A DNA stretch of 64,000 nt from Rhizobium sp. NXC14 (GTDB lineage Bacteria > Pseudomonadota > Alphaproteobacteria > Rhizobiales > Rhizobiaceae): contig NZ_CP021033.1 of the NCBI RefSeq assembly GCF_002117485.1, positions 310,001 to 374,000 of the forward strand. The letters run 5' to 3'. Shown here one piece after another: positions 1 through 64,000 of the stretch. The notes below the pieces were generated by a model that was given only the letters and a program-made list of their open reading frames with translations, was not told the origin of the DNA and did no database searches. Within the stretch, counting starts at the first letter, position 1; the number at the start of each line of letters is the position of its first letter. The translations under genes were made by a program, and so were the position numbers.

Positions 1-259
1 TCTGCAGCGTGCGGAACGGGTTGTCGAAACCCGCGGCGACGAGACCGACGAGATCGGAACGCTTGTTGGTGAGGCTTCGGGCAAGATAATTCACTCGATA
101 GCCGAGTTCCTTGGCGGCCTGATAGACCTTCTCGCGCGTTTTCGGCGAAACGCTGGCATCCGGCGTGAAGGCGCGCGACACGGCGGCGCGCGAGACGCCG
201 GCCACCCGCGCCACGTCGAAGGAGGTTACCTTGCGCGGTCCCTTGTCCTTGTCAGCCAA
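1..259 (-). CDS. LacI-family transcriptional regulator, N-terminal part (cut by window edge)
   Basis: The first 86 codons of a LacI/GalR repressor; the rest lies beyond base 1. The HTH is plain (VARVAGVSRAAVSRAF, about residues 16-31), followed by the hinge-type helix (REKVYQAAKELGYRVNYLARSL) typical of the family, then the start of the periplasmic-binding-like sensor domain (DLVGLVAAGF). I chose a TTG start at 259 because GGAG lies about 8-10 bases upstream and no ATG or GTG fits the conserved N-terminus. The start overlaps the stop of the phosphodiesterase gene by 8 bases, so it is the last gene of the importer operon and probably controls it (inference). Confidence 0.85.
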   Translation of the reverse strand, partial: MADKDKGPRKVTSFDVARVAGVSRAAVSRAFTPDASVSPKTREKVYQAAKELGYRVNYLARSLTNKRSDLVGLVAAGFDNPFRTLQ

Positions 260-1022
260 GTGCTTTCTCCTTCGTCGTCGGCGGCCGCATCAGATCGGGC
301 AGATCGGTGCAGATGCCGAGAACCGGGAGTTTCATGAGGTCATCGAGAATGGTCCGCCGCTCTTCGTGCCAGAGCACGATCTCGCGGCCCACCTCGAAGG
401 CACGATGCAGCAGCGACTCGGTCACCAGATCCTGCGGACGCTCCCCTGCCCTTTCCCAGCAGAGATGGAGGATATCTGCGCCGGCCTCATCACCGAGAGC
501 ATGCGGATCGTGGCCGACGCGGATCAGCACCGAGAGCGGAAAATCGCAGGCAGCGTCCCTGAGTTCGCGCACCTGAGCGGTATCGAAGGAGCCAAGGCAG
601 GCAAAGCGCTGGTTCATTTCGACAAGGTGCTGCCAGCATCGGATGCCGGTCCCCGGCGCCTTGAGCTCGACATAGAGGCCGGTCCCCGTCTCTCGAGCGA
701 GAGCGGCGACCTGCGAAAAGCTCGGCACGTCGACGCCGTCAAGGTCGGCAAGCTCCGCTGCCGTCATTTCCGAGATGCGCCGGTCGATGCCGTAGACCCG
801 GTCCAGATGGTCGTCATGCGAGACGACCACCACGCCGTCGCCGGTCAGCTGCGTGTCGAGCTCCCACATCTCGGCGCCGAGTTCGGCTGCGCGGCGGAAC
901 GCGGCGATAGTGTTTTCGCGTTCATGGCCGCTGGCGCCGCGATGGCCGATGCAGAAGGGAAGCCGGCCCTTGGCCGTCGGCCAGCCATAACGTTCGAAGA
1001 AGGTCGAAAAATCGCGGGTCAT
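252..1022 (-). CDS. Glycerophosphodiester phosphodiesterase (GDPD/UgpQ family)
   Basis: 256 aa, normal for a cytosolic UgpQ-type enzyme that hydrolyses glycerophosphodiesters to glycerol-3-phosphate plus an alcohol. The N-terminal HRGASGHERENT carries the catalytic H27/R28 and E36/N37; WELDTQ gives metal ligands E54 and D56; SHDDHLDR gives the second catalytic His (H69). No signal peptide, so it acts in the cytoplasm on imported substrate. It directly follows the ABC ATPase gene with abutting stop and start, which suggests the importer brings in a glycerophosphodiester or a related compound. The family and active site are clear; the substrate is inferred. Confidence 0.9.
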   Translation of the reverse strand: MTRDFSTFFERYGWPTAKGRLPFCIGHRGASGHERENTIAAFRRAAELGAEMWELDTQLTGDGVVVVSHDDHLDRVYGIDRRISEMTAAELADLDGVDVPSFSQVAALARETGTGLYVELKAPGTGIRCWQHLVEMNQRFACLGSFDTAQVRELRDAACDFPLSVLIRVGHDPHALGDEAGADILHLCWERAGERPQDLVTESLLHRAFEVGREIVLWHEERRTILDDLMKLPVLGICTDLPDLMRPPTTKEKALG

Positions 1023-2077
1023 CAGAGCCTCGTTCCGTTCTCGTCGAAGACGAACACGCCGCGGCTGTCGATCCCCCAGGCGACATCGTCGCCGACGTGA
1101 ATATCGTTGCGCGCCGGCTGGATCGAGCGTAGCAGCGGACCGCCGGCAAGACGCACGTCGTAAAGATTTTCTCGCCCTTGCGTTTCGGCGAAGGTGATCT
1201 TGCCGGTCACGGTGATGTCGCCGGCCGGCGTAAAATGCTCCGGCCGGACGCCAAGCATCAGCTTGCTGCCTTCGGCGGCGCCGATCGCGTCGGGCAACGA
1301 CACCCGGATCTCACTTTCCGGAATTGCGAAAGCGCCGTTTTCCATGACGCCGCGCAGGAAGGTGATCGGCGGATTGCCGAGAAAGCCGGCGACGAAGGCG
1401 GTCCTCGGATCGTTGTACATCTCGGCCGGCGTGGCGATCTGGACGATCTCGCCCTCCTTCATGATAGCGATACGGTCGCACATGCTCATCGCCTCCACCT
1501 GGTCATGGGTGACGAGGATGGCGGTGATGCCGGTCTCGCGCTGCAGGCGTCGGATCTCCGAGCGCATTTCAAGGCGCAGCTTGGCGTCGAGGTTGGCGAG
1601 GGGTTCGTCGAGCAGCAGCACGTCGGGCTTGCGGATCAGTGCCCGGGCCAGCGCCACACGCTGCTGCTGGCCGCCGGAAAGCTCGGCCGGCCGGCGGCTC
1701 ATCAGATTGCCGATGTGAACCAGGGCTGCGATACGATCGACCTCTTTGCGGATCTCGGCGGCAGGCGCGCCCTTGACCTTCAGAGGAAATCCAATGTTCT
1801 CGGCAACCGTCATATGCGGGTAGAGCGCATAGGACTGGAAGACGACACCGACATTGCGGGCTTGGCTCGGCAGGTCCGTGACATCCCGATCGCCGAAAAG
1901 GATGCGTCCGCCGGTCGGCCGGTGGATGCCGCAGACTGCAAAAAGCGTCGTCGACTTGCCGCAGCCGGACGGGCCAAGCAGCGCCAGCATCTCGCCGCCG
2001 GCGACCTCGAGCTGCATGTTCTCGATGACCTTGGTGGAGCCGAAGCTCTTCGAGAAATTGTCGAGGAGGATGCGCAT
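1022..2077 (-). CDS. Sugar-type ABC importer ATPase (UgpC/MalK/MsmK family)
   Basis: 351 aa, the usual length of a MalK-type ATPase with a C-terminal OB/TOBE regulatory domain. Walker A GPSGCGKST is at residues 35-43, followed by LSGGQQQR, Walker B VLLLDEPLANLD and the H-loop VTHDQVEA. The C-terminal half (LMLGVRPEHF) is the TOBE part. The reading frame is open further upstream, but MRILLDNFSKSFG is the conserved N-terminus; its ATG shares one base with the TGA of the upstream permease (TGATG), so translation is coupled. It energises the two permeases encoded upstream. Confidence 0.93.
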   Translation of the reverse strand: MRILLDNFSKSFGSTKVIENMQLEVAGGEMLALLGPSGCGKSTTLFAVCGIHRPTGGRILFGDRDVTDLPSQARNVGVVFQSYALYPHMTVAENIGFPLKVKGAPAAEIRKEVDRIAALVHIGNLMSRRPAELSGGQQQRVALARALIRKPDVLLLDEPLANLDAKLRLEMRSEIRRLQRETGITAILVTHDQVEAMSMCDRIAIMKEGEIVQIATPAEMYNDPRTAFVAGFLGNPPITFLRGVMENGAFAIPESEIRVSLPDAIGAAEGSKLMLGVRPEHFTPAGDITVTGKITFAETQGRENLYDVRLAGGPLLRSIQPARNDIHVGDDVAWGIDSRGVFVFDENGTRL

Positions 2078-2925
2078 CAGCCTTTGCTCCCGCCGCCGTA
2101 GATGTTCATGAGGTATTTGTTGAAGAGCGCATAAGCGATCAGCACCGGAATGAGGTAGAAGAGGCCGACCGCCTTGAACATGTTGAAATCGTAATTGTTG
2201 TCGTCGGCAAGGAAGCCAGCGAGATAGACCGACAGCACCTGCACCTGGTTGCCCGGCGCCAGCACCTGCGGCAGGATGAACTCGCCCCAGCCGGACAGGA
2301 AGGAGAACAGGCCCAGCGCCATGATGCCGGGCTTGACCTGCGGCAGCACCAGGCTGCGCCAAACCCTGAAACGCGATGCGCCGTCGACGACGCCGGCCAT
2401 TTCGATTTCCCAGGGTACGGTGTCGTAGAAGCCTTTCATCAGCCAGATGCCGAGCGGCAGGTCGATCGCCGCCTTCACCAGGATGACGCCGATCAGCGAG
2501 TTATAGAGGCCTATCATCTGCAGCACGATGAAGATGGCGATGATCAGCGTCACGGACGGGAAGGCATGCAGCACCATGACGCCGGCAAGGAAGAAGCCAC
2601 GCGCCGGCACGTTCAGGCGCGAGAGCACGTAACCGGCCATCGACGAGACGATGAGCACGACGCTGGTGGTGCTGGCTGCAAAGAGCAGCGTATTCACTGT
2701 CACCTGCCAGATGTTGGCTTTGCCCGGCGTCGTCTGCCACAGGAAACGCCAGTGATCGAGCGTCAGGCCCGACGGCAGCAAGGCGTCCTGCTGCTTTATC
2801 GTCACGGTGTCGAGGAAGAGATAGACATACATCAACAGCAGCGGCAGGCTGACGATGGTAAGCGCCGCCATGACGGGCCAGCTGCTGTAATTTGCCGAGG
2901 GTTGGGATCGTTCGGCCATGATCAA
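2077..2925 (-). CDS. Carbohydrate ABC transporter permease, MalG/UgpE type
   Basis: 282 aa inner-membrane permease with six predicted membrane segments, beginning with a hydrophobic helix at about 18-38. The EAA loop that docks on the ATPase is visible as EIEMAGVVDGASRFRVWRSL at about residues 180-199 with the downstream LPQVKPG. It overlaps the upstream permease by ATGA (2922-2925) and the downstream ATPase by one base, so all are one operon. It forms the translocation pore with the MalF-type partner. Confidence 0.93.
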   Translation of the reverse strand: MIMAERSQPSANYSSWPVMAALTIVSLPLLLMYVYLFLDTVTIKQQDALLPSGLTLDHWRFLWQTTPGKANIWQVTVNTLLFAASTTSVVLIVSSMAGYVLSRLNVPARGFFLAGVMVLHAFPSVTLIIAIFIVLQMIGLYNSLIGVILVKAAIDLPLGIWLMKGFYDTVPWEIEMAGVVDGASRFRVWRSLVLPQVKPGIMALGLFSFLSGWGEFILPQVLAPGNQVQVLSVYLAGFLADDNNYDFNMFKAVGLFYLIPVLIAYALFNKYLMNIYGGGSKG

Positions 2926-4223
2926 TCCTCGATCAGGGGCTTGGCGACAAGCGTGCGGTAGTTGAAGACTCGCAGATAGAGGAGCGACAGCATCACGCCA
3001 ATGACGACGAGCACCAGCGCCATGGCGGCTCCCAGCCCGTATTCGAGATTGCCGGCATAATTCCTGAGCGCGGTGTGATAGGCGGAGAGCGCCCAGACCT
3101 CGGTCGCGTTGCCCGGCCCGCCATTGGTGGCGAGCAGGATTTCATTGAAGGAGGCGAGCAGCGACAGCGTCTGATAGCAGGTGACGAAGAGGATCGGCCA
3201 GCGCATCTGGGGCAGGATGATGTAGCGGATCTGCTGCCAGCGTGAGGCGCCGTCGACCTCGCTCGCATAGAACTGGCTCTTCGGGATGGCCTGCATCGCC
3301 GACGAGAACACCAGCATGCCCATCGAGGCGCCGATGAAGCCGTTGATCAGCACGACGAAAAACCAGGCATTATAGGCGGTATCGAGCAGATAGTTCTTCG
3401 GGGGGTAGCCGAACTTGCCCATCAGGATGGAGATGAAGCCGCTGTCCCAGGCGAGCCACTTCCACAACATGACGTAGATGACGACGGGCGTGATGCGCGG
3501 CAGGAGCCAGATGCCGCGAAAGATCGAGGCCGGCGTCGCAGGCATGTAATGCGTCCAGATGGCAAGCAGCAGAGCATAACCGACGTTGAAGAGCATCAAT
3601 ACTAGCGCGACATAGAGCACGGTATTGAAAAGCACACGCGCCATGTCGGGCGATCTGGTCATGCGTGAGAAATTGTCGGTCGTCCAGGTCCAGCCGGTAT
3701 AGGTGGTCTTGGCGACGGTTTCCTTCTGCTCCGGCGTCAGCTTGAACCCCAGTCCGTCCAGCGACGAAAACAGCTGTTCCTTGCTGTCGAAGCGCGTATT
3801 GAGGACGGAGCGGTTGAACTGTTCGGAGATCTGTTTGACCTCGCGCGTCGAAGGTCGTTCGGCAAGATCCTTGATCATACGTTCGGCCTCGCGCCGCGTC
3901 GCAAAGACCTCGCCGGCGTGCTTGGCGCGCAACTCAGCCGCGATCGCAGGCGCAAGGCCGAGGCTCTCCACGGCCTTGAGGCCGGCTTCGTCGATCGTGT
4001 AGCGCGGCTCGGCCAACTCGGCCGCGATCTCCGGCATTACCGATTTCAGCGTGATCAACGAATTGGGTGCGATCTGATAGACACCTCCTGAAATGCCGGT
4101 CGCCGTGGTCATGTTCGTCATAGAAAAGACTGCCGTCAGAACGACCGGCATCAGGAAGAAAAGCACGATCATAATCGCCGCAGGCGCGATCATCACCAGG
4201 CCGAGCGTTCTGGACGATTTCAT
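2922..4223 (-). CDS. Carbohydrate ABC transporter permease, MalF/UgpA type, with a large soluble insertion
   Basis: 433 aa, longer than the usual 290-320 aa. The extra length is a mostly hydrophilic block at about residues 45-175, between the first membrane helix and the next one; it includes charged helical stretches such as TRREAERMIKDLAERPST. The rest is standard, with the EAA motif (EVDGASRWQQIRYIILPQM) near residue 320. The block would lie on the periplasmic side, by analogy with the MalF P2 loop that touches the binding protein, although here it follows TM1 rather than TM3. It follows the binding-protein gene after 64 bases that contain a strong hairpin. Confidence 0.9.
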   Translation of the reverse strand: MKSSRTLGLVMIAPAAIMIVLFFLMPVVLTAVFSMTNMTTATGISGGVYQIAPNSLITLKSVMPEIAAELAEPRYTIDEAGLKAVESLGLAPAIAAELRAKHAGEVFATRREAERMIKDLAERPSTREVKQISEQFNRSVLNTRFDSKEQLFSSLDGLGFKLTPEQKETVAKTTYTGWTWTTDNFSRMTRSPDMARVLFNTVLYVALVLMLFNVGYALLLAIWTHYMPATPASIFRGIWLLPRITPVVIYVMLWKWLAWDSGFISILMGKFGYPPKNYLLDTAYNAWFFVVLINGFIGASMGMLVFSSAMQAIPKSQFYASEVDGASRWQQIRYIILPQMRWPILFVTCYQTLSLLASFNEILLATNGGPGNATEVWALSAYHTALRNYAGNLEYGLGAAMALVLVVIGVMLSLLYLRVFNYRTLVAKPLIED

Positions 4224-4247
4224 GGAAGCCTCCTCGAAGGGATCGAT

Positions 4248-4271
4248 CGGGCGGCGGGTCGCCGCCGCCCG
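4248..4271. terminator. Intercistronic stem-loop between binding-protein and permease genes
   Basis: A perfect 10-bp stem (CGGGCGGCGG pairing with CCGCCGCCCG) with a 4-base loop, 16 bases after the binding-protein stop and 24 before the permease start. There is no T-run, so it more likely stabilises the upstream message or causes partial termination than acts as a full terminator. Confidence 0.7.
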
Positions 4272-4287
4272 GAGGGACGCTTCGATC

Positions 4288-5634
4288 TTAGCGGATGACG
4301 ATCTTGTCGCCGAGCGTGCTTTTCAGCTCGCTTTCGGCGTCGCCGACTGCGGCGTCGACTGCCTTGGCGCCGGTCCAGGAAGCTTCGAGGTTCTTCCACA
4401 TGATGTTCCAATAGGTGCCGAAATCGGAATTGTTCGGCATCGCGTTGGCATGCGGCAGCAGGCGTTCGGTGGCTTCGCGGGTCCAGCGGTCGGCGGAATA
4501 GAAATCGACCTGGGACTCCGCCTCGGAAATGCCGAGATGGGCCGATTTGACCGCATGCAACGCATTGGTGCGGGGCTCAGAGGCGATCTTGACCAGCTGG
4601 GCAGCGATCTCCGTATCATCCTGGCTGTGACCTGCGGTCAGGAGATAGACGAGCGGATGCGTCAGCGTATTGGCCTTGCCACCTTCGCCAGCCGGTATCA
4701 GCGTGAAGATCACGTTTCCGAAGAAATCCTTGAGGCCTTCCTGGTTGACGAGACGGGCATAGTGCCAGGTGCCGCCGTCCCAGATGCCGGCCTTGCCGGT
4801 GGCGACTTCCTTCCACCACTGGTCGCCCGGCATGCCGATGTGGTTCTTCTTGGTGACGCCTGCTTTAACGGCGTCGGCAAAGAACTGATAAGTGCGTGTC
4901 ATCGCGGCCTTGTCGAAAACGAGCTTGCCACCTTCTTCCATCGTGCCGCCGAAGCTGGTGTAGAACTGCCAGTAATCCGGACCGTTGCTGGTGCGCGGAT
5001 AAAAGCCGTAGCCGGGCTGGACGAGGCCTTTGTCCTGCATCTTCTTGGCGTCTTCGAGCAGGTTCTTCATCGTATACTTGCCGTCCTGCACGTTCTGAGG
5101 CAGGGCGTCGAGATCGGCGTCGCTGTAGCCGATCGCCTTCATGTAAGGCTTCCAGAAGAACATCGGTCGGGATTCGGCATCCTGCGGGATGCCGTAGACG
5201 GTGCCGTTGTAGGAGGCGATCTTCAGAAGATTTTCGTAGATGCCGTTGAGCGGCCAGGAATCGAGGTCGACATAATCCTCGATCGGAACGATCAGGCCGG
5301 ATTGCGACCAAGGCGCGATGTCCTCATGGCCGCTGACGACGATGTTCGGGGCGGTCTTTGCTTCTGCGGCAAGGGTCAAGGCCTGTTTGAAGTCTTCCCA
5401 GGCGCTATAGGGCTTCTTCTCGACGGTGATTTTCAGATCTTCGCCCTTGAGCGCGGCTTCGCGCTGCAACTGCTGAGCCGCGATCTCGATGGCATCGAGA
5501 CGATAGACGTCGTTCGGGCCGGTGCCGCCGGCCCAGACGCTGATGGTGACGTCCTTGGCAAGTGCGAATACGGAGGTCGAGGCCAGGATGGCAGCCGCGA
5601 TAGTAAGGGATTTCAACGTCGGCAAAATGGTCAT
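4288..5634 (-). CDS. Extracellular solute-binding protein (family 1) of the sugar/glycerophosphodiester importer
   Basis: 448 aa periplasmic binding protein and first gene of the operon. The signal peptide (LKSLTIAAAILASTSVFALA) is clear, with signal peptidase I cleavage before KDVTISVWAGG. The family-1 fold features such as the IWDGGTWHY region are present. Two ATGs compete: 5643 sits directly on the GGGGAG ribosome site, while 5634 has the same site 9 bases upstream, so I use 5634; the signal peptide works with either. Ligand unknown; the neighbouring GDPD enzyme points to a glycerophosphodiester or sugar phosphate-like substrate. Confidence 0.9.
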   Translation of the reverse strand: MTILPTLKSLTIAAAILASTSVFALAKDVTISVWAGGTGPNDVYRLDAIEIAAQQLQREAALKGEDLKITVEKKPYSAWEDFKQALTLAAEAKTAPNIVVSGHEDIAPWSQSGLIVPIEDYVDLDSWPLNGIYENLLKIASYNGTVYGIPQDAESRPMFFWKPYMKAIGYSDADLDALPQNVQDGKYTMKNLLEDAKKMQDKGLVQPGYGFYPRTSNGPDYWQFYTSFGGTMEEGGKLVFDKAAMTRTYQFFADAVKAGVTKKNHIGMPGDQWWKEVATGKAGIWDGGTWHYARLVNQEGLKDFFGNVIFTLIPAGEGGKANTLTHPLVYLLTAGHSQDDTEIAAQLVKIASEPRTNALHAVKSAHLGISEAESQVDFYSADRWTREATERLLPHANAMPNNSDFGTYWNIMWKNLEASWTGAKAVDAAVGDAESELKSTLGDKIVIR

Positions 5635-5769
5635 CTTCTTCATCTCCCCAGAAGAGCAGTGTGAGGCCTCTTTGACGGGTCATCACTGGTGTTGACGACC
5701 GTTTCGAAAGCCCGCGAAAACGTGACGAGTCCCGCTCTATGGGCTTGTTGTAACGGCCGAATGACAAAA

Positions 5770-5785
5770 TTGAGCACGTGTGCAA
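5770..5785. promoter_or_regulatory. Candidate LacI-type operator upstream of the importer operon
   Basis: TTGAGCACGTGTGCAA is an inverted repeat (TTG-N2-CACGTG-N2-CAA) centred on CG, the layout of LacI/GalR-family operators. It lies about 135-150 bases before the binding-protein start, in the only non-coding gap that could hold the operon promoter, and the operon ends with a LacI-type gene. Assignment to that regulator is inference. Confidence 0.5.
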
Positions 5786-5883
5786 AATTATTATGACGAT
5801 GTCCGCGGCACTTGCAAGCGGCGGTGTTCGGCGAGCATCTTTTATGCTTCAAATTGCGCCTTTCCTGGTCTAGCATCCCACCC

Positions 5884-6342
5884 ATGAGCCTTGAATCCGT
5901 CCGCGCCTTCTTCGGCACCCACGCACCCGACATCGAAATCATCGAAACCGCCGAGAGCTCCTCGACGGTGGCGCTTGCCGCCGAAGCCCATGGCGTTGAG
6001 CCCGCCCAAATCGCCAAGACGATATGCCTGCGCGTCGGCGAGCAGATGATGCTGGTCGTTGCCGGCGGTACGGCACGGCTCGATAATCGCAAGTTCAAGG
6101 ACACTTTCGGGGCCAAGGGGCGCATGCTCGATGCCGAAGAGGTCATGGCGGTCACCAGCCATCCCGTCGGCGGTGTCTGCCCGTTCGGCCTGCCCTCACC
6201 GCTGCCTATTTATTGCGATATTTCGCTGAAACGCTTCGATGAAGTGGTGCCGGCGGCCGGCTCGACCAATTCGGCCGTGCGCATCGCCACAGGAAGGCTG
6301 GCCGAGCTGACCGGCGCCAGCTGGGTCGACGTCTGCCAATAA
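5884..6342 (+). CDS. YbaK/EbsC-family aminoacyl-tRNA deacylase
   Basis: 152 aa, full length for a free-standing YbaK/ProX editing domain, which hydrolyses mischarged tRNA (Cys-tRNA-Pro or Ala-tRNA-Pro type) in the cytoplasm. The conserved lysine is in AKTICLRV (K45), followed by LVVAGGTARLDNRKFK and the GGVCPFG loop (96-102). The frame is open further upstream, but MSLESVRAFFG is the family-like N-terminus and its ATG at 5884 is the likely start. It stands alone, divergent from the importer operon and followed by a separate gene. Confidence 0.9.
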   Translation: MSLESVRAFFGTHAPDIEIIETAESSSTVALAAEAHGVEPAQIAKTICLRVGEQMMLVVAGGTARLDNRKFKDTFGAKGRMLDAEEVMAVTSHPVGGVCPFGLPSPLPIYCDISLKRFDEVVPAAGSTNSAVRIATGRLAELTGASWVDVCQ

Positions 6343-6426
6343 AGCGGCCGAAAAACTTCAAACAGAAGAAAGACGACCTATATTCTATCCCGACATGCCG
6401 TGATTGTGCATGACAGGAGACCAGGA

Positions 6427-7440
6427 ATGCCGAGTACCGTTTCGCGTTTTGCCAAGATGGCGGCCATTGCCGTACTGACGAGCGCTACCGTTTTTGCCAC
6501 GATCAGCGATGCCGATGCGCGCCGCGCCGGCGGCTTCGGCGGGTTCGGAAGCCGTGGCACCCGTACTTTCAGCGCGCCTCCGGTTACCCGCACGGCGCCT
6601 GCCCCGGCTGCCCCCATTGAACGCTCGATGACGCCGCGCCCGCAAACGACCGCCCCCTATGGCACGCAGCAGCCCGGCTACGCCCAGCAGCGCCCGGGTT
6701 TCTTCAATGGCTTCGGCCGTTCGATGATCGGCGGCCTGATCGCCGGCGGCCTTCTCGGCATGCTGCTCGGCCATGGTTTCGGCGGCGGTTTCGGCTTCCT
6801 CGGCATGCTGCTGCAGATTGCCTTGATCGGCGGCGCCATCATGTTCGCCATGCGCTATTTCGCCAACCGCCGCCAGCCCTCTTACGGCATCGGCGGCCAG
6901 AGCCGGTCCGCCGGCCAGTCCTTCAACATGGCGCCCACGAACAATTCGTCGTTCCAGATTCCGGCGATCGGCTCGGGCGCCGGTTACGGCGGGCAGTCGC
7001 GCCGCGATCACCCGAGCGACGAGATCGGGCTGACCCAGTCGGATCTCGACCAGTTCGAGGAGTTGCTGACTAAGGTGCAGACCGCTTACGGCGCCGAAGA
7101 CTACAGCACGTTGCGCCGGCTGACGACGCCCGAGGCCATGTCCTACCTGGCCGAGGAACTGGGAGAAAACGCCACCAACGGCGTGCGCAATCGTGTCTCC
7201 GACGTCAGGCTGCTGCAGGGCGATATTGCCGAGGCCTGGCGCGAGAACGGCCAGGAATATGCGACGCTTGCCATGCGTTATTCCTCCATCGATGCCATGG
7301 TCGAACGCGACAGCGGTCGTGTCGTTTCCGGCGACGACCGCCGTCCGAGTGAAAGCATCGAAATCTGGACCTTCGTGCGCAAGCCGGGCGCGGATTGGAA
7401 GCTCGCTGCGATTCAGGGCACCGGCCAGCGCGCCGCCTAA
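6427..7440 (+). CDS. Tim44-like domain protein, membrane-anchored
   Basis: 337 aa. The N-terminal hydrophobic stretch (MAAIAVLTSATVFATISDADA) looks like a signal peptide; a Gly/Pro/Gln-rich linker follows; then a glycine-rich membrane segment (about 100-150, with MIGGLIAGGLLGMLLGHGFG and LLQIALIGGAIMFAMRYF). The C-terminal half (about 190-335) is the Tim44/TimA-type fold, starting at LTQSDLDQFEELLTKVQTAY. Bacterial members are membrane-associated proteins of poorly defined role, related to a mitochondrial import factor. The ATG at 6427 has AGGAG 7 bases upstream. Confidence 0.85.
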   Translation: MPSTVSRFAKMAAIAVLTSATVFATISDADARRAGGFGGFGSRGTRTFSAPPVTRTAPAPAAPIERSMTPRPQTTAPYGTQQPGYAQQRPGFFNGFGRSMIGGLIAGGLLGMLLGHGFGGGFGFLGMLLQIALIGGAIMFAMRYFANRRQPSYGIGGQSRSAGQSFNMAPTNNSSFQIPAIGSGAGYGGQSRRDHPSDEIGLTQSDLDQFEELLTKVQTAYGAEDYSTLRRLTTPEAMSYLAEELGENATNGVRNRVSDVRLLQGDIAEAWRENGQEYATLAMRYSSIDAMVERDSGRVVSGDDRRPSESIEIWTFVRKPGADWKLAAIQGTGQRAA

Positions 7441-7458
7441 AAAAACCAGCCGCTATGG

Positions 7459-7494
7459 ATGCCACCAAGCTGACAACCAGCTTGGGCGGCATTT
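7459..7494. terminator. Bidirectional terminator-like hairpin between convergent genes
   Basis: CCAAGCTG and CAGCTTGG form an 8-bp core stem over ACAAC-type loop bases, extended by ATGCC/GGCAT below a small bulge. It fills the 54-base gap between the Tim44 gene and the convergent dehydrogenase gene, with an A-run before it and T-rich bases after it. Confidence 0.65.
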
Positions 7495-8526
7495 CTAATT
7501 CACTGCCACCGGCTTGGAGCGCATGCGGGAGACGGTCTCGCGTTCGGCCCGCTTGCAGCGCATCGGCGGCAGACCGCGATCCATCAGGTTCATGTCTTCC
7601 AGTACCATGTCGCCCATCTTCTTGAAGGCGCTGTCGAGCGCTCCGGCCCGGTGCGCCGAGCGGATGAAGCCTTTCAGGCTGCGTACCGGATGATCAGACG
7701 GCAGTGGCTCCTCGGGGTAGACGTCGCTCGCCGCAAGGATATGGCCGGACGCCACGGCCGCCATCAGCGCATCAAAATCGACGACGTCGGCGCGGCTGAG
7801 CAGGATCAAGGCGGCGCTCCTGCGCATGCTGGCAAAGGCGTCAGCGCCAAGAAAACCCTTGTTTTCACTGGTGACGGCCGCGACGACGAAGACGAAATCG
7901 CTCTTCGTCAGCACATCTTCAAGGCTCGCAGGTTCGACGCCGTTTTCCTCGAGGATCGAGCGCGGCAGCCAGGGATCGAACACCCTGATGCGCGCTCTGA
8001 AGCCGGAAAGGACCCGGCGCAGCGCCTTGCCGAGATCGCCGAAGCCGACGATGCCGATCTCGGAACCGGCGATCAGCCGCGCACCTGCATTGCCCTCCCC
8101 GCCCCAAAGCTCGCTGCCTTCGCGAAAGGCGACGTCAGCATCGATGATCCCGCGCGCCAGTGCCAGCGCAAAGCCGAGCCCGATTTCGGCGACCGGCTCG
8201 GCAAAGACCTGGCCTGTCGTCACGACATGGATACCGCGCTCGAAGAGCAGGTCATAGGGCATGTTGTTCAGAAGATTGCTTTCGACGTTGAGGATCGAGC
8301 GCAGAGCCGGCATTCTGGCGAGCGTTTCGGCCGAAAGCGGCGGCTGACCGATGATGTAGCGGGCCCGGCCGAGGATTTCGTCGCCGAGACCGGCGATATT
8401 CTCCGGATCGGCTTCGACGATCTCGTATTTCGCATGCAGTTCGGTGCGCGCCTTGTCGCTGAAGATCAGGTCGAGCGTGCGCGGCTCGGGCGCGCTGATC
8501 GCCAGCGGTCGTTCGGCATTCGTCAT
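7495..8526 (-). CDS. D-isomer-specific 2-hydroxyacid dehydrogenase family protein
   Basis: 343 aa NAD(P)-dependent oxidoreductase. The Rossmann motif is GIVGFGDLGKAL near the middle, followed by the acidic cofactor strand (RVFDPWL). The C-terminal catalytic region has LLSRADVVDFDAL, DVYPEEPLPSDHP and the catalytic-type histidine in SAHRAGA. The start at 8526 has GGAGGAG about 6 bases upstream; an ATG 6 bases further up sits on that ribosome site. The arrangement fits the 2-hydroxyacid dehydrogenase superfamily, but the substrate (phosphoglycerate, glyoxylate or a sugar acid) cannot be told from sequence. No operon partner. Confidence 0.85.
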   Translation of the reverse strand: MTNAERPLAISAPEPRTLDLIFSDKARTELHAKYEIVEADPENIAGLGDEILGRARYIIGQPPLSAETLARMPALRSILNVESNLLNNMPYDLLFERGIHVVTTGQVFAEPVAEIGLGFALALARGIIDADVAFREGSELWGGEGNAGARLIAGSEIGIVGFGDLGKALRRVLSGFRARIRVFDPWLPRSILEENGVEPASLEDVLTKSDFVFVVAAVTSENKGFLGADAFASMRRSAALILLSRADVVDFDALMAAVASGHILAASDVYPEEPLPSDHPVRSLKGFIRSAHRAGALDSAFKKMGDMVLEDMNLMDRGLPPMRCKRAERETVSRMRSKPVAVN

Positions 8527-8707
8527 GGACATCTCCTCCATCGCGGCGGTAGGCGCCGCCTCGGCTCTTCGATTGATAGCTTCTGTGCGAAACGCTTTCC
8601 AGTTCGTGATGCTTCGCTACATCGGGTGGAAGCGGCGACGCTGTCGAAAGCGGCATTTGCCTATCAGATAAGCAATTGAATTGCCTTGCTATTCCTTAGA
8701 GTTTTCG

Positions 8708-8736
8708 TTGACGACATAAATTCCTTGAACTAGCCT
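8708..8736 (+). promoter_or_regulatory. Possible sigma-70-type promoter for the HupE/UreJ gene
   Basis: TTGACG and TAGCCT are separated by 17 bases, about 60 bases before the HupE start. The -35 matches well and the -10 is weak. No other promoter-like pair was obvious in this 269-base gap. Confidence 0.35.
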
Positions 8737-8795
8737 GCGCGCACGTCTTTGCTGGCCGCCGCCACATACCGGAAAACTTAAGAGGGGATCGAGCA

Positions 8796-9395
8796 ATGAA
8801 ATCAGCATTCAAGAGCAGCTTGCTGGCTTTGGCCGGCATCGCGCTTCCTGCCGTCGCCTCCGCCCATCCCGCGATCGGCGAAGCGGCGGGTTTCAGCCAT
8901 GGCTTTGCCCATCCGATATCCGGCCTCGATCATATCCTCGCCATGGTGATGGTCGGCATTTTCGCCTTTCAGCTCGGCGGCCGCGCCGTATGGCTTGTGC
9001 CGACGACCTTCGTTCTGGTGATGGCACTCGGCGGTCTCCTTGGCGTCTCCGGTATCAATGTTCCCTTTGTTGAAACCGGTATCGCGCTTTCAGTCGTCGT
9101 GCTTGGCGCCGTTGTGGCGTTCAATGTCAAGGCGCCGCTCGCCGCAGCGGCCGGTATCATCGGCCTTTTCGCCATTTTCCATGGTCATGCGCACGGCGCT
9201 GAAATGCCGGAAAATGCTGCGGGCGGCGCCTATGCCGCCGGTTTCATGGTCGCCACGGCACTGTTGCACGCCGCTGGCCTCGCGCTTGGCTACGCCGTCG
9301 GGCACGCCGGCAAACGTCAAGGCGTGTTGGTGACGCGCACGGCCGGCAGCATTGCTGCCCTCGCCGGCGTCGGCCTCCTGTCCGGCTTGATCTGA
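8796..9395 (+). CDS. HupE/UreJ family metal permease
   Basis: 199 aa. A signal peptide (LLALAGIALPAVASA) ends just before HPAIGEA, so the mature protein starts with the conserved His. HPISGLDH (H39, D45, H46) and FHGHAHG are the metal-binding signatures of HupE/UreJ permeases, which move nickel or cobalt. About six membrane helices follow. It is not next to hydrogenase or urease genes here; the role is probably Ni/Co uptake for enzymes encoded elsewhere. GAGGGG about 9 bases upstream supports the ATG, and a strong terminator follows. Confidence 0.9.
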   Translation: MKSAFKSSLLALAGIALPAVASAHPAIGEAAGFSHGFAHPISGLDHILAMVMVGIFAFQLGGRAVWLVPTTFVLVMALGGLLGVSGINVPFVETGIALSVVVLGAVVAFNVKAPLAAAAGIIGLFAIFHGHAHGAEMPENAAGGAYAAGFMVATALLHAAGLALGYAVGHAGKRQGVLVTRTAGSIAALAGVGLLSGLI

Positions 9396-9453
9396 GCCTG
9401 ACGCCATCCCAGCCGGCCCCGCAGGGGCGGCCGCACCTGATATCGCAGTCACC

Positions 9454-9486
9454 AAACGCCCGGCAACACCTTGCCGGGCGTTTTTT
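9454..9486 (+). terminator. Rho-independent terminator after the HupE/UreJ gene
   Basis: ACGCCCGGCAA pairs perfectly with TTGCCGGGCGT over a CACC loop, followed by six Ts. A textbook intrinsic terminator that isolates the HupE gene from the cyd operon. Confidence 0.92.
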
Positions 9487-9511
9487 CGTCGCCTCGCAAA
9501 TTGCTACAGAC

Positions 9512-9553
9512 TTGATTTAAGTCAAATCCATCGGCGCCGGGGCAGGCTATATA
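9512..9553 (+). promoter_or_regulatory. FixK/FNR box with class II promoter upstream of the cyd operon
   Basis: TTGATTTAAGTCAA (9512-9525) matches the FNR/FixK consensus TTGAY-N4-RTCAA. A TATATA hexamer at 9548-9553 places the expected start site near 9560, so the box is centred at about -41.5, exactly the class II activator position. This predicts induction of the operon at low oxygen by FixK or FnrN. Confidence 0.75.
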
Positions 9554-9610
9554 TGGTGCATGATCAACGAACCGACGGGCATCCAAATTGACGCAGGGCC
9601 GTCTTGCAGA

Positions 9611-9640
9611 TTGTCGGCCGGGTCCGAAAGTCTGTATAGT
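9611..9640 (+). promoter_or_regulatory. Second (sigma-70-type) promoter of the cyd operon
   Basis: TTGTCG (9611-9616) and TATAGT (9635-9640) are separated by 18 bases; the start site would be near 9647, inside the palindrome at 9643-9660. It lies about 40 bases before the regulator gene. Confidence 0.5.
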
Positions 9641-9642
9641 AG

Positions 9643-9660
9643 TTTCAGAAATTTCTGAAA
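9643..9660. promoter_or_regulatory. Perfect 18-bp palindrome, candidate operator of the GbsR/MarR regulator
   Basis: TTTCAGAAATTTCTGAAA is a perfect palindrome 23 bases before the regulator's start codon and directly downstream of a -10 hexamer. The position is suited to blocking transcription start, so autorepression by the adjacent regulator is the simplest reading. Confidence 0.65.
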
Positions 9661-9683
9661 TCACAGACGACACGGAAACGACC

Positions 9684-10262
9684 ATGAATCTTCCGCCTCT
9701 TGTCCAGTCCTTTGTTCTCCATTTCGGCGAAATGGGCTCGCGCTGGGGGATCAACCGCACAGTCGGCCAGATCTACGCCCTGCTCTTCGTCTCCCCTGCA
9801 CCGCTTTGCGCGGAAGAGATCGCCGATTCTCTCGGCATCTCGCGGTCCAACGTGTCGATGAGCCTGCGTGAATTGCAGGCCTGGAACCTCGTCCTGCTCA
9901 AGCACAAGCCGGATGACCGCCGCGATTTCTTCACCACGCCGGATGATGTCTGGCAGATATTGCGGACGCTCGCCGAGGAGCGAAAGAAGCGGGAAGTCGA
10001 TCCGACGCTGTCGGTTCTGCGCGAGATCCTGATGCAGCGCCCTGCCAGCGAAGCCGAGCGCTATGCCCAGGAGCGCATGGGCGAGATGCACACGCTGATC
10101 GAACAACTGACCCATTGGTATGAAGATGTGAAACAACTTGAAACGGAAAGGCTCGCAACGTTACTCTCGCTTGGCGCGAAAGTGACAAAGCTTCTGGAGG
10201 CCAAGGACCGGGTCGTCTCGCTCGGCCGAGCCCGCCGGCCGAATCCTGCGAACAAGAGTTAG
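9684..10262 (+). CDS. GbsR/MarR-family transcriptional regulator of the cyd operon
   Basis: 192 aa with a winged-helix domain: GQIYALLFVSPAPLCAEEIA, then recognition helix LGISRSNVSMSLRELQAW and wing LLKHKPDDRRDFF. A long charged helix follows (about 85-160), the dimerisation region seen in GbsR-type regulators. The frame is open upstream, but MNLPPLVQSFV at 9684 is the natural start because it leaves the palindrome and promoter outside the gene. It is 4 bases from cydD and surely co-transcribed, so it probably controls cytochrome bd assembly genes and itself. Confidence 0.88.
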   Translation: MNLPPLVQSFVLHFGEMGSRWGINRTVGQIYALLFVSPAPLCAEEIADSLGISRSNVSMSLRELQAWNLVLLKHKPDDRRDFFTTPDDVWQILRTLAEERKKREVDPTLSVLREILMQRPASEAERYAQERMGEMHTLIEQLTHWYEDVKQLETERLATLLSLGAKVTKLLEAKDRVVSLGRARRPNPANKS

Positions 10263-10266
10263 CGCC

Positions 10267-11994
10267 ATGGGCACTGCTTTCTTCGACGCGACAAACGAAG
10301 TGGAAATCCGGCCGCGCAATTGCGAGCCGCTATCGTCGCACTCCGACGCGGGAAAAGGCCAGTTGCGCAATGCGGCGATGCTGCAGGCGCTGGCCGCCGC
10401 CTTCTGGATCCCGCAGGCGGGATTGCTGGCCGTGTCGGTCGATCGTATTGCCGATGGCGGCGGGCTGCACAACGTGCTTTGGCTGGCCTTCGGCATCCTC
10501 GCCCTTGGATTGATAAAAAGCTGTCTGGAGGCGGCTGGCGGCCGTCTGGCCTTCCGGGCCGCACGCACGGAACTCACTCGCAAGCGCCAACTCGCTGTCG
10601 CTGCCCTTTCCCAATCGTCGCCGACCGACCGCGGCCGGCCGGCATCAGGCAAAGCCGCAAGCGTCATCGGCGAACAGGCCGAACTCATCGTGCTCTATCT
10701 CGCGCGCTTCCAGCCGGCACGCATCAAGGCGAGCCTTGTGCCGTTCGTCATCCTTGTCTTTATCATGCCGGTCTCCTGGGTCGCCGCTCTGGTCCTGCTG
10801 CTTGCCGCGCCGCTGATCCCCATCTTCATGGCGCTGATCGGTTGGCGCGCCCAGGCGGCAAGCGAAAGACAGCTTGTCGCAACCGGCGGTCTCAACTGCT
10901 TCCTGCTCGATCGGCTGCGCGGACTGACGACGATCCGCGCGCTCGACGCAGTCGATGCAACGGCCGGGCGGCTGCGTCACGAGGCGGAATTGCTGCGCGC
11001 GCGCACCATGTCCGTGCTGAAGGTCGCCTTTCTGTCCTCGGCGGTGCTCGAGCTTTTCGCCGCCCTCGGCGTGGCGATGATAGCCGTCTATGTCGGCTTC
11101 AGCCTGCTCGGCGAAATCCGCTTCGGAACCTGGTCAGGCCGGCTCGATCTGGAGGACGGCTTGTTCATCCTGCTGCTCGCGCCCGCCTTCTTCGAGCCGC
11201 TGCGTGAACTCTCGGCCGTTTGGCATGACCGGGCGGCCGGTGAATCGGCGCTGAAGGCCCTGGATGGGCTTGCCGCCGATGCTTTGCCGATCGCCGGGGC
11301 GGCTGAGGCAGTGTTAACCGCTGGCGGCAAGGCTCCTGACATCTACCTCGAAAATCTTGCCTTCCGTTACGGCGCCGACGAGCCGCTTGTCCTCGACGGC
11401 TTCAACCTAAAAATCGCTGCCGGTGAACATCTGGCGCTGCTCGGCGCCAGCGGTTGCGGCAAGTCGACGCTTCTTTCGCTGATATCAGGGCTGGCGCCAT
11501 GTGGCGGCCGCATCGTCGTCGGCGGCATCGAACTTCGGGATGAAACTGCCGCCATCCTGAGGGGTGCGATGGCATGGATCGGCCAGAAGCCGCATATCTT
11601 TGCCGGCACCGTCGCGGCCAATATTGCGCTCGGAAGGCCCGGCATCTCACGCGGCAATGTGGCGGACGCGCTCGATGCCGTCAGCCTCGGAAAGGTGGCC
11701 GACGCCTATGGCAGCCGGCCGCTCGGAGAAGGCGGGATCGGGCTTTCCGGCGGCGAGGCGCTGCGGCTTGCGATCGCGCGCGCGGCCTGCAATCCGCATC
11801 TGGAGATCATTCTGGCCGACGAGCCGACCGCCCATCTCGACGCCGCCACCGCGGCTGATGTGGCAGAGAGCCTGCTTGCGCTCGCACGGGGCCGTACCCT
11901 CGTCGTTGCGACACACGATCCGCAGCTTGCTGCTCGCATGCATCGAACTGTCCGCATCGACACCGATTTCGTCATGAGGGAGGCCGCCGAATGA
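10267..11994 (+). CDS. cydD: CydD, thiol reductant ABC exporter subunit
   Basis: 575 aa half-transporter with an N-terminal six-helix membrane domain and a C-terminal ATPase domain. Walker A is GASGCGKST (about 394-402), the signature is LSGGEALRLAIARA and Walker B is IILADEPTAHLD. CydDC heterodimers export glutathione/cysteine or otherwise handle haem and thiols, and are needed to assemble cytochrome bd. The stop overlaps the cydC start by ATGA, so the subunits are translationally coupled. Order and context (cydD-cydC-cydA-cydB-cydX) confirm the identity. Confidence 0.95.
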   Translation: MGTAFFDATNEVEIRPRNCEPLSSHSDAGKGQLRNAAMLQALAAAFWIPQAGLLAVSVDRIADGGGLHNVLWLAFGILALGLIKSCLEAAGGRLAFRAARTELTRKRQLAVAALSQSSPTDRGRPASGKAASVIGEQAELIVLYLARFQPARIKASLVPFVILVFIMPVSWVAALVLLLAAPLIPIFMALIGWRAQAASERQLVATGGLNCFLLDRLRGLTTIRALDAVDATAGRLRHEAELLRARTMSVLKVAFLSSAVLELFAALGVAMIAVYVGFSLLGEIRFGTWSGRLDLEDGLFILLLAPAFFEPLRELSAVWHDRAAGESALKALDGLAADALPIAGAAEAVLTAGGKAPDIYLENLAFRYGADEPLVLDGFNLKIAAGEHLALLGASGCGKSTLLSLISGLAPCGGRIVVGGIELRDETAAILRGAMAWIGQKPHIFAGTVAANIALGRPGISRGNVADALDAVSLGKVADAYGSRPLGEGGIGLSGGEALRLAIARAACNPHLEIILADEPTAHLDAATAADVAESLLALARGRTLVVATHDPQLAARMHRTVRIDTDFVMREAAE

Positions 11995-13682
11995 GTTTCC
12001 TTGTTGCAGACATCAGACCGATCCTCATTCTGTTCTTTGCCGAGCGCCGGCGCGCGCTGCTGCTCGGTGCTGCGCTTTCGGCAGCGACGGTGACGGCGGG
12101 CATTGCACTGCTGGGCCTGTCCGGTTGGTTCATCACAGCCACCTCGCTTGCCGGCCTTTCGGCCGTGGCTGCCATGACCTTCGACGTCTTTGCGCCGGCT
12201 GCCGCCATCCGCCTGCTCGCCATCATCAGGACAGCGGCTCGCTACGGTGAAAGACTTGCCACCCATGAGGCGACGCTCGGTGTGCTCGCCGCGCTCCGCG
12301 AGAGGCTGTTTCGCGGCTTTGCCGAACCGGGTGCCGCCCGGGCTCTCTTGCGCTGCCCCGCGCGGTTGCTCTTCCGGCTGACGGCCGATATCGATGCGCT
12401 CGATTCCCTCTATCTCCGCATTCTCGTGCCGGCCGCCGTCGCAATCGGCGCAGCACTGGCTGCGAGCGTGGTGCTGGGGCTGATGCATCCCTTGTTCGGC
12501 CTATCCTTCGGCCTCTTTCTCGCCGGCGCCGGCCTCGGCCTGCCATGGATCGGCGGCCGCGCGGCGCGCAAGCATGCCCGCCGGCGCGCCCATGGCATCG
12601 AGGCCCTGCGCTCTCGGACGATCGATCTCGTCGCCGGCCAGACCGACCTGCTGATGGCCGGCCGGCTTGAGGCCCAGAGGAGCGCGATTGCTGCTGCCGA
12701 CAGCTATGCCGCTCATGCCGATGACGGGCTGAATCGCGTCGAAACCGGTCTGGCCTTCGGCTTCGGCCTCGTCTCGGCCTTGCTGCTGACGGCTTCGTTG
12801 CTTGCCGTGGCGGCGCTTGGAGAGACGAAGGCGATCACCGCGCCTGTCGCGGCCCTCGGCCTGCTCGTCGCCTTGGCGGCCGTCGAACCCTTCGCGGCGC
12901 TGCGTCGCGGCGCCCTGGAACTCGGCCGGACGCTGCTGGCAGCGAGACGCATCTCGCCAAGGCTTGCCGCCGCGGCGGCAACGGAGCCATTGGCGCTACC
13001 GATGCCCGGATATGCCTTTGCACTTGCTGGCGCGTCCGCCTTCCATGAAAATTCCGCGGTGCCTGCTCTTGAGAGCATCAAGCTTGCGCTACGGCAGGGC
13101 GAACGGCTGGCAGTCATCGGCGCGAGCGGCGCGGGCAAATCAAGCCTGCTGGCTCTGCTTTCCGGCGAATTGCAGGCGAGGTCGGGAACCGTCGCCGCAG
13201 TGACGGCGACCCTGCTGACGCAACGGACGGAACTCTTCGAGGATAGTCTGCGCGGCAATCTGCTTCTTGCCGATCCGGATGCGAGCAGGGCCCATCTGCA
13301 CGATGCGCTCGCCGCCGCCGGCCTGCTGGCCGATGTCGATGCCATGCCGCAAGGGCTTGAGACGCGGCTCGGCGAAGGCGGCCTCGGCCTTTCCGGCGGC
13401 CAATCGCGCCGGCTGGCGCTTGCCCGGCTTTTCCTGCGCGATACGCCGCTCTGGCTGCTAGACGAGCCGACCGAAGGCCTCGACGGCGCCACCGCCCGCG
13501 ATGTGCTCCAGCGCCTGTCGGCGATGGCAGCGGGCCGCTCGCTTGTCATCGCGACCCATATCCGCCGCGAGGCCGCGATTGCAGACTGCATCGCCGTCAT
13601 CGAAGGCGGCCGCATTTCAGAGATTTCGCGCCGCGGAGAGGCGGCGTTCGAAAAGGCGCTCGACCGGCTTCGGCCGGATTGA
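11991..13682 (+). CDS. cydC: CydC, thiol reductant ABC exporter subunit
   Basis: 563 aa, the second half of the CydDC heterodimer. It has a membrane domain (about 15-300) and an ATPase domain with Walker A GASGAGKSS, signature LSGGQSRRLALARL and Walker B LLDEPTEGLD. The last Walker A position is Ser-Ser rather than Ser-Thr, a tolerated change. It follows cydD with a 4-base overlap and precedes cydA by 77 bases, which allows a separate ribosome site (GGGAGAAAG) for the oxidase. Confidence 0.95.
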   Translation: MSFLVADIRPILILFFAERRRALLLGAALSAATVTAGIALLGLSGWFITATSLAGLSAVAAMTFDVFAPAAAIRLLAIIRTAARYGERLATHEATLGVLAALRERLFRGFAEPGAARALLRCPARLLFRLTADIDALDSLYLRILVPAAVAIGAALAASVVLGLMHPLFGLSFGLFLAGAGLGLPWIGGRAARKHARRRAHGIEALRSRTIDLVAGQTDLLMAGRLEAQRSAIAAADSYAAHADDGLNRVETGLAFGFGLVSALLLTASLLAVAALGETKAITAPVAALGLLVALAAVEPFAALRRGALELGRTLLAARRISPRLAAAAATEPLALPMPGYAFALAGASAFHENSAVPALESIKLALRQGERLAVIGASGAGKSSLLALLSGELQARSGTVAAVTATLLTQRTELFEDSLRGNLLLADPDASRAHLHDALAAAGLLADVDAMPQGLETRLGEGGLGLSGGQSRRLALARLFLRDTPLWLLDEPTEGLDGATARDVLQRLSAMAAGRSLVIATHIRREAAIADCIAVIEGGRISEISRRGEAAFEKALDRLRPD

Positions 13683-13759
13683 GCCAGACCCGCATGCCCT
13701 CAGGCGCCAGCCGGCGCTGAGGAACGCTCCGTACCCCGTGGGACCGTGGGAGAAAGACA

Positions 13760-15340
13760 ATGGAATTAGATATCGTCGCGCTATCGCGCTTCCAATTCGC
13801 GCTGACGGCGCTTTACCACTTCCTGTTCGTGCCGCTGACGCTCGGCCTTTCCGTGCTGCTGGCGATCATGGAAACCGTCTATGTCATGACTGGCCGCCAG
13901 ATCTGGCGGCAGATGACGAAATTCTGGGGGACGCTGTTCGGCATCAATTTCGTGCTCGGCGTGGCCACCGGTATCGTCATGGAATTCCAGTTCGGCATGA
14001 ACTGGAGCTATTACAGTTACTATGTCGGCGACATCTTCGGCGCGCCGCTGGCGATCGAGGGCCTGATGGCCTTCTTCCTCGAGGCGACCTTCGTCGGACT
14101 GTTCTTCTTCGGCTGGGACAAGCTGTCGAAGGTCGGCCACCTCGTCGCTACGTGGGCGGTGGCGCTCGGCTCTAACTTTTCCGCACTTTGGATCCTCATC
14201 GCCAACGGCTGGATGCAGAACCCGGTGGGATCGGCGCTCAATCCGCAGACGATGCGTATGGAGATAACAAGCTTCTTCGACGTCGTCTTCAACCCGGTCG
14301 CCCAGGCGAAATTCGTCCATACGGTGTCGGCGGGTTACGTCTGCGCTTCGATCTTCGTGCTCGGCGTCTCGGCCTGGTATGTGATCAAGGGCCGGCACAT
14401 CGAACTGGCCAAGCGCTCGATGACGGTGGCGGCATCCTTCGGCCTTGCCTCGGCGCTGTCGGTGGTCGTGCTTGGCGACGAGAGCGGTTATCTCGCGACC
14501 GAGAACCAGAAGATGAAGCTTGCCGCCATCGAAGGCATGTGGAAGACCGAGCCGGCTCCGGCCGCCTTCACCGCCTTCGGTTTCCCGGATCAGGAAGCAC
14601 GTGAAACACATTTCGCCGCGCATATCCCCTGGGTCATGGGTCTGATCGGCACGCGGTCGCTGACAACAGAGATTCCCGGTATCGACAAGCTCGAACAGCA
14701 GGCCGAAACCCGCATCCGCGACGGCATCAAGGCTTACGACGCGCTGATGCAGATCCGCGCCGCACCCGCACAGGATCAGGTGGCGCAGGAAGTCCGCACT
14801 TCCTTCGAGGATCTCGGCCACGATCTCGGTTACGCCCTTCTTCTGAAGCGCTATGTCGACGATCCGCGTCAGGCGACCGACGCGCAAATCGCTCAGGCGG
14901 CGCGCGATACCATCCCGCACGTGCCGACGCTCTTCTGGTCCTTCCGCATCATGGTCGGCCTCGGCATCTTCTTCATCCTGCTGACATCAACCTTTTTCTG
15001 GCTGTCGGCGCGGCGCCATCTCGACAAGTATCCGCTGCTTCTGAGGATTGCCGTTCTAGCGATTCCCCTCCCCTGGGTCGCCATCGAGCTTGGCTGGGTG
15101 GTTGCCGAATTTGGCCGCCAGCCCTGGGTGATCGAAGGCGTGCTGCCGACGGCGGCGGCCGTCTCCAGCCTCGGCGCAGGCACCGTGCTTTTGACGATCA
15201 TCGGTTTTGCCGCGCTTTACACGGTGCTGATCGTCATCGAGATGAGGCTGATGATCAAGGCGATCCGCCAGGGACCGGAGCCGGACGACGAGCCGGAAGC
15301 CGTCCTGATTTCCGAAACCCTCGTCCCGGCCGCGGAGTGA
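13760..15340 (+). CDS. cydA: Cytochrome bd ubiquinol oxidase subunit I
   Basis: 526 aa, standard for CydA of the long-Q-loop or intermediate class. The N-terminal helix has the haem ligand histidine (ALYHFLFVPLTLGLS, H20); FVHTVSAGYV around 190 holds the haem b558 histidine; GRQPWVIEGVLPT is the conserved motif after the Q-loop. It carries haems b558, b595 and d and oxidises quinol at high oxygen affinity, conserving energy in microaerobic conditions. GGGAGAAAG lies just upstream. Its expression fits the FixK/FNR box ahead of the operon. Confidence 0.97.
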   Translation: MELDIVALSRFQFALTALYHFLFVPLTLGLSVLLAIMETVYVMTGRQIWRQMTKFWGTLFGINFVLGVATGIVMEFQFGMNWSYYSYYVGDIFGAPLAIEGLMAFFLEATFVGLFFFGWDKLSKVGHLVATWAVALGSNFSALWILIANGWMQNPVGSALNPQTMRMEITSFFDVVFNPVAQAKFVHTVSAGYVCASIFVLGVSAWYVIKGRHIELAKRSMTVAASFGLASALSVVVLGDESGYLATENQKMKLAAIEGMWKTEPAPAAFTAFGFPDQEARETHFAAHIPWVMGLIGTRSLTTEIPGIDKLEQQAETRIRDGIKAYDALMQIRAAPAQDQVAQEVRTSFEDLGHDLGYALLLKRYVDDPRQATDAQIAQAARDTIPHVPTLFWSFRIMVGLGIFFILLTSTFFWLSARRHLDKYPLLLRIAVLAIPLPWVAIELGWVVAEFGRQPWVIEGVLPTAAAVSSLGAGTVLLTIIGFAALYTVLIVIEMRLMIKAIRQGPEPDDEPEAVLISETLVPAAE

Positions 15341-15346
15341 CCTGCT

Positions 15347-16501
15347 ATGATCCTTCACGAACTCATCGATTATGAAACCCTGCGCGTCATCTGGTGGCTG
15401 CTGCTCGGCGTGCTGCTGATCGCCTTTGCGACGACAGGTGGCTTCGACCTTGGCGTCGGCACGCTGCTGCCTTTCGTCGCCAGGACCGATACGGAACGGC
15501 GCGTGGCGATCAACACGATCGGCGCCACCTGGGAAGGCAACCAGGTCTGGCTGATCCTCGGTGGCGGCGCCATCTTCGCCGCATGGCCGCCGCTTTATGC
15601 AGTCTCCTTCTCGGGCTTTTATCTCGCGATGTTTGCGATCCTCCTAGCGCTCATTCTTCGTCCGGTGGGTTTCAAATATCGGTCAAAGCGGGACAGTTCG
15701 CGCTGGCGCAACGGCTGGGACTGGGCGCTCTTCATCGGCGGCTTCGTGCCGGCGCTGATCTTCGGCGTCGCCGTCGGCAATGTGCTGCAGGGCGTGCCCT
15801 TCCGCTTCGCCGACGATATGCGGATTTTCTACGAAGGCTCGTTCTTTGCCTTGCTCAACCCCTATGCGTTGCTCTGCGGCCTGCTCTCCGTCGCCATGCT
15901 GACCATGCATGGCGCGGCCTGGCTGGTGCTGAAGGCGCGCGGGCCGGTTGCGGAACGGGCGAGGAGTTATGGCAGCATCGCCGCCCTTGCCGCGATCTTG
16001 CTGTTTGCCCTCGGGGGCCTCTTCCTGTGGTTCGGTGTCGGCGGCTACCGTATCACCAGCGATATCAGCCCGATCGGACCTTCCAATCCGCTGCTGAAAA
16101 CGGTGGTGATCGAAAAGAGCGCCTGGCTTGCCAATTACACCGCCCATTCCTGGATGATCCTGGCACCCGTCCTCGGCTTTGCCGGTGCGGCATTGGCCTT
16201 CATCGCCATGCGGGCAAGGCGCGAGGTGATGACGCTGCTCTTCAGCAAAGTCGCGATCTTTGGCATCATTTCGACGGTCGGTCTCTCGATGTTCCCGTTC
16301 ATCCTGCCCTCCTCGCTCGATCCGCGATCGAGCCTGACGGTCTGGGATGCATCCTCCAGCCATATGACGCTGTTCATCATGCTCGTCGTGTCGGTAATTT
16401 TCCTGCCGATCATCTTTGCCTACACCGCCTGGGTCTACAAGGTTTTGTGGGGCAAGGTCGACGAGAAGTCCGTCACCGACAAGAACAGTCACGCTTACTG
16501 A
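15347..16501 (+). CDS. cydB: Cytochrome bd ubiquinol oxidase subunit II
   Basis: 384 aa membrane protein that pairs with CydA. The N-terminus has the family signature (LRVIWWLLLGVLLIAF followed by GGFDLGVGTLLPF), then GATWEGNQVWLILGGGAIFAAWP, strongly conserved in CydB. About eight or nine membrane helices. It starts 6 bases after cydA and is followed by cydX after 13 bases. Confidence 0.97.
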   Translation: MILHELIDYETLRVIWWLLLGVLLIAFATTGGFDLGVGTLLPFVARTDTERRVAINTIGATWEGNQVWLILGGGAIFAAWPPLYAVSFSGFYLAMFAILLALILRPVGFKYRSKRDSSRWRNGWDWALFIGGFVPALIFGVAVGNVLQGVPFRFADDMRIFYEGSFFALLNPYALLCGLLSVAMLTMHGAAWLVLKARGPVAERARSYGSIAALAAILLFALGGLFLWFGVGGYRITSDISPIGPSNPLLKTVVIEKSAWLANYTAHSWMILAPVLGFAGAALAFIAMRARREVMTLLFSKVAIFGIISTVGLSMFPFILPSSLDPRSSLTVWDASSSHMTLFIMLVVSVIFLPIIFAYTAWVYKVLWGKVDEKSVTDKNSHAY

Positions 16502-16514
16502 GGGAGACGAAACG

Positions 16515-16637
16515 ATGTGGTATTTCGCATGGATCCTTGGCCTGCCGCTGGCAGCCGCCTTCGCCGTCCTCAACGCCATGTGGTACGAGCTGATGGACGA
16601 TGCCGCCAGAAAGAAGGCGTCAGAGGCGCAGAAGTAG
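16515..16637 (+). CDS. cydX: CydX, small accessory subunit of cytochrome bd
   Basis: 40 aa with a single membrane helix: MWYFAWILGLPLAAAFAVLN, then WYEL and a short charged tail (DDAARKKASEAQK). This matches the CydX/YbgT family in length, N-terminal MWYF and the conserved Glu after the helix (E25). CydX stabilises the haems of CydAB. GGGAGACGAAACG lies immediately upstream. It is the last gene of the operon and easily missed because of its size. Confidence 0.92.
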   Translation: MWYFAWILGLPLAAAFAVLNAMWYELMDDAARKKASEAQK

Positions 16638-16645
16638 ACATGAAA

Positions 16646-16670
16646 GGGGCGCGGTCCGAAGCCGCGCCCC
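16646..16670. terminator. GC-rich hairpin ending the cyd operon
   Basis: GGGGCGCGG pairs with CCGCGCCCC over a 7-base loop, 9 bases after the cydX stop and 13 before the end of the convergent gene. No clear T-run; probably serves both directions. Confidence 0.65.
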
Positions 16671-16682
16671 TCCCCTCGTTCA

Positions 16683-18686
16683 TCAGCCTTCCAGCCACTT
16701 CACCTGATCGGGCGTCAGCTTGATGTCGAGCGCCGAGAGGCTGTCCTCCAATTCGGCAATCGTGCGCGGCCCGATCAATGGAATGACCGGGAAAGGCTGG
16801 GCGATGACATAGGCGAGCGCGATATGGATCGGGCTGCGGCCGAGCTTGTTGGCGAGCTCGATGGCGCGGTCGCGGCGTCCGAAATTGCGCTCCGAATACC
16901 AGACGCGAACGATCTCCTCATCATCCTTCTTGTCGCGGCCGGCGCGGTCGGTAAAGAAGCCGCGGCCCTGGCTGGACCAGGCGAAATTCGGAATCTGCTT
17001 CTCGTTCAGCCACGTCTTCCAATCGTCGTCGGAGGCGGCGACGCAGCCGGCCCAGATCGGATCGAGCATCTCGGCGAGCGAGAAATTGTTGGAAAGCGCT
17101 GCCGGCGCCGCCTTGCCGGTCTTGTCGGCGTAGGCGATCGCCTCGTCGAAACGCGCCCGCGTCCAGTTCGAACCGCCGAAGATGCCGCGGATACGGCCGC
17201 GTTTGACCTCGGCATCCATGGCATCCACGAACTCGCCGACGGGTATATCGGTGTTGTCGCGATGCATGAAATAGATGTCGACATAGTCGGTCTTCAGCCG
17301 GGCGAGCGACTGGTCGAGCTGCTTTGCGATCATGTCCGGGTAGCAGAGCGGCGAGTGCGCGCCCTTGCCGATCAGCACGATCTCCTCGCGCGGCACCTTG
17401 CGGCTGGTGTGCCAGTCGCCGAAGATTGCCTCCGTTTTGCCGGCGCCATAGACAAAGGCCGTGTCGAAGGCGTTGCCGCCCGCCTCGTAGAAAGCATCGA
17501 GCGTCAGCGAGGCGGCGGCGAAGTTCGGGAAGAACTCGAAGCCGAGAGTCACGACCGAAGCGGGCTTCGAGATGCCCGGAATCTGGCGCTGCGGGATGCT
17601 GTTGCCCCGCTTGACAGTGCCGCCTGCAATGTTGGCTGTTCGGTTTGCAGCCTTCTCGACGCCGTATTCAAGACCGACCGAGGCGCGCCACTGGTCGAGC
17701 ACGCGCAGGTTTGCGATCGAATCGGTCCAGCTCATGCCGGGAGTGCTGAACTCGGTCCTGCCGGCCCGGATCGCATCGCCCGCGGCATCCGCCTCGAAGG
17801 AATAGAGCCAGCGCTCTTCCCGGACTTCGATCGTTTCTCGGCTGCCGCCCTTGAAGACTTCAATCTTGCCGACGCCGCCCTTGTGGCCGGAGGCGAACCA
17901 GAAGTCAGCGACCTCGATCCGGCCCTCGGAGCCGATGATGCGCAGCACATTGTCCTGCTGCGCCATGATCGAGCAGGAGACTTCGGCGATGATCTCGTTC
18001 GGGAACTTGAGCACGGCCGACGCCCATTCGTCGACGCCGCTCTCTCCAAGATGGGCGACGCCCGACACCTTTTCCGGTTCGAGGAAGGCCTTGCCCTCCG
18101 CGGCGCCGGCGATCAATCGTGCCATGGAAACAGGATAGCCGCCGACGTCGAGAATGCCGCCGCCGGCAGTATCATTGGCGAAAAGCCGATGCTCCGGCTT
18201 ATAGCTGCCCATGTTGAAGCCGAAGCTCGAGCGGATGATGCGGATTGTGCCGATGACGCCGCTCTTGATGAGCTGAACCAGCTTTTCCGTCTGCGGATGC
18301 ACCCGGTACATGAAAGCTTCGCCCGCAAAGACCCCGGCTTTCTTGGCTTCGTAGTAAACGGCTTCGGCATCATAGGCCGAAAGCGCGATCGGCTTTTCCA
18401 CAAGGATGTGCTTGCCGGCGCGCGCCGCCTTGATCGCCCATTCGGCATGGCCGGTATGGGGCACGGAAATATAGACGGCATCGACCTCGGGGTCGGAAAG
18501 CAGCGCCTCGTAACCATCGACGATGCGGGCGCCTGGGAAGTTTTCGGCAAGTCCTGGCTTGGAAGGATTGCGGGTGGCAATTGCGACCAGTTTGCCGGTG
18601 CGCGAATGGGCAACGCCATCGGCAAAGGTGCGAGCGATGGTGCCGGGGCCGATGATGCCCCAGCGGATCGGTTGATCGGAAGTCAT
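16683..18686 (-). CDS. Gfo/Idh/MocA dehydrogenase fused to an aldo/keto reductase
   Basis: 667 aa made of two oxidoreductase domains. Residues 1 to about 335 are a Gfo/Idh/MocA protein with Rossmann start (WGIIGPGTIART, 9-20) and EKP catalytic motif (97-99). Residues about 375-667 are an aldo/keto reductase barrel with an intact tetrad: D408 and Y413 (NAFDTAFVYG), K441 (LIGKG) and H475 (YFMHRD). The linker (about 340-375) is polar and uninterrupted, with no stop or frameshift. It follows the ATPase of the second sugar importer after 36 bases. The likely role is paired oxidation and reduction of an imported sugar or polyol, NAD(P)(H)-dependent, cytoplasmic. Confidence 0.9.
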   Translation of the reverse strand: MTSDQPIRWGIIGPGTIARTFADGVAHSRTGKLVAIATRNPSKPGLAENFPGARIVDGYEALLSDPEVDAVYISVPHTGHAEWAIKAARAGKHILVEKPIALSAYDAEAVYYEAKKAGVFAGEAFMYRVHPQTEKLVQLIKSGVIGTIRIIRSSFGFNMGSYKPEHRLFANDTAGGGILDVGGYPVSMARLIAGAAEGKAFLEPEKVSGVAHLGESGVDEWASAVLKFPNEIIAEVSCSIMAQQDNVLRIIGSEGRIEVADFWFASGHKGGVGKIEVFKGGSRETIEVREERWLYSFEADAAGDAIRAGRTEFSTPGMSWTDSIANLRVLDQWRASVGLEYGVEKAANRTANIAGGTVKRGNSIPQRQIPGISKPASVVTLGFEFFPNFAAASLTLDAFYEAGGNAFDTAFVYGAGKTEAIFGDWHTSRKVPREEIVLIGKGAHSPLCYPDMIAKQLDQSLARLKTDYVDIYFMHRDNTDIPVGEFVDAMDAEVKRGRIRGIFGGSNWTRARFDEAIAYADKTGKAAPAALSNNFSLAEMLDPIWAGCVAASDDDWKTWLNEKQIPNFAWSSQGRGFFTDRAGRDKKDDEEIVRVWYSERNFGRRDRAIELANKLGRSPIHIALAYVIAQPFPVIPLIGPRTIAELEDSLSALDIKLTPDQVKWLEG

Positions 18687-18722
18687 GGAAATCCTCTTTC
18701 GTCTTTCTGCCTTGGGATTGGT

Positions 18723-19805
18723 TCAGCGGAGCCGTTTGCCGGCGCCGTCGAAAAGGAATGTGCGGTTGGCGGGAAGGCCGACGGTCAGCGTCTCTCGATT
18801 ACCTGAGGTGCGCGATTCAGGCCGCTCAATGATCAGTTGTTCGTCGCCGACGGCGGCATAGATGTAGCTGGTATTGCCGAGGTGTTCGGCGACATCGATG
18901 GCAACGGTAAGATCGGTATCGCCAGCACCCCCATCGACGAAATGTTCGGGCCGGATGCCGAGGGTCACTTTCGAGCCGGTTTCGATGGGATCGGCGATGC
19001 ACAGCGGCAGGCGCGTCTCCGGATTGCTCTCCAGCGCGATAACCGCCCGGCCCGGCTGCGCCTCGACGACCGCGGCTTTCAGGAAATTCATCTTCGGCGA
19101 GCCGACGAAGCCAGCGACGAACTGGTTGGCCGGGTCGTCATAGAGGTCGAGCGGTGCGCCGATCTGCTCGATATTGCCGCCGCGCAGCACGACGATGCGG
19201 TCGGCAAGCGTCATCGCCTCGGTCTGGTCGTGGGTGACATAGATCATCGTCGTGCCGAGCTGTTTGTGCAGCCTTGATATCTCGACGCGCATCTGCACGC
19301 GCAGTTCGGCATCGAGGTTCGATAGCGGTTCGTCGAACAGGAAGACTTCGGGCTCTCGAACGATGGCACGGCCGATGGCAACGCGCTGGCGTTGGCCGCC
19401 GGAAAGCTGCTTCGGCCGCCGTTTCATCAGTTCGGTGATCTGCAGGATATCGGCGACATGGCTCACGCGCCGCTCGGTATCGGCCTTCGGGTTGCCGTTC
19501 ATGCGCAAACCAAAACTCAAGTTCTCCTCGACCGTCAGATGCGGATAGAGCGCATAGGACTGGAAGACCATGGCGATGCCGCGATCTGCCGGCTCGACGT
19601 CATTGACGAGCTTGCCACCGATCCGAAGCTCGCCCGATGTAATATCCTCAAGGCCGGCGATCATCCGCAGCAGCGTGGACTTGCCGCAGCCGGAAGGGCC
19701 GACGAAGACGACGAATTCGCCGTCCTTCACCTCCAGATTGGCGCCATGGATGATCTCAAAGCCGCCGAAGCGTTTGACGATGTTGGTAAGTGAAAGCTCT
19801 GCCAT
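18723..19805 (-). CDS. Sugar ABC importer ATPase (MsmX/UgpC family)
   Basis: 360 aa MalK-type ATPase. Walker A GPSGCGKST (about 36-44), LSGGQRQRVAIGRA, Walker B VFLFDEPLSNLD, H-loop VTHDQTEAM and a C-terminal TOBE domain (LGIRPEHFVDGG). It serves the two permeases just upstream, with only 25 bases between genes. The N-terminus MAELSLTNIVKRFGG is the family standard. Confidence 0.94.
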   Translation of the reverse strand: MAELSLTNIVKRFGGFEIIHGANLEVKDGEFVVFVGPSGCGKSTLLRMIAGLEDITSGELRIGGKLVNDVEPADRGIAMVFQSYALYPHLTVEENLSFGLRMNGNPKADTERRVSHVADILQITELMKRRPKQLSGGQRQRVAIGRAIVREPEVFLFDEPLSNLDAELRVQMRVEISRLHKQLGTTMIYVTHDQTEAMTLADRIVVLRGGNIEQIGAPLDLYDDPANQFVAGFVGSPKMNFLKAAVVEAQPGRAVIALESNPETRLPLCIADPIETGSKVTLGIRPEHFVDGGAGDTDLTVAIDVAEHLGNTSYIYAAVGDEQLIIERPESRTSGNRETLTVGLPANRTFLFDGAGKRLR

Positions 19806-19830
19806 TCGGCTTCCCCGATTACTTGCCCGA

Positions 19831-20667
19831 TTACTTGATTGCGCCGGCCGCGATGCCGGCGATGAAATGGCGCTGGAGCGCCACGAAGACGACGAGGATC
19901 GGCGCAGTCAGCAGCACCGCGCCGGCCATGATGCCACCCCAGGACACTTTGGTGAGGCCGATCAGCGTTCCCAATGCCACCGGCGCCGTCATCATCCCCG
20001 GTCTGGAATTGATGAGCAGCGGCCAGAGGTAATTGTTCCACGAATGCAGGAAGAGAATGATCGCCAATGCCGCCATGGTCGGGCGCGCCAGCGGAAGGGC
20101 GATGCGCAGGAAGATCTGCCATTCCTTGACGCCCTCGACGCGGGCCGCATCGAAGAGCTCGCCCGGCATCATCGAGAAGGACTGTCGCATGAATAAGACG
20201 CCGAGCGAATTGAAAAGCGGCGGCACGATCAGTGCCACCCAGGTGTTTGCCAGCTTGAACTCGCGCGCCACCATGATGAATTGCGGTATGACCACCACGG
20301 AGAAGGGCAGCGTGATCGTGCCGAGGATGATGGCGATGACAACGGACCGGCCGACAAAACGATAACGCGCGAGCGCCCAGCCGGCCATCGAGGTCAGCAT
20401 CACCGAAAGCACGGTATAGATAAGCGCCACGCCGATAGAGATTACCATTGCGCCGATGAAATCGGTATCTGCCTGCAGATTTTTGAAATTCTCGACGAAA
20501 TTGGTCGAAGGCCACAGCACGATCTCGGGATTGAAGATGCCGTTGTCGGGCATTGTCGAGAAGACGAACATCATCCACAGCGGAAACAGCCAGATCAGCG
20601 CCAGCGGCGCCAGCGCAGCGTGCAGCGCGATCTGACGGACGAGAAGGGATTGCGACTTGGATCTCAT
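19831..20667 (-). CDS. Carbohydrate ABC transporter permease, MalG type
   Basis: 278 aa, six predicted helices. The EAA loop appears as ELFDAARVEGVKEWQIFLRI followed by ALPLARP. It overlaps the upstream permease by 4 bases. With that partner it forms the channel of the second sugar importer. Confidence 0.93.
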   Translation of the reverse strand: MRSKSQSLLVRQIALHAALAPLALIWLFPLWMMFVFSTMPDNGIFNPEIVLWPSTNFVENFKNLQADTDFIGAMVISIGVALIYTVLSVMLTSMAGWALARYRFVGRSVVIAIILGTITLPFSVVVIPQFIMVAREFKLANTWVALIVPPLFNSLGVLFMRQSFSMMPGELFDAARVEGVKEWQIFLRIALPLARPTMAALAIILFLHSWNNYLWPLLINSRPGMMTAPVALGTLIGLTKVSWGGIMAGAVLLTAPILVVFVALQRHFIAGIAAGAIK

Positions 20668-21524
20668 TTCGGGTCCCTCCCGATCCAGAGATTGAAAAAG
20701 GAGATCACCACGGCGAGAGCTGCCATCGTATAGGCGATCGCCGAGGCATAACCGAAGTTCAGCGAGGTGAAACCCTGGCGGTAGAGGAAGAGGCCGAGTG
20801 TCTCGGTGCCGCCGCCCGGACCACCGCGATTGGTGATGAGGAAGGGTTCGGTAAAGAGCTGCATCGTGCCGATCACCGAGAGCACGACGCAGAAGAGGAT
20901 GATCGGCTTCAAGAGCGGCAGGGTGATGTGGAAGAATTGCTGTGTCTTGCTCACCCGGTCGAGCGTCGCGGCCTCATAGACATCGTCGGGGATGGCCTGC
21001 AGGCCGGCCAGGATGATGATGGCGTTATAGCCGGCCCAGCGCCAAGTGACGGCGAGGATGATCACCGCCATCGCGGCATTGGCGTTGTCGAACCAGGAGA
21101 TCGGGCTGAAGCCGACCGCCGAAATCATCTTGTTGATGATGCCGAAATCAAGGCTGAACATCAGCCGGAACACGGCTGCGTAGGCGACCTCGCCGACGAC
21201 AACGGGGGCAAAGAAGGCGAAACGGAAAAGCGGGCGCGCTTTCAGAAGCGGCGAATTGAGCAGCACGGCCATGACGGTCGCCAGCGCGATCATCACAGGC
21301 ACCTGGATCACCAGGATGATCAGCGTGTTGTAGAGAGCGTTATAGAAGGCAGGGTCGTAGAAGAGCCGGCCCCAATTGGCCTGGAAACTGTATTTCCACG
21401 GATTGATGCGCGTGTTCTGAAAGGAAATCAGGAACGAGTCGATGATCGGCCAGACCCAGAAGGTGGCGAAAACAAGCAGATAGGGGGCGAGGAACGCATA
21501 GGCGCTCCGGGTTCTGAACGGCAT
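20664..21524 (-). CDS. Carbohydrate ABC transporter permease, MalF type
   Basis: 286 aa, six predicted helices, standard length and without the large insertion seen in the first importer's MalF. EAA motif: DVYEAATLDRVSKTQQFFHI then TLPLLKP. FVTNRGGP-like FLITNRGGPGGGTETL after it is typical of the family. It lies downstream of the binding-protein gene across an 86-base gap with a strong hairpin. Confidence 0.93.
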   Translation of the reverse strand: MPFRTRSAYAFLAPYLLVFATFWVWPIIDSFLISFQNTRINPWKYSFQANWGRLFYDPAFYNALYNTLIILVIQVPVMIALATVMAVLLNSPLLKARPLFRFAFFAPVVVGEVAYAAVFRLMFSLDFGIINKMISAVGFSPISWFDNANAAMAVIILAVTWRWAGYNAIIILAGLQAIPDDVYEAATLDRVSKTQQFFHITLPLLKPIILFCVVLSVIGTMQLFTEPFLITNRGGPGGGTETLGLFLYRQGFTSLNFGYASAIAYTMAALAVVISFFNLWIGRDPK

Positions 21525-21578
21525 CGAGCCTCCTCCTCACGAACGAATGAATGACGGGCCGCGCTGCAGGCGGGTGAA

Positions 21579-21604
21579 ATGCCGGGCGCGGAAGCGCCCG
21601 GCAT
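21579..21604. terminator. Intercistronic stem-loop after the sugar binding-protein gene
   Basis: ATGCCGGGCGC pairs perfectly with GCGCCCGGCAT over a 4-base loop, 6 bases after the binding-protein stop. No T-run; same placement as the hairpins behind the other binding-protein genes in the window. Confidence 0.72.
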
Positions 21605-21610
21605 CGTCAT

Positions 21611-22885
21611 TCATTGCGCGATCGGAAGTCCGGTTGCGGAAGCGATCTGCTTGGCGGCATCGTCGAGAGCCGCCTTCGCATCGGGATAGCCGCCGGCGAA
21701 GAATTTCGCCTGCGTTGCCTTGAAGATGCCTTCGGCATCACTTTGGAAGGCGGTGCCGCGGCTCGGCACGATCTTCGGCAGGGTCGCGAGAATGTCGGCC
21801 CAGACCTTCTGGCCGCCCCAATAGGGCTGCGGCTCGTTGACGAAAGGATCCTTCTCGGCAGACAGCAGCGACGGGACCAGACCGAATTCCTTCAGCATGG
21901 TGACCTGGCCTTCATTCGTCCCGAGGGCGTAGTTGACGAACGTCCAGGCGGCTTCCTTGTTGGCGGAGGTCGCTGAAATGGCGAGCGACGAGCCGCCGAG
22001 ATTGGCGGCATGCGGGCCGTCGGCCGTTAGGCTCGGCATTCTGTAGACGCCCCACTTGCCCTTGAGATCGGGTGAGGTCGAGCGCACCGTGCCTTCATAC
22101 CAGCCGCCATAGAGCTGGCTTGCGGCCTTGCCGGCAGTGTTGGCCTGAATCTTCTCGTCCCAGTTGGCTGCGGTCAGCGTGCCTGCATCCTTCATCTCCT
22201 TCACCTTCTGCAGCGCGGCGACGCAGGCCGGCTGGTTGATGGTGATGTTCTGGCCGTCGGTCGAGAAATAACCGCAGCCCTGTTCATTGGCGATCATGCG
22301 GAACCATTCGCTGTCGCCGTTGAAATCGGCCTGTGCCATGACGACGCCGGGATTGGCGGCAGAAATCTTCTTGCCGGCGGCGATGAAATCGTCCCAGGTG
22401 CTGATCGTGCTCGGATCGACGCCGGCCTTTTCGTACATGTCGCGGCGGTAGAAGACGGCGACGGGACCGGAATCCCACGGCATGGCATAGGCGACATCGC
22501 CGACCTCAAGTTCGGTGCGCTTGAAGTCGGGGAACTTCGCCTGGATATCGGCCGTGTAGCCGAGCTCCTTCAGATTGGCGAAGCAATCCGGAAAACGGCT
22601 CCAGAAGATTTCAGCCTCGAAATTTTCGATGCTGACAATGTCGGGCAAGCCGTCGCCGCCGGCAGCGCAGGCTGCGAGCGTCTTGTCGAAAACCTGGCTG
22701 TTGCCAAGATCTTCGACGGTGACCTTGATATCGGGAAATTGTTTGTTGAAGCCGGGAAGCGTGGATTTCAACGCCGATGCGGCGACATTCCAGCTCCAGA
22801 TTGTGAGATTGGCCGACTCAGCGAAGGCCGAGCCGGAAGCAAGCAGTGCGACAGCTGCGGTCGCAGCGAGAAGTTTGAAGCGCAT
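21611..22885 (-). CDS. Extracellular solute-binding protein (family 1), sugar importer
   Basis: 424 aa. Signal peptide KLLAATAAVALLASGSAFA, cleaved before ESANLTIWSWN. The mature protein has family-1 sugar-binding features, including YAMPWDSGPVAVFYRRDMYE and a C-terminal Trp/Tyr-rich region (PYWGGQKVWADIL). GGGAGGATTTTCA precedes the ATG. It is the first gene of the operon binding protein-MalF-MalG-ATPase-fusion dehydrogenase and is divergent from an AraC regulator only 86 bases away, its probable activator. Confidence 0.93.
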   Translation of the reverse strand: MRFKLLAATAAVALLASGSAFAESANLTIWSWNVAASALKSTLPGFNKQFPDIKVTVEDLGNSQVFDKTLAACAAGGDGLPDIVSIENFEAEIFWSRFPDCFANLKELGYTADIQAKFPDFKRTELEVGDVAYAMPWDSGPVAVFYRRDMYEKAGVDPSTISTWDDFIAAGKKISAANPGVVMAQADFNGDSEWFRMIANEQGCGYFSTDGQNITINQPACVAALQKVKEMKDAGTLTAANWDEKIQANTAGKAASQLYGGWYEGTVRSTSPDLKGKWGVYRMPSLTADGPHAANLGGSSLAISATSANKEAAWTFVNYALGTNEGQVTMLKEFGLVPSLLSAEKDPFVNEPQPYWGGQKVWADILATLPKIVPSRGTAFQSDAEGIFKATQAKFFAGGYPDAKAALDDAAKQIASATGLPIAQ

Positions 22886-22971
22886 TGAAAATCCTCCCTT
22901 TTCAATTGCCGATCTTTCACGAACGCGGTTAGACTATCCGCAAGGGAGCGGCTGTCTCCTAAAAAGGGAAT

Positions 22972-23892
22972 ATGGATTTGGCGGAAAGTAAGGTCGGCAC
23001 GCGCGCAATCTATCAGCCCGGCGCCAGCAGCATCGAGGGTTCGCCGACGGCACTGCAGATGTTTCACGCGCACCCGCCTGTCATGGCCATGCCGCACTGG
23101 CACGCGCAGGTCGAGATCAACTATGTCATGCGCGGAAGTGTGCATTACCGCATGAACGATCACGCGTTTCGGCTGAACGCCGGTGATATGTGCCTGTTTT
23201 GGGGTGGGCAGCCGCATCAGATGGACGAATCGTCAGATGATTCGCTCTATGCCGGTGCTCACCTGCCGCTTGTCTATTTCTTCCGGCTGCGCCTGCCGAT
23301 CAGCATTTCCAGTCGTCTTATGAAAGGTGAGACGTTGCTGACCTCGGCAACGGACGCTGCTGATAACGAAAACTTCGCTCGCTGGTTTCGCTATGCCAAT
23401 TCCGGTGATTCCGCCAAGGCCCAGCACGCTGTCGACGAATTGCTGCTGCGCATCGAGCGTATCGCATTCGAACCCTATTCGATGACGACATCGAAGACGA
23501 CCGCCAGCCTGGAAGGCGATCAGCTGCATCCCAACTCCTCGCGAAGCGTCGCGCGCATGTGCGATTTCATCGCCGCCAATTTCCTCCAGGACATCGATTC
23601 GGTCGATATCGCTCGCGCCGCGGATCTGCATCCGAAATATGCCATGAATCTTTTCAAGCGATCGACAGGCATGACGCTCAGCAAATATGTGACGCTGCTC
23701 AGGCTCTCTCGCGCCCAGGCAATGCTGATGAGCGAAGGCGCCAATGTTCTGCAGGTGGCGATGGACAGCGGTTTCGGCTCGATCAGCGCCTTCAACAAAT
23801 CCTTCCGCCACATCGCAGGCATGTCGCCGTCCGATTTCCGTCGCGACATCCGCCTGGTGACGACGATGCCCGCCGGCGCCTTCCGCAACTAA
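22972..23892 (+). CDS. AraC-family transcriptional regulator
   Basis: 306 aa. The N-terminal half is a cupin sensor (MPHWHAQVEINYVMRGSVHY, then FRLNAGDMCLFWGGQPHQM), and the C-terminal about 100 residues hold two HTH motifs: ARAADLHPKYAMNLFKRSTG and ANVLQVAMDSGFGSISAFNK with the family ending RHIAGMSPSDFRR. It probably senses a sugar and switches on the divergent importer operon; both promoters share an 86-base gap. Confidence 0.92.
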   Translation: MDLAESKVGTRAIYQPGASSIEGSPTALQMFHAHPPVMAMPHWHAQVEINYVMRGSVHYRMNDHAFRLNAGDMCLFWGGQPHQMDESSDDSLYAGAHLPLVYFFRLRLPISISSRLMKGETLLTSATDAADNENFARWFRYANSGDSAKAQHAVDELLLRIERIAFEPYSMTTSKTTASLEGDQLHPNSSRSVARMCDFIAANFLQDIDSVDIARAADLHPKYAMNLFKRSTGMTLSKYVTLLRLSRAQAMLMSEGANVLQVAMDSGFGSISAFNKSFRHIAGMSPSDFRRDIRLVTTMPAGAFRN

Positions 23893-23939
23893 CGCATGTT
23901 TCGCCTCGGTGACCGTAATCGGCGGCTCCAAACGCTGAG

Positions 23940-24332
23940 CTACCTCTCGGCGAGCTCTATCTGGATGCCATCGGGATCACGAACGAAGGCGACTTTGTGC
24001 AGAACCTCGGTGTTGATTGCCAGACGCGGCCGCTCCTTGATCGCGACGCCGGCCTTTTCCAGACGAGCGAAGGTCCCCTCGACATTTTCGAACAGGAAGG
24101 TCAGGTGGCGCAGGCCGGCCGCACCGTCCGGCACGTCGACCGCCCTCGCCGCGCCTTCTGCCGGCGCGAAAATTTCCAGCATGCCGCCGCCGGCATCGAG
24201 AAAGGCGATCTCGGCGCCATCGGCCATCCTCTTGCGCAGATGCAGGCGCAGGCCGAGCAGACTGCAGTAAAAATCGACGGAGCGGTCCATGTCACTGACC
24301 GTCATGCCGACATGTTCGAAGGATTTCAGCAT
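23940..24332 (-). CDS. VOC-family (glyoxalase/bleomycin-resistance-like) protein
   Basis: 130 aa, one two-module VOC domain. Metal-ligand candidates are at the expected places: H7 (FEHVGMTVSD), E53 (GGMLEIF), H76 (LRHLTF) and E126 (IQIELAER), the H/E/H/E set of metal-dependent VOC enzymes such as glyoxalase I or methylmalonyl-CoA epimerase. The sequence is closest in style to lactoylglutathione-lyase-like proteins; the substrate is not clear. Transcribed toward the AraC gene. Confidence 0.85.
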   Translation of the reverse strand: MLKSFEHVGMTVSDMDRSVDFYCSLLGLRLHLRKRMADGAEIAFLDAGGGMLEIFAPAEGAARAVDVPDGAAGLRHLTFLFENVEGTFARLEKAGVAIKERPRLAINTEVLHKVAFVRDPDGIQIELAER

Positions 24333-24473
24333 GGGTGCTTCTCTCGGTTAGGATTGCAAAAGGTCCAAGGCTTTCAAGGAGGATCGAAGGGCGTTGACGG
24401 CAGTCGACGAGGCAGTCGGTTGTGCTCTGTGGACGTCACCTGTACGGTGGGAGTAAAAACGGGTCAGAACCAT

Positions 24474-24983
24474 ATGCATATTCGAAGGGCGGTATCCGCC
24501 GACTCGGAGGAACTGTGCAGTCTCCTGAACAAACTCATTCTGGCCGGCGGAACAACCGCACTCGAGACGCCGTTGACGGCTGCGGAATTCGCGGATTGGT
24601 TCATCGACGGCGAGTTCCCCCTTATCTGTCATGTCGCGGAGCATGATCGGTCGCTTGCCGGCTTCCAGTCGTTGAGTCTCTATGGCGATCCACCGAGAGG
24701 TTATGCCGATATCGCGACATTTGCCCGCATGAACCCCAAAATTTCCGGCGTCGGCAGCGCCCTTTTTCCGGCGACGCTGGCAGCAGCCGAGGAACTCGGG
24801 CTTGAATTCATCAATGCGACCATTCGTGCCGACAATGTCGGAGGTCTTGCCTATTACACAAAGATGGGCTTTGAGCCTTATGACCGGCTCATTCAGGTCC
24901 CGCTTTTGGACGGAACGCCGGTCGATCGGATCAAGAAGCGTTTCAGGGTGGATGCCAAGCGCCGCCCGGCATCCACCGCGTAA
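24474..24983 (+). CDS. GNAT-family N-acetyltransferase
   Basis: 169 aa. MHIRRAVSADSEELCSLL is a typical GNAT start; ISGVGSALFPATLAAAEELG is the acetyl-CoA-binding motif A (GxGxx-type loop), and INATIRADNVGGLAYYTKMGF is motif B with the usual Asn and Tyr. The long open frame upstream is not coding in character, so I take the ATG at 24474. Substrate unknown. It ends 4 bases from the end of the convergent dehydrogenase gene. Confidence 0.85.
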   Translation: MHIRRAVSADSEELCSLLNKLILAGGTTALETPLTAAEFADWFIDGEFPLICHVAEHDRSLAGFQSLSLYGDPPRGYADIATFARMNPKISGVGSALFPATLAAAEELGLEFINATIRADNVGGLAYYTKMGFEPYDRLIQVPLLDGTPVDRIKKRFRVDAKRRPASTA

Positions 24984-24987
24984 TCGT

Positions 24988-26082
24988 TCAGAGGCCGTCG
25001 GACCTACGCTGTTCTTCCGGGAGCCAGGAGCGATAGAGCGGATGATCGGCGGCAATCGGCATCGGCGTCGGCCGGCCGGTGCGCTGGGAGAAATAAGCGG
25101 CCGTCACCAGCTCCAGCGAATTGCGGGCATCCTGCAACGTCACCGGCGGTTCCGTGTCCTCGACGATCGCCCTGTGGAAAAGCTCGAACTGGCGGGTATA
25201 ACCATCCTCGCCCGGCACATAGGCGGCGAGCGCCGCATCGACCCGCGCCTGGTGCTCTTCGGTTCCGGCGGTAAAGACCCAGGGATCGCGGCCCATCGTA
25301 TAGGGTTCGAGGATGCTCTCGGCGACGAGATCGCTGAAGCAGAAACGCAGCCGTGAGATTTCCTTGCGCGAGCCGAGCGTCATCGACAGCGTCGCCAGCG
25401 AGCCATTCTGCATTCTCACCGAGAGGGCGGCCGTATCCTCGACCTCGATCGGATTGACCAGCGTCGCCCCATAGGAAAATACTTCGGCGCAGGGACCGTG
25501 CACATAATTCAGCATGTCATGGGCATGGATCGCGTGGCCGAGAAGGCCGCCGCCGAGTTCGCTCGCCCATTTGCCGCGCCACGGCACGGCGTAATAATCC
25601 GGCCCGCGCCACCAATGGGTCTCGATCGTCGTCAGGAACGGCTTGCCGGCAAGGCCCTGCTCGATCAGCAGTTTCAGCTTCTGCAGGCCGGAGCCGTAGC
25701 GATACTGAAAGATCGGCATCAGCTTCCTGCCCGGGAAGCGGGCGAGGATGCGGCCCATCTCATCGACTTCGGCAATCGAGCCGAAGAGCGGCTTCTCGCA
25801 AATCACATGCTTGCCGGATTCGATTCCCTTGCGGCAGAGTTCGAAATGCGAGCTCGGTGGCGTCGAAATGTCGATGATGTCGAGATCGTTCCGGGCAAAC
25901 AGCGAATCCGCATCCTGCGTATATTCCGCAATGGCGAATTCGTCGCACAGCGCCCGGCCGCGATCCTCGTCCAGCGAGCAAAGGACGGGAACCTCGAAAA
26001 GATCTTTGTTCCAGCCGAAGCCCGTCAGGTGCCGCGCGGCAATACCCGCGCCGATAACGCCGACGCGTAATTTTCTGGCCAT
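24988..26082 (-). CDS. Gfo/Idh/MocA-family oxidoreductase
   Basis: 364 aa, full length. Rossmann motif VGVIGAGIAARHLTGF at the N-terminus, EKP catalytic-lysine motif (VICEKPLFGS) near 95, then the C-terminal mixed domain (SELGGGLLGHAIHAHDMLNY with the conserved His-x3-Asp). NAD(P)-dependent oxidation of a sugar, inositol or related polyol. Ten bases separate it from the next family member upstream, so both are one operon. Confidence 0.9.
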   Translation of the reverse strand: MARKLRVGVIGAGIAARHLTGFGWNKDLFEVPVLCSLDEDRGRALCDEFAIAEYTQDADSLFARNDLDIIDISTPPSSHFELCRKGIESGKHVICEKPLFGSIAEVDEMGRILARFPGRKLMPIFQYRYGSGLQKLKLLIEQGLAGKPFLTTIETHWWRGPDYYAVPWRGKWASELGGGLLGHAIHAHDMLNYVHGPCAEVFSYGATLVNPIEVEDTAALSVRMQNGSLATLSMTLGSRKEISRLRFCFSDLVAESILEPYTMGRDPWVFTAGTEEHQARVDAALAAYVPGEDGYTRQFELFHRAIVEDTEPPVTLQDARNSLELVTAAYFSQRTGRPTPMPIAADHPLYRSWLPEEQRRSDGL

Positions 26083-26092
26083 GATATCCTCC

Positions 26093-27103
26093 TCAGCGAG
26101 CGCCGATGCGCGCGGCTTTCGTCTGGGCTTCGAGCGAAAGCCGGCAGACTTCGAAAACGTGATCCTGCGTCATCGCCGTTTGCGTGCGGTTTGCGACATC
26201 GGCGGTGAACGCGTCGAAATAATCGAGCTTCTCACTGCTGCAATCGATATGGGTCATTTCCTTGCCATTGACGAGGAAGAGGTGATCCTTGCCCGGCCTA
26301 CCGGCAATATCGATATATTTGCGCAGCTCGATATAACCCTCCGTACCGAGGATGGTGAGGCGGCCGTCGCCCCAGGTCGGGAGCGCCTCCGGGGTGAACC
26401 AGTCGACGCGGACATAGCCGGCCGCCTTGTCGGAGCGCAGCAGCACCTCCCCGAAATCCTGGAAGGCGGGTTTATCGGGCATGCCGAAATTACCGATCGA
26501 GCTGGCGATGACTTCGCCCGAGGTCGAGCCGGTATAGAACAGGAACTGATCGACCTGGTGCGAGGCGATGTCGACGATGATGCCGCCGAAATATTCCGGA
26601 TCGAAGAACCAATCGGGTCGGGTCGGCAGCTGCAGCCGGTGCGGACCGACGCCGAGCGTCTGAATGACCTTGCCGATCGCACCTTCCTTAACCAGCTTGC
26701 CGGCCTTGACGGCGGAGCGCACACAATGGCGCTCGGAAAAGCAGATGGAGAAGATCTTGCCGGTCTCGGCAACGGTGCGCTTAACCTCCTCGAGCTGGGC
26801 AAAGGTCGTCACACCCGGCTTGTCGGTCATCACGTCCTTGCCCGCTTTCATCGCGCGGATGGCGAGTCCGGCCCGGTCACGCGGAATGGCGGAAATGCAG
26901 ATGACATCAATCGAGGGATCGTCGAACAGTTTCTCCCGGTCGATCTGCGGCGCATCGGGATAGGTCTTCTCGAAGGCTTCCCGCAATGCCGGCACGGAGG
27001 TCTGCGGGCAATAGCCAACGAACTCGCCGCCTGCGGCGAGCAGTCCCTTCACGTGATCGAACGTATGCCCATGGTCGATTCCGACGACGGCAAATCTCAA
27101 CAT
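26093..27103 (-). CDS. Gfo/Idh/MocA-family oxidoreductase
   Basis: 336 aa. FAVVGIDHGHTFDHV is a modified nucleotide-binding start (GxxHGH in place of GxGxxG, as seen in some members), DKPGVT replaces EKP as the catalytic-lysine motif, and YFGGIIVDIASHQVDQFLFY holds the His/Asp pair. Not identical to its neighbour, so the two probably act at different steps or in sequence. First gene of a two-gene operon. Confidence 0.88.
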   Translation of the reverse strand: MLRFAVVGIDHGHTFDHVKGLLAAGGEFVGYCPQTSVPALREAFEKTYPDAPQIDREKLFDDPSIDVICISAIPRDRAGLAIRAMKAGKDVMTDKPGVTTFAQLEEVKRTVAETGKIFSICFSERHCVRSAVKAGKLVKEGAIGKVIQTLGVGPHRLQLPTRPDWFFDPEYFGGIIVDIASHQVDQFLFYTGSTSGEVIASSIGNFGMPDKPAFQDFGEVLLRSDKAAGYVRVDWFTPEALPTWGDGRLTILGTEGYIELRKYIDIAGRPGKDHLFLVNGKEMTHIDCSSEKLDYFDAFTADVANRTQTAMTQDHVFEVCRLSLEAQTKAARIGAR

Positions 27104-27471
27104 CGCTGCAATATCCTCCCGGGATTTTCGTGCGGCCGGCTGGTGCCGGCATCCTCCATATCGGCCAAAACAGATAACGAAAGCAGGCTCCTGTCAAGGC
27201 AAGCTGGGGGGTGAAATCGCCAGTGTTCGTATTCAACCATCTGAAAAATAAAGCTTATTATGTATCTAAATAGTTATTTGTGACCTTCATTCGACTTGAT
27301 GCAGGCAGCAGATCCGCTTTTCAATCCGATCCGGCAAAAGTCTTTTTCCCCCGCCTATCTTGCTCCGCTCGGCCGAATGTGATCGATTTCGCCGGCCGCC
27401 GGGCTGGAGGGCGGCAACAATCTCGGAATTGTTTCAAGAGCGCTCGCCGCTGCCTGTAACGGAGGATCACC
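27104..27471. other. 368-base divergent intergenic region
   Basis: Lies between the divergent Gfo/Idh/MocA and FAH genes. It has a GCCGGC-TGGT-GCCGGC hairpin (27135-27150) in the dehydrogenase leader and an AT-rich patch around 27240-27285 with AAATAGTTATTT (27268-27279), a short inverted repeat that may mark the promoters. No small gene or known motif was recognised. Confidence 0.5.
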
Positions 27472-28632
27472 ATGTCTCATCCCCTTCTCGATGCTGCCGC
27501 TTCCGGCGGAATTTTTGTCGGGCGCGTCTGGAATCCCGAAGTTGCCGGCCCGAGCATCGTGACGCTTCGTGACGGAATGCTCATCGACATCACCTCGCAC
27601 GAGGCGCCGACGCTGAGCGCCCTGGTCGAGAGCCAGAATGCCGCGGGCTTCGTCCGAGCCGCAAGTGGCAAGGAGATCGGTCCTCTGGAGGAGATTGCCG
27701 CCAACAGCACCGGAAAGCCGGATGCCGGACGACCCTACCTCTTAGCGCCCGCCGACCTGCAGGCGGTCAAGGCCTGCGGCGTCACATTTGCCCAGTCGAT
27801 GATCGAACGCGTCATCGAGGAGAAGGCGGCCGGCAATCCCGATCGTGCCGCCTCGATCCGTGAGCGCGTTAGCGCGCTGATCGGCGGCAGTCTCACCAAC
27901 CTCAAGGCCGGCTCGCCCGAGGCCGCCAAGGTCAAGCAAGCGCTGATCGACGAGGGCATGTGGTCGCAATATCTTGAGGTCGGCATCGGCCCCGATGCCG
28001 AGGTCTTCACCAAGGCGCCGGTGCTCTCTTCGGTCGGCTGGGGTGCCGATGTCGGCCTGCATCCGATCTCGACATGGAACAATCCGGAGCCGGAAATCGT
28101 GCTCGCGGTCAACAGCCGCGGTGAAATCAAGGGTGCGACGCTCGGCAATGACGTCAACCTTCGCGATGTCGAAGGGCGCTCGGCGCTCCTGCTCGGCAAG
28201 GCCAAGGACAACAACGCCTCCTGCTCGATCGGACCTTTCGTCCGTCTGTTTGATGACGGGTATGGACTGGATGACGTGCGCAAGGCCGAACTCGATCTGA
28301 AGGTAACGGGTCAGGACGGCTTCGTGATGCATGGGAAAAGCTCGATGTCACAGATCAGCCGCGACCCGACCGATCTCGTCAAACAGACGCTTGGCCCTCA
28401 TCATCAATACCCCGATGGTTTCATGCTCTTTCTCGGAACGCTGTTTGCGCCAACGCAGGACCGTGATGCGCCGAAGCAAGGCTTTACGCACAAGATCGGC
28501 GATGTCGTCGAGATTTCCTCGGCCGGGCTCGGCACGCTCGTCAATACCGTGCGCCTCTCCACCGAATGCCCGCCGTGGACCTTCGGCATATCGGCACTGA
28601 TGCGCAACCTTGCGACGCGCGGGTTGCTCTAA
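27472..28632 (+). CDS. Fumarylacetoacetate hydrolase (FAH) family protein
   Basis: 386 aa. The C-terminal two thirds is the FAH fold: GADVGLHPISTWNNPEPEIVL carries the metal-binding acidic residues, GATLGNDVNLRDVEGRSALL the next conserved block, and KIGDVVEISSAGLGTLVNTV the end of the fold. The N-terminal about 100 residues are family-specific. Long FAH proteins beside sugar dehydrogenases are often 2-keto-3-deoxy sugar acid dehydratases or hydrolases, which would fit the neighbouring Gfo/Idh/MocA genes (inference). Start has GGAGG about 7 bases upstream. Confidence 0.88.
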   Translation: MSHPLLDAAASGGIFVGRVWNPEVAGPSIVTLRDGMLIDITSHEAPTLSALVESQNAAGFVRAASGKEIGPLEEIAANSTGKPDAGRPYLLAPADLQAVKACGVTFAQSMIERVIEEKAAGNPDRAASIRERVSALIGGSLTNLKAGSPEAAKVKQALIDEGMWSQYLEVGIGPDAEVFTKAPVLSSVGWGADVGLHPISTWNNPEPEIVLAVNSRGEIKGATLGNDVNLRDVEGRSALLLGKAKDNNASCSIGPFVRLFDDGYGLDDVRKAELDLKVTGQDGFVMHGKSSMSQISRDPTDLVKQTLGPHHQYPDGFMLFLGTLFAPTQDRDAPKQGFTHKIGDVVEISSAGLGTLVNTVRLSTECPPWTFGISALMRNLATRGLL

Positions 28633-28677
28633 GCAAAGTGCGCAGCGGTTTGCCTCCGGCTGCGCAGATTTTATGAA

Positions 28678-30816
<2,139 letters not shown>

Positions 30817-30932
30817 GCGTTCCTCCGGCTGCTTCGTCGCCACCTTATCACTTCACAGGTGGATCACGCGATACAGCCTTAGGACAATTAACACAGCACG
30901 CCATTCACCCGCCGCAAGCCTCCGACTATGAC

Positions 30933-31592
30933 CTATCTGTGGTCGAGCTTGGCGATTAGTCGGTCGCCGAGCCACTGGATGCCGCAGACGAGTATGACGA
31001 GGACGGCGACCACTGCGATCATGACATTGGTTTCGAAGCGCTGATAGCCATAGCGAATGGCAAGGTCGCCGAGGCCGCCGGCGCCGATCGCGCCCGCCAT
31101 GGCCGAGGCGCCGATCAGCGTCACCAGGGTGACGGTGAAGCCGGCGACGATGCCCGGCAGCGCTTCAGGAACCAGCACCTCGCGAATGATGGTCCAGCGA
31201 TTGCCGCCCATGGCGCGCACGGCATCGATCAGCCCGCGGTCGACCTCTCGCAACGACACCTCTGCGATGCGCGCATAGTAGGGTGTCGCGGCGATGGCGA
31301 GCGGCACGATGGCCGCCCCGGTGCCGAGCGCGGTGCCGACGATCAGCCGCGTCAGCGGGATCAGCGCCACCAGCAGGATGATGAATGGCACCGAGCGGAA
31401 GCCGTTGATGGCGGCACCGAGCACGCGGTTGATCCAGAGATTTTCGGCGATGCCGCCGCGCGCCGTGACGACGAGGGCAAGGCCGAGCGGCAGACCTGCG
31501 ACGAGCGAAATCACCCCCGAGGCGACAGTCATCAGGACCGTCTCCCAAAGCGAGCGAAGAAGCAGTTCAAGCATGATCGGTGTCATAGCCAA
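30933..31592 (-). CDS. metI: Methionine ABC transporter permease MetI
   Basis: 219 aa, five or six membrane helices. The EAA motif is REVDRGLIDAVRAMGGNRWT followed by EVLVPEALPGI, and GASAMAGAIGAGGLGDLAIRYGYQ is a strong MetI signature. It overlaps metN by 26 bases, with the exact start uncertain (31592, 31586 or 31574). Imports D- or L-methionine with MetN and MetQ. Confidence 0.94.
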   Translation of the reverse strand: MAMTPIMLELLLRSLWETVLMTVASGVISLVAGLPLGLALVVTARGGIAENLWINRVLGAAINGFRSVPFIILLVALIPLTRLIVGTALGTGAAIVPLAIAATPYYARIAEVSLREVDRGLIDAVRAMGGNRWTIIREVLVPEALPGIVAGFTVTLVTLIGASAMAGAIGAGGLGDLAIRYGYQRFETNVMIAVVAVLVILVCGIQWLGDRLIAKLDHR

Positions 31593-32652
31593 GCACCTCC
31601 ACCCGGGCGGACCGGGCCGTCAGGAATTGTTCGACCTTTCCGGCAAGCGCTGGGTCGCGCGCGGGAACGGCGATGAAGAACCGCGCCACCGGCTGGTTCT
31701 GGATATGGTCGATGCCGCCATGGACGAGGCGGAAGGAATGCGGCAGAGCCGCGGAGAGTTCGGCAAACAGCGCCCCCTGCGCTTGCGGCCCGGCAAGATC
31801 GACACTTAGGATCACTTCACTGCCCGTCGTCGCCGACAGCCGGCCGAGAATGTGATCGGGAAGTTGCGGGCGGATGCCGCCAAGCAAGCTCCTGGTGATG
31901 TCAGTTTGCGGATTGGCGAAGACCGACCAGACCTGGCCCTCCTCGACGATCCGTCCGGCATCGATGACCGCAACGCGATCGGCAATGCCGCGCACCACTT
32001 CCATCTCATGCGTGATCAGGAGAATGGTCAGTCCGAGCTTACGATTGATATCCTTGAGCAGGGTCAGGATCGATCGTGTTGTCTCAGGGTCGAGGGCCGA
32101 TGTCGCCTCGTCCGAGAGAAGTAGCGCCGGGCGCGCCGCCAGCGCCCGGGCGATGCCGACGCGTTGTTTCTGCCCACCGGATAGCGAGGCGGGATAGGCT
32201 TGCGCCTTGTCGGCAAGACCGACGAGCTCGAGAAGTTCATGGGCGCGCTTCAGGCGCTCGGCCTTGGCAATACCCTCGATCTTCAGCGGCAGGGCAACAT
32301 TGTCCTCCACCGTTTTGGCCGAAAGCAGGTTGAAGTGCTGAAAGATCATGCCGATGCGGCGGCGCAGCGGCTGCAGTTCCTGCTCTTGAAGCCCGGTTAT
32401 ATCGCGGCCGTCGATGCGGATTTCGCCGCTGTCGGCGCGTTCCAGCCCGTTCAGGCAGCGGATCAGCGTCGACTTGCCGGCGCCGCTACGGCCGATAATG
32501 CCGAGGATCTCGCCCCTCATCACGCTCAGTGAAATACCGTCAAGTGCCGGCGTGGTCCCGAACCGACGCTTCACGTCGATAAGCCTCACCACCTCTTCGG
32601 CTGCCGCCTGCGGCCGCGGCTCGATCGTCGCCCTTGAAACAACGGAGTTCAT
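31567..32652 (-). CDS. metN: Methionine ABC transporter ATPase MetN
   Basis: 361 aa with the ATPase core (Walker A GRSGAGKST, LSGGQKQRVGIARA, Walker B LLLSDEATSALDPETT) and a C-terminal NIL/ACT-type regulatory domain (about 270-361, from EVILSVDLAGPQAQ), which binds methionine and inhibits transport. Domain order and size are diagnostic for MetN. Confidence 0.95.
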   Translation of the reverse strand: MNSVVSRATIEPRPQAAAEEVVRLIDVKRRFGTTPALDGISLSVMRGEILGIIGRSGAGKSTLIRCLNGLERADSGEIRIDGRDITGLQEQELQPLRRRIGMIFQHFNLLSAKTVEDNVALPLKIEGIAKAERLKRAHELLELVGLADKAQAYPASLSGGQKQRVGIARALAARPALLLSDEATSALDPETTRSILTLLKDINRKLGLTILLITHEMEVVRGIADRVAVIDAGRIVEEGQVWSVFANPQTDITRSLLGGIRPQLPDHILGRLSATTGSEVILSVDLAGPQAQGALFAELSAALPHSFRLVHGGIDHIQNQPVARFFIAVPARDPALAGKVEQFLTARSARVEVLGYDTDHA

Positions 32653-32674
32653 GTACTTATCCCTGCAAATATTG

Positions 32675-32708
32675 AAGGCGGCCCCGGCAGGAACGCCCGG
32701 GCCGCCTT
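32675..32708. terminator. Intercistronic stem-loop between metQ and metN
   Basis: AAGGCGGCCC pairs with GGGCCGCCTT, with an inner GGC/GCC pairing inside the loop. It lies 33 bases after the metQ stop and 23 before the metN start, which suggests higher metQ than metNI expression. Confidence 0.7.
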
Positions 32709-32740
32709 TCGGCCGGCCTTAACCGCGGCCCAGTTTCGGA

Positions 32741-33580
32741 TCAATAGGCGCTGAGACCTGTCCCCTTGTATACCTTGTCGAACTCGGCTTTGACGGTGTC
32801 GTTCTGGTAGGAAGATACCAGCGTTTTGACCCAGTCCGCATCCTTGTTCTCTTCCTTGACGGCGATGAAGTTGCGGTAGGGGTTGTCGGCGATCGGCTCC
32901 TGCGCGATACGCTCGGCCGGAGAAAGTCCGCTCTTCAGCGCCCAGTCGGTGTTGACGACGCCGGCGTCGAGATCGTCGATCGAACGGCCGACGATGCCGG
33001 CATCGAGTTCCTTGATCTCGATTTTCTTCGAATTGTCGGTGACGTCGGCGACAGTTGCGAGAATGCCGGTGCCGTCCTTCAGCTTGATCAGGCCTTCATT
33101 CTGGAGAACCCGCAGCGCCCGACCTTCGTTCGAGGGATCGTTCGGCACGCCGATGACGGCGCCTTCGGGGATCTCGGCGACGGCCTTGTGTTTCTTGCTA
33201 TAAAGGCCGATCGGCCAGACGCCAGTGTAGCCGACGGGGACGATGTGATAGCCGTGCTGCTGAACCTGGTTGTCTAGATAGGGCTTGTGCTGGAAGGCAT
33301 TGGCGTCGATCTCGCCGCGCTCCAGCGCTTCGTTCGGCTGAGTGTAGTCGTTGAAGATGACGGTCTCGATCTTGAGGCCCTTTTTGGCGGCTTCGCTGGT
33401 CACCACCCGCCATACATCCTCATCCTCGCCGGCCATGATTCCGACCTTGATCGACTTGTCCTCGGCAAAGGAGGGTGCCGGTGCGGCAAAGATAAAAAGG
33501 GCAGCTGCGGAAACAGCGGCGGCCGCAAGAGCCGCGCGGCGCGAAAAATGGAGGCCGTGAAGTTTTTTGTTCTTGGTCAT
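32741..33580 (-). CDS. metQ: Methionine-binding protein MetQ/NlpA family
   Basis: 279 aa. Signal peptide (RRAALAAAAVSAAALFIFAAPAPSFA) is cleaved before EDKSIKVGIMAGEDEDVW; no lipobox cysteine, so it is a free periplasmic protein rather than a lipoprotein. Family signatures include NDYTQPNEALERGEIDANAF and VGVPNDPSNEGRALR-type AVIGVPNDPSNEGRAL. The frame is open upstream, but MTKNKKLHGLHFSRR is the sensible start for the signal. First gene of metQ-metN-metI. Confidence 0.93.
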   Translation of the reverse strand: MTKNKKLHGLHFSRRAALAAAAVSAAALFIFAAPAPSFAEDKSIKVGIMAGEDEDVWRVVTSEAAKKGLKIETVIFNDYTQPNEALERGEIDANAFQHKPYLDNQVQQHGYHIVPVGYTGVWPIGLYSKKHKAVAEIPEGAVIGVPNDPSNEGRALRVLQNEGLIKLKDGTGILATVADVTDNSKKIEIKELDAGIVGRSIDDLDAGVVNTDWALKSGLSPAERIAQEPIADNPYRNFIAVKEENKDADWVKTLVSSYQNDTVKAEFDKVYKGTGLSAY

Positions 33581-33870
33581 TTTATATCCCGTCTGACTGA
33601 TGAGGCCGAGCGCCCCGAGCCGGCTGATCATGTCAAAAGGCTGCATCGCGGGCGAAGCAAGAATGTCTGATGTCCAGGAAGGGTCGGAAAAACTCTTGCC
33701 GTGCCATCAATACTGGCAGCATAATTTTCCATCGAATTTATGGATTAATTGCGGCTTGTGAGCAGATTCTAAAGAAGGAAAACGCGCCTCCGGTCGCCTT
33801 CCATCCACGACGGCCAAAGGATGAGCCACTTCCGGAGCTCGATATGCCAATCGCGACGTCGAGGATGGCC

Positions 33871-35073
33871 TCAGGCCCGCGTGTGTTTCGGAATGCGCGG
33901 CAGGAAGACGGTCAGCAGGCCGAGCAGCGGCAGGTAGGAGCAGATGCGGTAGACGAAGGCAATGCCGTGAGTGTCGGCAAAATCGCCAAGCAGCGCAGCC
34001 CCTAACCCCCCTGCCCCGAATGCAAAGCCGAAGAAGACTCCGGCAATCAGCCCGACGCGGCCGGGCACCAGTTCCTGCGCGAAGACGACGATCGCTGAAA
34101 AGGCCGACGCGAACACCAGGCCGATGACGATGCTGAGCACGCCTGTCCAGAAAAGATCGGCATAGGGCAGCAGCAACGCGAAGGGAATGACGCCGAGGAT
34201 CGAAAACCAGATGACGAAACGGGCACCGAATCGATCGCCGATCGGTCCGCCGAGGAACGTGCCGACGGCGACCGAGCCGAGAAACAGGAAAAGCATCAGC
34301 TGCGCCTGCTGCACGCTGAGTTCGAACCTGTCGATGACATAGAAGGTGAAGTAGCTCGACACGCTCGCCATGTAGACATTCTTCGTCGCCGTCAGCAGCA
34401 CGAGGATCAGCAGCGCCCAGATGACCCGGTTCTGCGGCAGCGGCAGAGTTCGGCTGACAGCCGGTTTGCTGGCGTTTTGACGCCTGTGGCTCATATACCA
34501 GCTGCCCACCCAGCTCAGCACGACCATGCCGATCATGGCGATGGCGGCAAACCAGGAGACGCTGTGTTGCCCGAGCGGCAGCACGATGAAGGCGGCGAGC
34601 AGCGGGCCGATCGCCTGGCCGGCATTGCCGCCGACCTGGAAAAAGGACTGCGCGAAACCGTGGCGGCCGCCGGAGGCAAGACGGGCAACACGCGAGGATT
34701 CCGGATGGAAGACCGCCGAGCCAAAACCGATCAGGCTTGCCGCGACCAGCAGCAGCGCGAAATTGCCGGCATTGCCGAGCAGAATGAGGCCGCAAAAGGT
34801 ACTCGCCATGCCGACCGGCAGCGAATAGGGCATCGGCCAGCGATCGGTGACGATGCCGACCGCCGGCTGCAGCAGAGACGCCGTGACCTGGAACGTCATG
34901 GTCAGGAGGCCGATCTGGACAAAATCGAGATCGTAATTCGCCTTGAACAATGGATAGAGCGAGGCGAGCAGTGACTGCATGATGTCGTTCAGCATGTGGC
35001 AGAAGCTGACGGCCATCAGAATGGACATCGTCGTCTTTTCGAAACGGGGCGCGCGCTCGGCAACGGTTGCCAT
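33871..35073 (-). CDS. MFS efflux transporter, fosmidomycin-resistance (Fsr) type
   Basis: 400 aa with about 12 membrane helices. SFCHMLNDIMQSLLASLYPL is the distinctive first helix of the Fsr family, and GFGSAVFHPESSRVARLASG is its conserved loop (HPE), followed by GGNAGQAIGPLLAAF. Family members export drugs or metabolites by proton antiport. AGGAGGG lies 6 bases before the ATG at 35073; the frame is open further upstream without a ribosome site. Monocistronic. Confidence 0.9.
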   Translation of the reverse strand: MATVAERAPRFEKTTMSILMAVSFCHMLNDIMQSLLASLYPLFKANYDLDFVQIGLLTMTFQVTASLLQPAVGIVTDRWPMPYSLPVGMASTFCGLILLGNAGNFALLLVAASLIGFGSAVFHPESSRVARLASGGRHGFAQSFFQVGGNAGQAIGPLLAAFIVLPLGQHSVSWFAAIAMIGMVVLSWVGSWYMSHRRQNASKPAVSRTLPLPQNRVIWALLILVLLTATKNVYMASVSSYFTFYVIDRFELSVQQAQLMLFLFLGSVAVGTFLGGPIGDRFGARFVIWFSILGVIPFALLLPYADLFWTGVLSIVIGLVFASAFSAIVVFAQELVPGRVGLIAGVFFGFAFGAGGLGAALLGDFADTHGIAFVYRICSYLPLLGLLTVFLPRIPKHTRA

Positions 35074-35415
35074 CAATATCCCTCCTGCACAGGCACGATC
35101 AGTGCCGCGTCGTTTTCGATGGATTGGGCGATCGGGGCTGGCAAGACTGTCGAGCGACGGTCGCTGAAAGATATTTACCGCAGGCCGGGCAACGATCACC
35201 AGCCCGGTTTGGCCAGGATCGGTACGGCTTTTGTTTGATTTGCCTATGCCCGACCGGCTCTTGCGTCGCTGGCCGTGTGTTGGACGCGGGTTTTCATATC
35301 ACAGTCAGCCGAGATCATCGCATGCATGCTATACTATATGAAAACAACCGTGGAAAACTGCTTACAGGGGTACTACAGCTGCGCCGATTGAAATGATCGA
35401 GGCTGAAAACACGCG
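35074..35415. other. 342-base divergent intergenic region
   Basis: Between the Fsr-type transporter and the XRE regulator, transcribed apart. It contains the long-spaced inverted repeat described separately (35290-35345) and a TATACT hexamer at 35330-35335 that could be the regulator's -10. No small ORF with a ribosome site was recognised. Confidence 0.5.
35290..35345. promoter_or_regulatory. Inverted repeat upstream of the XRE regulator
   Basis: GTTTTCATAT (35290-35299) and ATATGAAAAC (35336-35345) are perfect 10-base inverted arms separated by 36 bases, about 70 bases before the regulator start and flanking a TATACT -10-like hexamer. Candidate paired operator half-sites. Confidence 0.45.
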
Positions 35416-35868
35416 ATGAATGTCAAGACACCGAATGCCATAGACAGTTACGTCGGCGCGCGCATCAGAGCACGCCGGCAGCTGCTTGGAATGAGCCAGG
35501 AGCGGCTCGCCGACCAGATCGGCGTGACTTTTCAGCAGGTTCAGAAATACGAGAAGGGCATCAACCGCATTGGTGCGAGCCGTTTGCAGCGAATCGCCGA
35601 AGTGCTTCACACCTCTCCGAGCTTCTTCTTCGAGCAGAACGAGTCGCAGCCATTGAGCCTTCAGGGGTTGACGCTGCCGGACAATGCCGACCCCGTCGCA
35701 GAATTCCTGCGAACGAAAGAGGGGTTGGTGCTTAACCGCGCCTTTCTGAAGATTGCCGACCCCAATATTCGTGAAACGATCATCGCATTGGTGAAAGCGA
35801 TGGCTCAGGCGGAAAGCGGTCCGGCTTTGCCTTCGATAGCGGATATCACCCGTCCGCCTCTGGAGTAG
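35416..35868 (+). CDS. XRE-family (Cro/CI-type HTH) regulator, PraR-like
   Basis: 150 aa. HTH at about 18-72: IRARRQLLGMSQERLADQIG, then TFQQVQKYEKGINRIGASRL with recognition helix, and a C-terminal helical tail ending ITRPPLE. This size and composition are those of the rhizobial PraR-type regulators, which act in quorum sensing, attachment and biofilm control; other paralogues exist, so the name is not certain. Stands alone. Confidence 0.85.
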   Translation: MNVKTPNAIDSYVGARIRARRQLLGMSQERLADQIGVTFQQVQKYEKGINRIGASRLQRIAEVLHTSPSFFFEQNESQPLSLQGLTLPDNADPVAEFLRTKEGLVLNRAFLKIADPNIRETIIALVKAMAQAESGPALPSIADITRPPLE

Positions 35869-36004
35869 CTGGCCAAGTGACAATTCTCCTGTGAGCTCGG
35901 GCTCGAGTGATCTGGCAAGGAACGGCGGATCTCGTCGAGACCGTTGGTCTGCTGAACGAAGGCCAGGCCTTGTCAAATTTTGCCATGCTCGCTAACCTGG
36001 TCCC

Positions 36005-36244
36005 ATGAGCACTATGAATATCTCGCTGCCGGACAATTTGAAGCACTTCGTCGACCAGCAGGTCGCCGGTCGAGGATATGGCACGAGCAGCGAGTATGTG
36101 CGCGAACTCATCCGTCGCGACAGGGATCGGCAGCAGTTGCGCAATCTTCTGCTAGAGGGTGCGTCGTCCGAGACCACCGAGCCCATCGATGCCAGCTATT
36201 TCGATAGCCTGCGCGAGCGCGCAACGAAACAAAGCTCCAAGTGA
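36005..36244 (+). CDS. parD: ParD-like antitoxin (RHH)
   Basis: 79 aa. MSTMNISLPDNLKHFVDQQV is the ribbon-helix-helix strand and helix of ParD/CopG antitoxins, followed by GYGTSSEYVRELIRRDRDRQ. The acidic C-terminal tail would wrap the toxin. Its stop overlaps the toxin's GTG start, the usual coupled TA layout; the pair should repress its own promoter. Confidence 0.92.
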   Translation: MSTMNISLPDNLKHFVDQQVAGRGYGTSSEYVRELIRRDRDRQQLRNLLLEGASSETTEPIDASYFDSLRERATKQSSK

Positions 36245-36573
36245 CCGCGAAACCTGTCGTCCCCCGCCAGTCGGCTCGCGGGGATGTCGAGAATGCCGTG
36301 GACTATTACGCTCACATGGCGGGATCGCAGATAGCGGTAGGCTTCATCGATGCACTGCAATCGACCTATACTTTGATCGCAGAGCATCCTGCATCGGGTT
36401 CACTGCGCTACTCATATGAACTCGGTCTGCCCAATCTGCGCTGTACGACGCTGAAGGGTTTTCCTTATGTGATCTTCTATCTTGAACGAGCCGACCACGT
36501 CGACGTGTGGCGGGTTCTGCACGTCAAGCAGGATATTCCAGCGTGGCTGCAGGATTTAGGAGCATCGGATTAG
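36241..36573 (+). CDS. parE: ParE-like toxin (RelE/ParE superfamily)
   Basis: 110 aa, starting at GTG inside the antitoxin stop (GTGA). ENAVDYYAHMAGSQIAVGFI and the C-terminal YVIFYLERADHVDVWRVLH are the ParE/RelE fold markers, including the conserved arginine (WRVLH). ParE toxins poison DNA gyrase. Complete and apparently functional. Confidence 0.92.
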   Translation: MTAKPVVPRQSARGDVENAVDYYAHMAGSQIAVGFIDALQSTYTLIAEHPASGSLRYSYELGLPNLRCTTLKGFPYVIFYLERADHVDVWRVLHVKQDIPAWLQDLGASD

Positions 36574-36614
36574 CTCGGCGTATCTGATTGCTACACGCCA
36601 GACGGGTGTAAATG

Positions 36615-37772
36615 TTATTCCATTATAACGTGCGGCACGAAACGGGATAGATTGGCCGTTATGCGCGAGCGGTCTTCGCGAACGGCAAGACCGCAGGCGC
36701 GATCACCGGCAACCCAGCTGCCGAGCACAGCAAAGCCGTTATCGCTTTCGAAAAGCGGGGCATAGGCCTGGATGACAAAACCTTCGTCGCCGTAATCGCC
36801 CGGTGCGGAAAACGCTTCCCGCCCATCTCGAAAAATCGTGACGTTTTCGCCCTCGCGCGACAACAATGGTTTGCGCACGTAGTCGGTCAAGGCCGAAGCC
36901 GCCGGGTCGTCGGTGAAATAACTCGGCAACAGGTTGGGGTGATGGGGGTGGCGCTGCCACAGCAGCGGCAGAAGCCCCTTGTTGGAGAGCACAGCCTTCC
37001 AGGCCGGCTCGACGAAAACATCGCCCGAGCGGGCAAGTTCGCGAGCGAAAGGCTCGCGCAGCATGAATTCCCATGGGTATAGCTTGAAGCAGCGGTCGAT
37101 CACCCGATCCTTGAGGTCGGTGTAGCGGCCCTGCGCATCGATGCCGATCTCCCGAATGTCCAGCAGTTCGACGCGATGGCCGGCCTGCACCGCACAGTCC
37201 ATGAGGTAGACCGTCGTGCCGCGATCCTCCTCATTGTCGGTTATCGCGGCGAAATGGAAGATCGGCTCCTTGGGAAATTGATCGAACGCCTCGACAAGAC
37301 TTTCCTGCAGGAAATTATACTGGTCCGCATCTTTGGGCAGAACACCCAAAGCGATCTGATCGGTCAGCCAGTTGAACTGGAAATAGGCCGTCTCGAACAC
37401 TGAAGTCGGGGTGTCGGCATTGTATTCGAGCAACTTGGCCGGGCCATTGCCATCATAAGCAAGATCGAAACGGCCATAAAGGTGCCGGTCGCGGCGCTGC
37501 CAGGACCGCTGCACCACATCGCGCAGGTCTTCCGGAATGGCCAACCTGTCGAGCGCCTCTTCACTGCCGACGATCTCGCCGACCAGATCCATGCACATAT
37601 CATGCAGTTCCTGGCTCGGCTCCTCGATCTGCTTCTCGATCTCCTCGAGCGTGAACGTATAGGCAGCATCGTCGAGCCAGTAAGGCTCGCCATACATGAC
37701 GTGAAACCCGAAACCCACGGCCTGCGCCTTGTCACGCCAGTCAGGACGCGCCGGAAGGGTGATGCGCTTCAT
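36615..37772 (-). CDS. Glutathionylspermidine-synthase-like ATP-grasp ligase (YjfC/YgiC homologue)
   Basis: 385 aa. The whole protein is the synthetase (ATP-grasp) part without the amidase domain of E. coli Gss. DLAYDGNGPAKLLEYNADTPTSVFE is the conserved Mg/ATP block with LEYNADTPT; LLSNKGLLPLLWQRHP-type VLSNKGLLPLLWQRHPHHPNL and PLLSREGENVTIF complete the family set. It joins an amine or amino group to a carboxylate using ATP; the real substrates of YjfC/YgiC are not known. The start follows the DUF1190 stop by one base, and the DUF1190-ATP-grasp pair is the same as ygiB-ygiC and yjfM-yjfC in E. coli. Confidence 0.92.
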   Translation of the reverse strand: MKRITLPARPDWRDKAQAVGFGFHVMYGEPYWLDDAAYTFTLEEIEKQIEEPSQELHDMCMDLVGEIVGSEEALDRLAIPEDLRDVVQRSWQRRDRHLYGRFDLAYDGNGPAKLLEYNADTPTSVFETAYFQFNWLTDQIALGVLPKDADQYNFLQESLVEAFDQFPKEPIFHFAAITDNEEDRGTTVYLMDCAVQAGHRVELLDIREIGIDAQGRYTDLKDRVIDRCFKLYPWEFMLREPFARELARSGDVFVEPAWKAVLSNKGLLPLLWQRHPHHPNLLPSYFTDDPAASALTDYVRKPLLSREGENVTIFRDGREAFSAPGDYGDEGFVIQAYAPLFESDNGFAVLGSWVAGDRACGLAVREDRSRITANLSRFVPHVIME

Positions 37773-37773
37773 G

Positions 37774-38379
37774 TCAGCCGCCGAAACTGAAGGACGAACG
37801 GCCGCCGAAGCCTTGCCGGGCAACGGTGCGGGTATTGACGTTGACAGGCTTGACAGTCTGGCGCGAGGGCGCCGTCACGCTGTCGATGCGCGTGCCGCCC
37901 GAGCGAACGGTGGTTGTGACCGTCTGCCCCGAGCGGTTGCGATAGATCGGCGTCGAGCCGTAATAGTAGCCGATCTCTTCTTGGCGCCGGCGATAATCGT
38001 AATAGTCGCCAATGTTGTTGAGTGCCGAAGACAGCACGTAGCCGGCCATGAACGGCACGAAGAAGTTTCCGCCTCCACCGGTATTGTTGTTAGGGACAGC
38101 GTTCGACGGCTGTTCCGTGCATTGGCCGGTCCCGTATTCTGCCTCGCAGGCGGCCATGCCGTTGAAACGCGGCGCGGTGGCGAGATGGGCACGCATCGCA
38201 TCCTGATAGCTGGCCTGGCAGACCTGCCGATCCATGCCCGCCGCCACGCATTGGTCGACGGAGGTGAACATTATATCCGAAGGAGCCTCCTCGCCGCAGC
38301 CGGACAGCGCCAGGGTCGAGGCAGCGATGGTGCCAAGGGCCAGGAAAGGTCGCCTGTGCCCGCTCATGCGTCTGCGCAT
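37774..38379 (-). CDS. DUF1190 lipoprotein (YjfM/YgiB family)
   Basis: 201 aa. The signal peptide ends in a lipobox (TLALSGC), so the mature protein is lipidated at Cys and held in the inner or outer membrane facing the periplasm. Conserved DUF1190 features follow: VDQCVAAGMDRQVCQASYQDA with paired cysteines, ACEAEYGTGQCTE, then FVPFMAGYVLSSALNN, and a low-complexity tail ending RSSFSFGG. The ATG at 38379 has GGAGGGAAAG immediately upstream. Cys spacing suggests two disulfides. Role unknown, but always next to a YjfC/YgiC-type ligase. Confidence 0.88.
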   Translation of the reverse strand: MRRRMSGHRRPFLALGTIAASTLALSGCGEEAPSDIMFTSVDQCVAAGMDRQVCQASYQDAMRAHLATAPRFNGMAACEAEYGTGQCTEQPSNAVPNNNTGGGGNFFVPFMAGYVLSSALNNIGDYYDYRRRQEEIGYYYGSTPIYRNRSGQTVTTTVRSGGTRIDSVTAPSRQTVKPVNVNTRTVARQGFGGRSSFSFGG

Positions 38380-38390
38380 CTTTCCCTCCC

Positions 38391-38792
38391 TCAATAGGTC
38401 ATGCAGGCAGCGTTGAGAATACCGACGACGAGCGCAATTCCGCCCCCCCATATTCCCGCAGCGATTTCACCGGCAGTGATCTTTTCATGCAGGTCTTTCA
38501 TGGTGAAGTTCGCGATGTAGAAAGCGAGGATCTGCGCCAGAGTGCCTATGACAGCCCATATGACGTAATCGACGACGCTGACGGAGTTGGCTGCGGCCGA
38601 AGCCAGAGGCAGGCTGAAGCCGACAAGCGCGCCCAGGAACGCAGTCACGGCGGCAAGATTGCCCGCCCGGATCAATTGGACCTCCTGTTGCGGCGTCAAC
38701 CAGGTGTAGATCACCGCGAAAACGCCGTAGGCGGCGAGCCCGATGGCGAAATAACCAAGGAAAGCAGGCAGGCCCGCCACGTAGTCGAGCAT
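38391..38792 (-). CDS. DUF350 membrane protein (YjfL family)
   Basis: 133 aa with four predicted membrane helices (about 10-30, 45-65, 75-95, 110-130). LGYFAIGLAAYGVFAVIYTW and GFSLPLASAAANSVSVVDYV are DUF350 signatures, as is the glycine-rich last helix (GIWGGGIALVVGI). Function unknown. It lies between the DUF2491 and DUF1190 genes, matching the E. coli order yjfK-yjfL-yjfM. Confidence 0.9.
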   Translation of the reverse strand: MLDYVAGLPAFLGYFAIGLAAYGVFAVIYTWLTPQQEVQLIRAGNLAAVTAFLGALVGFSLPLASAAANSVSVVDYVIWAVIGTLAQILAFYIANFTMKDLHEKITAGEIAAGIWGGGIALVVGILNAACMTY

Positions 38793-38825
38793 CGAAAATG
38801 TCCTCCGTTGAAATTGATAGGTCTC

Positions 38826-39485
38826 TCAGACGCGACGAACGTCGGCCGGAGCCAATCCATAACCGATCAGAAATTCTACCGAGCTGCCCGCCTGGGCCTG
38901 TCCGAAATCGAGGTCGCGCTCGACATTGATCAGAAGCATTTCGCGCGTCGAGCCAAGCGGGCGGTAGTACAGCATGCAGGTCTGATGGATGGAGTGCTGC
39001 GTTTCACCATCGCTGACCTTTTCGACAAATTCCACCAATTGCGCCCGCTCCGGGCCGTCGCCCCAGAACCGGTTATAGAGGATCCCGTCAGCATCATAGG
39101 ATGGCTGGCCGATCAGGCCGCCCGGCCCGGTCCAGCGGTTCCATTCGCTCTGGCCGGCGGGCACGACGCTGTCCCAAGGGTGATAAAAGCTGATGTCGTC
39201 GATCGCCTCACCCGGCTTACCCGACGCGGACATCACCTGAATCATCCGGTTCTCTTCATCGTAGTAGCGCGACAGAACGGTCGAGGCGTCGAGCGAAACC
39301 TCACCGTAGCCGGCAATGATGAACGGCCCGCTTCGCGGCAGCGGCATGGCCGGCTCGCCGGCCAAAGCATCGGCTTCGAGCGAGAGGAAATCAATCTCGA
39401 GCGCCCCGCCGATGGCCGCGCTCAAGGGGCCGAGCTCTTCAGGCAAAGCCCCCTCGTTCTTGTTTCCGCCGAACCAGCCGATCAT
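38826..39485 (-). CDS. DUF2491 protein (YjfK family)
   Basis: 219 aa, no signal peptide or membrane helix. PLSAAIGGALEIDFLSLEAD, FIIAGYGEVSLDASTVLSRYYD and ILYNRFWGDGPERAQLVEF are typical of YjfK/DUF2491, a cytosolic protein of unknown function always linked to PspA-like genes. Its ATG overlaps the channel gene's stop by ATGA (39482-39485); the frame is open further upstream inside the channel gene but that part is out of family. Confidence 0.88.
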   Translation of the reverse strand: MIGWFGGNKNEGALPEELGPLSAAIGGALEIDFLSLEADALAGEPAMPLPRSGPFIIAGYGEVSLDASTVLSRYYDEENRMIQVMSASGKPGEAIDDISFYHPWDSVVPAGQSEWNRWTGPGGLIGQPSYDADGILYNRFWGDGPERAQLVEFVEKVSDGETQHSIHQTCMLYYRPLGSTREMLLINVERDLDFGQAQAGSSVEFLIGYGLAPADVRRV

Positions 39486-40537
39486 GTCACGTCTCCCATT
39501 CGAGCCCAGGCGATGGCAGCGGGATCTAGCCGAATTTCGCTGATGTAGTAAAGCGTCTCGCCGCCCCGCATCAGCGTCTCGTCCCGGCAATTAAGGTCGG
39601 TTACGCCTTGGCTCAGCATGCCGACGAGCGTCACATGATGCCGACGCTTGAGGCCTAAAAACACGTCGCCATAGGAGAGCGGCGTCTGCAAGGCCGGCAC
39701 CGCCAGCGAAAAGGCCGTGTCGGTGGAGGCGGCGGACAACAGCCGCGCGGCGATTTCCGAAGAACCCGGATCACGTGCGGAACGCGACAGAAGCTCCTCG
39801 GCAAGCGAACCCACCGCCTCGACACGCGGCCGACGCTGCTTGACCATCTGTGCTGTGCGATCGTCGGCAAAATAGGCGACGATATGGGCATTGGGCGCAT
39901 GATCTTCGGCAATCAGCACCGCGGCCAGCGTTTCGTCGTCATTTGCGCCGCGGGCGATGACTGCCCGCGCCTGGGCCACTCCGGCCCGCAGCAAAGCGTC
40001 GGCATCGGCAAGCCGTTCCGTGCGGACGTAGTCGGCATAATTGCTGGCGGGATTTTCCGGCAGGTCCTTGGCGACCAGAACCGTCATCGGCTCGTTGGCA
40101 TGCCGTTCGGAGTGCAGCAGCCGCAACGTCTGGTATGTCTGGCCGTCTTGCCAACCCAAAACGATAATATGACCGGTGCGTTCGCTGTAGTCACCCAATC
40201 CGCGCATGCGATTTCTCCAGATCCTACCGATCGCTGTCAACAACTTGCCAAGAACAGCGGTAAAGATGGCAATGCCGCCAGGAAGAACCACCAGGACGGT
40301 AACGACCCGGCCGAGGCCCGATTTTGGGGAAAGATCGCCATAACCGACAGTCGTTGCCGTAACCATGTAATAGTAAAGAAAGTCGACCGGATTGCCGACG
40401 AGATCCCCTTCGCCGGCCAGTCTAAAGAGCAGATAAGAAATAATCAGATGCACAACGAGGATAACAAGAAGGGCTGACCACGCCAATTCGCCAAGCGACA
40501 GATATACACGCCGCAGTAATGAAGCGATAAATGGCAA
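39482..40537 (-). CDS. Two-TM potassium channel with cytoplasmic RCK/TrkA-N domain
   Basis: 351 aa. TM1 at about 19-40, pore helix 52-62, selectivity filter TVGYGD (63-68), TM2 at about 78-102, then an RCK/TrkA-N domain from about 120 (GHIIVLGWQDGQTYQTLRLL, a Rossmann-like start) and a C-terminal extension (about 255-351) ending at RLDPAAIAWARMG. It is a complete MthK/Kch-type K+ channel gated by a cytosolic ligand. It is first gene of the minus-strand arm of the PspA cluster, divergent from DUF2170, and coupled to DUF2491 by a 4-base overlap. E. coli yjf does not include a channel. Confidence 0.93.
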   Translation of the reverse strand: MPFIASLLRRVYLSLGELAWSALLVILVVHLIISYLLFRLAGEGDLVGNPVDFLYYYMVTATTVGYGDLSPKSGLGRVVTVLVVLPGGIAIFTAVLGKLLTAIGRIWRNRMRGLGDYSERTGHIIVLGWQDGQTYQTLRLLHSERHANEPMTVLVAKDLPENPASNYADYVRTERLADADALLRAGVAQARAVIARGANDDETLAAVLIAEDHAPNAHIVAYFADDRTAQMVKQRRPRVEAVGSLAEELLSRSARDPGSSEIAARLLSAASTDTAFSLAVPALQTPLSYGDVFLGLKRRHHVTLVGMLSQGVTDLNCRDETLMRGGETLYYISEIRLDPAAIAWARMGDVT

Positions 40538-40570
40538 GCGATTCGCCCCCTTTGCTGACCCCTACCCTAC

Positions 40571-40584
40571 CGAAATTAATTTCG
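40571..40584. promoter_or_regulatory. Perfect palindrome in the divergent channel/DUF2170 promoter gap
   Basis: CGAAATTAATTTCG is a perfect 14-bp palindrome in the 104-base gap between the two divergent operons, about 34 bases from the channel start and 58 from the DUF2170 start. A natural place for one regulator to control both arms. No regulator gene is in the cluster. Confidence 0.5.
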
Positions 40585-40641
40585 CGCGCCAGACCTTTAA
40601 GTTGTAAACTGATTACCCAGATATTTGCGACGCTCTAACCG

Positions 40642-41088
40642 ATGGAGGACTTTTTGGAGACCTGGAGCCTTACCACTTTAACGCGCCTGTTTGCGGCCGA
40701 CCCGGAAGCGCTCGGCGATGTGGATGTGGCCGTGCCCGAACATGGGGACGTCATCTGCGTAACTCTCAAGGAGAGAGGCGATCTCGACGTCTTCGTCGCG
40801 GTGAGCGGCGAGCGCGATATTCTTGTCAGCGTTGTCCTGGTGCCATGCAAGGAGGTGCCGAAGCGGGAGGCCTTCGAGCGGATGGTTCTCAAGACCCACA
40901 AGTTCGTGCCGCTGTCGAGCTTCGGCATCACCACGATTGACGGTGAGGAATGGTATGAATTGTTCGGCTCGCTGTCGGCACGCTCGTCGGCCGAGACCGT
41001 GGTCGAGGAAGTCGCCATTCTGGCTGCCAATGCGGTCGACGCGGCACACATGATTGAAGAATGGAAAAGCGGGGAGATCGCAGCGTGA
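40642..41088 (+). CDS. DUF2170 protein (YjfI family)
   Basis: 148 aa, soluble, no signal. EDFLETWSLTTLTRLFAADP, VAVPEHGDVICVTLKERGDL and VLVPCKEVPKREAFERMVLKTHKF are the YjfI/DUF2170 signatures. Function unknown; it is the constant upstream partner of PspA-like yjfJ. The stop overlaps the GTG start of the PspA gene. Confidence 0.9.
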   Translation: MEDFLETWSLTTLTRLFAADPEALGDVDVAVPEHGDVICVTLKERGDLDVFVAVSGERDILVSVVLVPCKEVPKREAFERMVLKTHKFVPLSSFGITTIDGEEWYELFGSLSARSSAETVVEEVAILAANAVDAAHMIEEWKSGEIAA

Positions 41089-41822
41089 GCACCTGGGGAA
41101 AGATTTTCACCGCCATTCGCGGCGGCATTAACGAGGCAGCGGAAGCGGCCGCCGATAGCCAGTCGATGCGCATTCTCGACCAGGAAATCCGCGATGCCGA
41201 ACAGTCGCTGCGGCGGGCGCGATCCGATTTGGCCGGCATCATGGCGTCGAACAAGAGCGTCATGCGCCGGCTTGAAGAAAACCGCGCGAAGGAAGCCAAG
41301 GACACCGACAGCGCCCGCGCGGCGATCTCTGCGGGCCGCGCGGATCTGGCGCAGGGTCTCGCTCAGCGCATTGCCAACATTCGCGCCGAAACGCAGCGAG
41401 ACCAGGAAGAGCTCGATCGGCTGCTGCCCCGCCAGCAGCAGATGCTGCGCACGATTCAGGAAACCGAATCGCGCATTGCCCAGATGAAACGCGAGGTGGA
41501 GAATGTCAAAGCCAACGAGTCGCTGCTGCGCGCTCAGTCGGCGATTGCCCATAACCAGTCGGGCATCAATACCCGTCTCGGCAGCGCCGTCCAAAGTCTC
41601 GAACGCATCAAAAAGCGCCAGGAAATGACGGCCGGGCGCATTGAGGCCGGCGCGGAACTGGCCGCGCTGGAAAACGGCAGCGATCTCGATCGTCAGCTGC
41701 GCGAGGCCGGCATTGGCGGTTCAAGTGAATCGGCCGACGACATTCTTGCACAGCTGATGGCACCAAAGCACTCGGCCGAGCCCGTCTTGCTCCCCCCGCC
41801 CCCCGGCGACAAGGACCGATAA
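41085..41822 (+). CDS. PspA/IM30-family membrane-remodelling protein (YjfJ-like)
   Basis: 245 aa, starting at GTG within GTGA of the DUF2170 stop. The N-terminus MSTWGKIFTAIRGGINEAAE is the amphipathic helix; most of the rest (about 25-190) is long coiled coil (SLRRARSDLAGIMASNKSVM and following), ending with the conserved LENGSDLDRQLREAGIGG. PspA/IM30 proteins coat and repair stressed inner membranes. The cluster of PspA plus channel, DUF350 and ATP-grasp ligase suggests a dedicated envelope-stress response. Confidence 0.92.
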   Translation: MSTWGKIFTAIRGGINEAAEAAADSQSMRILDQEIRDAEQSLRRARSDLAGIMASNKSVMRRLEENRAKEAKDTDSARAAISAGRADLAQGLAQRIANIRAETQRDQEELDRLLPRQQQMLRTIQETESRIAQMKREVENVKANESLLRAQSAIAHNQSGINTRLGSAVQSLERIKKRQEMTAGRIEAGAELAALENGSDLDRQLREAGIGGSSESADDILAQLMAPKHSAEPVLLPPPPGDKDR

Positions 41823-41907
41823 TATCCGGAGCCGCGGCCCTGTCGGCGGATTTATTCCTGAAGACGGAGGCCGCACGCGGAAAGTCACCACGCTGTCCCA
41901 GGAACGT

Positions 41908-41924
41908 CCGGATCTCAGATCCGG
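41908..41924. terminator. Hairpin between the convergent PspA and ABC ATPase genes (first)
   Basis: CCGGATCT and AGATCCGG are 8-bp arms around a single C. With the second hairpin at 41957-41982 it fills the 242-base convergent gap. No T-run. Confidence 0.4.
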
Positions 41925-41956
41925 GCACTCCCTCTGCCCGATCGAGCTTGTTCACA

Positions 41957-41982
41957 GCGACCAGCTCGGCCTAGCTGGTCGC
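41957..41982. terminator. Hairpin between the convergent PspA and ABC ATPase genes (second)
   Basis: GCGACCAGCT pairs perfectly with AGCTGGTCGC over a 6-base loop. A likely bidirectional terminator or processing site; nothing else in this gap looks coding. Confidence 0.55.
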
Positions 41983-42064
41983 AGGCTGGGCCATCGGACT
42001 GTTCCTGCGACACTCGATCAGGCCATTCATGCGCCAGCATGTGGCGAAATCCCACTGCATAAAC

Positions 42065-42790
42065 TTAGCTGACTCCGAGGAACTGCTTTAACTCGGCAGT
42101 CTGCGGATTGGCGAAGACGTCCTCCGGCCGGCCTGCTTCATGGACTCGGCCCTGATGCATAAAGACGACGCGGCTGCAGACGTCGCGGGCGAACCGCATC
42201 TCGTGCGTGACCATCAGCAGCGTCATTCCCTCGGCGGCAAGTTCGCGCACGACGGCCAGAACTTCGGCGACCAGTTCCGGATCGAGCGCCGAGGTGATCT
42301 CATCGCAAAGAAGGGCGGTCGGCTGCATGGCGAGCGCGCGGGCGATGGCGACGCGCTGCTGTTGTCCGCCCGAGAGCTCGTCAGGATAGGCGTCGAACCT
42401 GTGACCCAGCCCCACACGCTCCAGCATCTTGCGGGCGTTGGCCTCGGCTTCGGCCTTGGGTGTCTTTTTGACCACCGCCTGCGACAGCACGACGTTGCCG
42501 CCGGCAGTCAGATGCGGGAAGAGATTGAATTGCTGAAAGATCATGCCGACCTTCAGGCGCAGCGCCTTTAAATGGACTTCGTCATCGATGAGCTGTGCGC
42601 CGGCCACTGAGATGGAACCGCTGGTAATGGTCTCAAGACCATTGATGCAGCGAAGCAGGGTCGATTTGCCGGAACCGCTCTTGCCGATAATGGCAATGAC
42701 CTCGCCAGGTTCGACATTCAGGTTAATGCCTTTCAGCACCTCGTTGGATCCGTAGCTCTTGCGGACGTCAGTGATTTCGATGAGCGACAT
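42065..42790 (-). CDS. Polar amino-acid ABC transporter ATPase (GlnQ/HisP family)
   Basis: 241 aa, normal GlnQ size. Walker [24 protein letters not shown], Walker [17 protein letters not shown] and H-loop [11 protein letters not shown] (the HEM variant is typical of amino-acid ATPases). The conserved N-terminus [14 protein letters not shown] sets the start at 42790; it overlaps the upstream permease by 23 bases. Last gene of the operon. Confidence 0.94.
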
Positions 42791-43427
42791 TGAGCTTCCT
42801 CTCCAGGATCTGGCTGCTTTTCGACAAGGGCCAGCAAAGGGCGAAATAGATGAGCGCGACGAGCCCATAGACGGTGAAGGGCTGGAAGGTGGCGTTGGTG
42901 ACCACGGTGCCGGCCTTCGACAATTCGACGAAACCGATGATCGAGGTCAGCGCCGTGCCCTTGATGATCTGAACGGAGAAACCGACGGTCGGCGGTATGG
43001 CGATCCTCAGCGCCTGCGGAAGGATGACGTAGCGCATCTGCTGCAGACGCCCCATGCCGAGGCTGGCGGAGGCTTCCCATTGCCCCTTCGCAACCGCTTC
43101 GACGCAGCCTCGCCAGATCTCGGTGAGAAAGGCGGCGCTCCATAGGATCAGCGCCAGTCCTGCCGCCAGCCAGGCCGGGACGTCTATTCCGAAGAGCCCG
43201 AGACCGAAAAAGGCGATGAAGAGTTGCATCAGCAGCGGCGTACCCTGGAAGAGCTCGATATAATATTTCGCAAATGCCCGACCGGCCTTGCGCCTGCTGA
43301 TGCGTAGGAATAGCAGGCCGAGGCCGACCACGCTGCCGCCGATGAACGAGACGAGCGATAGAAGAATGGTCCAGCGAGTGGCGAGCAGCAGGTTGCGCAG
43401 GATGTCCCAAAGCGTGAAGGTGATCAT
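42768..43427 (-). CDS. Amino-acid ABC transporter permease (HisM/GlnP family)
   Basis: 219 aa. RTVLLSLVSF-type start LATRWTILLSLVSFIGGSVV, FQGTPLLMQLFIAFFGL and the EAA loop CVEAVAKGQWEASASLGMGR followed by ILPQALRIAIPPT define the HisMQ family. It forms one half of the permease pair. Confidence 0.93.
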   Translation of the reverse strand: MITFTLWDILRNLLLATRWTILLSLVSFIGGSVVGLGLLFLRISRRKAGRAFAKYYIELFQGTPLLMQLFIAFFGLGLFGIDVPAWLAAGLALILWSAAFLTEIWRGCVEAVAKGQWEASASLGMGRLQQMRYVILPQALRIAIPPTVGFSVQIIKGTALTSIIGFVELSKAGTVVTNATFQPFTVYGLVALIYFALCWPLSKSSQILERKLNVAHRNH

Positions 43428-44095
43428 CGCACTGCTCTCCTCGGGAAGATGAACCAGCCAACCAGGCCCAGCACCTGCCGGAGCAGGATTGCCAGCGCGA
43501 GATAGATTGATGTCGAGACGATGTAAGCCTCGAAGGCTCGGAAGGTTCGCGATTGGATGAAATTCGCGGCGAAAGTCAGATCCTCGGCGGCGATCTGCGA
43601 TACGACCGCTGAGCCGAGCATTACGATGACCACTTGCGACGACAGTGCCGGCCAGATGCGCTGCAGCGACGGCACGAGCACGACATGGCGGAAGGTCTCG
43701 AAGCGCGTCATGGCGAGGCTCTCGCCCGCCTCGAACTGGCCTTTCGGCGTTGCTTGGATGCCCGCGCGAATGATCTCGCAGCTATAGGCGCCGAGGTTGA
43801 CGACCATTGCGAGATTAGCGGCCGTCAATTCGGAGAGCTGGAGGCCGAGCGATGGCAGACCGAAAAAGATGAAGAAAAGCTGGATCAGGAATGGAGTGTT
43901 GCGGATCAGTTCGACATAGGCCGCGACGACCGGCTTCAGCCAGACCGGGCCGAGCGCCCGCACCCAGGCGCAGACGATGCCGAGCGAAATGCCGAGCACA
44001 CCGCCAATCGCGATAAGCTCCAGGGTGATCAGTATGCCCTTAATGATCTGGGGGTAATATTCAAGCAGCCAGCCGAATTCGAAATGGTAACTCAA
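43424..44095 (-). CDS. Amino-acid ABC transporter permease (HisQ family)
   Basis: 223 aa. IKGILITLELIAIGGVLGIS, ELIRNTPFLIQLFFIFFGLP and EAA loop AGIQATPKGQFEAGESLAMT are family signatures. It overlaps the partner permease by 4 bases and follows the binding-protein gene across a 77-base gap dominated by a 16-bp hairpin. Confidence 0.93.
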   Translation of the reverse strand: MSYHFEFGWLLEYYPQIIKGILITLELIAIGGVLGISLGIVCAWVRALGPVWLKPVVAAYVELIRNTPFLIQLFFIFFGLPSLGLQLSELTAANLAMVVNLGAYSCEIIRAGIQATPKGQFEAGESLAMTRFETFRHVVLVPSLQRIWPALSSQVVIVMLGSAVVSQIAAEDLTFAANFIQSRTFRAFEAYIVSTSIYLALAILLRQVLGLVGWFIFPRRAVR

Positions 44096-44121
44096 GGAAT
44101 GTCCCCTCTTGCGGTGACGGA

Positions 44122-44157
44122 GCGCATGTCATCCCGCGGAGGCGGGATGACATGCGC
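44122..44157. terminator. Strong intercistronic stem-loop after the amino-acid binding-protein gene
   Basis: GCGCATGTCATCCCGC pairs perfectly over 16 bp with GCGGGATGACATGCGC, with a 4-base loop. It lies 15 bases after the binding-protein stop and 26 before the permease. The longest such stem in the window; no T-run. Confidence 0.8.
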
Positions 44158-44172
44158 GAGACCCGGATTTCC

Positions 44173-44958
44173 TTAAAGATCGGACGGCAGATCGGCGCCG
44201 AGCCACTTCTGCGAGATGGCATTCAAGCTGCCATCGGCTTTGGCGGCGGCGACGATGCCGTTCACCTTCTCCAGAAGCGCGGACTGTTCCTTGTTGAGAC
44301 CGATGTAGCAGGGCGAGTTCTTGATGAGGAACTTCAGCTCGGGGCGCTTGGGAGGATTTTTGGCGAGGATGGCAGCCGCCACGACATTGCCGGTGGCAAT
44401 GATGTCGACCTGGCCGGAGAGGAAGGCCGAGATGGTGCCGTTATTGTCCTCGTAACGCTTGATCGTTGCGTCGGCCGGCGCGATCTTCGTCAGCTCGAGA
44501 TCCTCCACGGCGCCGCGCGTGACGCCGATGCTCTTGCCCGCGAGATCCTCCGCCTTGGCGACCGAAAGATCGGCCGGCCCGAAGACGCCGTTGAAGAAGG
44601 GCGCGTAGGCGACCGAGAAATCGATCACCTTTTCGCGCTCCGGATTCTTGCCGAGGCTCGATATCACAAGATCGACCTTGTTCGTCTGTAGATAGGGGAC
44701 GCGGTTGGCGCTCGTAACCGGCACGAGCTCGGCTTTGACGCCCAGCTTTTCGGCAATGAGGTTGGCCATGTCGATATCGTAGCCCATCGGCGCCATATCG
44801 GTGCCGACGCTGCCGAAAGGTGGGAAATCCTGCGGGACTGCGACGCGCAGCGTACCGCGCGCCGTGATGTCGGCGAGAGCATCGGCGTGAGACGGCGAGG
44901 TGAAGCTGAAGGTCGCGGTCAGGGCTGCGATTGCGAAGAATATCCGTCTTGTCAGCAT
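44173..44958 (-). CDS. Amino-acid binding protein (SBP family 3)
   Basis: 261 aa. Signal peptide FFAIAALTATFSFTSPSHA before DALADITARGTLRVAVPQDF. GYDIDMANLIAEKLGV and VDLVISSLGKNPEREKVIDF are the family-3 fingerprints (MANxIAxxLG and the SMSxTxER-like TxER analogue NPEREK). Periplasmic; ligand a polar amino acid or opine-like compound, not determined. Four bases separate it from the regulator gene, so it is transcribed from the regulator promoter or a promoter inside that gene. Confidence 0.92.
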   Translation of the reverse strand: MLTRRIFFAIAALTATFSFTSPSHADALADITARGTLRVAVPQDFPPFGSVGTDMAPMGYDIDMANLIAEKLGVKAELVPVTSANRVPYLQTNKVDLVISSLGKNPEREKVIDFSVAYAPFFNGVFGPADLSVAKAEDLAGKSIGVTRGAVEDLELTKIAPADATIKRYEDNNGTISAFLSGQVDIIATGNVVAAAILAKNPPKRPELKFLIKNSPCYIGLNKEQSALLEKVNGIVAAAKADGSLNAISQKWLGADLPSDL

Positions 44959-44962
44959 GTGT

Positions 44963-45712
44963 TCATTGCTCCTTTGAAGTTGTGGTTTTGGGGTCCGATT
45001 GCCGGGCGATGGAGGATGCGGCCTTTAGCGGAAGCGACAGGGAACTGCGCAGATCCGAAAGCGGATCTGGGCGCGCCGTCAGGTCGAGGCCCATTTCCAC
45101 CTCATCAAGATGTTGGACGGAGAGCTCCGCAGCTCTGACGAAATCACCTGTCTGCATGGCCTCGAAAATGCGGCAGTGACCGCCGTGAGACTGCGCCGCA
45201 TGAAATTCGGATTGATAGAGCATCGAAATGAGGATCGTCCTCGCGGTCAGGTCGCGCAGGATATCGACGATGATCGGGTTCCCGCTCAATTCCGCGATGC
45301 GGATATGGAAATCGCCCATCAAATAGGTCAGGCGCTGGCGGTCGCCAGCCGCCATGGCATTCCTCTCCTCATTCAGATGGGCGTCGAGAGCCTTGCGTCC
45401 CTCCTCCGTCAGCACTGCCATGCTGCGCAGCAATCCAGCTTCGACGACACGCCTCGCCTCATAGACGGCGATCGCATCCTCAGCGGAGGGCTCGACGACG
45501 AACCAGCCGCGCCGGGGGCTGACATGCACGATGCCGCGCGTCTCCAGACGCATCATCGCTTCACGGACGCGGGTTCGCGACACGCCGAAGAGCGCTGCCA
45601 GCTGATTTTCGCCAAGTCGAGTGCCCGGCCGGATCTTGGCAGAAAGGATCCCGGAGACGATCGTTGCCTCAATGGATTTCTGCGTGGTCTCGGATGTGTG
45701 GCTCTCTTGCAT
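44963..45712 (-). CDS. GntR-family regulator, FadR/FCD subfamily
   Basis: 249 aa. Winged helix at about 12-80: GTRLGENQLAALFGVSRTRV then REAMMRLETRGIVHVSPRRG. FCD ligand domain follows (LTYLMGDFHIRIAELSGNPI, with the His and Asp metal ligands, and a second His in HGGHCRIFEAM). It sits between two polar amino-acid importers and probably represses one or both in response to their substrate or a breakdown product. Confidence 0.92.
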   Translation of the reverse strand: MQESHTSETTQKSIEATIVSGILSAKIRPGTRLGENQLAALFGVSRTRVREAMMRLETRGIVHVSPRRGWFVVEPSAEDAIAVYEARRVVEAGLLRSMAVLTEEGRKALDAHLNEERNAMAAGDRQRLTYLMGDFHIRIAELSGNPIIVDILRDLTARTILISMLYQSEFHAAQSHGGHCRIFEAMQTGDFVRAAELSVQHLDEVEMGLDLTARPDPLSDLRSSLSLPLKAASSIARQSDPKTTTSKEQ

Positions 45713-45868
45713 ACAAGGCAGAAAGCAAAGCCCGTGCCAAAAACCCCCCGCTCTGGATCATCAAGCTGTCTCGGACTTTTGGCGGGAAATCTGCCTGCCG
45801 GGGATGCAGACTGAACGTAATTTGGGCGAGCGCGCCCCCCTCCCCCTGCCCTATCGCCGCGCCGTCGT

Positions 45869-46639
45869 CTAATTGAAGCTCGATGTTTTGAGAAATTCTG
45901 CCAATCGTTCGGTCTTCGGACGCAGGAACATTTCCTTCGGATCGCCCTCCTCGCAGATGACGCCCTGGTTCATGAAGATAACGCGGGATGAAACCTCATA
46001 GGCGAAACGCATCTCGTGGGTGACGAGCAGCATGGTCATGCCGTCGGCGGCCAGCCCCTTGATCACCTGCAGCACTTCGCCCACCAGTTCCGGGTCGAGG
46101 GCTGAGGTGACCTCGTCGAACAACATCAGCCGCGGCGACATGGCGATGGCGCGGGCAATTGCGACACGCTGCTGCTGGCCGCCGGAGAGCTGACCGGGAT
46201 AATGGTTGGCGCGGGCGGCGAGGCCGACCCGGTCCAACCATTTTTCAGCAATGATGCGGGCGTCCGGCTTCGTCATCTTCTTCACCTTGACGAGGCCGAG
46301 CATGACGTTTTCGGCCGCACTCATATGCGGGAAGAGATTGAACTGCTGAAAAGCCATGCCGGTCAGGGCGCGCTGGCGCGCAATCTCCTTCTCGCTCTTG
46401 CGCCGCCGCGACGCGCCGTCGACGTGATAGCCGATTTCCTCGCCGTCGAGTCTGATCGTGCCGCCCTGGAATTCCTCGAGCATGTTGACGCAGCGCAGCA
46501 AGGTGGTCTTGCCTGAGCCGGATGAGCCGATAATGGAGATGACTTCGCCTTCCTGCACGGCGCAATCGACCCCCTTGAGAACTTCGTGGATACCGTAAGT
46601 CTTACGCAGACCCTTGATGTCGAGAATGGTCTTGGCCAT
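45869..46639 (-). CDS. Polar amino-acid ABC transporter ATPase
   Basis: 256 aa. Walker [30 protein letters not shown], Walker [28 protein letters not shown]. The motif [20 protein letters not shown] after the ATP loop is a longer insertion seen in some histidine/arginine-type ATPases. The upstream open frame is not conserved; start [16 protein letters not shown] at 46639. Last gene of the second importer operon. Confidence 0.93.
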
Positions 46640-46650
46640 CGGTAGGCTCC

Positions 46651-47310
46651 TCAGGACGGCAGGGCGGTCTTGCGCTCGACATATTTGCCGAAGTGCTCGA
46701 TGCCGTAGTTGACGATGAAATAGAGACCGCCGGCCAGAAAATAGAACTGCAGGCTCATGAAATTGCGGGAAATGATCTCCTGCGTGCGCAGGAGAAGCTC
46801 GGCGACGCCGATGACGGAGAGCAGAGTCGAGGCTTTCACCATCTCGGCCGCCGTATTCACCCAGGCTGGCAGACACTGGCGCATGGCCTGCGGCCACAGC
46901 ACCGAGGTGAAGGTCTGGGTAAAGGTCAGACCGATCGCCTTAGCGGCTTCGGTCTGCCCCTTCGGGATCGCCTGAAGCGCTCCGCGCACGATTTCGCCGA
47001 CATGGGAAGAGCAGAAGACGGCAAGGGCGAGGACGCCGGCGGAGAACGGTCCGAGATCAAGACCGACCGCAGCGGAGACGTAATAGCTTGCCAGTACGAG
47101 CACGAGCACCGGCGTGCCGCGGATGATATCCGTATAGGCTCGCACGAGGAGACGTAAGACAATGCCGCCGTAAACCAGCGCCAGTCCGACAAAGACCCCG
47201 AGAACGGAGCCGGCGAGAATGGCCAGCAGCGAGATCGACACGGTCATGGCGATGCCGTTCATGATGACGTAACGGGCGATCCAGAGTTGTTCGAGAAAGG
47301 TGTGAGACAT
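46651..47310 (-). CDS. Amino-acid ABC transporter permease
   Basis: 219 aa. [40 protein letters not shown] and EAA loop [20 protein letters not shown] with the [18 protein letters not shown] continuation identify a HisMQ permease. The ATG at 47310 fits the family N-terminus; 11 bases to the ATPase gene. Confidence 0.92.
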
Positions 47311-47315
47311 CGGAA

Positions 47316-47978
47316 TTATCTCGGCAGGGCCAGACGGCGCTCGACGAGGCGCATCAAGGCTGCGATGAGGAAACAGGTGGCGACATAGAGGGCTGATGTA
47401 ACCAGCCATGTTTCGATGACCCGGAAGCTCTCGACATTGATCTTGCGGGCGGCAAAGGTCAGCTCGGGCACGGCAATGGCGGCGGCGAGCGAGGTGTCCT
47501 TGAAGAGCGAGATGATGGTCGAGGAGAGCGATGGCAGCACGTTGCGCAACATCAGCGGTGCGATGATCGAGCTTCGGATCTGCATTGCCGTCAGGCCAAT
47601 GGCGAGGCCGGCTTCCGTCAGTCCTCTTGGGATCGACAGCAGTCCGGCGCGGAACACCTCGGCCAGATAGGCGCCGGAATAGAGCGAGAGAACCAGCACG
47701 AAGCTTTTCATCTTGTCGAGGCGCAAGCCCATCTGCGGCAGCGCGAAAAAGGCGAAAAGCACCAGGACGAGAATCGGCAGGTTGCGAATGATAGTGACAT
47801 AGATGCGCGCCGGCACGAGCGCGAAGCGGCTCCTCGACGTCAGCGCGAAAGCCACGACAAGGCCGATTGCGGCCCCGATCAGGATCGAGATCACGGCAAG
47901 GCCGAGGCTGAGGGCAAGTCCGCTTAAGAGAAAGTCGAAATTGCGCCAGACGGCAGCGAAATTCAGCGTGTAACCCAT
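47316..47978 (-). CDS. Amino-acid ABC transporter permease
   Basis: 220 aa. FDFLLSGLALSLGLAVISIL, YVTIIRNLPILVLVLFAFFA and EAA loop RAGLLSIPRGLTEAGLAIGL, followed by IAPLMLRNVLPSLSSTIISL. Start MGYTLNFAAVWRNFDF at 47978. It pairs with the permease 5 bases downstream. Confidence 0.92.
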   Translation of the reverse strand: MGYTLNFAAVWRNFDFLLSGLALSLGLAVISILIGAAIGLVVAFALTSRSRFALVPARIYVTIIRNLPILVLVLFAFFALPQMGLRLDKMKSFVLVLSLYSGAYLAEVFRAGLLSIPRGLTEAGLAIGLTAMQIRSSIIAPLMLRNVLPSLSSTIISLFKDTSLAAAIAVPELTFAARKINVESFRVIETWLVTSALYVATCFLIAALMRLVERRLALPR

Positions 47979-48068
47979 GCGGGTCCTTTCAGACCGGAGC
48001 ACGCCGCCGAACCTGCGAGCGGCCCGGACAGCGTCATACTCCAACCATTCGATTCAGAAGCGGATTCG

Positions 48069-48128
48069 GATCTTGGCCCGACCTGGACCAAGATCTTTCT
48101 GTTCCAGCGGAGCGGGAGCGAACTCCCG
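48069..48128. terminator. Two intercistronic stem-loops after the second amino-acid binding-protein gene
   Basis: GATCTTGG/CCAAGATC (48069-48095, 11-base loop) and CGGGAG-CGAA-CTCCCG (48113-48128). Both sit in the 163-base gap between the binding-protein stop and the first permease. Confidence 0.6.
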
Positions 48129-48141
48129 TCCCGCATCGCGG

Positions 48142-48981
48142 TCACTTGAATTCGACGGGGAAGCCGATCTGCGGCGGCGTCAGATCCTTGCCGAACCAGG
48201 TCTTGTAGGATTTGGCGTAAAAGTCGAATTCGACACCGGTCATTGCTTCGTGAAGAGCGGTGTTGACGAAGTTCAGCCAGTCCTGATCACCGCGCTTGAC
48301 GGCGCAGGCATAGGTCTGTGGGTTCCAGCCGTAACCAGCATCCTTGTAGCGTCCCGGGTTCTGCGTCATGTACCAGGCGAGCGACGACTGGTCCGTGGCG
48401 GCGGCATCGGCGCGCCCGGACTCCAGCGCCTGATAGATCAGGTCGACAGATTCGTATTGGTCGACGGTCGCTTCCGGCAATGCCGCGTGCACCATAGCCT
48501 CGGCATAGACGTTCTGGAGAACCGAGATGGTGACCGACGAGCCGGCAGCCTTCAGGGCGGCATAATCGGCATATTTTCCGTCCGCCTTGAGCATCAGGCC
48601 GACGCCCTCACGATAATAGGGAATGGTGAAGGCAACCTGCTGGGCGCGTTCGCCCGTAACAGTCATGAACTGGCAGGTGATGTCGACCTTATCGGTGGTG
48701 ATGTTCGGAATGCGGGCATCCGAAGACTGGTTGACATACTCAATCTTATCCGGATCGCCGAACAGGGCCTTGGCGACGATGTGGCCCATGTCGACATCAA
48801 AGCCCTGAAGCTTGTCGTCCGCGCTCTTGAAGTGCCAGGGCGCATTGGTGCTGCCAGTGCCGAGCACGAGATGGCCCCGGGCCAGCACTTCGTCGAGCTT
48901 GCTGCCCTCGGCGAGCACAGGCGTCGACACCAGGGCGGCGACGGCCAGCGAGATCAGGCCGGCGCGAAAGGAAATGATCAT
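48142..48981 (-). CDS. Amino-acid binding protein (SBP family 3)
   Basis: 279 aa. Signal peptide ISFRAGLISLAVAALVSTPVLA before EGSKLDEVLARGHLVLGTGS. FDVDMGHIVAKALFGDPDKI and VDITCQFMTVTGERAQQVAF are the family-3 signature region; the latter keeps the TGER core. Start MIISFRAG at 48981 with AAGGGGAA upstream; the open frame continues upstream but would spoil the signal peptide. First gene of the operon. Confidence 0.92.
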   Translation of the reverse strand: MIISFRAGLISLAVAALVSTPVLAEGSKLDEVLARGHLVLGTGSTNAPWHFKSADDKLQGFDVDMGHIVAKALFGDPDKIEYVNQSSDARIPNITTDKVDITCQFMTVTGERAQQVAFTIPYYREGVGLMLKADGKYADYAALKAAGSSVTISVLQNVYAEAMVHAALPEATVDQYESVDLIYQALESGRADAAATDQSSLAWYMTQNPGRYKDAGYGWNPQTYACAVKRGDQDWLNFVNTALHEAMTGVEFDFYAKSYKTWFGKDLTPPQIGFPVEFK

Positions 48982-49008
48982 GGCGTTCCCCTTGTAGATG
49001 TTTCGATG

Positions 49009-49044
49009 ATCCAATATACCGGACATCTGTCTATTTTATTGGAT
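49009..49044. promoter_or_regulatory. Inverted repeat upstream of the second amino-acid importer
   Basis: ATCCAATA (49009-49016) and TATTGGAT (49037-49044) are perfect 8-base arms with a 20-base spacer, 28-63 bases before the binding-protein start. Candidate operator pair for the GntR-type regulator or another regulator. Confidence 0.4.
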
Positions 49045-49086
49045 TTCGATATCAAGTGCTATCGGCGGTGAATTGTCAATGGGGCA

Positions 49087-49130
49087 TGCCGAAAAAACGC
49101 GCAGCAGAGTGCTTGGCGATTTTTTCGGCA
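49087..49130. terminator. A-tract/T-tract hairpin downstream of the DUF1217 gene
   Basis: TGCCGAAAAAA pairs perfectly with TTTTTTCGGCA (11 bp) around a 22-base insert that holds an inner AGCA-GAG-TGCT pairing. The A-tract and T-tract make it usable in both directions, as a terminator for the DUF1217 transcript and as a block for readthrough. Confidence 0.55.
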
Positions 49131-49338
49131 GCGCAGCATTTTGCGGTTGTTTTTTGGATAACCCTCACCAGCGGCGCCCAGCACCACGCGGCAGGATATA
49201 GGAAGCGGAAGCCTTTCAGGCACCGCAATCGGCGTCATCGCACGCCAGGCCGGCGTGCAGCGCGAGTATTCACTGGCCCTTGATGGGGTTTAACCACGCG
49301 GTCTCTTTTGAAGGGGTGTTAACGGAGAAGCGACTTTC

Positions 49339-51522
49339 TCAGCCGCTTTTCAATTGTGCCATCGCAAGCAGCGTATCGGCGCTGATCGTCGCCGAGCCGG
49401 TCAGGATGGAAAGTGCCGTCGACGTGGTGCCTGTGCCGTTGGCCATGTCGTACATGGCGGTAAAGCGCTTGATCAGATCGTCCACCTTGTCCGGATTGGT
49501 GAGGTCCTTGATGTCGACGAAATTCGAGATCATCTCGGCCTGTTTATCGACATCCATGTTCGAGACGTAACTGGACAGATTGAAGCTCGTTGTGAAAAAT
49601 TCGAACAGCGCGCTGTCGCCCAGAATGTCGTAGGCACTCGAGATCTCCGGCGCTTTGCGTTCGAAATAAAGTGCGAGGCGAACGCCGGTATTGCTGTCAC
49701 CCTGATCATCCTCGAGCGTCAGCCTGACATAGGCGTCGACCGTCTCCAGCACATCGCCGCGCTGCTGCACCGTCCCCGTGGGGTCCGCCGAAATATTGCC
49801 GTCCTGATCGAAATTGAACGCACCGACTAGTTCGGCGAAACGATTGTCGTCCAGATTGTTGACGTAGCTGTCCTCATCATCGAGATCGGAGGAAAACATC
49901 TTCTCCAGGCCGTCCGACGTGACGTCCTCCGGATCCAAGCCCTTCGCCTCGAGCGCAAAGGCAACCAACCGGTCGTCGGCGAGAAACTCGCTGGCAGAGG
50001 TGATCGTCGCCATCTGGTCGCGGAAATAGGTGATCTCCTCGTCCGCGGCGTCGGTCGCCTCGGTCAGTTCCTCGCCTTCGAGATATCGGATCTTGTTCTG
50101 CTTGTAATAGGCGGCATAGTCGTCGACGACGGATTCCGACATGGCCTGCAGGGGAACGGTCACGTCGCCTTCGCTGTCGAAATTGAATGCCTTGCGAAAG
50201 GCGACGAGCCGATCATCATCGAGGCTGTTGACATAGCTTTTCGAGTCCAAGGGATCGCTTTCGAGAATTTTCCGGACTTCGCTTTTCGAAACCTCGCCGG
50301 AGTCTATGCCAAAGGCGCGCAGCGCCATTTCCCACATTTCCGGAAGATCGTCGTTGTCGTCATCGTCGTCATCGGCGTTCGACACCAGGAAATCGTCGAT
50401 CGAGGTGACGCTGGCGATGCGCGTCGTATAGTTGTCGACCGCGTCCTCCGTGTCGGTGTTGGCGATCAGCGCCTGGTAGTTTTCATCGAAGGCCGCCGTG
50501 GTCGCGGCCGTCTGCTCCGACGTCTGGGCCGTGTCGCCGTCGGCAAGCGCGCCGTCCTCATCGAAATTGAAGGCGTCGTGCAGGTCGGACAAGCCGATCG
50601 CCTCGGCGAGGTCGGCGCTTTTCAGGGCCGCGGAGATGAAGTTGTCGGTTTCGCTGTCGGAAAGACCGTAGGCGGTCCGGAGATAGGAGACGAGCTTGTC
50701 GTCGCTCATCAACTGGTCGACGGAGGTGATGTTTCCGATCTCCGCAGCGAAATAAGTGTCATAAGCCTCCCCGGTCTCGGTGGAAGCGATCGTCGACGAG
50801 GCCACCGCATAGGCGCTCGTCACCAGCGAGAGCTGGTCGTCCGACATCACCTCGCCGTCGACCGAGCCGTCGTCGCTGAAATTGAAGGCCTCTGCCAGGC
50901 TGACATAGACATCGTCGTCGAGCTGGTTGACGAAACTCTCGGAGTCGTCGAGATCGCTCGTCAGAACATTCTTCAGAAAGCTGGCCGAAGTATATTCGGT
51001 GCTGAGGCCGAAAGCCGTCAGCACGTAGTTCTTCAGCCGCGAACTCGACAGCAAATCGTCGACCGATGTGATCGACGAGATATTCTCCTCGAAATAATCG
51101 GTCTCATCCTCGATGTTCTCGGCCTCGGTATCGAAGGACTCCTCGTAAGCGTCAAGCAGGCTGTCCCGCTGCGCATCTGATTGCGCCGTCTTCGTCTCGC
51201 CGGAGAATTTGAAGGCGGCGGCGAACTCGGCATAACGACCGTCGCTCAAGCTGTTGGCGAAGCTCGACGAATCGCTGAGGTCGCTCTCCAGCACCTTCTT
51301 CATGAAGGCTTTGGCATAGGTCATGTCTTCGAGGCCGTAGGCCTTCATGGCGTAGGAATAGAGTTTGTAATCGCTCATGAATTCGTCGACGGTGGTGACC
51401 TTGTCGATGTTTTCCTTGTAATAGGCGCTGTCGCGGGCAACCGTTGCCTGGGAAGCCACACTGGAGAGACTGGCGTTGAGATTCCGCCCGACCGCGAGAT
51501 AGCTTACATAGGTTGAAACCAA
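49339..51522 (-). CDS. Six-repeat DUF1217 flagellum-associated protein
   Basis: 727 aa, several times the size of one DUF1217 unit. At least six repeats start near residues 34, 143, 257, 365, 499 and 619, each with a YF/YY-x-ENI-type start, a SVDDLLSS-like helix, AFGL, and an ending like LDDDRxVAFxxAFNF. The third is degenerate and the last shortened. Linkers are acidic (DDDDDDN at 384-390). No signal peptide or membrane helix. DUF1217 proteins are found in rhizobial motility clusters and are thought to be flagellar in function or secretion, but the role is unproven. No ribosome site is strong; start set by the MVSTYVSYLAVGRN family N-terminus. Confidence 0.85.
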   Translation of the reverse strand: MVSTYVSYLAVGRNLNASLSSVASQATVARDSAYYKENIDKVTTVDEFMSDYKLYSYAMKAYGLEDMTYAKAFMKKVLESDLSDSSSFANSLSDGRYAEFAAAFKFSGETKTAQSDAQRDSLLDAYEESFDTEAENIEDETDYFEENISSITSVDDLLSSSRLKNYVLTAFGLSTEYTSASFLKNVLTSDLDDSESFVNQLDDDVYVSLAEAFNFSDDGSVDGEVMSDDQLSLVTSAYAVASSTIASTETGEAYDTYFAAEIGNITSVDQLMSDDKLVSYLRTAYGLSDSETDNFISAALKSADLAEAIGLSDLHDAFNFDEDGALADGDTAQTSEQTAATTAAFDENYQALIANTDTEDAVDNYTTRIASVTSIDDFLVSNADDDDDDNDDLPEMWEMALRAFGIDSGEVSKSEVRKILESDPLDSKSYVNSLDDDRLVAFRKAFNFDSEGDVTVPLQAMSESVVDDYAAYYKQNKIRYLEGEELTEATDAADEEITYFRDQMATITSASEFLADDRLVAFALEAKGLDPEDVTSDGLEKMFSSDLDDEDSYVNNLDDNRFAELVGAFNFDQDGNISADPTGTVQQRGDVLETVDAYVRLTLEDDQGDSNTGVRLALYFERKAPEISSAYDILGDSALFEFFTTSFNLSSYVSNMDVDKQAEMISNFVDIKDLTNPDKVDDLIKRFTAMYDMANGTGTTSTALSILTGSATISADTLLAMAQLKSG

Positions 51523-51660
51523 CGTCTGTCCTCTTCATAGGCGCGTCGACGCGCGCGAAAGCCTGCCGGCAGCCACGGTGGAACTTTTCGTCTTTAGGGG
51601 AATGTCGTCGCCGGTCATGGCGAAGCACAGCCACCTACACGTGGCCGAATCGACTTAATG

Positions 51661-51674
51661 GAACTATATAGTTC
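51661..51674. promoter_or_regulatory. TetR operator candidate upstream of DUF1217 gene
   Basis: GAACTATATAGTTC is a perfect 14-bp palindrome (GAACT-N4-AGTTC) about 140 bases upstream of the DUF1217 start. The same half-sites recur at 52486-52499 on the other side of the TetR gene. The TATATA core could be the -10 of the DUF1217 promoter. Confidence 0.65.
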
Positions 51675-51730
51675 TATAAATCATTCAATCGCGAATTGGA
51701 AGCTTGAAATGGAGGTTCTACACCATCAGT

Positions 51731-52378
51731 TCAAGCGGCCCCGACGCCGGCGGCGAAGATCGCGATGCAGCGGTGAAGATGGGCCAACATCAGGGCCCGG
51801 TCGGGCCAGGCTTGCATGCGGCCTTCCGGCGGGCCCATGCCGCCAAAGATCATATCCATCAACATGCGGGCGCCGCTCTCCGGATCATCCAGCGACAGCC
51901 TGCCCTCCGCCCGGCGATCGCTCAGCCAGTCGGCCAGATGCTGCCGGCTGGCGAGTATGCCTTCGCGCTGGAGAATATCGATAAGCTCGGGAAACTGCGC
52001 GGCTTCGCGAAAGACGAGCTGCAGGAAACCGGCGCGTTCCGCATCCATCTCCTCGTCCATGTCGATCATGAAGATACGTTCGAGGCTCTCGGCGATCGAG
52101 ATCTCTTCGGCGGGCCTCGGCAGGTCGAGCATCAGCCGCCGATGCGCGCCGACGACGGCGGCAAACAGCTCTTCCTTGCTCTGAAACAGCTTGTAGAGCG
52201 TCTGCTTGGAAACACCCGCCTCCGAGGCGACGACTGCGGTCGTGCTTCCGGCATAGCCGTATTTTACGAAAACGCTGCGGGCGACCTCGACGATATGCGT
52301 CCGCTTGTCTTCATCGGTGGAGACTTTAGGCCGGCCTCTTTTGCGCGGCTCATCTGCGGGCTCGTCGACGATATCCAT
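51731..52378 (-). CDS. TetR/AcrR-family transcriptional regulator
   Basis: 215 aa. N-terminal HTH: RTHIVEVARSVFVKYGYAGS then VASEAGVSKQTLYKLFQSKE, the TetR core; a basic tail (RKRGRPKVS) precedes it. The ligand domain ends in a C-terminal helix rich in Met and Ala. It lies between the DUF1217 and EF-hand genes and is flanked by two copies of one palindrome, so it most likely regulates both genes and itself. The effector is not known. Confidence 0.93.
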   Translation of the reverse strand: MDIVDEPADEPRKRGRPKVSTDEDKRTHIVEVARSVFVKYGYAGSTTAVVASEAGVSKQTLYKLFQSKEELFAAVVGAHRRLMLDLPRPAEEISIAESLERIFMIDMDEEMDAERAGFLQLVFREAAQFPELIDILQREGILASRQHLADWLSDRRAEGRLSLDDPESGARMLMDMIFGGMGPPEGRMQAWPDRALMLAHLHRCIAIFAAGVGAA

Positions 52379-52485
52379 GACGATCAGACCGCTTTGCCGA
52401 CGCGCATGCCGACGATCGTGAAAAGTAGCCTGTTATTTCTGAGGGGTGATTTTTTGGGTTGTGGCATTAGCAATTTCGATTTAGA

Positions 52486-52499
52486 GAACTCATCAGTTC
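52486..52499. promoter_or_regulatory. TetR operator candidate between the TetR and EF-hand genes
   Basis: GAACTCATCAGTTC has the same GAACT-N4-AGTTC half-sites as 51661-51674 and extends to AGAACT/AGTTCT. It is 41 bases before the EF-hand start and 108 bases before the TetR start, well placed to govern both divergent promoters. Confidence 0.65.
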
Positions 52500-52539
52500 T
52501 GTAATGCGTTGCATCCCACCCTCAAGCGATGGAGCGCTT

Positions 52540-53403
52540 ATGACGACCATTTCGGCCGCCACGTCAGTCTCTTCCTATTCCTACAACAAGAGCTCGACAT
52601 CCGCATCCCAGGACATCCTATCCTGTAGTACAGATTCAGCGAAAAAATCAACCGCAAGCGGGCAGCTCGACGAAGACACGTCGAGCAGCGCCGACAAACT
52701 GATGGCACAGCTGATGACGCTGGCAATGAACCGTTTCGACCAGTCCGGCCCCACCGGCGAAGGGGACGGCGGCACAGGCATGGATGTTGGTGATCTGGAT
52801 ACCGACGGCGACGGCTATGTGAGCAAGGCCGAGTTCGTCGCGGCCCGGCCGTCCGATGTCAGCGAGGATCAGGTCGGAACGCTGTTCGACAGCTTTGACA
52901 GCGAAGGCGCCGGTTCGCTGTCGGTCGATGCACTCGCCGAGGCGATGTCTGCCCAGCGATCGGAACGTCCCAATGGCCCGCCCCCGCCAGACGACGATGA
53001 TCAGCTGGCGCCCATGCTCTCCGACCTCGATACCGATGGCGACGGACTCGTCAGCAAGGCCGAATTCGTCGCAGGCCGTCCGTCCGATGTCAGCGAAGAT
53101 CAGGCAGGAACGCTGTTCGACAGCTTTGACAGTGAGGGCGCCGGTTCGCTCTCGGTCGATGCGCTGTCCGAGGCCATGTCCGCCCAGCAGTCGGAACGTC
53201 CCCAGGGACCGCCGCCGTCCGAGGACGAAGACGAGTTCGCCTCCCTGCTTTCCGATCTCGATACGAATGGAGATGGGGTGGTGAGCCTCGACGAATTCAT
53301 GGCCGGCAAGCCTGACAATGTCACCGAAAGCCAGGCGAGCCAGCTCTTCGACCTGCTCGACACCTCAGGCACCGGTTCATTGTCCACACAGTCCGCGGCC
53401 TGA
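52540..53403 (+). CDS. EF-hand calcium-binding protein with 77-aa tandem repeats
   Basis: 287 aa. Three copies of a paired EF-hand unit: canonical loops DTDGDGYVSKAEF (87), DTDGDGLVSKAEF (164) and DTNGDGVVSLDEF (241), each followed by a weaker loop DSEGAGSLSVDAL (120 and 197) or DTSGTGSLS (274). The N-terminus is Ser/Thr-rich (TTISAATSVSSYSYNKSSTS) without Sec or Tat signal. GGAG lies 5 bases before the ATG at 52540; an earlier ATG at 52504 is less supported. Likely a calcium-binding protein, possibly exported by the flagellar or another signal-free route. It is controlled by the TetR-flanking palindrome. Confidence 0.88.
   Translation: MTTISAATSVSSYSYNKSSTSASQDILSCSTDSAKKSTASGQLDEDTSSSADKLMAQLMTLAMNRFDQSGPTGEGDGGTGMDVGDLDTDGDGYVSKAEFVAARPSDVSEDQVGTLFDSFDSEGAGSLSVDALAEAMSAQRSERPNGPPPPDDDDQLAPMLSDLDTDGDGLVSKAEFVAGRPSDVSEDQAGTLFDSFDSEGAGSLSVDALSEAMSAQQSERPQGPPPSEDEDEFASLLSDLDTNGDGVVSLDEFMAGKPDNVTESQASQLFDLLDTSGTGSLSTQSAA
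52792..53265 (+). repeat. Tandem 231-bp DNA repeat in the EF-hand gene
   Basis: The codons for DLDT(D/N)G recur at 52792, 53023 and 53254, an exact 231-base (77-codon) period. The first two copies are nearly identical in the DNA from GATGTCAGCGA through TTCGACAGC, showing recent duplication or gene conversion. Confidence 0.85.
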
Positions 53404-53720
53404 CGCCGGCAAGACGTCGTCGCCGTTACGGTTTCTGGAGGACTGCAATGGCGACGGTCTGAAGCGGCCCGGCAATTGAGCCGGCAGAGCCTTCGGCCGG
53501 GCCGCTTCTTATTATTCGAATGGTGCGCTGCATCAGGCGCACGATGTCACACGCTCGGATGAACCGACGCGACGAGAGCCATCACGGGGTCAGTCCAGAC
53601 AATCAGATTATCGGCCGGAGCCGGCCTATGGCCGGCGCCTGACGATGTCCTGCGCCCGCAATCCGGGCCCTGGAAGCCTGTCGTCACATGGCATGTTCCC
53701 AAACCTTTAAGGATCAAGCC
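53404..53720. other. 317-base intergenic region ahead of flgE
   Basis: Between the EF-hand gene and flgE. It starts with the terminator at 53461-53511. A second small stem (GCCGGCC-TAT-GGCCGGC, 53620-53636) lies 85 bases before flgE. The sequence 53637-53720 would hold the flgE promoter and leader, but I recognise no motif there. No ORF with support. Confidence 0.5.
53461..53511 (+). terminator. Terminator after the EF-hand gene
   Basis: GAAGCGGCCCGGC pairs perfectly over 13 bp with GCCGGGCCGCTTC across a 22-base loop, followed by TTATTATT. Separates the EF-hand gene from flgE. Confidence 0.78.
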
Positions 53721-55013
53721 ATGAGCATTTTTGGAAGCATGAAAACCGCCGTCTCCGGCATGAGCGCCCAGGCAAACCGTCTGAGCACGGTTTCCGACAA
53801 CATCGCCAACGCCAACACCGTCGGCTACAAGGCCGTTTCCACCTCCTTTTCGTCGCTGGTCCTGCCCTCTTCCTCGGGCAATTACAATTCCGGCGGCGTC
53901 CAGACATCCGTGCGCCAGGCGATTTCCGAGCAGGGCGACATTTCCTACACCACCTCGGCCTATGATCTGGCGATCTCCGGAGACGGCTTCTTCATCGTGG
54001 AAGGCGCCGACGGTACGCCGGTACTCACCCGGGCCGGCGATTTCTCGGTCGACAGCGACGGCAATCTCGTCAACAGCGCCGGCTACACGCTGATGGGCTA
54101 TTCCTATGATTCCGGCGTGCCGGCGGTTGTTGTCAACGGCTTCGACGGCCTAGTGCCGGTCAACGTAGCCCAATCGGGCCTGAGCGCGGTCGCTTCGACC
54201 GGCGCCTATTTCAGCGGCAACCTGAACTCCGAAGCGACCGTCGTCATCGATTCGACGACCTTGCCGAGCGCCAACACGTCCGATGTCACCGACGACACGC
54301 AGAAAATGTCACTGGTCGCCTATGACAGCCTCGGCGCCACCGTCCAGTACGACTACTATTTCACCAAGACGGGCGTGACCACGGATGCCAACGGCGCGGT
54401 CACCGGCAGCACCTGGGAGGTCGCGGTCTACCGCAATGCCGATGCATCTACCGGCGGCACGACGTCCTTCCCCTATTCCTCCGACGCCGTGAGTGTCGCG
54501 ACGCTCTCCTTCGACGCCGACGGCCAGCTGACGTCGCAGGCAAACACCGACATCGTCGATCCGACCACGGCACAGACGATCGATATGGAATATTCGGATT
54601 TCACCCAGCTTGCCTCCGACTTCTCGGCGACAGGTTCCGCCGACGGCCAGGCCGCAAGCGCGGTGAGCTCAGTCTCGATCGGCACGGACGGCGTGGTGTC
54701 GGTCTCCTATGCCAACGGCACGACGAAATCCCTCTATCAGATCCCTCTCGCGACGGTCGCAAGCCCCGACAATCTGACGCTGCTCAGCGGCAACGTCTAC
54801 ACCGCCAACGGCATGTCCGGCGTCACCGTCACCGGCTTTCCGCAGACGAACGGGCTCGGCTCCATCCAGTCCGGCGCGCTCGAAAGCTCGAATGTCGATC
54901 TCGCCGGCGAATTGACCGAGATGATCGAGGCGCAGCGCAGCTACACCGCCAATTCGAAGGTGTTTCAGACGGGCTCCGACATCATGGATGTCCTCGTCAA
55001 CCTGAAACGATAG
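53721..55013 (+). CDS. flgE: Flagellar hook protein FlgE
   Basis: 430 aa. N-terminal MSIFGSMKTAVSGMSAQANR and NIANANTVGYKA are the flagellar rod/hook signature (ANxxTxGYK); central D1-D2 beta regions contain YDLAISGDGFFIV; the C-terminus (LTEMIEAQRSYTANSKVFQT, then DIMDVLVNLKR) is the matching coiled coil. It would polymerise into the hook after type III export. Start MSIFGSM at 53721 with AAGGA upstream. In most rhizobia this is within the main flagellar cluster; here its neighbours are only flgK and flgL. Confidence 0.93.
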   Translation: MSIFGSMKTAVSGMSAQANRLSTVSDNIANANTVGYKAVSTSFSSLVLPSSSGNYNSGGVQTSVRQAISEQGDISYTTSAYDLAISGDGFFIVEGADGTPVLTRAGDFSVDSDGNLVNSAGYTLMGYSYDSGVPAVVVNGFDGLVPVNVAQSGLSAVASTGAYFSGNLNSEATVVIDSTTLPSANTSDVTDDTQKMSLVAYDSLGATVQYDYYFTKTGVTTDANGAVTGSTWEVAVYRNADASTGGTTSFPYSSDAVSVATLSFDADGQLTSQANTDIVDPTTAQTIDMEYSDFTQLASDFSATGSADGQAASAVSSVSIGTDGVVSVSYANGTTKSLYQIPLATVASPDNLTLLSGNVYTANGMSGVTVTGFPQTNGLGSIQSGALESSNVDLAGELTEMIEAQRSYTANSKVFQTGSDIMDVLVNLKR

Positions 55014-55026
55014 AGGGAACGCCTGG

Positions 55027-56487
55027 ATGTCGCTCACGTCAGCCTTGAACAGCGTGCAGAGTATTTTCAACAATACCGGCCAGCAGAGCAGCGTCGTCTC
55101 GACCAACATCGCCAATGTCGGAAATTCCGACTATGTCAGGCGGGAGGCGTCGATTACGACGTCTCTTTCCGGCGCTCAGGTCGTCAGCATCAGCCGGGCC
55201 CAAGAAACTGCGCTGCTCGCCCAATACCTGCAATCCAACGCCAAGGACAGCGCCCAGCAGACGCTCGTGACCGGCCTCGAAAGCCTGCAGTCGCTGATGG
55301 ACGGCAATGACTACGAGACATCGCCGAGCACCTATCTCGCAGCCTTCCAGGAGGCGCTCCAGACATATGCGACGTCGCCGAGCAATACGACCGCCGCGCA
55401 ATCGGCCGTCACCGCCGCGCAGGATCTCGCCAACTCGCTGAATACCGCGAGCGACGGCGTCCAGTCGATCAGGGCCGAGGCGGATGCGGAGATCGCCACG
55501 CAGGTCTCCACGCTGAATACGCTGCTGTCACAGTTCGAGGCGGCCAACAACGCGGTTAAGCTCGCGACATCGACCGGCGCCGATACATCCTCGGCGCTCG
55601 ACGAGCGCGAGAAACTCCTGAAGCAGATCTTCTCGATCGTCGGCGTCACCTCCGTCGTGCGCGACAATAACGACATGGCGCTCTATACCTCGGACGGCAC
55701 CGTGCTGTTCGAGACCATACCGCGCACCGTCACATTCGCGTCGACGGCAACTTATGTCGCGGGAACCGAGGGCAATGCCATCTATATCGACGGCGTGGCG
55801 CTCGATGCCGGCGAGGGTTCGACGACGAGCGCCTCGGGCAGCCTGCAGGCGCTGCTGCAGCTCCGCGACGAGATCGGCCCGACATTTCAGGACCAGCTCG
55901 ACCAGATGGCCAAGGCCCTCGTCCAGATCTTCTCGGAAACCGACGGCAGTACGAGCGCGCCGGGACTTTTTACCTGGACGACAGCATCGGGGACAACGGG
56001 AGAAACACCGTCTGATACCGACGATATCACCGGGATTGCCTCCACCATCTCGGTCAATCTTGCCGTCGTCACGAGCGAAGGCGGCGATGCGACCAAGCTG
56101 CGCGACGGAACCATCAGCGGCATCACCGATCTCAACACCTCCGGAGACAGCGGTTTCTCCGACAATCTCGACGCCCTCTATCAGGCACTGACGGAACAAC
56201 GCTCGTTCTCCGCCGACGCCGGTCTCTCAGCAACGCAAAGCGTGACGGACTATGCCAGCGCCTCCATCGGCTGGCTCGAACAATATCGAAGCGATGCGAC
56301 GTCTGCCTCCGAAACCACGGCCGCCGCGCTATCTCGCTCCGACGAGGCCTATTCCAACGAAACCGGCGTCAATCTCGACGAGGAGCTGACGCTCCTTCTC
56401 GACATCGAACAATCCTACAAGGCAGCGACGAAGATCCTGAACGTCATCGACGAGATGTTCCAGTCGCTCCTCGACATAGCGAGCTAG
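55027..56487 (+). CDS. flgK: Flagellar hook-filament junction protein FlgK (HAP1)
   Basis: 486 aa. N-terminal LTSALNSVQSIFNNTGQQSS and NIANVGNSDYVRREASITTS carry the FlgK signature; the C-terminal end (VNLDEELTLLLDIEQSYKAA and KILNVIDEMFQSLLDIA) is the standard HAP1 coiled coil. It joins the hook to the filament. Start follows flgE by 13 bases; GAGGGAA precedes it. Confidence 0.93.
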   Translation: MSLTSALNSVQSIFNNTGQQSSVVSTNIANVGNSDYVRREASITTSLSGAQVVSISRAQETALLAQYLQSNAKDSAQQTLVTGLESLQSLMDGNDYETSPSTYLAAFQEALQTYATSPSNTTAAQSAVTAAQDLANSLNTASDGVQSIRAEADAEIATQVSTLNTLLSQFEAANNAVKLATSTGADTSSALDEREKLLKQIFSIVGVTSVVRDNNDMALYTSDGTVLFETIPRTVTFASTATYVAGTEGNAIYIDGVALDAGEGSTTSASGSLQALLQLRDEIGPTFQDQLDQMAKALVQIFSETDGSTSAPGLFTWTTASGTTGETPSDTDDITGIASTISVNLAVVTSEGGDATKLRDGTISGITDLNTSGDSGFSDNLDALYQALTEQRSFSADAGLSATQSVTDYASASIGWLEQYRSDATSASETTAAALSRSDEAYSNETGVNLDEELTLLLDIEQSYKAATKILNVIDEMFQSLLDIAS

Positions 56488-56489
56488 TC

Positions 56490-57536
56490 ATGAAAGCATC
56501 TTTTGTCTCATCATCGGCGATGCAGAATGTTTTGCGGCTCACCATCAGCCAGTCCCAGAACAAGCTGCAGCAGGCCTCGACGGAGGCGACCACAGGAACT
56601 TACGCCGATATCGGCGTTTCTCTTGGGAGCGGCGCCGCAAAATCGATCAATCTCACCAGCGCGATCGTCCAGGCCGCCTCGTTCAAGACGAGCAATTCCG
56701 TCGTCGCGCTGCGCATGGAAGCGTCGCAAACTGCTCTTTCCAGCCTCAAGGATGCCGGCGACAGCCTGGTTTCCAACTTGACCGCGCTTCAGGCAAGCCA
56801 GGATACGACGAGCATCGCTGTTGCCCTGCAATCGGCAAGCTCCACGATTTCGCAGCTGATCTCGACGGTCAACACCTCGGTCAATGGCGAGTTCCTGTTC
56901 GGCGGAACGAACCTCGACAGCCAGCCCCTGACCGACCAGTCGTCCGCAGTCTCGGATACGATCGTCACGGCGCTCACCGATTATGCAACCGGTCTCGGAA
57001 AAGACGTCAGCGAGCTGACGGGCGAGGAAATCGGCAGCTTCATCACCGATACGGTCGAACCGATGTTCTCCGAAAGCAGCTGGACGGACGCTTCGAGCGG
57101 ATGGTCGAGCGCATCCAGCACCGACATGACCAGCCGGATCAGCGCATCGGAAACCATCACCTCGTCGACCAACGCCAATTCCGAAGGCATGCGTTACCTG
57201 GCACTTGCCTCCGTCGTCGTCTCGGCCCTCTTCGGCCAGGATCTGAGCTCGGACGCGCAGAGCACCGTCGCATCCAAGGCGATAGGCTACGCGGCCCAGG
57301 CGACTTCGGGCATGGTGACGCAGCAGAGCGAGCTCGGCCTCTCGCAGGAGCGGCTCGAAAAGGCAAATGACGCGCTCGACGCACAGTCTAGCCTGCTGCA
57401 GGGAAAGCTCGTCGACCTTCAGGGCGTCGACACCTACGAGGCTTCGACGCTCGTCAATCAGCTGCAGACGCAGCTAGAAACCGCCTACACGCTCGTCTCG
57501 AAACTCCAGAATCTCAGCCTGGTCAACTATCTCTGA
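56490..57536 (+). CDS. flgL: Flagellar hook-filament junction protein FlgL (HAP3)
   Basis: 348 aa, flagellin-like fold. Starts 2 bases after flgK. N-terminal SQNKLQQASTEATTGTYADI and C-terminal QSELGLSQERLEKANDALDA followed by YEASTLVNQLQTQLETAYTL are the paired coiled-coil ends, and FLFGGTNLDSQPL is a flgL signature. In the usual rhizobial order flaF and flbT would follow; here a short unknown gene does. Confidence 0.92.
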   Translation: MKASFVSSSAMQNVLRLTISQSQNKLQQASTEATTGTYADIGVSLGSGAAKSINLTSAIVQAASFKTSNSVVALRMEASQTALSSLKDAGDSLVSNLTALQASQDTTSIAVALQSASSTISQLISTVNTSVNGEFLFGGTNLDSQPLTDQSSAVSDTIVTALTDYATGLGKDVSELTGEEIGSFITDTVEPMFSESSWTDASSGWSSASSTDMTSRISASETITSSTNANSEGMRYLALASVVVSALFGQDLSSDAQSTVASKAIGYAAQATSGMVTQQSELGLSQERLEKANDALDAQSSLLQGKLVDLQGVDTYEASTLVNQLQTQLETAYTLVSKLQNLSLVNYL

Positions 57537-57546
57537 CGGATTGAAA

Positions 57547-57921
57547 ATGCGCGAACTCAAGCGGCCGCAGATACCGGCCTTAAGAAACGAGCCAAACACG
57601 TCCTGCTCCGAAATCGTGGCGGAAGCAGCCTTCGCGCTTGCCTCCGGCATCATCGACACGATCCCATTCATCGGTTGCAAGCTCGATGAGCAGCAGGCGC
57701 GGGCGTGGCCGCGTTCCGGTGTCTTCACCGATGACGGCGTCGAAATGACCACCACGCCGCCTGAAATATTCGAGCTTTGCGAGCTGCTGGCAGGCCACAT
57801 CGAAAAGGGTGCGGCATTCGACGTCTTCGAGGTTTTCCACAAGATTGCTCGGATCGACCGGCTGATCGACTGGAGCCATGGGGCGGTGCTCTCGCCCGAG
57901 CCGCATCCGGTAACGCATTGA
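57547..57921 (+). CDS. Hypothetical protein downstream of flgL
   Basis: 124 aa, not recognised. It is soluble, with no signal peptide and no membrane helix of certainty. Charged N-terminus (MRELKRPQIPALRNE), a middle with FALASGIIDTIPFIGCKL and a C-terminal amphipathic region (FELCELLAGHIEKGAAFDVF). Eleven bases after flgL, in the same orientation; likely co-transcribed. It is not FlaF or FlbT by length and motif. Confidence 0.5.
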   Translation: MRELKRPQIPALRNEPNTSCSEIVAEAAFALASGIIDTIPFIGCKLDEQQARAWPRSGVFTDDGVEMTTTPPEIFELCELLAGHIEKGAAFDVFEVFHKIARIDRLIDWSHGAVLSPEPHPVTH

Positions 57922-58103
57922 CAGAAGGCGCGAAATATCTTTCCTTTGGCGGCACGATCGCGGCCAAGTTGGTCGGACGTACGGCCTAGGCCGATCTTGC
58001 ATGGGGCTAGTCCGTTGCGGCATTCCGGACTTTGCCATAGGAGAGTGAAGGCGGCTATCGAAGTCTGCCGGCAATGGTCTTTCAGAGACCGAGTGTGTTC
58101 TTG

Positions 58104-58967
58104 ATGTCGAAGCCGCGCGCGAAGCTACCCTTCTCCGAAGAGACCTTGCAGGCCATGCTCGTCCGCGTTCTGCGCCCGCTGGTCAGGCTCGCGCTCGCCT
58201 GCGGCTTCAACTTCACCGCCTTTTCGGCAATTCTTCGCCGGCTCTATATCGAGGTTGCCGAGAAGGAATTCGCGCTGCCGAACAAACAGCAGACGGACAG
58301 CCGCATCTCGCTTCTGACAGGCGTCCACCGCAAGGACGTCAACCGGCTGCGCGGACAGGAGATTTCGACATCATTGCTGACCGTCGGCGTTTCGCAAACA
58401 AGCCGCATCCTGGCCCGATGGCTGGCGGACCCGCTCTATTGCGATGCCGAGGACAGGCCGAGCGCCCTGCCCCGAACCACAAGCGACGGCAGCCCTTCAT
58501 TCGAAAGCCTGGTGAGCGATATCACCAAGGATGTCCATCCCCGCTCCATCCTGGACGACTGGCTGGACAGAGGCATCGTCGTTCTCGATGAGGACGGCCG
58601 TGTCCGGCTCGACCTCTCATCGATCGTCCCGAATGCCGGCGAAGACGCCCGCCGGCATTATTTCACCCGCAACCTGCGCGACCACGTGCAGGCCTCCGTC
58701 ACGAACCTGATGAACGACCCTCCGCCCTATTTCGAACGCGCGGTTCATTATGACGGCATATCGCCCGCGTTGGCCGCCCGACTCGACGTGCTCGCGCGCG
58801 AGGAAGCGATGGCGCTGCTCCTGAAGCTCAACAAGGTCGCCCATCAGGCGATCAAGGACGATCCCGGCGGCAACAGCCGCTGGATCGCGGGGCTTTACGT
58901 CATGACCGAAGAGGGTGAGACGGATTCCCGGGCAGACGCTGCTTCCAAGACGAAGGCGGACGAATGA
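58104..58967 (+). CDS. DUF6502 family protein
   Basis: 287 aa, soluble. EETLQAMLVRVLRPLVRLAL and GFNFTAFSAILRRLYIEVAE look like an N-terminal winged-helix or HTH-like region, followed by DSRISLLTGVHRKDVNRLRG and a C-terminal helical domain (DVLAREEAMALLLKLNKVAH). Possibly DNA-binding (inference). Start at ATG 58104 or ATG 58074; ribosome sites are weak at both. The stop overlaps the next gene's ATG, and pairing with a DUF5666 gene recurs in other bacteria from my recollection. Confidence 0.75.
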   Translation: MSKPRAKLPFSEETLQAMLVRVLRPLVRLALACGFNFTAFSAILRRLYIEVAEKEFALPNKQQTDSRISLLTGVHRKDVNRLRGQEISTSLLTVGVSQTSRILARWLADPLYCDAEDRPSALPRTTSDGSPSFESLVSDITKDVHPRSILDDWLDRGIVVLDEDGRVRLDLSSIVPNAGEDARRHYFTRNLRDHVQASVTNLMNDPPPYFERAVHYDGISPALAARLDVLAREEAMALLLKLNKVAHQAIKDDPGGNSRWIAGLYVMTEEGETDSRADAASKTKADE

Positions 58968-60067
58968 GCCCATCGATGATCTCGAGAAGACAGTTTCTGC
59001 TGGCCGGCATAGCACTTCGGATCCTGAAGCCGGAATTTGTCGCGGCGCAGTCGACAGGTACCCACGACCATGGGATCGGCGGGTCCGGCACCTCCATCCA
59101 GGGCGGCGGCGAGAATGAAGACCACGGCATCGGCGGAACCGGCATCGTCGGGACCATCCAGGGTTTTGGAAGTATTATCGTCAACGACATCCACATACCT
59201 TTCAGCGCGACGACACCGATCGAGATCGATGGACGGCATGTTCCCGCGAGCGCGATGAAGGTCGGTCATGTCGTCCGTGTGCTGCTGAAGGGAAAGCGCG
59301 CCGCCCGCATCACGATCGTCAGCGAGGTTCAGGGGCGCATCGACCGGTTTAGCAAGGCTTCGATAACGATCCTTTCGCAAACCGTAGACATATCCGGTCT
59401 GGCGACGAAGGGCCTGCGGAAAGGCAAGCGGGTCGCCGTCTTCGGCATCCGCAAACCAGACGGCACGATCGTTGCCCGGCGCATCGAATCCCGCTCCGTC
59501 TCGGATGGCGACCATGTCCGCGGGATCCCCGTCAAGAGCGACAATCGCATCCTGATCGGCGGCCTTTCGCTCGGAGGCGCGCACCGCCGACTGGTCGGCA
59601 AGCAAACCGTCGTGCATCTCAAGACAGCGGCTGATCGGTTGGCGATCACCCGCATTCAGCCGGAACCCATAGTGCCGGGCCTCAAACGCGGTACCGTCAA
59701 CATCGAGACTTTCCGGGCGACCGACAGGGACAGACCGAGGTCGGGCCCCGGGGGTTCGCCGCCCTTCGGGACGATGCGGCAATCCCCGGATGGTCACGGC
59801 TTCGTTGATATCGGCGTGCGGGATTCGAACAGAATCACCGGCTTTCCGAACCCGCGTCCTCCCGGGGGCATCGATGCCCGGCCGCCACGCGGCTTCTGGG
59901 ATGGTCCGCCGCATGATCACCCGCCCTTTGGCAGAGCCGGTCCTGACGGCTTTTCCCGCCCGGGCGGAGCGGGACCGGGACCGGGACCAGGGCCGGGCCC
60001 GGGACCGAATGGTCCGCCGCCGGGCCCGCCGCCGGGGCCGCCACCGGATTTTCCGGGCCAGCCCTAA
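58964..60067 (+). CDS. DUF5666 exported protein with Tat signal
   Basis: 367 aa. A twin-arginine signal (SRRQFLLAGIAL, RR at residues 8-9) suggests folded export through Tat. Two or more DUF5666 beta domains follow: GTGIVGTIQGFGSIIVNDIH, VGHVVRVLLKGKRAARITIV, then the repeat GRIDRFSKASITILSQTVDI with KGKRVAVFGI. The C-terminal about 100 residues are Gly/Pro-rich (GPGPGPGPGPGPNGPPPG), extended and probably disordered. ATGA overlap with the DUF6502 gene. Role unknown; DUF5666 domains are often found on extracellular or surface proteins. Confidence 0.82.
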   Translation: MSPSMISRRQFLLAGIALRILKPEFVAAQSTGTHDHGIGGSGTSIQGGGENEDHGIGGTGIVGTIQGFGSIIVNDIHIPFSATTPIEIDGRHVPASAMKVGHVVRVLLKGKRAARITIVSEVQGRIDRFSKASITILSQTVDISGLATKGLRKGKRVAVFGIRKPDGTIVARRIESRSVSDGDHVRGIPVKSDNRILIGGLSLGGAHRRLVGKQTVVHLKTAADRLAITRIQPEPIVPGLKRGTVNIETFRATDRDRPRSGPGGSPPFGTMRQSPDGHGFVDIGVRDSNRITGFPNPRPPGGIDARPPRGFWDGPPHDHPPFGRAGPDGFSRPGGAGPGPGPGPGPGPNGPPPGPPPGPPPDFPGQP

Positions 60068-60088
60068 CGGTGTAATTGAACATTTGAC

Positions 60089-60109
60089 AAATGGGAAAAT
60101 TTCCCATTT
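60089..60109. promoter_or_regulatory. 21-bp odd palindrome after the DUF5666 gene
   Basis: AAATGGGAAA and TTTCCCATTT are perfect 10-bp arms around one A. The site lies 22 bases after the DUF5666 stop and about 200 before the next gene, so it could be an operator for that gene or a termination site. No U-run. Confidence 0.5.
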
Positions 60110-60156
60110 ATTGGACCTGCGATCCTTCGTTCGGATGATTCCGAAACAGGGCTTGC

Positions 60157-60198
60157 CGATTGGCTAACGGGTACCGCCCCACACCCGCTAGCCAATCG
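60157..60198. repeat. 16-bp inverted repeat with one mismatch
   Basis: CGATTGGCTAACGGGT (60157-60172) faces ACCCGCTAGCCAATCG (60183-60198); 15 of 16 bases pair, with a 10-base spacer. T-rich sequence follows. It may be a terminator of the DUF5666 transcript or a palindromic protein site. Confidence 0.55.
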
Positions 60199-60309
60199 TT
60201 CATTTCTCATTGCTTTCAAGCGAATACCGCGTTCCCGCGTAAGCTCACGATGAATGGCCGCCTAAGGCCGATCCGAACCAAACCCTCGGCGCCCAAGAGG
60301 AAACAGACA

Positions 60310-60558
60310 TTGCTTTTGCTGCAACGCGAACCCGAGACGCCGATGGAGATGGACGAACCGACCGTCGTTACAACCTGGGAAAACCGCACGCAAATCATCG
60401 AAATCATGCATAGCGCGCGTGAGATGAGCCAGGAATTCCAGGATCTCTGGGATAAAAGCGGCGGCAGCGGCCGGCTCAGCCAGGACGACACGGACAGGCT
60501 GATCGAACTGCTGCGAGAGATCGGCAACCTCAACGACATGCTGATGCGATTGGCTTGA
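60310..60558 (+). CDS. Small hypothetical protein
   Basis: 82 aa if it starts at TTG 60310, which has AGAGGAA upstream; ATGs at 60250 (102 aa) and 60343 (71 aa) are alternatives. Not recognised. Helical and acidic: WENRTQIIEIMHSAREMSQE, then WDKSGGSGRLSQDDTDRLIE and a C-terminal LLREIGNLNDMLMRLA. No signal or membrane segment. Single gene, convergent with the VapC gene. Confidence 0.5.
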   Translation: MLLLQREPETPMEMDEPTVVTTWENRTQIIEIMHSAREMSQEFQDLWDKSGGSGRLSQDDTDRLIELLREIGNLNDMLMRLA

Positions 60559-60663
60559 GTGGCGCCGTTGTCAATGAAGTATTGCGACGATCGCAATCGT
60601 CTCTCTGCAATTTACAAAACTGGTCGGCGTGGCTTCAGGTTCGTGGCTGCGGTGCTTCTCTGA

Positions 60664-61077
60664 TCAAAACTCCCACGGGGAAATCAATTCAAGGTCCGCG
60701 GTCACGAAATCGCTCAGGTTTCGCGTCGCGAGCCGACCGCCATTAACCCTCGCAATAGCTGCGATCATGCCGTCCGGCGCTGACATGCCGCGCCCCTGAT
60801 GAGCTGCGGTCCCCATGATCTCGCCATAGGCAAGAGCGGCTTCCTCGGTCAGGCCAAAAATCCGGTCCGCGAAGCGGCGCCGCCAGTCGGAAAGTCCCTG
60901 TTCGAGGCGTTCGGCTCGTTGGTCGGGCCGGATCTTCTGGATACCGAAAGCGATCTCGGCAATCGTCACCGTGGGCAGTGCCAGTTCAGCATCATGACGA
61001 ACCAGCCATGCGATTACCGCTTTATCAGGCGATTTTCTCAACGTCTCCGAAACGACGTTGGTATCGAGAAAAATCAA
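60664..61077 (-). CDS. vapC: VapC-family PIN-domain toxin
   Basis: 137 aa PIN ribonuclease. Catalytic acids are in place: D5 (MIFLDTNVVSE), E41 (TIAEIAFGIQ), D102 (APDGMIAA) and the fourth at about D123 in TRNLSDF. VapC toxins cleave tRNA or rRNA. It overlaps its antitoxin by 4 bases. Complete. Confidence 0.93.
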   Translation of the reverse strand: MIFLDTNVVSETLRKSPDKAVIAWLVRHDAELALPTVTIAEIAFGIQKIRPDQRAERLEQGLSDWRRRFADRIFGLTEEAALAYGEIMGTAAHQGRGMSAPDGMIAAIARVNGGRLATRNLSDFVTADLELISPWEF

Positions 61078-61322
61078 AGCTCGATGCCTTTGTGCGCCTG
61101 CCGGTCTTCCTTCAGGACGGCCTCAAGGTCAATATCCGTCCCACTTTGTTGCGACAGCCTGCTGTAGAAAGACGATGCCGGCTCACGGCCGGCCTCGCGT
61201 ATTTCATAGGATTCGAGCGCCCGCTCGACGATATCGGCTATCGAGCGGTTTTCGCGGCGGGCGAGTCGATGAGCAAGGTCACGTGCCCTTGCACTTCGTA
61301 CGGAAAGCTGGGGTTCGGCCAT
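61074..61322 (-). CDS. vapB: VapB-type antitoxin
   Basis: 82 aa. Start MAEPQLSVRSARARDLAHRL gives a ribbon-helix-helix or AbrB-like N-terminus, and the C-terminus (SSFYSRLSQQSGTDIDLEAV) is typical of VapC-binding tails. Precedes vapC with a 4-base overlap, the usual operon order. The frame is open upstream, but the family-like start is at 61322. Confidence 0.88.
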   Translation of the reverse strand: MAEPQLSVRSARARDLAHRLARRENRSIADIVERALESYEIREAGREPASSFYSRLSQQSGTDIDLEAVLKEDRQAHKGIEL

Positions 61323-61565
61323 CTTAATTTCCTTTACGACAGATATAGTGCGCTCTCCATAAGCCATCAAGATGGCAATTGATGGCTTGATACCTGAAAT
61401 AGCTCACGTTTCATGAACCACCCCAATTTTGGGCAGTCTGGGAAGATCTTTTGGAGCCTCACACATTCTAAAGAATTAACCATATGTCAGGGTTCTTGAG
61501 AAATAATGCTCCGTATAAATCCGGCGAATTGAAGAAGAGAGCCGCAAAGTTATTTGGAGAGAGTC

Positions 61566-63383
61566 TTGGCATTTACCATTGCGCGCAGCCTGGTGGCGTT
61601 TGGCATCGCCGTTTCAGCCGGTCTTTTCATGTCGATTGGATTGCAGCAATCGGCGCTTGAAAGGCTGAAAGTCAACGGGCCGGTTTACGAGCAGGTGGTC
61701 TACGGCAAGGATCTCATCGCCGACATATTGCCGCCGCCGCTCTTCGTGGTCGAATCCTACATGCTCTCCTTCGAGGCGAGCAAATTTCCCGAACTCACCG
61801 AGACCAATCTGGCGAAGATCGCCAATCTGAAGGCCGCTTACGACGACCGCCGCGCCTATTGGAAGTCCACCCGGCTGCCGCAGGCTTTGAAGGACGAGCT
61901 CGAAAACGATGTGCTGACCAAGGGCGATGCATTCTGGGACGTGATGAACCGCGAGATCATTCCGGCGCTGAAAGCAAAGGACGAAGACAAGGCGCACGGC
62001 GCGATCGAGCAGTTGCGCGTCGCCTTCCATACTCACCAGGATGCTGTGGAGAAGCTCGTCGCGAATTCCGACGCTTTCCTGAAGGGCGAGGAAAAGAACG
62101 CAGCTTCGGAAATCGTGACCTGGACGATCTATGCGGGAGCTGCAGGCTTCGGCTCCTTCGCTCTGCTGCTGGCGGGACTCTATCTTCTGCGCCGCCGGGC
62201 AATCGTGCCGCTCGATGGCATGAAGGCCTATATGGGCAATCTTGCCGAAGGCGATTTTTCGACCGAAGTTCCCTATGCGAACCGTTCCGACGAGATCGGC
62301 GCCATGTCCAAGGCGGTCGCGGTGTTCCGCCATAATGCGCTGGAACGGCAGGACGCGCAGAAGCGGGAAACGGCGCTTCGCGATGCCGAATTCGAGCGCG
62401 AGCGCAGCCAGATGGCCGAAAAGGCGGCCGAGGAGCGGACACGCGAAACGGTTATCAACGAGTTGACATATGGCCTGGACCAGCTGTCGCACGGCAATCT
62501 TGATTGCCGTATCACGACAACCTTTGCCGCCGCCTATGAGAGCTTGCGCGCCAAGTTCAACGACAGCCTGGATGCTCTTTCCGCCTCAATGGCGGAGGTC
62601 GCCCAGACCTCCCGGCAGGTGGGCAGTTCCTCGACCGGCATCACCAATGCCGCCGACAGTCTCGCATCGCGCACGGAGCAGCAGGCGGCTATGCTAGAAG
62701 AGGCCACCGCCGCGCTCAAGGAGATGAACGCTAAAACCAATGACGCCTCCCACCATGCCGGCAAGGCGACTGGTATGATGGTCGAGACGCGCAGCAGCGC
62801 CGAACATTCGGCAGCCATCGTTCGCGATGCGATCGCCGCCATGCAGAAGATCGAGGGTTCGTCCGCTCAGATCGGCGATATCGTCAACGTCATCGACGAG
62901 ATCGCCTTCCAGACCAACCTTCTGGCGCTCAACGCCGGTGTGGAAGCTGCCCGAGCAGGCGAAGCGGGCAAAGGCTTCGCCGTTGTAGCGCAGGAAGTAC
63001 GTGAGCTCGCCCTCCGTTCGGCCAATGCCGCCAAGGAGATCAGATCTCTGATTTCCACGTCATCGTCTCAGGTTTCCACCGGCGTAGAGCTCGTCAACCG
63101 CACCGGCAAGGCGCTAATGGAAATCGAAGGCCAGGTCGAGCAGGTCGCCGGCCTGATCGCCCGCATCGTTTCGGTTTCCTCCGAGCAGGCGGTGGCAATC
63201 GGGGAAATCAATGCCTCCGTCAATGCACTCGATGAGGTCACGCAGCGCAATGCCGCGATGGCCGCGGAAACGGTCTCAGCCTGCCGTGCGCTCGGCGGGC
63301 AGACGCAGACGCTGGAGGGCGTGGTCGGCCGTTTTCAGATCAATGCACCGGCCGGCGGGTCAAGATCGCAGAGAGCCGCCTGA
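61566..63383 (+). CDS. Methyl-accepting chemotaxis protein
   Basis: 605 aa. TM1 about 4-26, a mostly helical periplasmic sensor (about 27-180), TM2 (about 182-206, [20 protein letters not shown]), HAMP ([20 protein letters not shown] and [16 protein letters not shown]), then a signalling domain with the hairpin tip [20 protein letters not shown] followed by [13 protein letters not shown]. The C-terminus ends without an NWETF-type pentapeptide. I use TTG 61566, which has GGAGAGAG upstream, rather than TTG 61554. It senses a periplasmic ligand and signals to CheA; possibly linked to the motility genes nearby. Confidence 0.93.
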
Positions 63384-63527
63384 CGCGGCTCAGGCGTAAA
63401 TCCTCACGCGGCCGGCGAACCTATTAAGACTTTCGGCGTTTCACGGCAATGGAACATCTCGATCGCGACGCCGCACCTTCGTTGGATCAGGATCGCGCGC
63501 TGCGATCCCAATGCCGCAAGGGTTTTG

Positions 63528-63920
63528 ATGCCAGCCTCTGTCCACAGGGAACGCCTCACGGCGCTCGCACGCGAAAGAATTAGACGCGCTGCCGCGATCG
63601 CTCGGCTCATGGACACCGCAGTAAGATTGCCTTTCGGCGTACGGATCGGCGCAGACTCGGTTCTCGGCCTCATCCCAGCCGTCGGCGACGTTGCCGGATC
63701 CCTCATCGGTCTCTTCATCATCGATGAAGCAAGGCGTCTCGGCCTTCCTGCCCATAAGCTCGCCCGCATGGCGGTCAATCTCGGCGTCGACGCCGCCTGC
63801 GGCACGGTTCCGCTGGTCGGCGATCTCTTCGACGTTTATTTCAAATCTCACCGCCGGAACGTCGGCATCATCCTCGAGCATTTCGGCATCAGCGAAGACG
63901 AGCTGAACCAGCGCCTCTGA
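63528..63920 (+). CDS. DUF4112 family membrane protein
   Basis: 130 aa. GADSVLGLIPAVGDVAGSLI, then a GLF/IID segment and CGTVPLVGDLFDVYFKSHRR are clear DUF4112 signatures, with two hydrophobic stretches that probably form a membrane hairpin. Function unknown. ATG 63528 with AAGGG upstream; a TTG 3 bases earlier is the alternative. Standalone. Confidence 0.85.
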   Translation: MPASVHRERLTALARERIRRAAAIARLMDTAVRLPFGVRIGADSVLGLIPAVGDVAGSLIGLFIIDEARRLGLPAHKLARMAVNLGVDAACGTVPLVGDLFDVYFKSHRRNVGIILEHFGISEDELNQRL

Positions 63921-63948
63921 CGATGCTCGGCCCCTCCGAGGAACCTGT

Positions 63949-64000
63949 CTAAAGCTCAGTCAGGGCGCCGGCCGTCTTGACTGCGTGATCAAGAACAAAT
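63949..64000 (-). CDS. Possible 3' end of a gene running off the window
   Basis: The minus-strand frame ending at TAG 63949-63951 reads FVLDHAVKTAGALTEL before the stop. The sequence looks coding (codon use, no internal stop) but is only 16 residues, too short to identify. It would converge with the DUF4112 gene. Confidence 0.35.
   Translation of the reverse strand, partial: FVLDHAVKTAGALTEL

Follow-up and report, generated by a model that had tools for sequence, protein, structure and literature searches.

The reason for encoding PspA, a K+ channel and a polyamine ligase side by side is poorly understood. The question is raised by a seven-gene cluster at positions 36615-41822 of the window (the whole stretch of DNA analysed, 64,000 nucleotides), on a plasmid of the root-nodule bacterium Rhizobium sp. 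NXC14.

The seven genes and their families

All seven proteins score above the curated Pfam cut-off for their own family, and the genes, their order and their strands are as a first-pass annotation, made from the DNA alone, had listed them:

36615-37772, minus strand: ATP-grasp peptide-polyamine ligase of the YgiC/YjfC type, without amidase domain (Pfam GSP_synth, 484 bits, whole profile)
37774-38379, minus strand: DUF1190 lipoprotein, YjfM-like (Pfam, 125 bits; start predicted from the sequence)
38391-38792, minus strand: DUF350 membrane protein, YjfL-like (Pfam, 120 bits)
38826-39485, minus strand: DUF2491, YjfK-like, predicted to be beta-rich (Pfam, 175 bits)
39482-39485, minus strand: four-base overlap (ATGA) of channel stop and DUF2491 start, read from the sequence
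39482-40537, minus strand: MthK-like two-helix K+ channel with TVGYGD filter and RCK region, TTG start (Pfam Ion_trans_2, 54 bits, and TrkA_N, 30 bits)
40538-40641, no strand: divergent intergenic region of 104 bases (sequence, alignment)
40642-41088, plus strand: DUF2170, YjfI/BacA-like, CesT/Tir-type (Pfam, 145 bits)
41085-41822, plus strand: PspA/IM30, YjfJ-like, GTG start (Pfam PspA_IM30, 132 bits; start predicted from the sequence)

Four-base overlaps had been described at several junctions; they are present at two, channel/DUF2491 and DUF2170/PspA (41085-41088, GTGA), while the other three same-strand junctions are gapped, by 33 bases (DUF2491/DUF350), 11 bases (DUF350/DUF1190) and 1 base (DUF1190/ligase). 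A TTG at 40654 may be an alternative start for DUF2170, which also matches a DUF2170 structure (PDB 8q8o, 63 bits). The PspA does not reach the canonical phage-shock PspA model TIGR02977, scoring 31.6 bits against an equivalog cut-off of 242.95. Neither Rfam families at gathering score nor tRNAs were found in the window, and a close-relative search found no viral contigs bearing DUF2491.

The ligase and its polyamine supply

The solved structures closest to the ligase are YgiC (PDB 7uk8, 423 bits) and YjfC (PDB 7uk6, 404 bits). Like them, it has a single GSP_synth domain, matched over its full length, and no amidase domain, and of the columns that are at least 97% conserved among the 92 ligases in our alignment it has lost none. 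RefSeq names E. coli YjfC a peptide--spermidine ligase, and the title of a 2023 paper by Pederick et al. reportedly calls the YgiC/YjfC type by the same activity, so that the first-pass description of the E. coli counterparts as all poorly characterised does not hold for the ligase.

Judged from gene content, spermidine is an unlikely home triamine. We found no route to it in the genome: AdoMet decarboxylase (AdoMet_dc) was not found, nor was NspC, the decarboxylase partner of carboxyspermidine dehydrogenase, and the sole, weak Spermine_synth match scores 26 bits, far below the speE-type cut-offs. A homospermidine synthase, on the other hand, is encoded (798 bits). Because no spermidine route was found and this synthase is present, the amine conjugated by the ligase is probably homospermidine, a point that is new in this analysis; a limited literature search returned no paper on a peptidyl-homospermidine ligase or conjugate. 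In a host that makes homospermidine, the true amine of the ligase can be cleanly predicted.

DUF1190 and DUF2491

DUF1190 has a lipobox (LSGC, by eye) and four further conserved cysteines; C28, C44, C54, C78 and C87 are each conserved in at least 97% of the 92 aligned rows. For DUF2491, the predicted structure is confident (pLDDT 90.4, pTM 0.85), and comparison of the model with PDB structures gave no significant match. Triphosphate tunnel metalloenzymes carry an ExExK motif. That motif is absent, by eye, from the invariant and nearly invariant columns of our first DUF2491 alignment (A1), and a tunnel-enzyme fold for DUF2491 is at most a lead suggested by modelling.

Conservation of the cluster and of its channel

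DUF2491 occurs in 36 of 148 genomes of the genus, and all 35 genus-set loci examined carry all seven genes; the 36th match (G687), on a 7.9-kb contig, lies outside that set. The named set includes a locus on a 7.9-kb contig (L140) that likewise carries all seven. The association within the genus is therefore more than chance. In a sample of the phylum, the six core genes are complete in 25 of 29 DUF2491 loci, and 20 of the 25 have the channel, directly ahead of DUF2491; in the named set, an uneven sample drawn with an alphaproteobacterial-type DUF2491 alignment (A2), the channel is present at 46 of 68 complete loci. Some loci belong to more than one of the three sets (genus, phylum, named), so their counts are not additive. 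Looser profiles produced false DUF2491 and DUF350 copies from shadow reading frames, and the counts quoted here exclude that census.

Given that the locus lies on an 889-kb contig and that the DUF2491 family is patchy (found in 3 of 297 genomes sampled across the order), one might suspect unrelated envelope genes that came to lie together on a plasmid by chance. The same seven genes, however, are found again across the phylum, in three layouts, and this conserved gene order refutes the idea, to which we give practically no credence. In all 84 divergent loci measured, in which the genus and named sets overlap and from which L189 (channel beyond PspA) was omitted, a channel of one family lies beside DUF2491, with a median gap of -4. 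In 13 collinear loci, PspA, channel and DUF2491 all lie on one strand; with gene starts approximated by domain starts, the PspA-channel gap is below 160 bases in 12 of these and the channel-DUF2491 gap below 75 in all 13. Across 39 loci, channel protein distances correlate with those of the six core proteins at 0.93-0.95, within the range found among the core proteins themselves (0.89-0.98), although shared vertical descent could account for this co-divergence. Order and co-divergence agree with the first-pass proposal that the PspA module, the ligase, DUF350, the lipoprotein and the RCK channel form one conserved unit.

The same annotation had seen a yjf-like cluster with an added channel, and had named absence of the channel from nearly all orthologous clusters as an outcome that would tell against its proposal. 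Our neighbourhood survey found the opposite (20 of 25), and we rejected the channel as a late addition from its frequency across phylum and named clusters and from the core tree, on which the nearest neighbours of E. coli bear the channel; it is also listed in a published operon of this type (Ravi et al. 2024). Since E. coli groups with a channel-bearing cluster, loss in E. coli is the simplest reading of the tree, which is a quick one, built without a mixture model, carrying long-branch warnings, and based on 97 chosen loci minus five without a complete core (L077-L080 and L187) and minus 20 near-identical rows of the resulting 92.

The channel might nonetheless be a loosely coupled accessory that merely supplies K+ flux and is lost freely, the working unit being DUF2170-PspA-DUF2491-DUF350-DUF1190-ligase. 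Its absence is repeated and clean: it is missing from 5 of the 25 complete clusters in the phylum sample and from 22 of the 68 complete named loci, neighbouring domains are then 63-384 bases apart, and no frame longer than 90 amino acids with a T-x-GYG filter lies in those gaps. The other six genes are retained in E. coli and at six Devosia and three Agrobacterium vitis loci, and presence or absence of the channel changes at least 11 times on the core tree. Set against this are the single channel family, its constant place beside DUF2491 and its co-divergence with the core, and we regard the accessory reading as possible but doubtful. The channel is dispensable, yet a common part of this cluster type, and natural clusters with and without it offer a direct test of its contribution.

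Identity and gating of the channel

The complete TVGYGD channel with an RCK region reported by the first-pass annotation is borne out by its Pfam matches (TrkA_C gave none) and by its likeness to MthK, with which it shares the two-helix pore, GYGD filter and RCK region. MthK is matched by phmmer (3.7e-15) and, from a predicted structure with pLDDT 84 and pTM 0.61, by Foldseek (E 1.5e-16 over 320 columns, with TM only 0.36/0.39). In one pairwise phmmer alignment, the MthK Ca2+-site residues D184, E210 and E212 correspond to R196, Y222 and A224; D184 and E212 are named in PDB titles, and E210 belongs to the same site. We therefore rejected MthK-type Ca2+ gating, a verdict that, from a single alignment, is not final.

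With those residues absent, another gating ligand is conceivable, and since ligase and channel share a cluster, free triamine might block or gate the pore from inside, with the ligase relieving the block by conjugation. Cytosolic polyamines do block Kir channels (PMC4145359); in that source, however, block is documented for Kir channels and not for the MthK-like family, and channel-less clusters retain the ligase, leaving this idea improbable. A more specific form, in which the cluster of this Rhizobium group makes peptidyl-homospermidine and free homospermidine sets how well the channel conducts, either by blocking the pore or by binding the RCK region, we also hold to be unlikely; if it were true, the module would link the conjugation of polyamines directly to membrane potential, with PspA repairing the membrane at the same time.

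The divergent region and the proposed function

Conserved blocks run through the intergenic region (40538-40641) in an alignment of 21 Rhizobium-group loci, from which L127, with a longer stretch, was omitted. A promoter scan of 40478-40700 with classical consensus motifs found no known sigma motif above chance: there was one sigma-54 site with 3 mismatches (0.76 expected), three sigma-70 sites with 4 mismatches (2.6 expected), and no EcfG or RpoH motif. In published work, deletion of P. aeruginosa bacA (DUF2170) raised five downstream proteins 6.1- to 13.5-fold, and yjfIJKL were upregulated in heat-evolved E. coli; both would count toward an envelope link for the Rhizobium cluster.

The reading that we favour, and consider reasonably probable, is that this is a PspA-polyamine envelope-stress operon of the type that Ravi et al. 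(2024) described, laid out divergently and still carrying its K+ channel. It would serve as an envelope-stress module in which PspA is coupled to polyamine conjugation and the ligand-gated channel is dispensable. DUF2170, as a CesT/Tir-type chaperone or regulator, would partner PspA, which would coat or remodel the stressed inner membrane. The ligase would join a peptide carboxylate to a triamine, in this genome most likely homospermidine, which may lower free polycation near the membrane or supply a conjugate to the DUF350/DUF1190 envelope part, and the MthK-like channel would open on a cytosolic ligand through its RCK ring, adjusting K+ and membrane potential. The envelope-stress reading is supported by the families, the printed operon, the conserved unit, the co-divergence, the envelope link and the amine findings; counting against it are the dispensability of the channel, the 11 or more changes on the tree, shared descent as another source of the co-divergence, the lack of a sigma motif above chance in the divergent region, and a P. 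aeruginosa DUF2170-PspA operon reported to lack a spermidine-synthase homologue.

Comparison with known systems

The cluster type is not novel: the third of the CesT/Tir-PspA operon groups in Ravi et al. (PMC11237479) comprises DUF2170 (CesT/Tir)-PspA, a GspS-like ATP-grasp ligase, a ligand-sensing K+ channel, DUF350, DUF1190 and DUF2491, and a PspA-polyamine membrane model is likewise in print. The Rhizobium cluster has the dyad (Pfam, PDB 8q8o), the GspS-like ligase, a K+ channel with an intracellular ligand-sensing domain, and all three DUF families. It differs from the single operon described in that its dyad diverges from the other five genes, a layout that section 19 of PMC11237479 does not mention; a single operon is not shown there to be required, and because the gene families are the same whether the layout is collinear or divergent, we treat the Rhizobium arrangement as a layout variant. 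Our literature search found no paper combining Rhizobium, PspA and glutathionylspermidine; further literature consulted was PMC12492005, PMC13293326, PMC12568646 and PMC12270671.

In P. aeruginosa bacABCDEF (PMC10948618), DUF2170 comes first and PspA second, the dyad shared with Rhizobium. The authors state that neither this operon nor its surroundings hold a spermidine-synthase homologue; the dyad may therefore function where polyamine genes are missing. E. coli yjfIJKLMC shares six of the seven genes in homologous order, as first noted; in K-12, yjfI-J-K-L-M-C all lie on the same strand, and no channel is annotated between yjfJ and yjfK. YgiC and YjfC (7uk8, 7uk6) are single ATP-grasp units matched by the Rhizobium ligase over its full length, and whereas the E. 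coli enzymes are associated with spermidine, the home triamine of the Rhizobium ligase is probably homospermidine.

The locus and its genes

Gene calls in the window place all seven genes where the first-pass annotation had them, and its family names hold, each protein scoring above its curated Pfam cut-off. The 4-base overlaps that it described at several junctions do exist, although start-codon fitting puts them at two junctions only. The contig holding the window is 889,015 bases long, in a 6.69-Mb genome of four contigs; all 64 plasmid records matching the locus are from Rhizobium, as are the nearest named relatives of DUF2491, which makes the genome a Rhizobium.

Features of the cluster and its surroundings (window positions; cluster genes are given by their best-fitting starts)
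35416-35868, plus strand: XRE-type helix-turn-helix regulator (Pfam HTH_3, 59 bits)
36005-36244, plus strand: ParD-like frame, 79 aa (by eye)
36241-36573, plus strand: ParE toxin (Pfam PF05016, 44 bits)
37772, minus strand: ligase start, ATG
38379, minus strand: DUF1190 start, ATG
38792, minus strand: DUF350 start, ATG
39485, minus strand: DUF2491 start, ATG
40537, minus strand: K+ channel start, TTG
41085, plus strand: PspA start, GTG
42065-44958, minus strand: amino-acid-type ABC transporter, with ATPase, two permeases and binding protein (translations read)

The ParD-like frame and ParE overlap by 4 bases, and ParE ends 41 bases from the ligase stop. The XRE-type regulator lies too far off to be claimed as the cluster's own. 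The genome has a second PspA-family gene (L002; C1:1084230-1084898, on the 4.49-Mb contig, 90.6 bits); a single GSP_synth ligase turned up when the genome was searched.

Distribution and layout of the cluster

Searches found DUF2491 in 36 of the 148 genus genomes, in 3 of 297 sampled across the order and in 29 of 398 sampled across the phylum. We took the surroundings of all 29 phylum matches and 35 of the 36 genus matches (the window counted in each), together with 70 named loci, alphaproteobacterial as judged by their names, and E. coli K-12. We scanned these neighbourhoods for a conserved channel, as the first-pass annotation had proposed. The full set of six core genes (those besides the channel) occurs at 25 of the 29 phylum loci, and 20 of these 25 also have the channel. 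The core is complete in 68 of the 70 named loci, 46 of them with the channel (in one, Aureimonas jatrophae L189, on the other side of PspA), and none of the 35 genus loci retrieved lacks any of the seven genes. The channel is thus a common part of the cluster, not an addition.

At the remaining 4 of the 29 phylum loci, DUF2491 is not accompanied by the cluster. Distant DUF2491 genes lie apart from the cluster in four genomes (L077-L080, L079 alone with DUF350), so this family has another setting too. At L187 (Neorhizobium vignae), where the channel gene appears to be split in two and no DUF2170-PspA dyad was found close by, the cluster is perhaps decaying.

Three layouts occur among the surveyed loci: a one-strand layout (13 loci with the channel, 3 without, E. 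coli among the latter), a divergent one with the dyad on the strand opposite the remaining genes, as in the window, and a third with the ligase relocated behind PspA (4 with, 3 without). Channel-less loci have a short gap of 63-384 bases between the flanking domains (63 in E. coli), and no frame of more than 90 aa in that gap carries a T-x-GYG filter.

History of the channel

Mapped onto a quick-method tree of the concatenated core proteins (72 rows, with warnings of long branches), the presence of the channel requires at least 11 changes, versus a shuffled mean of 19.8, with none of 500 shuffles as low. E. coli groups on it with the channel-bearing locus L065 with full SH-aLRT support, which makes loss in the E. 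coli line the simplest reading; change counts alone cannot tell gain from loss. The channels of L065 and L066, near the channel-less E. coli branch, have the filter GFGD rather than GYGD. Across 39 loci, channel distances correlate with those of the core proteins at 0.93-0.95, and core proteins among themselves at 0.89-0.98, which supports a single channel inherited together with the core; vertical descent by itself, however, gives such correlation too. Tight coupling of the channel to the module is harder to reconcile with its repeated absence.

Expression, substrate and proposed working

The 13 collinear channel loci have their genes on one strand, tightly packed in 12 (the exception, L075, has a PspA-channel gap of 789 bases), an arrangement that favours their being expressed together. 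Conserved blocks are seen in the 104-base divergent region of 21 Rhizobium-group loci, but a scan of it gave no known promoter type above chance.

Neither AdoMet decarboxylase nor NspC was found in the genome, and its only Spermine_synth match (26 bits) is far under the four aminopropyltransferase cut-offs compared. A homospermidine synthase is encoded (798 bits), and a published passage describes S. meliloti as making spermidine "unlike most rhizobia" (PMC13293326). The triamine met by this "spermidine" ligase is therefore most likely homospermidine.

We propose that DUF2170 would control PspA, which would respond to membrane stress; the ligase may shift the free triamine pool or yield a conjugate used at the envelope, with DUF350 as the putative membrane part and DUF1190 as the outer part; and the channel, where retained, may tune K+ in response to a cytosolic signal. 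Published passages lend this indirect support: in P. aeruginosa, levels of the other Bac proteins rise when bacA (DUF2170) is lost (PMC10948618), and yjfIJKL are upregulated in heat-evolved E. coli strains, an effect that the authors of that study ascribe to deletion in a promoter.

Comparison with known systems

The main novelty claim of the first-pass annotation, a yjf-like cluster with an added channel, is contradicted both by the survey and by print: passages of Ravi et al. 2024 (PMC11237479), the one paper in the literature searched that mentions DUF2491, already describe this kind of cluster. The locus is a real, conserved module of known kind. Beyond the published passages, our analysis adds a survey of which clusters have the channel and which lack it, the divergent layout in alphaproteobacteria, an MthK-like channel apparently without the Ca2+ site of MthK, and the homospermidine prediction.
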